A stretch of 42,157 nucleotides of DNA from Clostridiaceae bacterium (GTDB lineage: Bacteria; Bacillota; Clostridia; Saccharofermentanales; DTU023), in NCBI GenBank assembly GCA_012518845.1, contig JAAYRJ010000161.1, forward strand, positions 1 to 42,157, in the 5' to 3' direction. Shown in pieces: positions 1-42,157 of this stretch. The notes beneath the pieces were generated by a model. It ran no database searches, was not told where the DNA came from, and worked only from the letters and a program-made list of their open reading frames with translations. A program made the position numbers and the translations under genes. Every line of letters starts with the position of its first letter. Positions within the stretch are counted from its first letter, which is position 1.

Positions 1-130
1 TATGAAGTTTCAGAATTTGCTAATATCCAATCAGCTTTTTAAAGATAAGATTGAAAAGAATGTCAAAAAATGTTTGAAGTCGATTTTATAAAACAATAGA
101 TAATGTGTTTAATAGGTTTATTATATTATT

Positions 131-160
131 TTAGCTAAAGCTAAAGTAAATTAATATAAT
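131..160 (+). promoter_or_regulatory. Candidate promoter/operator region upstream of oppA: inverted repeat TTAGCT-AA-AGCTAA (131-144) and TATAAT (155-160)
   Basis: Dyad symmetry and perfect -10 hexamer seen directly; no good -35 at 17 bp. Confidence 0.35.
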
Positions 161-222
161 ATAGTAATCAATTCTTTGTATAGAATTTGTTTACAAAGAA
201 AAAATCAAGAAGGAGAAAAGAG

Positions 223-2700
223 ATGAAAAAAGTTTTTTTAAAAAAACTCATGGCATTCTTTTTAGTTAGTGTCATGGTTCTAGGTCTTGCTGCTTGTGGT
301 AGCTCAACCGATGATGAATCAGCAGATGATCCTGTTGAGGAAACTGAAGAAGTTGACGAAGTAGAAGCTGAAGAGCCAGCTGACGAAGAAGAACCTGCTG
401 ACGAAGAAGCCGAAGCAGAAGATCCTGCTGAAGGTGGAGCAGTAACAAAAGACACACCTTTTGTTATTGGTCTTAACACATTAGATGGAAAGTTTAGTGA
501 GTTTTTCCATACATCAATTTATGATCGTTATGTTGTGGAAATGACATCCATTTATTTATTAGCTAGTAATAAAGATGGCGAACCTATCGCTAATGATGAA
601 GAACCATCTTTTGCTAAATCATTTGATATGGAAGTCGCAGATGATGACAGTCAAACGAAATACACTTTTGTGTTAAAAGATGATGTTGTTTTCTCAGATG
701 GTTCACCTGTGACGATTGATGATTTGCTTTTCAGCATTTATGTGTATTCTGATCCATATTACGATGGCTCATCAACATTTTATAGCTTAGATATTGAAGG
801 GATGCCTGAATATCGTTTGCAAACATCAACAGAAATGGTTGAAGTTGGTAAAGATATTGTAGCTGCTGGGATCAGCGGTGATGCTGGAGCAGATCCAGTA
901 ATGGGTGAAGGTTTAACTGCTGCAACAGCTGAACAACAACAGGCATACTGGTCTTATCTAGATGAAGCCGGTGCAAAATTTGCCCAAGAAATTACAGATT
1001 ATGTAATGGAAAATTATTTAGGTTATGCTGCCGATTATTTCCCTGGCTTTACAGAAGATGAAATTCTTGAACGTGAAGAATTACAAACTGCCTTTGGAAT
1101 GACGATGTGGGGATTTGGTGGCCTTGAAGAGCAAACTTTCACTGATGCTTCAGGCAACGAGTATGATTTACAAGATGAAAGTGTTGAATTAGATGCTAAT
1201 GTTTATTGGCAAAACATCGTAGATAGTTATGGTTATGACTTATCTGACGAAGGTATTAATGCTGAAAAAGCAGGAAGTAAAAATGTAGAAGATTATGTTT
1301 CTGAGCTCTTTTATCAAAATGAAGGTGGCGTTGAAGGTGGCGTCGAAAGTATTTCTGGTATCACCGCTACTACAGTAACAGGCGATGATGGCGAAGAATA
1401 TGATGCTTTAGAAATAATTCTTAACGGTATTGACCCAACTGCTATTTTCAAAATGGGTATAAATGTCTCTCCTAAAGCTTATTATAGCGAAGGTTATGAG
1501 GGTGAAGTTAATGCATTTGGTGTTGACCCAACAAGTGCTGATTTCATTACCCATTTAAAGACCAAAAATGATAATCCAGTTGGTGCTGGTCCATACATTT
1601 TTGATAATTTTACAGATAATGTTGTTACTATGAATGCTAACCCTAATTTTATGATGGGTGAGCCTAAGATTCCAGTTCTCCGTTTCCAAGTTTTAGATGG
1701 TGGTGCGGAATTAGACGCATTAAGAACTGGTACAGTCCATTTTGCTGAACCGAGTGCATCACAAGACATCGTTTCTGATATTTCTAGTGGTGAAGGCGAT
1801 TATGCGAAATTAGATTACATCCTAGTTGATAACGATGGCTATGGTTATATTGGTATTAACTCTCAAGCAGTACCTGAGTGGAATGTACGTCAAGCAATTG
1901 CTCATTCCTTCAATATTTCTGATGCTGTAGAAAACTATTATGGTGAATTGGCTTCTGTAAATAATCGTACAATGACTAAAGTTCAGTGGGCATATCCAGA
2001 TAATCCTGAACCTCTTTATCCATATGATGAGACAGGTGAAACATCTAAAGAATTGCTATTAGATGAAGGTTATGTATATGACGAAGATGCAAATATCATG
2101 CAATATCCTGAAGATCATGAAAAAGCTGGTGAACAGCTTACTTTAAAATTCACATTACCAAGTGAAGCACAAGATCACCCAGCAGGACAAATTTTCATTG
2201 ATGCTCAAAAATTGTTAGAAACAATTGGGGTCAAAGTAGATATCGAAGTTGATCCTGATTTACTAGGAAAATTAACCACTGCTTATGAATCTGGCATTCA
2301 AGTATGGGCAGCAGCTTGGGGCTCTGGTGGTGCCGATCCTGACATGTTCCAAATTTGGTATTCAGATCCAGCAGTTAATACTGGTGGTTCACCTAATAAC
2401 ACTGGTTTATATTGGTTATTCGAAAATGGTACTGAGGAAGAAAAAGCTGTCTTAACCGAATTGAATGAAAATATAGTTGCAGGTAGAAGCAGTTTAGATC
2501 CAGAAGAACGTAAACCAATTTATGCTAACGCTTTAGAATTATCAACCAGCTTAGCTGTTGAAATTCCAACCTACCAACGTAAAAATATGTTTGCCTACAA
2601 TAAAGAAGTTGTCAACGGTGACACTTTATTCTCAGGTGAAGATGTTACACCATTCCAATCTCCACGTGCTGAAATCTGGAATGTTGAGTTGAATTGGTAA
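223..2700 (+). CDS. oppA: Oligopeptide ABC transporter substrate-binding lipoprotein (SBP_bac_5 family), unusually long, with acidic linker after the lipobox
   Basis: Signal peptide MKKVFLKKLMAFFLVSVMVLGLAAC with lipobox LAAC; SBP motifs (VVFSDGSPVTIDDLLFSI, AYPDNPEPLYPYDETGETSKELLLDEGY); AAGGAG just upstream of ATG 223, so the 187 TTG start is less likely; followed by permease/ATPase genes. Confidence 0.88.
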   Translation: MKKVFLKKLMAFFLVSVMVLGLAACGSSTDDESADDPVEETEEVDEVEAEEPADEEEPADEEAEAEDPAEGGAVTKDTPFVIGLNTLDGKFSEFFHTSIYDRYVVEMTSIYLLASNKDGEPIANDEEPSFAKSFDMEVADDDSQTKYTFVLKDDVVFSDGSPVTIDDLLFSIYVYSDPYYDGSSTFYSLDIEGMPEYRLQTSTEMVEVGKDIVAAGISGDAGADPVMGEGLTAATAEQQQAYWSYLDEAGAKFAQEITDYVMENYLGYAADYFPGFTEDEILEREELQTAFGMTMWGFGGLEEQTFTDASGNEYDLQDESVELDANVYWQNIVDSYGYDLSDEGINAEKAGSKNVEDYVSELFYQNEGGVEGGVESISGITATTVTGDDGEEYDALEIILNGIDPTAIFKMGINVSPKAYYSEGYEGEVNAFGVDPTSADFITHLKTKNDNPVGAGPYIFDNFTDNVVTMNANPNFMMGEPKIPVLRFQVLDGGAELDALRTGTVHFAEPSASQDIVSDISSGEGDYAKLDYILVDNDGYGYIGINSQAVPEWNVRQAIAHSFNISDAVENYYGELASVNNRTMTKVQWAYPDNPEPLYPYDETGETSKELLLDEGYVYDEDANIMQYPEDHEKAGEQLTLKFTLPSEAQDHPAGQIFIDAQKLLETIGVKVDIEVDPDLLGKLTTAYESGIQVWAAAWGSGGADPDMFQIWYSDPAVNTGGSPNNTGLYWLFENGTEEEKAVLTELNENIVAGRSSLDPEERKPIYANALELSTSLAVEIPTYQRKNMFAYNKEVVNGDTLFSGEDVTPFQSPRAEIWNVELNW

Positions 2701-2724
2701 TATTTAAAAATAATTTAATTTTCG

Positions 2725-2760
2725 GTGCATCGGCCGATTTCACAGCCGATGCACTTTTTT
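2725..2760 (+). terminator. Rho-independent terminator/attenuator between oppA and oppB
   Basis: GTGCATCGGC (2725-2734) / GCCGATGCAC (2745-2754) perfect 10-bp stem followed by TTTTTT. Confidence 0.85.
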
Positions 2761-2778
2761 CTAAATCAGGTGAACTTA

Positions 2779-3780
2779 ATGGTTAAATATATTTTAAAAA
2801 GATTAGGTCTGGCCTTAATAATTTTGATAGGTGTTTCAGCATTAATTTATTTGCTGGTCATGTTAATGCCTACAGATTATATTGATAATCAAACTGCAGC
2901 AGCAGTACAAAGTGGTCAAATGACGTACGAGGATGTTCAAAGACTAAAAGAGCTTTATGGTCTTGCAGATAAAAGCTTTACAGGTATTGTTAAGAGCTAT
3001 TATTCTTGGTTAACAAGTGCTATACAAGGTGATTTAGGCTTTTCATTTCTTTATGGACGTCCGGTAACACAAGTTATTAATGATTATGTTTGGATATCAT
3101 TCCTAATTTCCTTAATTGCTTATGTTATTGAAATAATCATAGCTATTCCGATGGGGATAAAGGCGGCAGTTAATCAGTATAGTGGTTATGATTATACTGT
3201 GTCTGTCTTTGCTATGATGGCTACAGCTTTACCGGCCTTCTTTTTAGCAGCTCTGCTTATGAATGTGTTTAGTATCAAACTGGGTTGGTTCCCTTTACAA
3301 GGATTAACCACCGCTACCAAAATCTTTGATCCAAACGATTGGTGGGGTATTTTTCTCGATAAAGCCTGGCATTTAGTTTTGCCAATCGTTACTCTAACTT
3401 TATTAAATATTGGCGGCTTAATGAGATACACAAGAACCAATATGCTAGAAGTCATGAATTCCGATTATATTAGGACTGCAAGAGCAAAAGGTTTGTCTGA
3501 AAAGACTGTTGTTAATAAACACGCTTTTAGAAATACTCTTATACCTCTAGTAACTACCTTGTCAGGCATGTTACCCGGTTTATTTAGTGGAGCCATGATC
3601 ACCGAAACAGTGTTTTCTCTCCCTGGGATAGGTTATATGGCTTTAAGAGCTACATTACAAGGCGATATTCCATTTGTAATGGGCTACAATCTTTTCTTAT
3701 CAGCTTTGACGATCATTGGTTATATCATTTCTGATATTATGTATACCGTTGTTGATCCAAGGGTTCAAATTTCTAAGTAG
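2779..3780 (+). CDS. oppB: Oligopeptide ABC transporter permease OppB
   Basis: BPD_transp_1 permease features (TARAKGLSEKTVVNKHAFRNTLIPLVT, multiple TM). ATG 2779 preferred because the 18-aa upstream extension from 2725 lies inside the terminator hairpin. Confidence 0.9.
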   Translation: MVKYILKRLGLALIILIGVSALIYLLVMLMPTDYIDNQTAAAVQSGQMTYEDVQRLKELYGLADKSFTGIVKSYYSWLTSAIQGDLGFSFLYGRPVTQVINDYVWISFLISLIAYVIEIIIAIPMGIKAAVNQYSGYDYTVSVFAMMATALPAFFLAALLMNVFSIKLGWFPLQGLTTATKIFDPNDWWGIFLDKAWHLVLPIVTLTLLNIGGLMRYTRTNMLEVMNSDYIRTARAKGLSEKTVVNKHAFRNTLIPLVTTLSGMLPGLFSGAMITETVFSLPGIGYMALRATLQGDIPFVMGYNLFLSALTIIGYIISDIMYTVVDPRVQISK

Positions 3781-3791
3781 GATGGTGCAAT

Positions 3792-4907
3792 ATGAATAAT
3801 CAATTATACAAGAATGAAAAGCACAATCTTTCTGCAGAAAAGAATACAAAAAAAATAGAGCAAGGAAGACTAGCAAAAAAGGAACGTGAAGCGGTCAATA
3901 GTAGTGAAAGTGATAATTTTAAAGCACTTTCGCCTACCAGAATGGTTGCAAAAAGATTTTTCCGAAGTAGCTTATCAGTAGTAGGGCTGACTATGGTAAT
4001 TTTCGTTTTCGTCTTCTCTTTCTTGGGGCCTACATTAGTAAAGGGTATCTGGGATTACGGAGAAACTGAAGTTTTCCATATCCCACGTGAATCACAATTG
4101 TTATCCACTGCCTCTTTTGAAGGAGCTGATGGCAGAACATATGAATATTACGATAAATCAACAAGTACAATCACGGTGAAGTCTCCACCATCAGCAGAAC
4201 ATCCCTTAGGAACAGATACAAATGGTTTTGATATCCTAATTCGTTTAATGTACGGTGGACGAATTTCTTTAATGATTTCTTTCTTAACCGTTTTTCTTCA
4301 ATTGATCATAGGTATCTTTTTAGGGGGACTTGCAGGTTATTATGGAGGTTGGGTTGATCAAGTAATTATGAGGATTGTAGATATTTTTGCTTCTTTACCT
4401 GGCTTGCCTATATTACTTGTGCTATCGGCTGTTATTGCCTCGATCGAATCTATACCAGCAGAACATCGTATCTACTATTTAATGGGTTTTTTGACCTTAA
4501 TAAGTTGGACAGGTATTGCAAGGTTAGTCCGTGGTCAAATACTCTCTTTACGCGAACAAGAATTTATGCTGGCTGCTGAAACAACTGGTATCAAATCTTC
4601 ACGCAAAATTCTTAAACATTTGATCCCAAACACAATTCCTCAATTAATTGTCTCGGCAACACTTAGTTTAGGTGGGGTAATTTTATACGAATCCACACTC
4701 TCTTATTTTGGAATAGGTGTCCCATTCCCACGTGCTGCTTGGGGGTCAATGATTGCGATGGCAGATCCATCCAAAGGTCAAGAGATTTTAGCAAATTATC
4801 CAAATATGTGGCTACCTGCAGGTATTTTAATTGTAATTACAGTGTTAGGATTCAATTTTGTTGGCGATGGCTTGAGAGATGCTTTTGATCCACGTCAAAA
4901 ACGCTAA
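3792..4907 (+). CDS. oppC: Oligopeptide ABC transporter permease OppC
   Basis: HPLGTDTNGFDILIRLMYGGRISL, AAETTGIKSSRKILKHLIPNTIPQLIV, SYFGIGVPFPRAAWGSMIA; typical OppC C-terminus. Confidence 0.9.
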   Translation: MNNQLYKNEKHNLSAEKNTKKIEQGRLAKKEREAVNSSESDNFKALSPTRMVAKRFFRSSLSVVGLTMVIFVFVFSFLGPTLVKGIWDYGETEVFHIPRESQLLSTASFEGADGRTYEYYDKSTSTITVKSPPSAEHPLGTDTNGFDILIRLMYGGRISLMISFLTVFLQLIIGIFLGGLAGYYGGWVDQVIMRIVDIFASLPGLPILLVLSAVIASIESIPAEHRIYYLMGFLTLISWTGIARLVRGQILSLREQEFMLAAETTGIKSSRKILKHLIPNTIPQLIVSATLSLGGVILYESTLSYFGIGVPFPRAAWGSMIAMADPSKGQEILANYPNMWLPAGILIVITVLGFNFVGDGLRDAFDPRQKR

Positions 4908-4936
4908 AAAATTGACCAGAACATTTAGGAGATATT

Positions 4937-6223
4937 ATGTCAAATAAAGAAAATAATAGAGATAACACACAATATCTAACTATAAAAGAAGAAAAAGCAA
5001 TTGCCCGTGAGAATAAGAAAATAATGACGCAATTTGAACGGGAAAAAAACAGAAAAAATGTTGATGAATCTGAATACACTACTCAGATGAGAAATCCTAG
5101 CAATGTTATTGAATTTGATAACTTACATACTTATTTTTACACTGATGTCGGTGTCAACAAAGCCGTAAATGGTGTTTCTTTTGTCGTGCCTGAAGGGAAA
5201 ATTGTTGGTATAGTAGGTGAATCTGGGTGTGGTAAGTCTGTTACTTCTCTATCAGCCATGCAGTTAGTGCAAGGTCCGGTAGGTCAAATAGTTGACGGTA
5301 GTATTCGTTATACAACCTCTGAAGGTAAATGTTATGATATTGCAAAAATGCCACGGGATGAAATGAGACGGATTCGTGGCAAAGAAATTTCTATGATTTT
5401 TCAGGAACCTATGACATCTTTAAATCCTGTTTTTAAGATTGGTGAACAATTAGATGAAGCTTTAGAAATTTACAATGAGAATCTTTCTGCTTCAGAAATC
5501 AAGGCACGTAGTATCGAGATGTTAGAACTGGTTGGCATTGCAGATCCCGAAAATATTTATAGCAATTATCCGCACGAGCTATCTGGTGGTATGCGTCAAA
5601 GAGTTATGATTGCCATGGCATTGATTTGTGAACCACGTCTTATTATTGCAGATGAACCAACAACAGCTTTAGACGTAACAATTCAAGCTCAAATCTTGGA
5701 TTTACTTTTAGAAGTTAAAGATAGTATTAAGGGAAGCATTATGTTAATAACCCATGATCTAGGTGTTATTGCTAATATGGCTGACTATGTTGTTGTCATG
5801 TACGCTGGCAAAATTGTCGAAGCTGGTGAGATCAATGATATCTTCAAAAATCCAAAACATCCCTATACTGTTGGTTTGATGCGTTCCTTACCAAGTCTAA
5901 GTAACATCGAAAATCAAGAAAAACTTTTTTCTATCCCTGGTCAAGTTCCAAATGCAGTTAATTTGCCCGATTATTGCTATTTTTGTAACCGTTGTGATTA
6001 TTCTTTTGATGCTTGCTATGAAAGTTATCCAGAAGATATTCTTTTTGAAGACGGTCATCGTGCTGCTTGTTTCTTGTACGCGGATAGATTTAAAGATTTA
6101 GATTTAAATCGTCCTCAATTACCAAAAAACATTGCCAGTAGTAGTGACGATCAGTTTGCACGTAAAATTCCCCAAGGGCGAGTAGATTTTGAAAGTATCA
6201 ATAATCCTAAGGAGAAATTATAA
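4937..6223 (+). CDS. oppD: Oligopeptide ABC transporter ATP-binding protein OppD
   Basis: Walker A GESGCGKSVTS, Q-loop FQEPMTSLNPVF, signature LSGGMRQRVMIAMAL, Walker B LIIADEPTTALD; Cys-containing C-terminal oligopeptide transporter domain. Confidence 0.92.
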   Translation: MSNKENNRDNTQYLTIKEEKAIARENKKIMTQFEREKNRKNVDESEYTTQMRNPSNVIEFDNLHTYFYTDVGVNKAVNGVSFVVPEGKIVGIVGESGCGKSVTSLSAMQLVQGPVGQIVDGSIRYTTSEGKCYDIAKMPRDEMRRIRGKEISMIFQEPMTSLNPVFKIGEQLDEALEIYNENLSASEIKARSIEMLELVGIADPENIYSNYPHELSGGMRQRVMIAMALICEPRLIIADEPTTALDVTIQAQILDLLLEVKDSIKGSIMLITHDLGVIANMADYVVVMYAGKIVEAGEINDIFKNPKHPYTVGLMRSLPSLSNIENQEKLFSIPGQVPNAVNLPDYCYFCNRCDYSFDACYESYPEDILFEDGHRAACFLYADRFKDLDLNRPQLPKNIASSSDDQFARKIPQGRVDFESINNPKEKL

Positions 6224-7237
6224 ATGAAAAAAGAAAACTCTAATGAAAATTTTGTTGAAGTACGTCATTTAAAAAAATATTTTCCTGCTGGATTAAAAGG
6301 TACAACTCGTCAATATGTAAAAGCTGTTGATGACGTTTCTTTTTCGATTAAAAAAGGAACCACTATGGGTCTAGTTGGTGAATCAGGCTGTGGTAAAACC
6401 ACTGTTGGTAGAACTATGTTACGCCTTTATCCAATCACAGCTGGCGAAGTGTTTTTTGACGGTGTCAAAATTAATGATTTGTCAAGAAGAGATTTACGTA
6501 AAATGCGACCAAGAATGCAGATGATCTTTCAAGATCCTTACTCTAGCTTATCACCGAGGATGCCAGTAGGTGAGATAATAGGTGAAGCTGTACGTGAACA
6601 CAATATAGTGCCAAAAGAAGATTTAGATAATTATGTCAGTGATATTATGAATGCATGTGGCTTGCCTTATCGTTATTCAAGGCGCTATCCACATGAATTT
6701 TCAGGTGGTCAAAGACAGAGAATTTGTATAGCTAGAGCAGTTGCTCTTAAACCTGATTTTATTATCTGTGATGAACCTGTTTCTGCACTTGATGTCTCAA
6801 TCCAGGCTCAGATTATTAATCTCTTACAAAATTTGCAAGAAGAGTTTGGCTATACTTATCTATTTATTTCTCATGATCTATCAGTTGTAGAATATATATC
6901 GGACACTATCGGTGTTATGTATCTTGGTTCAATGGTAGAGTACGGGGATAAGAAGAGTATATTTAAACATCCTATGCATCCATACACACAAGCATTATTA
7001 TCAGCCGTTCCAATCCCTGATCCAGATCATAAAATGAATCGTGTAATTTTAGAAGGAGATATTCCTAGTCCAATTAATCCACCATCTGGTTGTAAATTTA
7101 GAACTCGTTGTGAGTATGCTTCAGATATTTGTTCCAAAATAAAGCCAGAGTTTAACAATTATTTAGATGGTCATGAGCATGAGGTAGCATGCCATCTTTA
7201 CCCACAAGATCATCAAGAGCAAAGAGTAATCAGTTAA
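6224..7237 (+). CDS. oppF: Oligopeptide ABC transporter ATP-binding protein OppF
   Basis: [63 protein letters not shown] directly follows the oppD stop. Confidence 0.92.
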
Positions 7238-7543
7238 ATGGAAAATAAAAAGAAAAATAAAACTACAAGTGAATTTGATGATGGTAGAGTTTACGCTGAT
7301 ATGTCAGTTCTAGATGATATTGCACCAAAGATCTCTTTAAAACCAAAATCTAAGAAAAAAAATGTACCACTTGATGCTCAAGGTTTTCCTATTGAGGAAA
7401 CATCAAAACCAATAGAATTAACCAAAGAAGAAAAAAGAGAAATTGCTAAGGGTGTGATCAAAGCTCATCTTTTATATGCTCTATTAGGTTTAGTTTTGAT
7501 TTTATTTGTATTCCTTTTTATCTTTAAAATCTGGTTAAATTAG
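7238..7543 (+). CDS. Small basic protein with a single C-terminal transmembrane helix, last gene of the opp operon
   Basis: ATG abuts oppF stop; hydrophobic C-terminus AHLLYALLGLVLILFVFLFIFKIWLN; no recognised family. Confidence 0.7.
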   Translation: MENKKKNKTTSEFDDGRVYADMSVLDDIAPKISLKPKSKKKNVPLDAQGFPIEETSKPIELTKEEKREIAKGVIKAHLLYALLGLVLILFVFLFIFKIWLN

Positions 7544-7567
7544 ATAACTTATTAAACTCACAAATCA

Positions 7568-7608
7568 AAAAAGCTGATTTAATTCATTTTAAGATAAATC
7601 AGCTTTTT
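7568..7608. terminator. Bidirectional rho-independent terminator between convergent transcription units
   Basis: AAAAAGCTGATTTA / TAAATCAGCTTTTT perfect 14-bp inverted repeat with A/T tails on both strands. Confidence 0.88.
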
Positions 7609-7638
7609 ATAATTGTAAGTATTTTGTCAATTAATTAC

Positions 7639-8640
7639 TTACGAATCAATAATTTCTTCTTCTGTAAATATTGTTCTAAATTCTCTGACATCCTTTTTAA
7701 TTTGTACACCCAGTTTTTCTTTTAATTGATCAGAAATTTTAAGATTTTGATTACCAAAAATAATATCATTTGACTCCATATATTGACTCATTTCGTTAGG
7801 TGTTAATTCCAATAAATCTGGATTTTCAAGAATCCGATCGAATATATTCAAAGATTTGATTAAGTAGTAGCCATCACATATTCTCTCGTCAATTGTAAAA
7901 GCAACATCTATCACTTCTTGCCAAATAACTTCATCTTTTTTACCTCGAGTTGGATGATCAAAAATTTTACCCAAAGTAATAAAAATAGAATTGGTGCCAA
8001 CTTCGTATAGGTGATGTAACGGAGCATGTCCACCAATGCTGCCTAAATGAGAAACATATACAGATGAGTAGAGTGGAATCATTTGCATTAATGATTTTGG
8101 CATCCAACCATGAAAATCAACCCAACGGAGAAGTAATAATGTAAAACGTTGAAACCAGCGTGGTGTTTTTGTAAAAAAATGAATTAGCTTATCATCCGAT
8201 TTTTCTTCCTGTTGTTGTCTGATTATATCAATTTGTGCTTGCATTTTATCTGCAATAGAATAAATATTATCATTCTTGTCCATCGAAACTCTAGCCACAG
8301 ATTCATGTGCATGATCAGCCATGTCAAGTTTTACAACATACAATGATTCATAACTATCATGCTCATAAATTCTTCGGCCAGCAATAAAACGATTTAAATG
8401 TGGTCTTAAAACAAGAATATGTAAAATAGTTGTCATAAAAACATTAAACATTGTAATTCTATTGCCTTGTTTTCTTTGTTTTTTAATATAATCTCTAATT
8501 GGTTTTACTTGAAATTGGTTTTGATAATAAATTACCGATTCATTTCGATTACGCATGACGTAAGGCATAACGTGGTTTATTGGATCTCCGTCCTTTACCA
8601 ATTTGCCATCTTTCCGTTTGCTGCCAAAAATAAAAGCCAT
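7639..8640 (-). CDS. Stand-alone 2-oxoacid dehydrogenase E2/chloramphenicol acetyltransferase-fold protein (no lipoyl domain), altered catalytic motif
   Basis: E2 catalytic-domain-like features: ITMFNVFMTTIL, VYVSHLGSIGG...ITLGKIF, AFTIDERICDGYYLIKSLNIF aligning with the E2 DHRxxDG motif; GAGGAG upstream on the minus strand. Confidence 0.72.
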   Translation of the reverse strand: MAFIFGSKRKDGKLVKDGDPINHVMPYVMRNRNESVIYYQNQFQVKPIRDYIKKQRKQGNRITMFNVFMTTILHILVLRPHLNRFIAGRRIYEHDSYESLYVVKLDMADHAHESVARVSMDKNDNIYSIADKMQAQIDIIRQQQEEKSDDKLIHFFTKTPRWFQRFTLLLLRWVDFHGWMPKSLMQMIPLYSSVYVSHLGSIGGHAPLHHLYEVGTNSIFITLGKIFDHPTRGKKDEVIWQEVIDVAFTIDERICDGYYLIKSLNIFDRILENPDLLELTPNEMSQYMESNDIIFGNQNLKISDQLKEKLGVQIKKDVREFRTIFTEEEIIDS

Positions 8641-8802
8641 TATATCTCCTCATCAGCTTATTTAGCTATATTTATTAATTAGCAATCTAAATATAACATA
8701 TTAATAATTGTTCAGGATAATCTTGCGTATTATTACATAATTTAAAACAAAATTATTTTAGTACAATACAAATAATCGACAAAATAACGATTTATTTTAG
8801 AA

Positions 8803-8832
8803 TTGAGTTTTTTTCCATAGATATGTCATAAT
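8803..8832 (+). promoter_or_regulatory. Candidate sigma-A promoter for the M50-scpA-scpB-cmk-plsC operon
   Basis: TTGAGT (8803-8808), 18-bp spacer, CATAAT (8827-8832). Confidence 0.55.
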
Positions 8833-8862
8833 ATGTTAGATAAGATTTATTCAGGGGAATAT

Positions 8863-9564
8863 ATGCCAAATTTTAATTTACAACAAATATTGATTCGTAT
8901 CTTAGTCTTGACTTTATCATTGTCTGTACACGAATATGCACATGCTAGAGTTGCTTATGAGCTTGGTGATGATACTGCTGCAAGACAAGGACGCTTAACT
9001 TTAAATCCTGCTGCCCACATTGATCCTTTAGGTGCAATTGCCTTTATTTTAGCAGGTTTTGGTTGGGCTAAACCTGTACCAGTAAATCCTGCACGTTTTT
9101 CACGCGACAAAGTAAAAACTATGCGCTCAGGTATGATGAGAGTTGCAATAGCAGGTCCTATCTCAAATCTAATCATATCTTTTATTGCTAATGTAATTTT
9201 TCAGTTGATAATTTTAATCATAAAAATAATTGGCAATTTTTCGTTATTGAACAATCCTATCTTTGATGTTATTTTTGCAATTTTAAATTCTTTTATCTAT
9301 TCCAACATTTTCTTGGCTATATTTAACATGTTGCCGATACCGCCACTGGATGGCTCAAGAGTATTAGGTGCATTTTTATCGGATAGAGCCTATGCTAAAT
9401 ATATGCAATTCCAACGTTACTCATTTATAATCATGTTTATTCTAATTTTCTTAGGCGGTGGAATCTTAAGTAGAATTATGAGCTTTATTTCCATTCCAGT
9501 GCAATATGTTATTTTATATCCTGTCAATGTTTTATTTGATTTTATTGGTAATTTTTTCGTATAG
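8863..9564 (+). CDS. Site-2 protease family (M50) membrane metalloprotease, YwhC-like
   Basis: HEYAHA metal motif, NMLPIPPLDGSRVL C-terminal motif, multiple TM. Start at 8863 (preceded by AGGGGAA) preferred because ATG 8833 abuts a candidate -10 box. Confidence 0.85.
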   Translation: MPNFNLQQILIRILVLTLSLSVHEYAHARVAYELGDDTAARQGRLTLNPAAHIDPLGAIAFILAGFGWAKPVPVNPARFSRDKVKTMRSGMMRVAIAGPISNLIISFIANVIFQLIILIIKIIGNFSLLNNPIFDVIFAILNSFIYSNIFLAIFNMLPIPPLDGSRVLGAFLSDRAYAKYMQFQRYSFIIMFILIFLGGGILSRIMSFISIPVQYVILYPVNVLFDFIGNFFV

Positions 9565-10365
9565 ATGGCAACACAACAATTTTTAGAAATAAATATTAAT
9601 AATTATCAAAGTCCTCTAGATCTAATTTATCATTTAATAGAGATCAACGATATTGATATTTACAATATCCCAATTTTTGATATTACCGAGCAATACTTAA
9701 CTGTCTTAAAATCAAATTCACTTAACGAGCTAGATATGGAACTGGCAAGTGAGTTTTTGGTCATGGCAGCAACATTAATGCAGATTAAATCACGTATGCT
9801 TTTGCCTCATCAGAAAACAGATGATAATAGTCTTGAAGGTAATGATCCACGTGAAGAATTAGTTCTTAGACTACTTGCATATAAGCGAAACAAATTTTTA
9901 GCAGAAGAATTAGAAAAAGAATACAATCTGAATAAAGGTTCTAAATTAAAAAATACTTCAGAACCTCATGATTTGGGTATAGATATCGAAATTGTTGAGG
10001 ACAAATTAGATATTAATAAATTTGCTAAGGCAATTGATCAATTAGAAAAACGAAACTCTCTACGCTTCAGTAGTCAAAATCAAAGAATAAGACAATTATT
10101 AAGAAGAGAAAAGTTTTCTGTAAAAGACAAAATGAAAGAAGTCATTCAAAGAGTATTTGAAAAGACAAGAATGTTTTTTTCAGAATTATTTCCTGTCTCT
10201 AAAAGTACTAAACCAGAGCGAATATCTGGTTTTTTAGCAATTCTTGAGTTAATTAGACAAAATAAAATAATAGTTAAACAAGCAAGTCCTTTCTCTGTTA
10301 TGATGATTGAGTTAGAAGAAGAAACAAAAGAAAAAATCTTGGAAAGTAATAGCGATGAAAAATGA
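9565..10365 (+). CDS. scpA: Segregation and condensation protein ScpA
   Basis: SPLDLIYHLIEINDIDIYNIPIFDITEQYL, EFLVMAATLMQIKSRMLLP; adjacent to scpB. Confidence 0.92.
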   Translation: MATQQFLEININNYQSPLDLIYHLIEINDIDIYNIPIFDITEQYLTVLKSNSLNELDMELASEFLVMAATLMQIKSRMLLPHQKTDDNSLEGNDPREELVLRLLAYKRNKFLAEELEKEYNLNKGSKLKNTSEPHDLGIDIEIVEDKLDINKFAKAIDQLEKRNSLRFSSQNQRIRQLLRREKFSVKDKMKEVIQRVFEKTRMFFSELFPVSKSTKPERISGFLAILELIRQNKIIVKQASPFSVMMIELEEETKEKILESNSDEK

Positions 10366-10921
10366 TTCACAGGCCATGGCTGTAATTGAAGCAATTTTGT
10401 TTGCTGCTGGTGATCCAGTCAGTATAAATAGTCTAATGAAAATAACAGAATTGAGTGAAGTGGAAATAATTGATTTATGTGAAAATTTGTCAGAAAAATA
10501 TTTGAATCAACAAGATTCTGGTCTATGTCTTAGACGTATTGAAGATAAATATTGTATTACAACCAAAGCAGAATATAAAGAATATTTAGCAAGACTTTTT
10601 AGACCAGAACATCTACCAGGCCTTTCCAATGCAGCATATGAAACCTTAGCAGCTATTGCCTATAATCAACCCGTTACAAAATCTCAAATTGAATTAATTC
10701 GGGGAGTGAATTCTGATCAATTAGTAAATCGTTTAGTGGATAGGGGATATGTTATTGAAACAGGTAATTTAGATTTGCCTGGAAAACCTGCAGTTTTTTC
10801 AACAACTGAGAAATTTTTGTTAGAATTCGGTTTGTCTTCGGTAGATGAATTACCCACTATTAATTTACTGATGTACGATACAATTGAAAATTTACAGGAC
10901 GAGGTAAATGTAAATGAATAA
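10355..10921 (+). CDS. scpB: Segregation and condensation protein ScpB
   Basis: AVIEAILFAAGDPVSI, LSNAAYETLAAIAYNQPVTKSQIELIRGVNSD; overlaps scpA by 11 nt. Confidence 0.93.
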   Translation: MKNDSQAMAVIEAILFAAGDPVSINSLMKITELSEVEIIDLCENLSEKYLNQQDSGLCLRRIEDKYCITTKAEYKEYLARLFRPEHLPGLSNAAYETLAAIAYNQPVTKSQIELIRGVNSDQLVNRLVDRGYVIETGNLDLPGKPAVFSTTEKFLLEFGLSSVDELPTINLLMYDTIENLQDEVNVNE

Positions 10922-11621
10922 AGTTTTTTCAATCGCTATTGATGGGCCATCTGGCGCTGGCAAAAGTACAATAGCAAAAAAGCTAGCAAATGAGTTGGAT
11001 ATAATGTATTTAGATACGGGCGCACTATTTAGAGCTGTTGCCTATCAAGCATTGAAATTAAAAGTTGATCCTAATGATTTGGAAGCGGTTACAGAATTTA
11101 TACCAGAAGTTGAGCTTGAGATAAATTTTGTTAATAAAGAACAAAGAGTATCTATTAATGAGAAGGATGTAACTGATTTTATTAGAACAGAAGAAGTGTC
11201 TATTGCAGCTTCAGATATTTCAGTCCACCCAATTATTCGTAATTTTATTTTAGAAAAAGAACGTGAACTTGCTTCTAAAGAATCATTTGTCCTTGATGGT
11301 CGTGATATAGGTACCGTTGTATTGCCAAAGGCAGAGGTCAAAATATTTTTGTCTGCTTCGCCAGAAATTAGAGCCAAAAGGAGATATAAAGATTTAGAAA
11401 AGCAATCCGATGACGAAGTTGAGTATCAACAAGTTTTGGCTGATATTTTAAAAAGGGATAAACAAGATTCTAGCCGAAAAACTGCACCAACAAAAAAGGC
11501 TAAAGATGCAGTTTTTCTTGATTCATCTAATTTAACATTGGCAGAAACTCTAGCTCAAGTAAAAAAAATTGTTAAAGAAAAGTTGCTGAAAAATCAAGGG
11601 TGTTATGAAAACGACAAATAA
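10914..11621 (+). CDS. cmk: Cytidylate kinase
   Basis: IAIDGPSGAGKSTIAKKLA, YLDTGALFRAVAY, LDGRDIGTVVLPKAEVKIFLSASPEIRAKRRYKD. Confidence 0.95.
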   Translation: MNKVFSIAIDGPSGAGKSTIAKKLANELDIMYLDTGALFRAVAYQALKLKVDPNDLEAVTEFIPEVELEINFVNKEQRVSINEKDVTDFIRTEEVSIAASDISVHPIIRNFILEKERELASKESFVLDGRDIGTVVLPKAEVKIFLSASPEIRAKRRYKDLEKQSDDEVEYQQVLADILKRDKQDSSRKTAPTKKAKDAVFLDSSNLTLAETLAQVKKIVKEKLLKNQGCYENDK

Positions 11622-12273
11622 AGAACATGTTTATTATACTAAATCAGCAAGTGAAGCCTCATTTTTGATTAAGGTTTTAATTTACATTGTTGCCTTTCTT
11701 GCTAAAATACTTTTCTGGCCTGTTTATCATAATACGCATTATATACCCAAAAAAGAAGAACTTAATGAATCATATTTTGTCATGGGAAACCATTCATCTC
11801 TTTTGGATCCTGTTTTGTTACATTTGATAATTCCTGACTATGTTCACTGGGTGGCAAAAAAAGAGTTATTTAATATTAAGATTTTAGATAAAATTTTGGA
11901 ACAAGCTAGAGCAATTCCTCTAGACCGAGAAAACGTTGATATCAATGCAATGAAAATGATTCGTAAATTAAATAGTGAGAATAAGGTAATAGGATTGTTT
12001 CCTCAAGGCACAAGAGTAGATTCTGACAATTATCAAGAAAAGCTTCCAGAAGCAGGAGTTGCTTCAATATGTACACGTTATAATGTAACAATACTACCAG
12101 TTTTTTGTGATGGGCCATATAAATTATTCAGAAAAAATCATTTTTATTTTTCGGCACCCTTTTGCCTTAATCCAAATATTAAAGCAGAAAACAAACAAGA
12201 AAGAAATCAAATACTTACTAATGAAATAGTAAGAAGAAGTTATAACATTGTTGGAAAATCCTATTTTGAGTAA
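11605..12273 (+). CDS. plsC: 1-acyl-sn-glycerol-3-phosphate acyltransferase (PlsC family)
   Basis: NHSSLLDPVLL (HX4D motif), KKELFNIKILDKILEQARAIPLDR, FPQGTR motif; downstream of cmk as is common in Clostridia. Confidence 0.85.
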   Translation: MKTTNKEHVYYTKSASEASFLIKVLIYIVAFLAKILFWPVYHNTHYIPKKEELNESYFVMGNHSSLLDPVLLHLIIPDYVHWVAKKELFNIKILDKILEQARAIPLDRENVDINAMKMIRKLNSENKVIGLFPQGTRVDSDNYQEKLPEAGVASICTRYNVTILPVFCDGPYKLFRKNHFYFSAPFCLNPNIKAENKQERNQILTNEIVRRSYNIVGKSYFE

Positions 12274-12324
12274 AAGTTTTAGGTTAATTTGCTGTAATTG
12301 TCACTCGAATACGATAGATTGGCA

Positions 12325-12352
12325 TTGCAAAAACTTCTTTCTTTGCTACAAT
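12325..12352 (+). promoter_or_regulatory. Candidate promoter upstream of rpsA
   Basis: TTGCAA (12325-12330), 16-bp spacer, TACAAT (12347-12352); GGGGAGG SD and ATG follow at 12388. Confidence 0.5.
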
Positions 12353-12387
12353 ATACACTAGAGAAATTTTGGGGAGGAATCCAGATA

Positions 12388-13920
12388 ATGACAGATCAGC
12401 AAGAGTTATTGAATAACCAGCAGGAAGAAAAAGAGGTTCAAGCAACTGAAGTTGCTGAGCAAAATGAACAAACCGAAGATAATTTAACAACTGATACCAC
12501 AGAAACACCGGAATCAGATGCAGTAGAAAACGATTCGCAGACAGAAACTGAATCTGAAGAATCCGAAGAATCTGAAGTTCTTACTTTAGATGATGTCGAC
12601 GAAACACCATCGGAATCAACAAAGCCAGAACTACCATTAACAGAAAATGGTGATGTTGATTTTGAAGATTTTATTGACAGCATTCCAGAACTAAAAAGAG
12701 GAATGACAGTAACAGGTACTATCACTGATTATGATGATGAATATGTCTATGTTAACGTTGGTGTAAAATCTGAAGGTAAAGTAAGAATCTATGAATTTAA
12801 AGGCGATCCAGACTTAGATTTAGAACAAGCAAAAGCAGAAAATAGACCAATCGAAGTTTATGTACGTAAAATTCATACAACCGAAGCAGGAACAGAAATC
12901 GAATTATCTAAATCTAGAGTTGATTTTAATAAACATAAAGAAGTTGTTGAGCAAGCTTTTAAAGAAAAAACACCTTTACAAGTAAAAGTAACAAATGTCG
13001 TAAGAGATGGCGTTATTGCCTCTTTTGGAAGTGTCGACATGTATATACACAGAACACAACTAGAACTTCAAATCGTTGAAGACTTAAATCAATACTTGCA
13101 TCAAGAATTAGAAGTATTAGTTACACAATTTGATTCTTCTAGAAGAAGATTGCGTGTGTCAGCTTCAAGAAGAAGTCTGCTACAGCGTGAACGTCGTGAT
13201 ATGGCAAAAGAATTATGGGAAACAATTGAAGTTGGGGCTGAGTACGAAGGAGTTGTACGTAACCTAACCAATTTTGGTGCTTTTGTTGATATTGGTGGTG
13301 TAGACGGTTTAGTTCACATTAGTGAATTATCTTGGGAAAGAATTGACAAGCCATCTGACGTAGTTTCTGTTGGCGATCGTATCAAAGTCCATGTTATTGA
13401 TTTTGATCAAGAAAGAAATCGTGTTTCGCTAGGATTTAAACGTCCAGAAAATGACCCATATCGTGATTTAGAAAATCGCTTCCCAGTTGGATCTATTGTC
13501 AGGGGAGTAGTTGTCCGCATCTTCCCATTTGGTGCTTTTATCGAAATAGCTCCTGGTGTTGATGCATTGTGTCATATTTCTCAAATTTCTGATTATCGTT
13601 TAAACCGTCCAGAAGATGTTTTACAAGAAGGTATGGAAGTTGATGCTAGAGTATTAGATGTAAATCAAGAAGAGCACAAAATTTCTATTAGTATTCGTGA
13701 AGTAGAGCCAATCAATCCAGAAAATATTGAGGAATTGCAAGAGCAAGCTCCAAGACGTAAACGTCGTCCTCGCCGAGAGCAACCTAAAAAGCAAGAAACT
13801 AGATCTGATGATAGTTCAGGTGATAATATTTACGTGGATTCAGCTTTAAGTTCATCTACATTATCATCCTTGGCCGATATTACTCATTCTGAAGATTTAG
13901 AAGACGATAGCGAAGAGTAA
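12388..13920 (+). CDS. rpsA: Ribosomal protein S1 homolog with four S1 RNA-binding domains, acidic N-terminal extension and basic-then-acidic C-terminal tail
   Basis: Repeated S1 motifs (GMTVTGTITDYDDEYVYVNVG, GAEYEGVVRNLTNFGAFVDIGGVDGLVHISELSWERI, GSIVRGVVVRIFPFGAFIEIAPGVDALCHISQIS). Start moved from 12298 to 12388 by GGGGAGG SD and upstream promoter. Confidence 0.9.
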   Translation: MTDQQELLNNQQEEKEVQATEVAEQNEQTEDNLTTDTTETPESDAVENDSQTETESEESEESEVLTLDDVDETPSESTKPELPLTENGDVDFEDFIDSIPELKRGMTVTGTITDYDDEYVYVNVGVKSEGKVRIYEFKGDPDLDLEQAKAENRPIEVYVRKIHTTEAGTEIELSKSRVDFNKHKEVVEQAFKEKTPLQVKVTNVVRDGVIASFGSVDMYIHRTQLELQIVEDLNQYLHQELEVLVTQFDSSRRRLRVSASRRSLLQRERRDMAKELWETIEVGAEYEGVVRNLTNFGAFVDIGGVDGLVHISELSWERIDKPSDVVSVGDRIKVHVIDFDQERNRVSLGFKRPENDPYRDLENRFPVGSIVRGVVVRIFPFGAFIEIAPGVDALCHISQISDYRLNRPEDVLQEGMEVDARVLDVNQEEHKISISIREVEPINPENIEELQEQAPRRKRRPRREQPKKQETRSDDSSGDNIYVDSALSSSTLSSLADITHSEDLEDDSEE

Positions 13921-13944
13921 TAAATAAATTGAATAATAAGTTTT

Positions 13945-13975
13945 AACCGGAGAAATTAAACTCCGGTTTTTTTTT
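13945..13975 (+). terminator. Rho-independent terminator after rpsA
   Basis: AACCGGAG AAATTAAA CTCCGGTT followed by a T run. Confidence 0.88.
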
Positions 13976-14005
13976 GAAAAATTAGAATATTTTGAGGAAA
14001 ATTTT

Positions 14006-15358
14006 ATGGAAAAAATTCTAGCTAATGAAAATAGAATAAAAGAGATATCAGAAAAAATGGCGAACTATAAAACTGCATTTTTAGATGACTTAACGAAGAT
14101 ATTATCCATCCCCAGTGTCAATGCATCAGCTACTGAAAAATATCCATACGGAAAAGCAACAGCTGATGCACTCGATCAGTTCCTAGAAATTGCAAAAACT
14201 ATGGGATTTAAAACTCATAATTATGATTACCAGGTTGGCTATGCTGAGTTTGGTGAAGGCGATAAAATGATCGCAGTTTTATGCCATCTAGATGTTGTTC
14301 CAGCTGGCGAAGGCTGGGAGCATGATCCATTTGAACCTAGAATTAAAGATGGAAAAATCTTTGCAAGAGGTGTAGCCGATAACAAGGGTCCAGCTATCGC
14401 TAATTTGTATGCTATGAAAGCTCTAATGGATGAAGGCTTCAAACCTGATTGTAGAATTCGCTTAATCGTTGGCTTAAATGAAGAAACTGGATTTGGTTGT
14501 ATGAAACATTATCATAAAATTGGTGGTGAAATGCCTTATGCTGGCTACACACCTGATGCCGCATTTCCAGCTGTTTTTGCAGAAAAAGGAATAATACGCA
14601 TTAGTTTTAAAAAATCACGTAAACTTTTCAATAAGGGTATAGAGATTAATTGGTTAAAAGCTGGTGAAGCAGTCAATATGGTGCCGCAAGTTTGTCGCTA
14701 TCAATTACAGGAAAATGGCGAGCTTCTGTCTGAACAGGAAATTGAAGGGAAAGCAGCACATGCCTCCAGACCTGAACTAGGTAAAAATGCAATTATTGAA
14801 GCAATCAAAAAAATAAAGTCCGATTATCCCAATTTAGAGGATTCTTTGATTGATTTATATCAAAAACATTTAATTCGTCATATAGACGGTAAAGATATGG
14901 GAATTAATTGTTCAGATATCAGTGGTGAATTAACGATGAATTTAGGTTTAATAGACATTAACCCTGTTGAAATTAATTTTACATTAGATATTCGTTATCC
15001 AGTAACATTTGAAGGTAAAGAAATAATTGCAAAATTAAAAGAAAATATGAACAAATTAGATTTTGAACTAGATTCATCTTATGATGAAAAACCTTTAAAT
15101 CTTGGCCATGATTCTCAGATGATTCAAACTGCTATGAAAATTTATAATGATAATATGGGCACAAATGATGAGGCTGTTGCTATGGGTGGGGGAACTTATG
15201 CCAGATCGATTCCAAACGTCTTTGCATTTGGAGCAGTTTTTCCAGGTACTACAGATAGCATGCACCAAGTAAATGAGAATGCATCTGTAAATCATTTATT
15301 GGCTGCCTCATATATTTATAAGGAAACCTTAAAAACATTTGCAGAAAAATTAATATAA
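14006..15358 (+). CDS. M20 family dipeptidase (PepV/Sapep-like)
   Basis: VLCHLDVVPAGEGWEHDPFEPRIKDGKIFARGVADNKGP, VGLNEETGFGCMKHY, MGGGTYARSIPNVFAFGAVFPGTTDSMHQVNE. Confidence 0.9.
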   Translation: MEKILANENRIKEISEKMANYKTAFLDDLTKILSIPSVNASATEKYPYGKATADALDQFLEIAKTMGFKTHNYDYQVGYAEFGEGDKMIAVLCHLDVVPAGEGWEHDPFEPRIKDGKIFARGVADNKGPAIANLYAMKALMDEGFKPDCRIRLIVGLNEETGFGCMKHYHKIGGEMPYAGYTPDAAFPAVFAEKGIIRISFKKSRKLFNKGIEINWLKAGEAVNMVPQVCRYQLQENGELLSEQEIEGKAAHASRPELGKNAIIEAIKKIKSDYPNLEDSLIDLYQKHLIRHIDGKDMGINCSDISGELTMNLGLIDINPVEINFTLDIRYPVTFEGKEIIAKLKENMNKLDFELDSSYDEKPLNLGHDSQMIQTAMKIYNDNMGTNDEAVAMGGGTYARSIPNVFAFGAVFPGTTDSMHQVNENASVNHLLAASYIYKETLKTFAEKLI

Positions 15359-15384
15359 TGCTATATTTGCTAAGGCAATACACA

Positions 15385-15450
15385 CGCAAAGGTGATCCTG
15401 TTGCTAAATTCTGTTAGTGATAAGACTTTTGCGGAGGAAAAAACAGGAGG
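15385..15450 (+). promoter_or_regulatory. Candidate pseudoknot leader RNA of rpsB overlapping the Shine-Dalgarno
   Basis: Stem 1: 15385-15393 CGCAAAGGT with 15425-15433 ACTTTTGCG (8 Watson-Crick + 1 G-U). Stem 2: 15396-15402 TCCTGTT with 15442-15448 AACAGGA, covering part of the SD AGGAGG (15445-15450). Confidence 0.5.
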
Positions 15451-15460
15451 AAATTTTTGT

Positions 15461-16249
15461 ATGGCTATTATTTCAATGAAACAATTATTAGAAGGTGGTG
15501 TCCATTTTGGGCATCAGACACGCCGTTGGAATCCAAAAATGGCGCCATATATCTTTACAGAAAGAAATGGCATTTACATTATTGATTTACAACAGACAGT
15601 AACTCAAATTGAAGAGGCATATATGTTTGTGCGCGATATTGCAATGAATAACGGGAGTGTTTTATTTGTTGGCACAAAGAATCAAGCTCAAGAAGCAATT
15701 AAAGAAGAAGCAGAACGTTGTGGCATGTATTATGTAAACAATCGTTGGCTTGGTGGTACTTTAACCAATTATGTCACCATCAAAAAAAGTATCAAACGTT
15801 TAAAAGAACTAGAAGAAATGCAGTACAATGGCATGTTTGATGTTTTACCTAAAAAAGAAGTTTCACAATTAAATTTAGAAAAAGATAAATTAGAAGCAAA
15901 TCTTGGCGGAATCAAAGATATGCCAGATTTACCTGATGCAGTTTTTATTGTTGATCCAAACAAAGAAGAAATTGCAGTTCGTGAGGCAAATCGCTTAAAT
16001 ATTCCTGTCATTGCTATTGTTGACACAAACTGTGATCCAGATAATATTGATTATGTTATACCAGGTAATGATGATGCAATCCGTGCAATCAGATTAATAG
16101 TTTCAACAATGGCTAATGCTGTTCTAGAAGGTAAACAAGGCGAACAAATGGAAGATGTACCTGATAACTTATTAGAACAAGACAGTGAAGAAGCTGTAGC
16201 AAAAGAAGAAATTGCAGAAGAAACAGAAGAAATGGCTGAACAAAATTAG
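15461..16249 (+). CDS. rpsB: 30S ribosomal protein S2
   Basis: [47 protein letters not shown]; start 15461 after AGGAGG (the 23-aa extension from 15392 lies in the leader). Confidence 0.96.
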
Positions 16250-16333
16250 ATTTATCTTAAGACTTCGATAATTTTGGTTGCTAGCTATATTATAAAAACT
16301 TAAAAATAATCGGTAATACCGTAGGAGGAAACG

Positions 16334-16987
16334 ATGGCAAAAATTACTGCTTCAATGGTAAAAGAATTACGTGAAATTACAGGTGCTGGCATGATGGATT
16401 GTAAAAAAGCCTTGACAGCAACTGATGGGGACATGAAAAAAGCAATTGCTTGGTTACGCGAACAAGGTATGGCAAGTGCTGATAAGAAATCAAGCCGTGT
16501 TGCAGCTGAAGGTATTGTAGATGCCTACATTCATGGTGATGGTAGAATTGGTGTCTTGCTCGAAGTAAATATCGAAACTGACTTTGCTGCCAAAAATGAA
16601 GATTTCAAACAAATGGTCAAAGATATTGCAATGCAGATTGCTTCTATGAACCCTCCATACTTAAGGCGTGAAGATGTTCCACAAAGTGTAATTGATTCCG
16701 AAAAGGAAATTTCTCGTAATCAGGCTTTAAATGAAGGCAAGCCTGAAAAAATTGTTGACCGAATTGTGGAAGGTCGCTTGGAAAAATTTTACGAAGAAAA
16801 TTGCTTAATGGAACAACCATTTGTTAAAGATGATTCAAAAACAATCACAACTTTAGTCAAAGAAATGATTGCAAAAATAGGTGAAAATATTCAAGTTCGT
16901 CGCTTCACAAGATATGAACTAGGTGAAGGGATCGAAAAGAAAGAAGAAGACTTTGCAGAAGAAGTTGCAAAACAAATGAAAAAATAG
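16334..16987 (+). CDS. tsf: Elongation factor Ts
   Basis: [51 protein letters not shown] upstream. Confidence 0.96.
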
Positions 16988-17000
16988 AAATTATTTTATC

Positions 17001-17033
17001 AAATAGATGTACAAATTGTACATCTATTTTTTT
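17001..17033 (+). terminator. Rho-independent terminator after tsf
   Basis: AAATAGATGTAC AAATT GTACATCTATTT perfect 12-bp stem followed by T run. Confidence 0.85.
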
Positions 17034-17066
17034 GTTTGTAAAATTTTGGATGGTAAGGGGTGGCAA

Positions 17067-17768
17067 ATGACTTACAAACGTATCATGTTGAAACTAAGTG
17101 GTGAATCACTAGCTGGTAAAAAAAGTTTTGGGATTTCAGATGAGCAAATACAAGTTTATGCAAAAATGATCAAACAAGTACACGAGCTTGGTGTTGAACT
17201 TGCAATTGTAGTTGGTGGTGGAAATTTTTGGCGCGGCCGAACTAACCCTAATATGAATAGAGTAACTGCAGATCAAATTGGTATGCTTGCGACTACTATG
17301 AATGCTATGGCTTTAAATGATGCAATTCTACAAACTGGAATTCAATCAAAAGTTATGAATTCAATCGAAATGCCTCGCTTTGTTGACTTATTTGTTCAAA
17401 ATAAAGCCGTGGATTATCTTAAAGAAAAGAATGTTTTGATTTTTGCGGGAGGAACCGGAAATCCATTCTTTTCAACAGACTCTGCAGCAGCATTGAGAGC
17501 GGCGGAAATTGGGGCAGAAGTTGTACTAAAAGGAACAATGGTAGATGGAGTTTATGATAAAGATCCACATCAATATGCTGATGCAAAAAAATATGAAGAA
17601 ATTAGTTTAACTGAGGTAATTGCCAAAGATTTAAAAGTTATGGATTCTACTGCAGCAGCTTTATGTCGTGACAATCAAATACCTATGCTTGTTTTTAGTA
17701 TTGAAGATCCAAGCAATTTAGTAAAAATTCTCAAAGGTGAAAATTTAGGAACATTGGTAAAGCCTTAA
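17067..17768 (+). CDS. pyrH: UMP kinase
   Basis: YKRIMLKLSGESLAGKKSFGI, VVGGGNFWRGR, FAGGTGNPFFSTDSAAALRAAEIGAEVVLKGT. Start 17067 preferred; the 20-aa extension from 17007 lies in the tsf terminator. Confidence 0.95.
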   Translation: MTYKRIMLKLSGESLAGKKSFGISDEQIQVYAKMIKQVHELGVELAIVVGGGNFWRGRTNPNMNRVTADQIGMLATTMNAMALNDAILQTGIQSKVMNSIEMPRFVDLFVQNKAVDYLKEKNVLIFAGGTGNPFFSTDSAAALRAAEIGAEVVLKGTMVDGVYDKDPHQYADAKKYEEISLTEVIAKDLKVMDSTAAALCRDNQIPMLVFSIEDPSNLVKILKGENLGTLVKP

Positions 17769-17893
17769 TTTTTTTCTAATTAATAGAAAAGTTAATACAA
17801 GGAAATAATAGGTTTTACTAAGTAAAAAATTCTTAAGGTTTAGCAATAAATCTAACAGGAAAAAATTCTAATAGCAGATTAGGTTGATAACTC

Positions 17894-18814
17894 ATGAGTA
17901 AAACAAAAATTAAGAGTCTAAAAATAATTTGTGTTATCCTGATATTCTTTTTTACAACAGCTTGTTCTAGTCCTAAGACTGATAATGATGTAGAACCTGT
18001 TGATGACCAATTATTTGAAAAAGAAACTATAAAATCAATAGAGTCAAAATCTAATTCTGCTAAAAAATATTCTGTAAAAACTGATATAGCTTCCGCTCCA
18101 ACAGATATTTCTGTAAAGAATCCTAATGGAATACCTGAAGAAAACAAAACATCAAATCACTCTTATCCAGAGATCACAGAGATCAAAGGAACAAGAGAAA
18201 AACCAACACCTGAATCAAAAAGTACTCAAACAGAAAACCGTATTTTATCCGATAGTGAAAGACAAGTACGCCTCGAAGTCCCCATAAAAATTCAAGAAGT
18301 GTGGAATTACTGTGCTCCAACTACTGTTAGCATGATATTGGATTATAAAGGAATCGATATTGATCAATATCAACTGGCGACAGAAATGGGCACTTACGAA
18401 CCTTTTGGTACGCATAATGCTGATGCTATTCGTATTTTAAATAAACATCTTTTTGGCTATGAATACCCTGCAGATAATGAGCCAGGCTACCGCATAGCTA
18501 CAGTTACAAACTCAGATCTTAATTCCGAAGATATGCATTTATTTAAAGAACGTGTTATTGATAATATTAATAATGACTTTCCCATGTACTATACTTTTGA
18601 TATGTCAAGAATTTATCCAGGAAAAGCTGGAGAACATAATGTTGTAGGAACAGGATATGAGCTAACTGCTGATGGAGCGGATATTGCTTATGTGTATTTT
18701 CTTGATCCACTTGCTTCCATGCAAGATCCGATTCATGGAGGTTTGAAAAAAGTTACACCCCAAGAGTTGTTATATGCTATGTTAACTTGCGAGGAGCCTA
18801 ATTATGCTTGGTAA
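17894..18814 (+). CDS. Lipoprotein with C39-like (Peptidase_C39_2 type) papain-fold domain
   Basis: Lipobox-like FFFTTAC; Ser/Thr/Lys-rich linker; C-terminal domain with candidate catalytic Cys (NYCAPTTVSMIL), His (AGEHNVVGTGYE) and Asp (YVYFLDPL). Confidence 0.72.
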   Translation: MSKTKIKSLKIICVILIFFFTTACSSPKTDNDVEPVDDQLFEKETIKSIESKSNSAKKYSVKTDIASAPTDISVKNPNGIPEENKTSNHSYPEITEIKGTREKPTPESKSTQTENRILSDSERQVRLEVPIKIQEVWNYCAPTTVSMILDYKGIDIDQYQLATEMGTYEPFGTHNADAIRILNKHLFGYEYPADNEPGYRIATVTNSDLNSEDMHLFKERVIDNINNDFPMYYTFDMSRIYPGKAGEHNVVGTGYELTADGADIAYVYFLDPLASMQDPIHGGLKKVTPQELLYAMLTCEEPNYAW

Positions 18815-18903
18815 CAGGTTATAGAAGCACATCCATATCCACCATCTTTAAAGCTTAATTGAAACTTTATTCAAACCACAACTACCTGCTCTTTTAATTT
18901 CGC

Positions 18904-18933
18904 TTGAATAATAACTGATAATTTGGCTATAAT
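18904..18933 (+). promoter_or_regulatory. Candidate strong promoter for the frr-uppS-cdsA-dxr-rseP-ispG-polC-priA run
   Basis: TTGAAT (18904-18909), 18-bp spacer, TATAAT (18928-18933); CGGAGG SD before frr. Confidence 0.65.
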
Positions 18934-18961
18934 AAAGGGTAATAATTAGTCGGAGGTCATT

Positions 18962-19534
18962 ATGTCAGATATTAGTATTAATTCTCAAACTTTTAAGCCT
19001 TATGAAGATAAAATGAAAGGTGCTATCAAAAACCTTGAAGATAATTTTAATGGTATCCGTGCCGGTAGAGCTAATCCTAGAGTTTTAGATAAGATCACGG
19101 TTGATTATTATGGTGTTGAATCCCCTCTTAATCAAGTTGCAAATATCCAAGTTCCTGAAGCTAGAATGATTACAATTCAGCCCTGGGAAACAAATATGCT
19201 TAAAGAAATTGAAAAAGCAATTCACATGTCCGATTTAGGAATTAATCCACAAAGTGATGGCAAATTAATTCGTCTAGTTTTTCCTCAATTAACCGAAGAG
19301 CGACGTCGTGAACTAGTTAAAGATGTAAAAAAACTTGGTGAACAGGGTAAAGTAGCTGTTAGAAATGTACGGCGTGAAGCAATTGATACTTATCGAACAC
19401 ATCAAAAGCAAAACAAGATTAGTGAAGATGAGCTGTATAACTTTGAACAAGATATGCAAGAGCTAACTGATAAATATACAGAGTTAGTAGATAAGTCGGT
19501 TGAAAAAAAAGAAGCAGAATTAATGGAAATCTAA
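18962..19534 (+). CDS. frr: Ribosome recycling factor
   Basis: GIRAGRANPRVLDKITVDYYGVESPLNQVANIQVPEARMITIQPWE, LTEERRRELVKDVKKLGEQGKVAVRNVRREA. Confidence 0.96.
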   Translation: MSDISINSQTFKPYEDKMKGAIKNLEDNFNGIRAGRANPRVLDKITVDYYGVESPLNQVANIQVPEARMITIQPWETNMLKEIEKAIHMSDLGINPQSDGKLIRLVFPQLTEERRRELVKDVKKLGEQGKVAVRNVRREAIDTYRTHQKQNKISEDELYNFEQDMQELTDKYTELVDKSVEKKEAELMEI

Positions 19535-19557
19535 GCAAATTAATGAGGGATATAAAA

Positions 19558-19585
19558 AGCCGGTTAGTAATGGCCGGCTATTTTT
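19558..19585 (+). terminator. Possible terminator/attenuator between frr and uppS
   Basis: AGCCGG / CCGGCT stem (19558-19563/19574-19579) followed by ATTTTTA. Confidence 0.5.
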
Positions 19586-19599
19586 ATGGATAAATAAGT

Positions 19600-20328
19600 A
19601 TGAAAAGTCCAAACTTATCACAGGATAAAATAAAAATTCCTAAACATTTAGCTGTTATCATGGATGGTAACGGTAGATGGGCGAAAAAACGTTTTCTGCC
19701 ACGTAAATTTGGTCATAGAGCAGGGGCAGAAAATCTGCGTCAGTTTATTAGATGGTGTGCTGATTTTTCGATTAAGTACGTAACTGTTTATGCTTTTTCA
19801 ACAGAAAATTGGCAACGACCAGATGATGAAGTGCAATCTTTGATGAAATTAATTGTTGAATTCTTCGGAAAATATAATAGAGAATTAGAGGAAGAAGGAG
19901 TTCGTTTACAGTTTTTAGGTAAGATTGAAGATCTGCCTGAAAAATCTTTAGCTACTGTCAAAAGAGCTGAGGAAGAATCAAAAAATCGTAATCGAATTAC
20001 TTTAAATATAGCTCTTAGCTATGGTTCAAGACAAGAAATCATCCGTGCAACTAAAGCGTTTACTGCTGATGTTATTTCTGGAAATAGGGAGATAGAAGAA
20101 CTTAATCAAGAAGTGTTTTCTAGTTACCTATACACCCAAGGTTTACCCGATCCGGATCTACTCATTAGAACAGGTGGCGAACAAAGGATATCAAACTTCT
20201 TATTATGGCAATTGTCTTATTGTGAGTTTTATTTTTCTGATATATTATGGCCAGATTTCAAAAAAAATGATTTGAAAGAAGCTTTAATGGAATTTTCTGA
20301 TCGTGAAAGACGCTTTGGCGGAGTATAA
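19600..20328 (+). CDS. uppS: Isoprenyl transferase (undecaprenyl diphosphate synthase)
   Basis: HLAVIMDGNGRWAKKR, TVYAFSTENWQRP, PDPDLLIRTGGEQRISNFLLWQLSYCEFYF. Confidence 0.96.
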   Translation: MKSPNLSQDKIKIPKHLAVIMDGNGRWAKKRFLPRKFGHRAGAENLRQFIRWCADFSIKYVTVYAFSTENWQRPDDEVQSLMKLIVEFFGKYNRELEEEGVRLQFLGKIEDLPEKSLATVKRAEEESKNRNRITLNIALSYGSRQEIIRATKAFTADVISGNREIEELNQEVFSSYLYTQGLPDPDLLIRTGGEQRISNFLLWQLSYCEFYFSDILWPDFKKNDLKEALMEFSDRERRFGGV

Positions 20329-20330
20329 AG

Positions 20331-21257
20331 ATGTTAGTAAGAGTTAAAACTGCAATCATATATGGTTTAATTATTTTTTTAATCTTAATCCCTGGCTTTA
20401 CGAATCCTGAATTTACAGTGTTACTACTTGTTTTAATTGCTGTTTTTTCAGCAAAAGAAATGTCGCTAGCTTTTGATAAGATTCAGATAAATTTTAAGCC
20501 TGGCTATTTGAGACTAACTTATCTAAGCTTTTTACCTGCTTTTATTTTCTTATTTCTTAATCGTTCTAAACTTGTTACGGCAGAGATGCTCTGGAATAAC
20601 CGTACAAATCAATCACTTAATTTGACCTTGAATAAAGATTTATTGCTAGGTAGTGTTTTTATTTACTCTTTAACTTTAGGTCTGGTTTTATCTTACATAT
20701 TATTTAAACCTATTTTAACAAAAGGTTCTAAGATACTTAAGGAAACTATCTTTCAAATTGCGATGGGAACTTATATTGCCATCCCGTTATTTGCAGGACT
20801 ATTATTATTATACCTGATCCCTGCCGGTTGGTTTTGGTTTGTGTTAGCAATTATTACACCTTGGATAGCAGATTCCTGTGCTTATTTCATGGGAAGAAAA
20901 TGGGGTAAAAAACCAATTGTGCCAAATTTGAGTCCTAATAAAACTTATGTTGGGTTTTATGGAAGTGTAGCGGGTACAATTGTTTTTTATTTACCAGTTT
21001 TTTATTTTGCAGCAAATTATCTTTATCTAATTGAAATAAAGCCTATACATTGGTTGGCTGTGACCTTATTTGCTGGTGTTCTAGGTGCACTGATTGAATT
21101 AGGTGACTGGCTCGCATCAGCAATCAAACGCTATTGTGGGATCAAGGATTTTTCAAATCTTTTACCAGGTCATGGTGGCGTGATTGACCGATTTGATAGT
21201 ACATTTTTCTCTTTTACTGCCATTTTGACAATTGCTTTACTGATTCATTTTTCTTAA
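20331..21257 (+). CDS. cdsA: Phosphatidate cytidylyltransferase
   Basis: C-terminal signature IKDFSNLLPGHGGVIDRFDSTFFS; multiple TM; between uppS and dxr. Confidence 0.93.
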   Translation: MLVRVKTAIIYGLIIFLILIPGFTNPEFTVLLLVLIAVFSAKEMSLAFDKIQINFKPGYLRLTYLSFLPAFIFLFLNRSKLVTAEMLWNNRTNQSLNLTLNKDLLLGSVFIYSLTLGLVLSYILFKPILTKGSKILKETIFQIAMGTYIAIPLFAGLLLLYLIPAGWFWFVLAIITPWIADSCAYFMGRKWGKKPIVPNLSPNKTYVGFYGSVAGTIVFYLPVFYFAANYLYLIEIKPIHWLAVTLFAGVLGALIELGDWLASAIKRYCGIKDFSNLLPGHGGVIDRFDSTFFSFTAILTIALLIHFS

Positions 21258-21266
21258 GATTTATTT

Positions 21267-22448
21267 ATGAAAAAAAATAATTTAACTAAAATTGTCTTAT
21301 TAGGTTCTACTGGTTCAATTGGTATACAAACATTAAATGTATGTCGACGTTTAGATTTAAAGGTAGAGGCTTTAGCTTGCTATAAAAACATTGATCTTAT
21401 CTATCAACAAATCCAAGAATTTAAACCTAATCATGTTGCAGTAGTAGATGCAAGGTCTGCTAAAAAATTAAGAGAGCGTTTAAAAAGAGATAAAGAGTTT
21501 CAACATCTTGAAATTTTAACTGGCAATGATGGATTGGTTCAATTAGCTCAGCTAGAATGCGATCGTGTAGTTATGGCAATAATAGGCTTTGCAGCTTTGG
21601 AACCATTACTTGCTGCAATTAAGCAGGGTCAAAAAATCGCCATGGCCAATAAAGAAACAATTGTTGCAATGGGTGATTTTATCATAAGTATGGTCAAAGA
21701 ACATCATGCGGAAATTTTACCGGTAGATAGTGAGCTTTCTGCAATTTGGCAATGTGTCGCCCATAATTCAAATCCAATTGAAAAAGTTATTTTAACTGCA
21801 TCAGGCGGACCATTTAGAAATTTACCAAAATCTGAATTTGCTAAAATTACAGTAGAAGATGCACTAAATCATCCAGTTTGGTCAATGGGAGATAAGATAA
21901 CTATTGATTCGGCTACGATGATGAATAAAGGTCTTGAAATGATTGAGATATCTCATCTATTTCAACTTGATGCTAAGCAAATAGAAATTATTGTTCAGCC
22001 TGAAGGTATAATTCACTCTATGGTTGAATTCGTAGATGGTGCGATTTTAGCGCAAATGGGTTTACCTGATATGGAATTACCAATTCAATATGCAATTACT
22101 TTTGATCAAAGGCTACCAATGCCAGATAAACCTAAATTAGATTTTGCTAGTTTAGCACAAATTAGTTTTTTTGAACCAGACTACGAAAAATTTCCAGCAT
22201 TAAAATTGTCTTTTTTTGCCAAAATGGAAGCTGGAGCAATGCCGGCAGTTTTAAATGCTTCTAATGAAATTGCAGTTGCAGCATTTTTTCAGAAAAAAAT
22301 CAGATTTGATCAGATCCCTCAAATTATCGAAACAACACTTGATCGTTTTGCTGGACATCATTTGTCAAAAGGAAAAAGTATTTCAGAAATATTGTTGGCG
22401 GATGAATGGGCAAGAGAAGAAGCAAAAAATTTAGTTCAAAGATTATAA
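21267..22448 (+). CDS. dxr: 1-deoxy-D-xylulose-5-phosphate reductoisomerase
   Basis: LLGSTGSIGIQTL, ANKETIVAMGDF, PVDSELSAIWQC, TASGGPFR, MNKGLEMIEISHLF. Confidence 0.96.
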   Translation: MKKNNLTKIVLLGSTGSIGIQTLNVCRRLDLKVEALACYKNIDLIYQQIQEFKPNHVAVVDARSAKKLRERLKRDKEFQHLEILTGNDGLVQLAQLECDRVVMAIIGFAALEPLLAAIKQGQKIAMANKETIVAMGDFIISMVKEHHAEILPVDSELSAIWQCVAHNSNPIEKVILTASGGPFRNLPKSEFAKITVEDALNHPVWSMGDKITIDSATMMNKGLEMIEISHLFQLDAKQIEIIVQPEGIIHSMVEFVDGAILAQMGLPDMELPIQYAITFDQRLPMPDKPKLDFASLAQISFFEPDYEKFPALKLSFFAKMEAGAMPAVLNASNEIAVAAFFQKKIRFDQIPQIIETTLDRFAGHHLSKGKSISEILLADEWAREEAKNLVQRL

Positions 22449-22489
22449 ATGATGATTTGAGTTTTATTCTGTACATTAAGTAGGTTTTT

Positions 22490-23788
22490 ATGAGTTTATT
22501 AGGAATATTAATAGGTCTAGTTATTATCGGCTTAATGATGTTAGTGCATGAATCCGGTCATTTTTTTGCTGGACGTTTATTAAACTTCAAAATTTTAGAA
22601 TTTTCCATTTTTATGGGACCCCGTCTTATTACGACAGAAAAAAATGGTGTCAAATATAGTTTTCGCTTACTGCCAATTGGAGCTTCTGTACAGTTCGCAG
22701 GAGAATATTCAGAAGACGACGATGAAATTGATGACAAAAATGATCCAGGTTTATTTTTCAACCGACCACGCTGGGCAAGAGCAATCGTTGTTTTTTCTGG
22801 TCCTCTCGCAAATTTCATTACTGCTTTTTTGGCATTTGTAATTATGTTTTCTGCTTTTGGTGTTGCTGTCCCAAGACTTGCTGCCCCTATCGAAAACACT
22901 TTAATCTATAAAACAAATATTGCAGAAGGTGATCGTTTGATCTCTTATAATAATAAAAAAATTAGAACTTCTGCAGATTTTGCTATTGCGAAAGCATTTT
23001 CAGATCCTACAGAGCCAATAAATATTGTTATTGAAAAATCGGATCAATCACAACATGAAATTAGATTAGAGCCACAGACAACTGAACAATATCGATTAGG
23101 TGTGGTGCAAAACATTGAAACAAACACAATTATTGAAGTTGATCCTGAATCCAATCAAGGTAAGCCAGTTTTACAAGAAGGAGATCAAATTATTTCAATC
23201 AATGGAATAGACTATTCTGCTTCGAAAGAAATTACCGATGAGATTAATAGAGCTAAAAATAATCCAATTGTAGTCAAAGTTAAACGTGATCAAGAAGTTC
23301 TGGAATTAAGTATGAGGCCAACCTATTATCAAGATCAACTTGCAGATGGTATATTCTTTACTGAAGGAAATTCAGTTGTGGATGTTTTATATCAAGCGTG
23401 GCATTATCCTTGGTCAATTGTAAAATCTACTATTGAGGGATTTGCGTTAATTTTCCAAGGCCAAATGAAATTCTCCGATAGCGTGACAGGTCCTGTAGGA
23501 ATTGTAAAAGTTTTTGGCGATGTGGTACAAGATAGTCCTGATATTGGCATAATGATTTATCAATTATTATTTTATTTTGCAATGATTTCTGTGGCAATTG
23601 GTTTTACAAACTTACTACCTATTCCGCCTTTAGATGGTCATCATTTGCTAATATTGGCAATCGAAGGAATTAGACGTAAAGATTTACCAGACAATTTTAA
23701 ACATGTTGTTACAGCAATTGGCATGTTTTTTATTTTAGGTTTGGCTTTACTAATTATTTATTTTGACATACGGAGAATTTTTAATTAA
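22490..23788 (+). CDS. rseP: RIP metalloprotease RseP/RasP family, with PDZ domain
   Basis: HESGHFFAGR zinc motif, PDZ region (EGDQIISINGIDYS), NLLPIPPLDGHHLLIL. Confidence 0.92.
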   Translation: MSLLGILIGLVIIGLMMLVHESGHFFAGRLLNFKILEFSIFMGPRLITTEKNGVKYSFRLLPIGASVQFAGEYSEDDDEIDDKNDPGLFFNRPRWARAIVVFSGPLANFITAFLAFVIMFSAFGVAVPRLAAPIENTLIYKTNIAEGDRLISYNNKKIRTSADFAIAKAFSDPTEPINIVIEKSDQSQHEIRLEPQTTEQYRLGVVQNIETNTIIEVDPESNQGKPVLQEGDQIISINGIDYSASKEITDEINRAKNNPIVVKVKRDQEVLELSMRPTYYQDQLADGIFFTEGNSVVDVLYQAWHYPWSIVKSTIEGFALIFQGQMKFSDSVTGPVGIVKVFGDVVQDSPDIGIMIYQLLFYFAMISVAIGFTNLLPIPPLDGHHLLILAIEGIRRKDLPDNFKHVVTAIGMFFILGLALLIIYFDIRRIFN

Positions 23789-23799
23789 TCAAAGATATA

Positions 23800-23825
23800 A
23801 AAAACAATCGATCAGAGTTGTTTTT
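23800..23825 (+). terminator. Weak hairpin / possible terminator between rseP and ispG
   Basis: AAAAACAA / TTGTTTTT, 8-bp AT-rich stem with 10-nt loop, ending in a T run. Confidence 0.35.
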
Positions 23826-23853
23826 GAATTGGTAAATATTAGGATCTTAAAGT

Positions 23854-24933
23854 ATGAAATTTCTTAAACATAAAAGTAAAATTTTAAAAATGCGTGATGT
23901 TCAAATTGGTGGTGATGCACCGATTTCTGTTCAATCTATGAATAACACTGACACGCGAGACGTTAAAGCTACTTTAGAACAAATTTATGAATTAGCAGAA
24001 GCTGGATGTGAAATAACACGTGTTGCCATCCCAGATGAAGAAGCAGCCCATGCTTTAGCAAAAATTGTTGAGCAATCTCCTATTCCGGTTGTTGCAGACA
24101 TTCATTTTCGTGCAGATTTGGCTATTTTAGCGCTTCAAAACAATGCTGATGGTCTTCGTATTAACCCAGGCAACATCGGCTCCGAAGCCAAAGTAAGAGC
24201 TATTGCAGAGCTTGCTCAAGAAAAAAACACACCCATTCGTGTCGGAGTAAATTCTGGATCTTTAGATCCTGTTATTCGTGATTCGATGGGTGGAGTAAAT
24301 TCTCAGTCTATGGTAGCATCAGCTTTAAAACATTGTCAGATTTTAGAAAAATACGGTTTTTCTGATATTTGTGTCTCTATTAAAAGTTCTGATGCGATGC
24401 TTACAATTGAATCATATCGACTATTAGCAGAAAGAGTTAATTATCCGTTACATATTGGAATTACTGAAGCAGGTACTCCTAAAGAAGGTATAATTCGTTC
24501 AGCAGTAGGAATAGGAACTCTTCTTGCTGAAGGAATTGGAAATACTATCCGAGTATCATTAACTGCGGATCCTGTATTAGAAGTAGAAGTGGCTTATTCA
24601 ATATTAAAATCTTTAAATCTTCGCTCAAAAGGACCTTTGTTAATTGCTTGTCCAACCTGTGGTAGGACCGAAGTAAACCTACAAAAGTTAGCTGAGCAGG
24701 TAGAAGAATTATTAATAGATGTTAAAGAACCAATCAAAGTTGCTGTTATGGGCTGTCCAGTAAATGGGCCAGGTGAAGCAAGAGATGCCGATGTAGGAAT
24801 TGCTGGTGGTAGAGACCAATATTCAATCTTTAGGGAAGGTAAAGTCATAAAAAAAGTTAAACAAGAAAATGCTTTAGACGAATTTCTTCAAGAAATAAAT
24901 AAAGTTAGAGAAAAATTTAGAAATGAAGGTTAG
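23854..24933 (+). CDS. ispG: 4-hydroxy-3-methylbut-2-enyl diphosphate synthase (flavodoxin)
   Basis: GDAPISVQSMNNTDTRDVKATL, LRINPGNIGS, CPTCGRTEVNL and GCPVNGPGEARDADVGIAGG Fe-S motifs. Confidence 0.96.
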   Translation: MKFLKHKSKILKMRDVQIGGDAPISVQSMNNTDTRDVKATLEQIYELAEAGCEITRVAIPDEEAAHALAKIVEQSPIPVVADIHFRADLAILALQNNADGLRINPGNIGSEAKVRAIAELAQEKNTPIRVGVNSGSLDPVIRDSMGGVNSQSMVASALKHCQILEKYGFSDICVSIKSSDAMLTIESYRLLAERVNYPLHIGITEAGTPKEGIIRSAVGIGTLLAEGIGNTIRVSLTADPVLEVEVAYSILKSLNLRSKGPLLIACPTCGRTEVNLQKLAEQVEELLIDVKEPIKVAVMGCPVNGPGEARDADVGIAGGRDQYSIFREGKVIKKVKQENALDEFLQEINKVREKFRNEG

Positions 24934-24935
24934 TT

Positions 24936-27900
24936 TTGATACAAAATTTAGCAGAAGTATTTTCATATTTTAATATTGAATGGCTAGATGACGATCAAAG
25001 TATTTTTGTAAATTGTGCTTCAAACTTAAATAGAATTCATTCTTTGCAAGAAATTCCTGTATTGGGAATGTGTTGTTCCATCTCAGGCGAACTTTCTATT
25101 TCCATTGAAGTTAAAAACTTATTGAGTCCAAAACAAATAATTCTCCTAGAAGAAATATTTGAGAATTTTTTTGATATTTCGCAAGTAATAATTAAGCAAG
25201 TATCTACAACACAAATTAGTGAAAAATCTCAACATGAATTTTTATCACAAGCAGAAATCTGGATAAAAAGACATGCCAATAAATATGAAGGCTTGGAATC
25301 AAGTCTCTTTGCCTTAGGCAAGGCTGAAACAAAAGGTAATAAACTTACTTGGCACATGCAAAACAACCATTACACACTTATCTCACAAAACGAGATAAAT
25401 TGGTTACAGCAATTTTGGGATAAATTTGGACCGTTTAATTCTAAGATAAGAATAAATCCAGTTAATGAACAAAGTTCCGAAGAACTAATTGAAAACACAG
25501 AAAAATTATTTTTAGAAGCAAATACTATTTCAAGTGAATTATATCAAGAAAAAATTGTGCAAATAGAAGAAATTAAGCAAGAAAATGCTAATTCTAAAGC
25601 TGTGGAAAAAAATAATGGAAATAGATTTCGAAAAAAACATCGAGTTTCAGAAAATGTTTTGTGGGGGAGAACAGGTCCTGAAATACCGATGATCAAACTT
25701 TCTGATATTAATCATGAAACAGATCGTGCTTTGTTTGAAGGACAAGTTTTTTCATATGAGACTAAAATCACAAGGAACGGTAGTCTGTTAGTAAAATTTG
25801 CAATTACTGATTTAACAACTTCTATTTCGTGTATTTTGTTTGCTGATCCTGAAGAAAAAGATCATTTAACAAAAATTATTAAAAATAATTATTTGAAAGT
25901 TACAGCAAATATTTCATACGATGATCGTTATGCTAAAGATTTTGTAGCGAGAGTAACTTGTATTGAGTCTGCAATAAAACCTCAAGGCCGATCAGATGAC
26001 TCTTTAGAAAAAAGAGTAGAGCTACATATGCACTCAAAATTATCGGCTAAGGATGGCACAATAAGTCCTGCAGACATCGTAAAAACTGCTTCTAAATTTG
26101 GTCATCAAGCAGTTGCGATTACTGACCATGGTGTTGTTCAGGCTTTCCCTGATATTGCCGCCACAGCAGATGAGCTTGCTAAGGCTGGAAAACCCATTAA
26201 AATAATTTATGGTTTAGAAGGTTATCTACTAGATGATGGTTTTGATTGCTTTGCTTTTAAAGTAGAGGATGTATCTTTAACGGCAGACTTTATAATTTTT
26301 AAATTAAATGTAAGTGGTAAAGATCCTCAAACTGACTACATTAAAGAAATAACTGCACTCAAATTCTCTTATCAGGGTGAAGAAAAAACTGAAGCTGAAA
26401 ATACGAATAATAGTGTCAATAATTTAGATGAAACAAATAGCATACCTCAAACTGAAAACTACACAGATCAGCAATTGAATTCTTCAGCCAAAATAAATCC
26501 CGAAGATTATTTGCTTGCTGATAGTTTTTATGCCACTTTGGATATAGATAACGATGAAAACATTGAAATTCTGAAAAAGTTTTCTGAGTTTTGTAAAGGC
26601 TCAATACTTATTTCAGAAAATGCATTGTTACAATTAAACTTTTTACGTTATGCAGGCTTTAATGTAGAGGAAAGTGAACCACGTGTAAAATTTAATCCGC
26701 CTTTAATTGATTTGCATCAGATGCAGAAAGCAGTTGAAAAATATTCAAAAGAGCCAATTAAGTTTAGTCCAAATTCTAAGGTAATATTAACAAGTAAGAA
26801 AAAAGAATTATCTATGATCCGTTCTGAGGATTTTATCAATCTCAAAGAATTTGCGGTAAAATTTATTCTATTATTACAAAAGGCAAATATAAATCAATTA
26901 ACCGAACTAAACACAAAATTTTCAGATTATGAATCATTCAAAGAATTAAAAAAACAACGTAAAAAAACAAACCATATTTTATTGTTGGCAAAAGATTCTT
27001 TAGGTCTTTATAACATGTATAGAATGTGCTCTCTGGCACATATTGATTATTTTTACTATTCACCTCGAATTCCTCGTTCTTTATTAACCTACTATGGAAC
27101 TGGAATTATTAAAGGTATGGCATGTGTAGATGGTGAGTTATTTCAAAACATCTTGAAAATTTACAATGATTGTAATGGTGATTACGAACAGGCAAAGAAA
27201 AAATTAAATAATCCTAATTTGTTAAAAATAGCAAAATATTATGATTTTTTAGAAGTTCAGCCTCTAACTAATAATAGCTTTTTGATTAGAAAAGAGGACA
27301 ACTGCATTGATAGTAAACAGGATTTACAGAATTTAAATCGCTTAGTATTGGAATTAGGAGAAATCACCAACATGCCTGTTTGTGCAACTGGTGATGTACA
27401 TTATCTAAATCCAGAAGATGCAATTTATCGAAAAATTTTAATGACAAATATGAACTTTGATGATATGGAAGAAATGGCGGAGTTATATTTTAGAACAACA
27501 GAAGAAATGTTAGCTGAATTTTCTTATCTCGAGTCAGATTTAGCGCATAAAATTGTCATTGAAAATCCAAATGAAATTGCAGATTCGGTCGCTAACAAAA
27601 TTAGACCGTTCCCAGAAGGTTCTTTCCCGCCAGATATCAAATCTGCTGATCAAAATATAAAGGAATTAACATTAAAAAATGCCATGGCTATTTATGGGTT
27701 TGAAGGACAATTACCCGAAATTGTTTCAGCTAGGATAGAAAGAGAATTGTCATCAATTATAAGCAATGGCTTTGCCGTAATGTACTATATTTCTCATTTG
27801 GTTGTAAAAAAATCTAATGAAGATGGATATATAGTTGGGTCTAGAGGTTCTGTTGGTTCATCTTTAGTTGCTACCTTGTGTGAAATAACTGAAGTTAATC

Positions 27901-29516
27901 CTTTACAGCCCCACTATGTCTGTCCTAATTGTAAATATTCTGAATTTGATGATAGTGGGGATTATGGTTCTGGTTTTGATTTACCAGAAAAAAATTGTCC
28001 TAAATGTGGAACAGTATTCGGCAGGGATGGTCAAGACATACCATTTGAAACATTTTTAGGATTTTATGGAGATAAGCAACCAGATATAGATTTAAATTTC
28101 TCTGGCTTTTATCAAGCAAGAGCTCATCAATATATTGAAGATATGTTTGGTACAAAACAAACTTATCGTGCAGGGACAATTAGTAGCTATGCAGAAAAAA
28201 ACTCTGCTGGAATGGTGCTTAATTATTTCGAAGAGCAAGAAAGACCTGTTAGTCAAACCGAAGTCACAAGGTTATCACAAGGACTACAAGGAGTTAAAGT
28301 AACCACTGGTCAACATCCAGGTGGAATGGTTGTTATACCCAAGGACAGGGATATTTTTGATTTTACACCAGTTCAATATCCAGCCAATAAAAAAGAATCC
28401 GGAGTTATTACAACTCATTTTGATTTTAATTCATTACAAGAAACAATTTTAAAATTAGATATCTTAGGGCATGATGATCCATCAATGCTCAAAATGTTAG
28501 GTGATATTACAGGAATTGATGTGACAAAAATCCCTATTCCAGATGAAAAAGTAATGTCACTATTTCATAGCACTGAAGCACTTGGGATTCCAGATGAAGA
28601 ATCAACTATTAAATCTGCAACAATTGGTCTGCCAGAATTGGGAACTTTCTTGGTACGGAGCATGATCGCAGAAACAAAACCAACTCAATTTTATGATCTT
28701 GTGCAGATTTCTGGCTTGTCACATGGAACTGATGTCTGGACAGGAAATGCCCAAGAGCTAATTAGAGATGGTACATGCACAATCAATGATGTAATTGGCT
28801 GCCGCGATAGTATTATGACATATTTAATTTACCGTGGTCTCCCAAATAAATCCGCCTTTGATATTATGGAAAAAGTGCGTAAAGGTAGGGGATTGAGTGA
28901 AGATGATGAAAAACTGATGCGAAAACATGATGTTCCAGAGTGGTACATTGAAAGTTGTAAAAAAATTAAATATATGTTTCCAAAGGCACATGCTGTTGCT
29001 TATTTGATTTCTGCTCTAAGGATCGCCTGGTTTAAAGTTTATTATCCAGAAGCTTATTATTGTGCTTTTTTCACAATAAGAGCTACTGAATTTTCAAGTG
29101 ATGAATTATGTTTAGCGCCAAATATTATAAAACAAAAACGAGCAGAACAAAGAAGAAATTGGAATGATCTTACAGCCCAGCAACAAAAACGTCATTTTTA
29201 TCTTGAATTAGTTGAAGAAATGCAAGCTCGAAATATTGATTTTTTACCTTTCGATTTAGAAAAATGTGAAGCAACTGTTTTTTATTCACCAGAAAAAGGT
29301 AAAATTAGACCTGCCTTAAACGCTATTCCAAATATAAGTGATGCACTTGCAAAGCAAATTGTTGAAGCAAGAAAAAATGGTGGTGAATTCAAAACACAGG
29401 AAGAACTTTCAAGAAGAGCACAACTAGGTCCAGCTGCAATGGAAGCTCTTGCTTCTACAGGTATGCTGGACGATATACCCGAATCTGCCCAAATTGATTT
29501 GTTTTCATTGTTATAA
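24936..29516 (+). CDS. polC: DNA polymerase III PolC-type alpha subunit, with degenerate exonuclease domain
   Basis: PHP motif RVELHMHSKLSAKDG...AVAITDHGVVQAFPD...YGLE; HYVCPNCKYSEF...CPKCGT; QPDIDLNFSGFYQARAHQYIEDMFG; KLDILGHDDP; SGLSHGTDVWTGNAQELI; YMFPKAHAVAY; C-terminal QIDLF clamp-binding-like motif; TTG start with AAGG upstream. Confidence 0.95.
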   Translation: MIQNLAEVFSYFNIEWLDDDQSIFVNCASNLNRIHSLQEIPVLGMCCSISGELSISIEVKNLLSPKQIILLEEIFENFFDISQVIIKQVSTTQISEKSQHEFLSQAEIWIKRHANKYEGLESSLFALGKAETKGNKLTWHMQNNHYTLISQNEINWLQQFWDKFGPFNSKIRINPVNEQSSEELIENTEKLFLEANTISSELYQEKIVQIEEIKQENANSKAVEKNNGNRFRKKHRVSENVLWGRTGPEIPMIKLSDINHETDRALFEGQVFSYETKITRNGSLLVKFAITDLTTSISCILFADPEEKDHLTKIIKNNYLKVTANISYDDRYAKDFVARVTCIESAIKPQGRSDDSLEKRVELHMHSKLSAKDGTISPADIVKTASKFGHQAVAITDHGVVQAFPDIAATADELAKAGKPIKIIYGLEGYLLDDGFDCFAFKVEDVSLTADFIIFKLNVSGKDPQTDYIKEITALKFSYQGEEKTEAENTNNSVNNLDETNSIPQTENYTDQQLNSSAKINPEDYLLADSFYATLDIDNDENIEILKKFSEFCKGSILISENALLQLNFLRYAGFNVEESEPRVKFNPPLIDLHQMQKAVEKYSKEPIKFSPNSKVILTSKKKELSMIRSEDFINLKEFAVKFILLLQKANINQLTELNTKFSDYESFKELKKQRKKTNHILLLAKDSLGLYNMYRMCSLAHIDYFYYSPRIPRSLLTYYGTGIIKGMACVDGELFQNILKIYNDCNGDYEQAKKKLNNPNLLKIAKYYDFLEVQPLTNNSFLIRKEDNCIDSKQDLQNLNRLVLELGEITNMPVCATGDVHYLNPEDAIYRKILMTNMNFDDMEEMAELYFRTTEEMLAEFSYLESDLAHKIVIENPNEIADSVANKIRPFPEGSFPPDIKSADQNIKELTLKNAMAIYGFEGQLPEIVSARIERELSSIISNGFAVMYYISHLVVKKSNEDGYIVGSRGSVGSSLVATLCEITEVNPLQPHYVCPNCKYSEFDDSGDYGSGFDLPEKNCPKCGTVFGRDGQDIPFETFLGFYGDKQPDIDLNFSGFYQARAHQYIEDMFGTKQTYRAGTISSYAEKNSAGMVLNYFEEQERPVSQTEVTRLSQGLQGVKVTTGQHPGGMVVIPKDRDIFDFTPVQYPANKKESGVITTHFDFNSLQETILKLDILGHDDPSMLKMLGDITGIDVTKIPIPDEKVMSLFHSTEALGIPDEESTIKSATIGLPELGTFLVRSMIAETKPTQFYDLVQISGLSHGTDVWTGNAQELIRDGTCTINDVIGCRDSIMTYLIYRGLPNKSAFDIMEKVRKGRGLSEDDEKLMRKHDVPEWYIESCKKIKYMFPKAHAVAYLISALRIAWFKVYYPEAYYCAFFTIRATEFSSDELCLAPNIIKQKRAEQRRNWNDLTAQQQKRHFYLELVEEMQARNIDFLPFDLEKCEATVFYSPEKGKIRPALNAIPNISDALAKQIVEARKNGGEFKTQEELSRRAQLGPAAMEALASTGMLDDIPESAQIDLFSLL

Positions 29517-29522
29517 TATATA

Positions 29523-31799
29523 ATGGATCTTATGAAACAGTTTTTAATCACCCAAAAATTTATAGAAGTTGCTCTTATTGACTCTACAGTTGCCTTCGAC
29601 AACATTTATAGCTATTTTCCTTCTGACAACAAAAATCATTTTCTAGGACAAATTGTTGAAGTTCCTTTTGGGCGTGGTAATAGCATTCGAAAGGCTGTAA
29701 TCGTTGGACAATCAAATGAGTGTGAATTTGAAAAGATCAAGAAAATTAAAAATATTGTAACAGAAGAACCTATTTATTTACCTGATCAAATTGAACTCGC
29801 AAAAGAAATGCGTAGACGTTATCTTTGCACTTTAGGTCAAGCCTTTAAAACGATAAGCCCTCCATCAATTATTAAAGTCGGTAAAAAAACTGGGAAAGCT
29901 TGTCGTTTAATTAATAAGCAACTAGCTAGAGATATGCTGAGTGAGGATGCCTTTACCAGCTTACAACAACAAAGAGCTGTTGAAATGTTGCTTGAAGTAG
30001 AATACGCCTTTGTCAACGAAATAACTCAGGCTTGCCAAATATCTGCAAGTGTTCTCAAAACGCTAGAAAAAAAAGAAGTTGTAGAATTTATTACTAAACC
30101 TATAGAGCGTGAAGCAGAAAAATATGAAATTTGGGATGAACCACCAGTTAAAAAATTAAATCCTGATCAAATTGCAGCAATTAACGGTATTTTAGAGCTT
30201 AAAGGTGATAAAAATAATTTAAAAGAAGCTTTGCTATATGGGGTCACTGGATCGGGTAAAACAGAAATATATTTGCGCTTGGCAAAAAAAATGATTCAAA
30301 ATAATCGATCTGTTATTATTCTTGTTCCAGAAATTTCTTTAACTCCACTTATGATTAGTAGATTTATTAGTCAATTTGAAGACCAGGTTGCTATTTGGCA
30401 TAGTCGCTTAACTATTACTCAGAGATTTGAACAATGGCAAAAGATAATAAAAGGCGAGAAAAAGATTGTAGTTGGAGCTCGTTCAGCTATTTTTTCTCCT
30501 CTGAAAAATATTGGTTTAATAATTATTGATGAAGAACAAGAAAACTCTTATGTTTCAGAAAGCAATCCCAAATATAAAGCTCATGAGATAGCTAGAATAA
30601 GGGCTATACAACATGATGCAACTCTAGTTTTGGGCTCAGCCACACCGTCAATTGATTCATATTACCGACATAAGCAAAATAAAAATAAACTATTTATCCT
30701 TAAAGAAAGAGCAAAAAATGTTCCTCTTCCAAAGATTGAATTAGTTTCTATGAAAGAAGAACATTCAAGATCTAATTATGATAATGTTTTCAGCAAGCGA
30801 TTATTAGAGGTTCTGCAGGAAACTTTTGCTAATAATAAGCAAGCAATGCTTTTTATCAATCGGAGAGGACTTTCATCAGCTCTTCAATGCATTGATTGTG
30901 GCGAAGCTTTAAAATGTCCTAACTGCGAAGTGGCCTTGACAAGACATGTTAATCACTATAATAAGCATTCTGACAGGTTAATATGCCACTACTGTGGCAA
31001 GATCAAGCCTGTCATTACAACTTGCCCTGCCTGTGGTGGTGAGAATATGGTTTTTTCAGGCGTTGGAACCCAAGCAGTTGAACAAGCATTTAAAACTTGG
31101 TTTCCTAATAATAAAGCTTTAAGAATGGACTTTGATACAGTAGTTGGAAGTAATACTCATCTAAAAATTCTAAATGACTTTCGAGAAAAAAAAGCTGACT
31201 GTTTAATCGGCACTCAAATGATTGCAAAAGGACATGATTTCCCAGATGTTCAGACGGTTGGTATATTATCGGTTGATTCATTACTTCATACTGGTAGCTT
31301 TAGTGCCGAAGAAAAAGCTTTTCAGCTAATTACTCAAGCAGCCGGTAGATCGGGTCGTCAAAATATGCAAGGAAAAGTTATTATCCAGGGTTATGATTTG
31401 GAACATTATGCTGTTAAAAATGCTGCTAAACAAGATTTTTTAGGTTTTTACAATACGGAAATAGCATTTAGAAAAAGAGCTGGATTTCCACCGTTCCAAC
31501 ATATAGGCCAAGTACTTGTTCAGAGCATAAGTGAAAAAAAAGCAAAAAATGAGATTCAAATTATCTATAGAAATTTTTATAATTATATCCATAAAAACAA
31601 GGATATTTTTCAGCCTATCTTTTTGTTTGAAGCTGCTCCTGCTCCAATTTTTAGACTTAGAAAAAGATACCGTTATCGAATAATCTTAAAGGCTTTTCAG
31701 AAAATTGAATTAGTTAACATTTTTCATATGGAAAATAAACGTGCTAAACCTAAAGGTATTTCTGTATCATTTGATATAGATTCAGACTATATGTTATAA
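29523..31799 (+). CDS. priA: Primosomal protein N' (replication restart helicase PriA)
   Basis: LYGVTGSGKTEIYLRL, VGARSAIFSPLKNIGLIIIDEEQENSY, LGSATPSIDSYY, zinc-binding CIDCGEALKCPNCEVAL...CHYCGK...CPACGG, GTQMIAKGHDFPDV, QAAGRSGR. Confidence 0.94.
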   Translation: MDLMKQFLITQKFIEVALIDSTVAFDNIYSYFPSDNKNHFLGQIVEVPFGRGNSIRKAVIVGQSNECEFEKIKKIKNIVTEEPIYLPDQIELAKEMRRRYLCTLGQAFKTISPPSIIKVGKKTGKACRLINKQLARDMLSEDAFTSLQQQRAVEMLLEVEYAFVNEITQACQISASVLKTLEKKEVVEFITKPIEREAEKYEIWDEPPVKKLNPDQIAAINGILELKGDKNNLKEALLYGVTGSGKTEIYLRLAKKMIQNNRSVIILVPEISLTPLMISRFISQFEDQVAIWHSRLTITQRFEQWQKIIKGEKKIVVGARSAIFSPLKNIGLIIIDEEQENSYVSESNPKYKAHEIARIRAIQHDATLVLGSATPSIDSYYRHKQNKNKLFILKERAKNVPLPKIELVSMKEEHSRSNYDNVFSKRLLEVLQETFANNKQAMLFINRRGLSSALQCIDCGEALKCPNCEVALTRHVNHYNKHSDRLICHYCGKIKPVITTCPACGGENMVFSGVGTQAVEQAFKTWFPNNKALRMDFDTVVGSNTHLKILNDFREKKADCLIGTQMIAKGHDFPDVQTVGILSVDSLLHTGSFSAEEKAFQLITQAAGRSGRQNMQGKVIIQGYDLEHYAVKNAAKQDFLGFYNTEIAFRKRAGFPPFQHIGQVLVQSISEKKAKNEIQIIYRNFYNYIHKNKDIFQPIFLFEAAPAPIFRLRKRYRYRIILKAFQKIELVNIFHMENKRAKPKGISVSFDIDSDYML

Positions 31800-31842
31800 C
31801 ACATCATGTTATAATATGTCGTGTGCTTGAGTAAAATTGATT

Positions 31843-31880
31843 CTTGAACCATTCAAGCATGGCTGGAATTTTAGTATAAT
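31843..31880 (+). promoter_or_regulatory. Candidate promoter with overlapping dyad upstream of def
   Basis: TTCAAG (31852-31857), 17-bp spacer, TATAAT (31875-31880); perfect inverted repeat CTTGAA-CCA-TTCAAG (31843-31857) overlaps the -35. Confidence 0.55.
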
Positions 31881-31922
31881 TAATCTTAATAAAAAATGTT
31901 TTAGAATAAATTAGAGGATAAA

Positions 31923-32477
31923 ATGGCATTAAGAAATATCGTAAAAATAGGTGAACCAGGAGAATCTGCCTTAAATAGTAGTACTAGAGAAGTTAAGCGA
32001 TTTGATGATCGATTAAAAATATTGGCAGAAGATATGATTGAGACTATGCACGCAGAGGGCGGAATCGGCTTAGCAGGACCACAAGTTGGTATCTTAAAAC
32101 GCATTTTTGTAATGAATGTTATTCCTGAAGAAGGTGACATCATTGTAATAAATCCAGAAATTGTTGAAAAAGATGGAGAAAGTGTTGCTTATGAAGGCTG
32201 TCTATCATTACCTCAAATGTATGGTCAAGTGAAGCGTTCGACAAATCTTAAATTGAAGTATCAAGATTTAAATGGCGAATTTCACGAGATGGAAGCTGAA
32301 GGTTTAAAGGCAAGATGTATTCAACATGAATATGATCACTTAGATGGCATCATGTTCACAGAAAAATTGATAGGTCAGTTGGTGCATGAATCCCAGCTGT
32401 CTCAAGAAGAAGACAATAATAATGATGATAATAATCAAACGGAAAAAAAGGATGATCTAATTGCAGAAGAAGAATAA
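31923..32477 (+). CDS. def: Peptide deformylase
   Basis: GGIGLAGPQVGI, EGCLSLP, QHEYDHLDGIMF. Confidence 0.96.
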   Translation: MALRNIVKIGEPGESALNSSTREVKRFDDRLKILAEDMIETMHAEGGIGLAGPQVGILKRIFVMNVIPEEGDIIVINPEIVEKDGESVAYEGCLSLPQMYGQVKRSTNLKLKYQDLNGEFHEMEAEGLKARCIQHEYDHLDGIMFTEKLIGQLVHESQLSQEEDNNNDDNNQTEKKDDLIAEEE

Positions 32478-33438
32478 AACTAAATCTTTGCCAGATTATA
32501 AAATTATTTTTATGGGTACTCCGGATTTTGCTGTACCAACACTCAAAGCTTTAGATGAAGCAAATTACCAAATAATTGCTGTTATCAGCCAGCCAAATAG
32601 AGCTAAAGGCAGAAAACAGATTGTTACAGACACTCCTGTTGCTGCTTATGCCAATGCTAACAATTTAAAATTGCTACAGCCAGAATCCATAAATTCAGAA
32701 GAAATGAAAAATTATCTCAAAGAATCTAAAGTGGATTTAATTATTACGGCAGCATACGGTCAAATTATTACAGAAGAAATTTTAGAAATTCCAACGTTTG
32801 GTTGTATTAATATTCATGCCTCTTTGCTGCCTAAATATCGTGGTGCTTCGCCTATAAATGCGGCTATCATAAATGCTGAAGAAGTTACAGGTATCACAAT
32901 TATGCAGATGGACAAGGGAATGGATACAGGCGATATTTTACATCAGGTTGAAATTCCAATAAAAGTAGATGAAACAGCAGGTGAATTATTTGATCGCCTT
33001 GCTACTTTAGGAGCTGATTCAATTGTAAGTTTTTTACCTGATTTTTTTGACGGTAATTTTAAACCTATAAAGCAAGATGAAAGTAAAGCTAGTTATGCTA
33101 TGAAAATGCATCGCGATGTTGGTGAAATCGATTGGCAAAAAAGTGCATCTGAAATTAGTAATTTAATTCGTGGAACACAACCTTGGCCTGGTAGTTTTAC
33201 TTTTTTTGACGACAAACGGGTAAAGGTTTTCTCTGCAATCGTCATTTCACAAGACTCAGTATCTCAAATTTATAAACCAGGTGAACTGATAAGTTGTGAT
33301 GACGGTTTCACAGTTCAGTGTGGTAAAGATGCCCTTAAATTAGGAAAAATTCAATTTGCTTCGGGTAAAAAGATGGACTCTAGTATATGTTCACATAATT
33401 ATGAAGAAAGACAAAAATTCGGGAGAGTGAAAACATGA
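32461..33438 (+). CDS. fmt: Methionyl-tRNA formyltransferase
   Basis: IIFMGTPDFAVPTLKAL, NIHASLLPKYRGASPINAAIINAEEVTGITIMQMDKGMDTGDIL; TTG start overlapping def by 17 nt. Confidence 0.94.
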   Translation: MQKKNKTKSLPDYKIIFMGTPDFAVPTLKALDEANYQIIAVISQPNRAKGRKQIVTDTPVAAYANANNLKLLQPESINSEEMKNYLKESKVDLIITAAYGQIITEEILEIPTFGCINIHASLLPKYRGASPINAAIINAEEVTGITIMQMDKGMDTGDILHQVEIPIKVDETAGELFDRLATLGADSIVSFLPDFFDGNFKPIKQDESKASYAMKMHRDVGEIDWQKSASEISNLIRGTQPWPGSFTFFDDKRVKVFSAIVISQDSVSQIYKPGELISCDDGFTVQCGKDALKLGKIQFASGKKMDSSICSHNYEERQKFGRVKT

Positions 33439-34130
33439 TTTATTTGATATTAATGATCGTTACGATGATTTTCGGCTTAATTGCCCAGGCATCTGTACGC
33501 AGAACTTTTAAAAAATATAATACAGTACCCACCAAATCAGGCTTAACAGGTGAGCAAGCTGCCAGGAAAATAATTCAGATGAATAATTTAGATGTCAGAG
33601 TTGAAGGTACACACGGAGAACTGACAGATCATTATGATCCACGCAATAACACTTTGCGACTGTCTGAATCAACAATGCACAATAACTCAATTGCAGCAAT
33701 AGGTGTTGCAGCTCATGAAGCTGGACATGCCATTCAAGATGGTGTCAATTATTTTCCAAACAAGCTCAGGGCAGCGTTAGTGCCTGTTGCAAATATAGGT
33801 TCAAGGTCTGGACCTTACTTAGCATTTATTGGCATTATGATTAACGCTTATGCTAGTAGGGGCAACTTTGGAATTACAGTTGCTTATATTGGTTTGTTTC
33901 TATACTTGTTTGCAGTCTTATTTTATTTTGTTACTTTACCAGTTGAATTTAACGCAAGTAATCGAGCGATAACTATTTTAAATGATACTGATATGTTAGA
34001 TGCTGGTGAATTAAAAGGTGCAAAAAAAGTTTTGCGGGCGGCGGCTATGACTTATGTAGCTTCAGCTGCAAGTGCTTTGGTTTCGCTCTTAAGACTTGTT
34101 TCAATTGTAAATAACAGTAATCGCAGATAA
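33435..34130 (+). CDS. Zinc metallopeptidase, YugP-like membrane protein
   Basis: HEAGHAIQD zinc motif, multiple TM, LPVEFNASNRAI; ATGA overlap with fmt. Confidence 0.88.
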   Translation: MIYLILMIVTMIFGLIAQASVRRTFKKYNTVPTKSGLTGEQAARKIIQMNNLDVRVEGTHGELTDHYDPRNNTLRLSESTMHNNSIAAIGVAAHEAGHAIQDGVNYFPNKLRAALVPVANIGSRSGPYLAFIGIMINAYASRGNFGITVAYIGLFLYLFAVLFYFVTLPVEFNASNRAITILNDTDMLDAGELKGAKKVLRAAAMTYVASAASALVSLLRLVSIVNNSNRR

Positions 34131-34136
34131 ATTTAC

Positions 34137-35513
34137 ATGAAAGATTTTGACCCAGTAAGAGCAAATGCTATAACTGCTTTAGATCAAATAATCAATCAAG
34201 ACAAGTTTTCAAATGATGTTCTAAATGAGTTATTTTCAAAAGGTGATTTCACTGATTTAGATAAACGATTCATGACAGCATTAGTTTACGGCACGCTTGA
34301 ACGCCTGCCGTTTCTTGATTATTGGATACAAGCATTTTCAGATCTTGATTTTAAGAAAATTGATCCTTATATTTTGCTTATTTTGAGAATAGGAGTTTGG
34401 CAACTAAAGTTTGGTGACAAAATACCAGCTTTTGCTGCAATAGATGAATCTGTAAAATTAGCAAAATTTTTCCAGAAAAAGCATTTTTCTGGATTTGTTA
34501 ATGGAGTTTTGAGAAAAATAAATTCTGAATCCTTAGATTTACCCAAAAAAAGAAAACATTTAGAATTTGGTTTTTCTGCAGAAATTTTTGGTCTTTACAA
34601 ACAGTGGTTTGGTGAAGAAAAAACAATTAAATTTTTGAAAAACAGCATGGCTAGTCCCAGAGATCTAACCATCTTATTTATAGGGAATGTAGCTGAGAAA
34701 GAAAAATGGTTAAGTCAATGTTCGCAGCATAAGATAGAAGTTGAACCAGGTTACCTATTGGAGAACACTTATATTTTGAAAAATTTTTCTGGTAATATCT
34801 CAGAGCTACCTGGATTTAAAGCAGGAAAAATTTACATACAAAACGAATCTGCGGTATTACCTAGCAAAACAATCCATCTCTTAGAATCAGATACAGAAAA
34901 AGCAATTAACTTTTTAGATGCCTGCGCAGGTTTAGGTGGTAAAACTATTGCTTTTAAGAATTGTTGTCCCAAACTCAATATTCTAGCACTTGAACCAAAT
35001 GAAAAACGTTTTGCAAGTTTATTGGAAAATATTAAGCGCCTCAATCTAAAAAATATTGATGCCTTAAAAATTGAATTGCAAGAACTAAAACTACATGAAG
35101 TAAACAAAGAGCAATTTGATTTCATTGTTTTAGATGTACCTTGTAGTGGTTTAGGTGTTGTTCATCATAAGCCAGAGATAAAGTTAAAATTAACTTATGA
35201 AAAAATGCAAAACTTTCCTAAATTGCAATTAGAGTTATTAAATAATGCTGCTGGTTTGTTAAAGGAAAATGGCATAATTTGCTATTGTACTTGTACAATT
35301 AATCCAGATGAAAATCAAAATTTGATTAGTAGGTTTCTTGAATCAAAAACCGGAAAATCCTTTAATAAAGTGGATTTAAATAAATTAATTCCTTTCTTTA
35401 TGGAACAGGCAAAACCCATAATTAACAAATTAACAATTGATAACGATATTCAAATATTGCCAGGTAATTACAATTTGGATGGATTTTATATTTCATGTTT
35501 GCAAAAAAAATAA
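34137..35513 (+). CDS. rsmB: 16S rRNA (cytosine-C5)-methyltransferase RsmB
   Basis: NusB-like N-terminus, DACAGLGGKT SAM motif, LDVPCSGLGVVHHKPEIK, CYCTCTINPDEN. Confidence 0.9.
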   Translation: MKDFDPVRANAITALDQIINQDKFSNDVLNELFSKGDFTDLDKRFMTALVYGTLERLPFLDYWIQAFSDLDFKKIDPYILLILRIGVWQLKFGDKIPAFAAIDESVKLAKFFQKKHFSGFVNGVLRKINSESLDLPKKRKHLEFGFSAEIFGLYKQWFGEEKTIKFLKNSMASPRDLTILFIGNVAEKEKWLSQCSQHKIEVEPGYLLENTYILKNFSGNISELPGFKAGKIYIQNESAVLPSKTIHLLESDTEKAINFLDACAGLGGKTIAFKNCCPKLNILALEPNEKRFASLLENIKRLNLKNIDALKIELQELKLHEVNKEQFDFIVLDVPCSGLGVVHHKPEIKLKLTYEKMQNFPKLQLELLNNAAGLLKENGIICYCTCTINPDENQNLISRFLESKTGKSFNKVDLNKLIPFFMEQAKPIINKLTIDNDIQILPGNYNLDGFYISCLQKK

Positions 35514-35523
35514 TTAACGATGG

Positions 35524-36579
35524 TTGGACAATTCTATGATGCATAAACATAAAAACTTAAGAAAAACTTTCTATGATTTCGATCGTGAATCTTTTGATCA
35601 ATTAGCCGAAAAGTACAAGTGGCCAAGTTTTCGAGTTGATCAACTTATTGGCTGGCAAGAAAAACATATTCAGTCTGTTGATGAAATGACAAATATCTCA
35701 ATAAAAATGCGAGAACAACTAAAAGAAGAAATGCACTGGCCTCCAATAAAAATTGTTCAGGTAGAAACTTCTGAAAAAGAACCTGTAAAAAAATATCTCT
35801 TGCAATTGCAAGATGGAAATATTATTGAAACTGTTTCTATGCACTACAATTATGGTCATTCAATCTGTTTAACGATGCAAGTTGGATGTCGGATGGGCTG
35901 TCATTTTTGTGCTTCTGCCAAATTAGGCTTAAATCGAAATTTAACAGCTGGCGAAATGTTAGCTCAAATTGCAATTATTGCCTATGCAGAAAAAAGCCGG
36001 ATCTCTCATGCCGTTTTGATGGGGATAGGTGAAGGGTTGGATAATTATGATGAAACAATCACTTTTTTACAACGTCTACGTTCAGACGATGGAATAAGCA
36101 TGAGTTTAAGGAATGTAACTCTATCCACTTGTGGTTTAGCACCTGAAATCAAACGTTTAGCTCATGAAAATTTACCTGTAACATTAGCAATTTCTCTTCA
36201 TTCATCAAATCAAGATACACGAAATAAGTTAATGCCAATTGCGAAACATTACACAATTCCTGAAATAATTTCAGCGGGAGATTATTATTTCAAAGTAACT
36301 GGCAGAAGAGTTACGTATGAATATACCTTATTTAAGGATGTTAATGATCATCCTCAAGAAGCTGAAAACTTAGCAAATCTACTAAAAAATAAGAATGTCC
36401 ATGTCAATCTAATACCTGCAAACGAAATTTCCGGTTCAGATTGGACCAGACCTGATCAAAAAACTATTGATAAGTTTCAGGAAGTTTTGTTGAAAAATCA
36501 GATCAATTCAACAATCCGATTCTCAGCTGGTCAAGATATAACTGCAGCATGTGGACAATTGAGAAGGCAAAATGCTTAA
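35524..36579 (+). CDS. rlmN: 23S rRNA (adenine(2503)-C2)-methyltransferase RlmN
   Basis: Radical SAM motif VGCRMGCHFCAS, LNRNLTAGEMLAQI, AISLHSSNQDTRNKLMPI, DITAACGQL; start TTG 35524 or ATG 35536. Confidence 0.93.
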   Translation: MDNSMMHKHKNLRKTFYDFDRESFDQLAEKYKWPSFRVDQLIGWQEKHIQSVDEMTNISIKMREQLKEEMHWPPIKIVQVETSEKEPVKKYLLQLQDGNIIETVSMHYNYGHSICLTMQVGCRMGCHFCASAKLGLNRNLTAGEMLAQIAIIAYAEKSRISHAVLMGIGEGLDNYDETITFLQRLRSDDGISMSLRNVTLSTCGLAPEIKRLAHENLPVTLAISLHSSNQDTRNKLMPIAKHYTIPEIISAGDYYFKVTGRRVTYEYTLFKDVNDHPQEAENLANLLKNKNVHVNLIPANEISGSDWTRPDQKTIDKFQEVLLKNQINSTIRFSAGQDITAACGQLRRQNA

Positions 36580-36605
36580 AAAACTGTCAATTTATTTGTT
36601 AAATC

Positions 36606-36634
36606 TTGCCACTAAGATATCTTTATTATAAAAT
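36606..36634 (+). promoter_or_regulatory. Candidate promoter upstream of the PP2C-prkC block
   Basis: TTGCCA (36606-36611), 17-bp spacer, TAAAAT (36629-36634). Confidence 0.5.
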
Positions 36635-36737
36635 TAATGTCTATTATTGTGTGTTATTATCTTGAAAATAAGAATTAATATATAATTGTTTATTTGTATC
36701 AAGAGACAAATTATTAAGGTAGTGAAAGAGCATAGAA

Positions 36738-37487
36738 ATGTCAAAAAAGTTCAAATTTGCAGCTTTGTCCCACATTGGATTAGTACGTCATGGTAATGAA
36801 GACAATTATGGTTTTATTGAGTTTTCTCAGGACTTTCCTTTTGTGGCAATTGTTGCAGATGGTATGGGTGGACATTTAAATGGTGAATTAGCTAGTAAAG
36901 TTGCAGTAGAATATGTTCAAGATAAACTGAGCAAAGATTTACCATTAGAAATAGATTCCGAAAATATTTTGCACATCTTAAACGATGTGATTCAAAAAGC
37001 AAATATTAAGGTTTATTTACAATCTTTAGAAAGCCCTAAAAACAGAGGCATGGGAACAACCTTAACGATTGCAGTATTTTATGAAGATAGCGTATATATT
37101 GCTCATATTGGGGATTCAAGATGTTTTTTATTACGAAATCATTATTTAGAAACTTTAACAAAAGATCATACAGTAGTTGAGAAAATGATTGAAGCGGGAA
37201 CAATTTCTCCTGTTGAAATACATAAACATCCACAAAGACATGTTTTAACCCAAGCATTAGGCTCTCCAGAATATTTACAACCAGATTTACTACATATTGA
37301 TTTGAGAAAAAGAGATCGCTTTCTTCTCTCTAGTGATGGTCTTCATGGCTACGTCGAAGATAAAGAAATTGAAAATATTTTAATGCATAGTAATGATCCA
37401 GAAGAAACATGCCAAGAATTAGTAAATCAAGCCTTGGAAAAAGGTGGGAAGGACAATATCACAGTCCTAAATTTATTTTTTGATTAA
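36738..37487 (+). CDS. PP2C-family Ser/Thr phosphatase (PrpC/Stp-like)
   Basis: HIGLVRHGNEDNYGF, VADGMGGHLNGELAS, YIAHIGDSRCFLLR, LSSDGLHGYV, KDNITVL; adjacent to PASTA kinase. Confidence 0.94.
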   Translation: MSKKFKFAALSHIGLVRHGNEDNYGFIEFSQDFPFVAIVADGMGGHLNGELASKVAVEYVQDKLSKDLPLEIDSENILHILNDVIQKANIKVYLQSLESPKNRGMGTTLTIAVFYEDSVYIAHIGDSRCFLLRNHYLETLTKDHTVVEKMIEAGTISPVEIHKHPQRHVLTQALGSPEYLQPDLLHIDLRKRDRFLLSSDGLHGYVEDKEIENILMHSNDPEETCQELVNQALEKGGKDNITVLNLFFD

Positions 37488-37505
37488 TTTTTTCAGGAGG
37501 AATAA

Positions 37506-39587
37506 ATGCATACAAATCGACAACAATTATCGGCTGGTAATGTTTTAGGAGACCGTTACAAAATTGTTAGGCCTTTAGGTCAAGGTGGTATGGCTCACGT
37601 TTATTTGGCTGAAGATATTGAGACACATAGTTATGTTGCTTTAAAGATAATGCGAGATGAATTGTCTGATGATCCTGAATTTATTAGGCGTTTTGCTACG
37701 GAAGCCAGAGCTGCAGCAAGTCTTGATCATCCAAATATAGTTGCAGTACTAGATTACGGACAAGATGAAAAAGTTCGTTATATAGTTCAAGAATATGTTG
37801 AGGGAAAAACCCTTAAAGATCTCATTAGAGAGCAAGGAGCACTTGATTATAGACTAGCTGTACCGTTGACCATTCAGATCGGTTTAGCATTGGAACATGC
37901 ACATAAAAGAGGCGTTATTCATCGAGATATTAAACCTCAAAATGTAATGATTACTTCTGATATGGTGGCCAAAGTTACAGATTTTGGCATCGCTAGAACC
38001 ACTAGTGCAAACACCATCACTTTAACAGGTGGAATTGCTTTTGGCTCTGTCCATTATTTTTCTCCAGAACAAGCAAGAGGCGGTCATGTAACCGAACGCT
38101 CCGATCTTTATTCATTAGGAATTATTCTATATGAAGCATTAACAGGAGAATTGCCATTTGATGGTGATTCATCAGTAGCAGTAGCAATCAAACAATTGCA
38201 AGAAATGCCAGAACCTCCATCTAAATATATTGGTTCTTTACCCAAAGCATTAGACAAAATTGTCTTTAAAGCTATTCAAAAAAGTCCACAAAATCGCTAC
38301 GAAACTGTAAATTCCTTTGTAAGAGAGCTCGACTCTTTTATGAGAAATCCTGAAGGTAATTATGGTGTTATAGTTGGAGAACCAAATAAAGTTAAAACTT
38401 CTTCCGCCTTGGGTGCACAAAATCGAAGTTCATCTAACTTTAATAAAGTTTATGAAGTCGAAAACTCAATTAATAAAAATAAACGTTCAAGAATTCGCGA
38501 TACTGCAGGATCTATTATTATTGCCTTGATCGCAATCGGACTATTAGTCGCTGGATTCATCTTCATATACAACCGGTTTATGGACAGTGCCCAAGATGAA
38601 GTAGAAGCTTTTACCCTCGAAGATTATACTGGTAGGGATATTGAAGCAGTTGTTGAAGAATTAAATGAAAAATATAATTTAGTATTACACGAAGACATTG
38701 TTATAGATTGGGAAACTAGTGATATTACCGTTGGTAATATTTTCGATCAAAAACCAGAGGCTAAATATAAATTTACAAAAGGTGAAGATCAGCTTAAATT
38801 TAAAGTCAGTGCAGGTGCAGAAAGCTCAACTGTACCGGATGTAGTTAATTTTCCTCGTCAGGAAGCTGAAAATATTATGATAAATGCAGGTTATAATGTT
38901 GTTATTGTTGAAGAAACTTCAACTCAAGTTTCTCCTGATCATGTTATAAGAACTGTTCCTATGGCAGGAAATACTTTACCTGTTGGCGAAAGCGTATATC
39001 TTTATATATCATCCGAAGATGAAAATACTACAGTTCCTGATTTAGTAGGTTATAGATGGAATGATGCAGTTCAATTACTTGAACAAGCTGGTTTGACTTT
39101 GGGATCCGCATCACCAATTGGACAATATTTACCAGAACCTGAACGAGTAATTATTATTCAAAATCCTTCAGCTTATTCGGAGGTAAAATCAGGCTCAACA
39201 GTAGCGGTTACTTATGGTAGTGTGGCGGAATATAACGATTTTATCTCTCCTACGGAAGCAACCACCCAATCAGAAGAAATAGGTATACCTAATCTAGTCG
39301 GAACAACTTGGGACGTTGCCTTAAACCTAATTCAATCATGGGGTTATTCTGCACCAAGTACCATCAGTGTTCAGTACATTAGCGAAGCTTCAAGAAATGC
39401 TGCTCATCATCAAACCAACCCTGAAGATTGTTATATTTTGGAACAGTCTCTTTCACCTGGTACACTATTAGATAGCTCATTAGAGTTGGTTTTTGTATTA
39501 GGAACCTTTGATGATTATCAAAACATTATTTCACCAGATGTTGATGAAACTGTGACAGGTGGTGAATCTGAGCCATCAGTGAACTGA
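37506..39587 (+). CDS. prkC: PASTA-domain Ser/Thr protein kinase
   Basis: LGQGGMAHVYLAED, VALKIM, HRDIKPQN, DFGIAR; TM SIIIALIAIGLLVAGFIFIY; about four PASTA-like repeats (TVPDVVNFPRQEAENIMINAGY, TVPDLVGYRWNDAVQLLEQAGL, GIPNLVGTTWDVALNLIQSWGY). Confidence 0.94.
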   Translation: MHTNRQQLSAGNVLGDRYKIVRPLGQGGMAHVYLAEDIETHSYVALKIMRDELSDDPEFIRRFATEARAAASLDHPNIVAVLDYGQDEKVRYIVQEYVEGKTLKDLIREQGALDYRLAVPLTIQIGLALEHAHKRGVIHRDIKPQNVMITSDMVAKVTDFGIARTTSANTITLTGGIAFGSVHYFSPEQARGGHVTERSDLYSLGIILYEALTGELPFDGDSSVAVAIKQLQEMPEPPSKYIGSLPKALDKIVFKAIQKSPQNRYETVNSFVRELDSFMRNPEGNYGVIVGEPNKVKTSSALGAQNRSSSNFNKVYEVENSINKNKRSRIRDTAGSIIIALIAIGLLVAGFIFIYNRFMDSAQDEVEAFTLEDYTGRDIEAVVEELNEKYNLVLHEDIVIDWETSDITVGNIFDQKPEAKYKFTKGEDQLKFKVSAGAESSTVPDVVNFPRQEAENIMINAGYNVVIVEETSTQVSPDHVIRTVPMAGNTLPVGESVYLYISSEDENTTVPDLVGYRWNDAVQLLEQAGLTLGSASPIGQYLPEPERVIIIQNPSAYSEVKSGSTVAVTYGSVAEYNDFISPTEATTQSEEIGIPNLVGTTWDVALNLIQSWGYSAPSTISVQYISEASRNAAHHQTNPEDCYILEQSLSPGTLLDSSLELVFVLGTFDDYQNIISPDVDETVTGGESEPSVN

Positions 39588-39662
39588 TAAATAAAAGTAG
39601 TTCCATACATTTAAGTATAAAGAGCAAAGATTTTTAATATGTAGATTTCTAGAAAGAAGATA

Positions 39663-40574
39663 ATGGAAAAATTAACAAATAATCAGGCGGTTATCTTGAA
39701 AGGGGTTGGTGGACAGTATTTATTGCACCGTTATGAGCCTTATTTTGAGGGAATCGCTGTACCTAGAGGTATTTTTCGTAAAGATGAAATGAGCCCTTTA
39801 CCAGGTGATATAATCCAGTATTCTTTATCTGGTGACCCAGACATTCCTTATGTTATCGATAAAATTTTACCTAGAAAAAACTTCCTCATTAGACCACCTA
39901 TGGCAAATTTAGATATGCTACTAATTACAGCATCACTGGAATTACCTAAAGCTGACTTTTTTTTGATTGATAGATTGCTATCCTATGCAGTATTACTAAA
40001 TATTGAACCTATATTAATTTTTACAAAATACGATCTAATAGATAATCAATCTGAAAAAAAGAGCTATGATGAATTAATCGCAAATTACAAGCCGACCAAA
40101 TTTCCTATTTTTGTTGTCGGCAAAAACTATGACAGCGATCTTAAAAACTTAAAAAATAGTATTAAAAATCAGGTGGTTGCTTTTGCAGGTCAAAGTGGGG
40201 TAGGAAAGTCTACATTATTAAATCATTTATTTAATAAAGAGGTTATGCTAACCGGTGATCTGTCTACAAAAGCTGGAAGAGGGAAGCAGACTACAAGACA
40301 TATTGAACTTTTCCCTTTCGAAGATAGTTACATTGCAGACACACCAGGTTTTCAAGCTATTTCCTTAACGGATCTTGATCTCGATCCACAGGATTTTACA
40401 AATTCTTATCCTGAATTAAAAAAGCTAGCTGCAAATTGTCAATTTAATAATTGTACTCATAGACATGAACCTAAATGTGCTGTTCTTGCAGCAACACCAG
40501 AAGAAATACATCCAAATCGTTTATTAAGATATAATCAATTAAGAAATGAAATAGAAACTAGTAGAAAGTATTAG
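39663..40574 (+). CDS. rsgA: Ribosome small subunit-dependent GTPase A
   Basis: VAFAGQSGVGKSTLLNHLF, ADTPGFQAISL (circularly permuted GTPase), zinc motif CQFNNCTHRHEPKC. Confidence 0.94.
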   Translation: MEKLTNNQAVILKGVGGQYLLHRYEPYFEGIAVPRGIFRKDEMSPLPGDIIQYSLSGDPDIPYVIDKILPRKNFLIRPPMANLDMLLITASLELPKADFFLIDRLLSYAVLLNIEPILIFTKYDLIDNQSEKKSYDELIANYKPTKFPIFVVGKNYDSDLKNLKNSIKNQVVAFAGQSGVGKSTLLNHLFNKEVMLTGDLSTKAGRGKQTTRHIELFPFEDSYIADTPGFQAISLTDLDLDPQDFTNSYPELKKLAANCQFNNCTHRHEPKCAVLAATPEEIHPNRLLRYNQLRNEIETSRKY

Positions 40575-40581
40575 GTGAAAC

Positions 40582-41274
40582 ATGTTGAAAAAAAATCAAA
40601 ATCAAAACATTGTAATTTGTCCTAGCGTTTTAGCTGCAGACTTTGCAAAATTGGCTGAAGAAATGGAAACTATTGCCTCATCTGATTGGCTACACTTTGA
40701 TGTTATGGATGGGCATTACGTTCCAAATATTTCATTTGGCCCAATAGTTGCATCAGCAATAAAACCTCACACAGATTTATTATTAGATGTACATTTAATG
40801 ATCACCAATCCTGATCAATATCTGGAAGTTTTTGCCAAATCAGGTGCAGATAATATAACTATTCATCAGGAAGTTGCTACACATGGTCTACGTACAATAC
40901 AAAGAATTAAAGAATTAGGTTGCTCAGCTGGTATTGCTATCAATCCTGGGACCTCTATTAGTACTCTCGAAGAGTATTTACCGTATGTTGATTTAATTTT
41001 GATAATGACGGTAAATCCAGGCTTTGGTGGTCAAGCATATATTGAATCTATGTACGAAAAAATCAAAAGAACAAAAGATATGATTAATGAATCTGGACGT
41101 GATATTTTTCTTCAAGTTGATGGGGGAATATCAAGTGAAAACATTGAAAATGTAGCTAAAATGGGAGCAAATGCTTTTGTAGCAGGAAGTGCTATTTTTT
41201 CAAAAAAAGATAGAGAAGCAGAAATTGCAATAATGCGTACCGCTGCTGAAAAAGGCTATAAGGCTAATTTATGA
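40582..41274 (+). CDS. rpe: Ribulose-phosphate 3-epimerase
   Basis: CPSVLAADFAKLAEEM, HFDVMDGHYVPNISFGP, MTVNPGFGGQAYIESM, VDGGISSENI. Confidence 0.96.
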   Translation: MLKKNQNQNIVICPSVLAADFAKLAEEMETIASSDWLHFDVMDGHYVPNISFGPIVASAIKPHTDLLLDVHLMITNPDQYLEVFAKSGADNITIHQEVATHGLRTIQRIKELGCSAGIAINPGTSISTLEEYLPYVDLILIMTVNPGFGGQAYIESMYEKIKRTKDMINESGRDIFLQVDGGISSENIENVAKMGANAFVAGSAIFSKKDREAEIAIMRTAAEKGYKANL

Positions 41275-42011
41275 TAAAAATTGCCATTGTTTTAAATGGG
41301 GAAGTAAATAATCGAAAAAAGTTTGATGAATTGTTGAGTAAGTCTGATTTTATCCTGGCGGCGGATGGTGGTTTAAACCTTATAAGTAATACTAATTTAT
41401 TGCCGAATGTTTTTATTGGTGATCGTGACTCTGTTGATAATGAACTCATCGATCATTATCTTGGTTTGGGTGTAGAAAATCACCAATTTCCAGCTAGAAA
41501 AGATTTTACCGACTCTGAACTTGCCATCAAATATGTACTGAACAACATTGAGAAAATTTTAGAAAATAAAGAGCTACAGAATTCAAACAAAAAAAAGCCG
41601 CTCATTATGTTTTTAGCTGCTTTTGGTAGTCGCTATGACCATCTTCTCAACAATCAACTAATAGCTCAAAAACATGCTGATAGATTTGATTTTCTTTTAA
41701 CTGATGGTAGATGCTTCCAATACATACTGAAAAATAATACTAGTGAAACAAGAGAAGTTACTTTAAATTTTCAAGACCAAGCCGATTTTGATCTTAAAAA
41801 TCCAACCTTTAGTTTGTTTTCTATGTCCGAAACAGTTGAAAATGTCAGCATAATTGATGCTGAATACTTGTTAGAAGAATATATCTTAAGACGTGAAGTC
41901 TCGATAGGTGTGAGTAATCTTCCTATTAAAGATACCAACGATAATTTAAAAAATGTTAAAATTAAATTCGGGAAGGGTTGTTTGAGCATATTTGTCTTAC
42001 CACAAGAATAA
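41271..42011 (+). CDS. thiN: Thiamine pyrophosphokinase
   Basis: AADGGLNLI, FIGDRDSV, DFTDSELAIKYVL, AAFGSRYDHLLNN; ATGA overlap with rpe. Confidence 0.88.
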   Translation: MIKIAIVLNGEVNNRKKFDELLSKSDFILAADGGLNLISNTNLLPNVFIGDRDSVDNELIDHYLGLGVENHQFPARKDFTDSELAIKYVLNNIEKILENKELQNSNKKKPLIMFLAAFGSRYDHLLNNQLIAQKHADRFDFLLTDGRCFQYILKNNTSETREVTLNFQDQADFDLKNPTFSLFSMSETVENVSIIDAEYLLEEYILRREVSIGVSNLPIKDTNDNLKNVKIKFGKGCLSIFVLPQE

Positions 42012-42049
42012 ATGCTACATCCTGTAGCCAGTGGAAGAAAGGGATGATA

Positions 42050-42157
42050 TGTCAAAAGAAAACAAAAGCAAAAGTATTCAACCAGATATTAAAACCTGGT
42101 CTTTATTCACAGGATTATCTGATCAAGACTATATAGATCTAGAAAAAAATATTAAGA
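42050..42157 (+). CDS. Partial CDS, possibly Crp/Fnr-family regulator N-terminus (runs off window)
   Basis: AAAGGGATG SD; open frame MSKENKSKSIQPDIKTWSLFTGLSDQDYIDLEKNIK resembling the LF.GLS..D...L start of Crp/Fnr proteins. Confidence 0.45.

Follow-up and report, generated by a model that had tools for sequence, protein, structure and literature searches.

The PolC replicase of Bacillus, Enterococcus and Geobacillus (PDB 9QPC, 3F2B) carries an active DEDDh exonuclease as an insert within its PHP domain, and position 8 of the nine PHP metal ligands is Asn in most of the Bacilli examined. PolCs without the Exo insertion are known from Clostridia and Negativicutes, and DnaE1 has been suggested as the possible main replicase (Timinskas et al., 2014, PMC3919608). 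In Mycobacterium tuberculosis the nine-ligand PHP site of DnaE1 has been demonstrated to be the proofreading site (PMC5636811). A 2026 survey describes PolA2/APEX and PolB2, accessory A- and B-family enzymes with an inactivated 3′-5′ exonuclease, and reports that the domain inactivated in Pol III alpha subunits is PHP rather than DnaQ (PMC12926913).

The PolC described here lies in the window, the whole 42,157-nucleotide stretch of DNA that was analysed, which belongs to an uncultured clostridium of the order Saccharofermentanales. It is like canonical PolC in domain order, in its polymerase and clamp motifs and in the position of the insert in PHP; however, its DEDDh site appears dead and its PHP site is complete. 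With the Exo-less PolCs it shares the apparent absence of DEDDh activity, a genome encoding both PolC and DnaE1 and a complete PHP site, but in those proteins the domain is deleted (PMC3919608), whereas the window PolC has a full-size domain with a predicted fold, under selection, from which the catalytic residues are gone. Its PHP site is proposed below as the proofreader, as in M. tuberculosis, with the difference that the enzyme is PolC instead of DnaE1 and the activity is inferred. The vestigial DnaQ-like domain recalls those of PolA2/APEX and PolB2 (PMC12926913), although here it resides in a C-family replicative alpha subunit. Exo-less PolCs were already known, but a retained and catalytically dead DnaQ domain in PolC runs against that survey. 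The open-access papers found do not describe a PolC whose DnaQ domain lost its catalytic residues several times independently and yet was retained under selection, and the open-access search likewise gave no paper linking Saccharofermentanales with DNA polymerase.

The features of the gene, placed by profile, motif, structure and family alignment and an AlphaFold2 model, are as follows (window coordinates).

24936-29516, + strand: polC, PolC-type DNA polymerase III of 1526 aa with a TTG start (profile and structure alignment)
26001-26243, + strand: PHP domain, first part, with metal ligands H364, H366, D373, H398 and E428
26265-26969, + strand: degenerate DnaQ-like (DEDDh) exonuclease domain inside PHP, aa 444-678 (motif reading, family comparison, AlphaFold2 model)
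26283-26366, + strand: former Exo I, ADFIIFKLNVSGKDPQTDYIKEITALKF, with K456 (D lost) and N458 (E lost) (alignment)
26607-26645, + strand: former Exo II, LISENALLQLNFL, with E561 (H lost) and Q566 (D lost) (alignment)
26646-26696, + strand: R571 ... R583-x-K585-F586-N587 element of the insert (aa 571-587), present in PolCs of the order whether their exonuclease is intact or dead
26961-27530, + strand: PHP domain, second part, with metal ligands H680, C730, D820 and H822
28083-28091, + strand: polymerase palm aspartates D1050 and D1052 (PDIDLN), intact by alignment
29490-29504, + strand: C-terminal clamp-binding motif QIDLF, intact

The protein is a full-length PolC according to curated profiles, matching the NCBIfam equivalog NF001688 over aa 52-1523 with 1415.5 bits (cut-off 873) and TIGR01405 with 1278.5 (cut-off 1043). 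Its reading frame is open throughout, without internal stop or frameshift, and the nine PHP ligands, the catalytic aspartates D1050 and D1052 and the clamp motif are all present, so the PHP and polymerase motifs are in frame and undamaged, as the initial annotation of this DNA had held. The gene order frr-uppS-cdsA-dxr-rseP-ispG-polC-priA-def is a conserved neighbourhood in which rseP-ispG-polC-priA represents the ancestral arrangement. The genes pyrH and frr are usually adjacent; in the window they are separated by a gene for a C39-like peptidase (17894-18814). In the genome of the window (1.77 Mb, 237 contigs, 88% complete) only this PolC and one DnaE1 were found, and both a second PolC and a DnaE with an active exonuclease, the latter a possibility the same annotation had wished to see checked, were rejected on that ground.

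When aligned to the solved Enterococcus faecium PolC (9qpc) the insert is in register at both Exo I and Exo II. At Exo I, K456 (codon 26301) stands where D is expected and N458 (codon 26307) where E is expected, while at Exo II E561 (codon 26616) replaces H and Q566 (codon 26631) replaces D. These are exactly the four substitutions, at exactly the codons, that the initial annotation had read from an insert it described as still alignable with its catalytic motifs lost, and its claim that the Exo III HxxxxD is gone also holds, as neither HxxxxD nor DxExT occurs anywhere in the insert, where the sole His is H594. The Pfam RNase_T profile (PF00929) gave no match to the window PolC even at E<=10, although it does match exo-intact PolCs from the same order. 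Since exo-intact PolCs from this family and this order have D, E, D, H and D at the five equivalent positions, the loss in the window exceeds chance. With all of its catalytic residues replaced, the integral DEDDh proofreading exonuclease is, judging from its sequence, catalytically dead, and the rest of PolC being intact and under selection, this is specific loss of the exonuclease rather than pseudogenisation or frameshift, as had been argued.

Nonetheless, the dead domain continues to be translated, has a predicted fold and evolves under purifying selection. An AlphaFold2 model of aa 352-870 (pLDDT 84) gives the insert an exonuclease-like alpha/beta fold lacking the catalytic residues, the outcome of a modelling check that had been suggested for it, and matches the Thermotoga maritima PolC exonuclease 2p1j (E 1.2e-4); the model of a Saccharofermentans PolC (L056, pLDDT 82) is also exonuclease-like, its insert matching RNase T and DnaQ structures weakly (E about 1e-3), and both models lean on homologues and are not independent, as their input alignments contained intact ones. 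In the genus of the window (g1) dN/dS of the insert is 0.10-0.28, compared with 0.05-0.07 for the flanking PHP and palm parts, and its dN relative to the flanks is 3.0-5.4x, compared with 1.0-2.2x in exo-intact genera. Selection on the insert in g1 is relaxed, though clearly purifying. Within the f2 g8 lineage dN/dS of the insert is 0.05-0.09 for close pairs, and 0.32 and 0.42 for two distant, near-saturated pairs. R571, K585 and F586 are conserved at 100% in nine exo-dead genera and nearly invariant in exo-intact ones, making this a non-catalytic element that is still seen by selection. The insert is reduced to 170-175 aa in genus g2.

Within the order, PolC was found in 162 of 190 genomes searched, and 82 PolCs were read together with 80 named PolCs for comparison. 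All seven examined species of g1 have an exo-dead PolC, with Exo I replacements differing between them (K..N, Q..D, N..E and K..H). Exo-dead PolCs occur in nine genera, namely g1, g2, g4 and part of g6 in family f1, g8, g23, g24 and g25 in f2 (a lineage including L056 and L057, 'Saccharofermentans sp.') and g12 in f4, and exo-intact PolCs in f3, f2 g26, f1 g7 and the remaining readable members of f4, of which g14 includes 'Oscillospiraceae bacterium HV4-5-C5C' (L053 = G047). Genus g6 is mixed, with G017 and G025 exo-dead and G011, G022 and G028 exo-intact. On the PolC tree, built with the insert left out, the exo label needs six changes, four of them forced by well-supported branches, and if loss is assumed to be irreversible about seven events are required, one outside the order (L125). 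The DEDDh site has thus died about six to seven independent times, including the one case outside the order, with sister genera intact. On the DnaE1 tree the AU test rejected a single ancestral loss in the family (p 8e-6).

The PHP domain provides a second nuclease centre in the same polypeptide. All nine ligands of its three-metal site are present in the window PolC (HHDHEHCDH), and both this protein and DnaE1 agree with the pattern HHDHEH[C/H]DH, which is complete in DnaE1 of 20/20 genomes examined (the window genome and 19 relatives). None of the nine ligands is altered in any of the 49 complete exo-dead PolCs of the order survey, these being 44 from the order, four named PolCs grouping with f2 g8 and L125, with two partial sequences excluded. 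A class-wide even sample of 148 genomes yielded 100 readable PolCs: 80 exo-intact and PHP-complete, 15 exo-absent and PHP-complete (plus one partial), two exo-degenerate and PHP-complete and two exo-intact with a broken PHP, giving a complete PHP in 17/17 fully readable PolCs with the exonuclease absent or degenerate. No PolC that had lost both sites was found in either the order survey or the class-wide sample. Conversely, the PHP-broken PolCs all retain DEDDh (G012, L106, G277, G303 and those Bacilli in which N has replaced D at position 8, as in most of those examined). The mirror case is L030 (G012, f1 g7), on a long branch, in which DEDDh is intact and PHP is ruined (HKDRELLNH). G. kaustophilus PolC, with Asn at position 8, is reported to lack PHP exonuclease activity, and mutation of the matching Asp in M. 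tuberculosis DnaE1 abolishes its PHP exonuclease (PMC5636811, PMC3666897). Outside the Bacilli the association between exonuclease loss and PHP integrity is not significant (66/0 vs 166/4, Fisher p=0.58), because Clostridia nearly all have an intact PHP whatever the state of the exonuclease. The pattern is consistent with a PHP proofreader, permitting such a model without proving it.

As PHP is kept perfect in every complete exo-dead PolC surveyed, it is the foremost candidate proofreader. We consider it somewhat more likely than not that the PHP site of PolC, that of DnaE1 or both carry out proofreading and that the dead DEDDh domain is kept as a folded scaffold, as its predicted fold and purifying selection suggest. 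Fidelity would rest on the three-metal PHP of PolC, with that of DnaE1 working alongside, and mispaired 3′ ends would be directed into the PHP site, whereas Bacillus PolC uses its DnaQ site. With PHP able to proofread, the DnaQ site would have been free to decay, several times in the order and, elsewhere in Clostridia, as far as outright deletion of the domain. In support, when scaled to DnaE1 the polymerase core of PolC does not evolve faster than it does in lineages whose exonuclease is intact. This role of PHP is read from sequence, and the site could instead be kept for structure or for another reaction; no paper demonstrating proofreading by the PHP of any PolC was found in the open-access literature. 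The initial annotation had concluded that the organism either replicates without proofreading in cis or obtains it elsewhere, a choice that is incomplete in overlooking the complete PHP site, whose nine intact ligands mean that proofreading in cis may still take place; supply by a DnaQ or epsilon in trans is disfavoured (below). The broader proposal, that PolC has two interchangeable proofreaders and that PHP repeatedly took over in this order with the dead DnaQ domain kept structurally, is put forward more tentatively. If so, PHP would serve PolC as a genuine proofreader during replication and would be no relic. The clade inverts the expected pattern (DnaQ kept, PHP lost) several times, and because relatives with an intact exonuclease, with a dead one and with no PolC at all occur next to one another in it, it provides natural pairs for asking whether the PHP of PolC proofreads, whether PolC or DnaE1 is the chromosome replicase and what purpose a non-catalytic exonuclease domain has.

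The clean deletion of polC in sister genera makes demotion of PolC the main rival to proofreading by PHP. DnaE1, with its complete PHP, would copy the chromosome, PolC would be secondary and need no proofreading, and loss of the exonuclease would be a step toward loss of polC, an idea also raised by Timinskas et al. for Clostridia with PolC and DnaE1 (PMC3919608). In g3 and g5, which belong to the family of the window (L222, L223, L225, L226, L227, L228), rseP-ispG is followed directly by priA and polC is absent, so DnaE1 alone is able to replicate such chromosomes; on the DnaE1 tree the exo-dead g2 is sister to the PolC-less g3. However, the ratio of PolC core to DnaE1 distance is not raised in exo-dead g1 (0.71-0.83 vs 0.68-0.97 between exo-intact pairs) and so gives no sign of a relaxed polymerase, core dN/dS in g1 is 0.05-0.07, and the PHP of PolC stays perfect with the clamp motif kept. 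Demotion is a possible but doubtful account.

That these bacteria are natural mutators, with no replicative proofreading and with base selection and mismatch repair sufficing, appears improbable. DEDDh loss recurs, profile searches of the g1 genomes found no epsilon and all seven g1 members encode MutS, by which missing mismatch repair was itself rejected as an explanation. Against this, two PHP sites, in PolC and DnaE1, keep all nine ligands, and when B. subtilis PolC no longer proofreads, mismatch repair becomes partly saturated and selection acts against the strongest hypermutators (PMC11890065), a cost that is hard to square with the survival of whole genera.

Proofreading in trans by a separate DnaQ-like exonuclease, the source elsewhere that had been envisaged, is very improbable. 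PF00929 gave no match in G001, G004, G005 and G006 (4/7 g1 genomes, 89-96% complete), and since these are drafts absence from any single one is uncertain, but absence from four is telling. With TIGR00573 (dnaq) three of these four gave no match and G004 gave only a sub-cutoff one (E 0.004, with two stops). The PF00929 matches in the other genomes were a Cas2-DnaQ fusion alone in G002 and G003, and in G000 such a fusion (L002) together with a DEDDh-BRCT protein (L001). These two could favour a trans exonuclease, but the Cas2-DnaQ fusion adjoins cas1 and they were the only candidates in the genus, leaving no epsilon-like gene. An ERI1/KapD-like DEDDh protein that occurs commonly in the order was also rejected as compensator, being absent from g1, present in exo-intact genera and uncorrelated with the loss. 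The fusion in G000 (contig C124) comprises Cas2 and a DEDDh DnaQ domain among type I-E-like CRISPR adaptation genes. The DEDDh exonuclease whose C-terminal part is BRCT-like (L001, contig C176) is absent from other g1 genomes, has a counterpart in another family (L155, G050) and is possibly mobile.

That the DEDDh site is intact but unrecognised through relocated residues, or the sequence erroneous, has a negligible probability and found nothing in its favour, given that the single His of the insert offers no alternative motif, that the frame is open from end to end and that seven species agree in the loss with different sets of replacements; sequencing error, frameshift and strain decay were rejected on this concordance, and the relatives, whose motifs had been named as a check, speak likewise, as sister genera are intact but the loss is clade-wide and recurrent.

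Further variants of PolC were observed in the survey. In a distant clostridial family, L295 (G254) and L308 (G306) have degenerate inserts of 136-140 aa, which may represent a more advanced state of the decay seen in this order. Two PolC matches per genome were present in G071, G122, G293 and G326, and in G293 the first copy is intact and the second (L326) is without the exonuclease insert.
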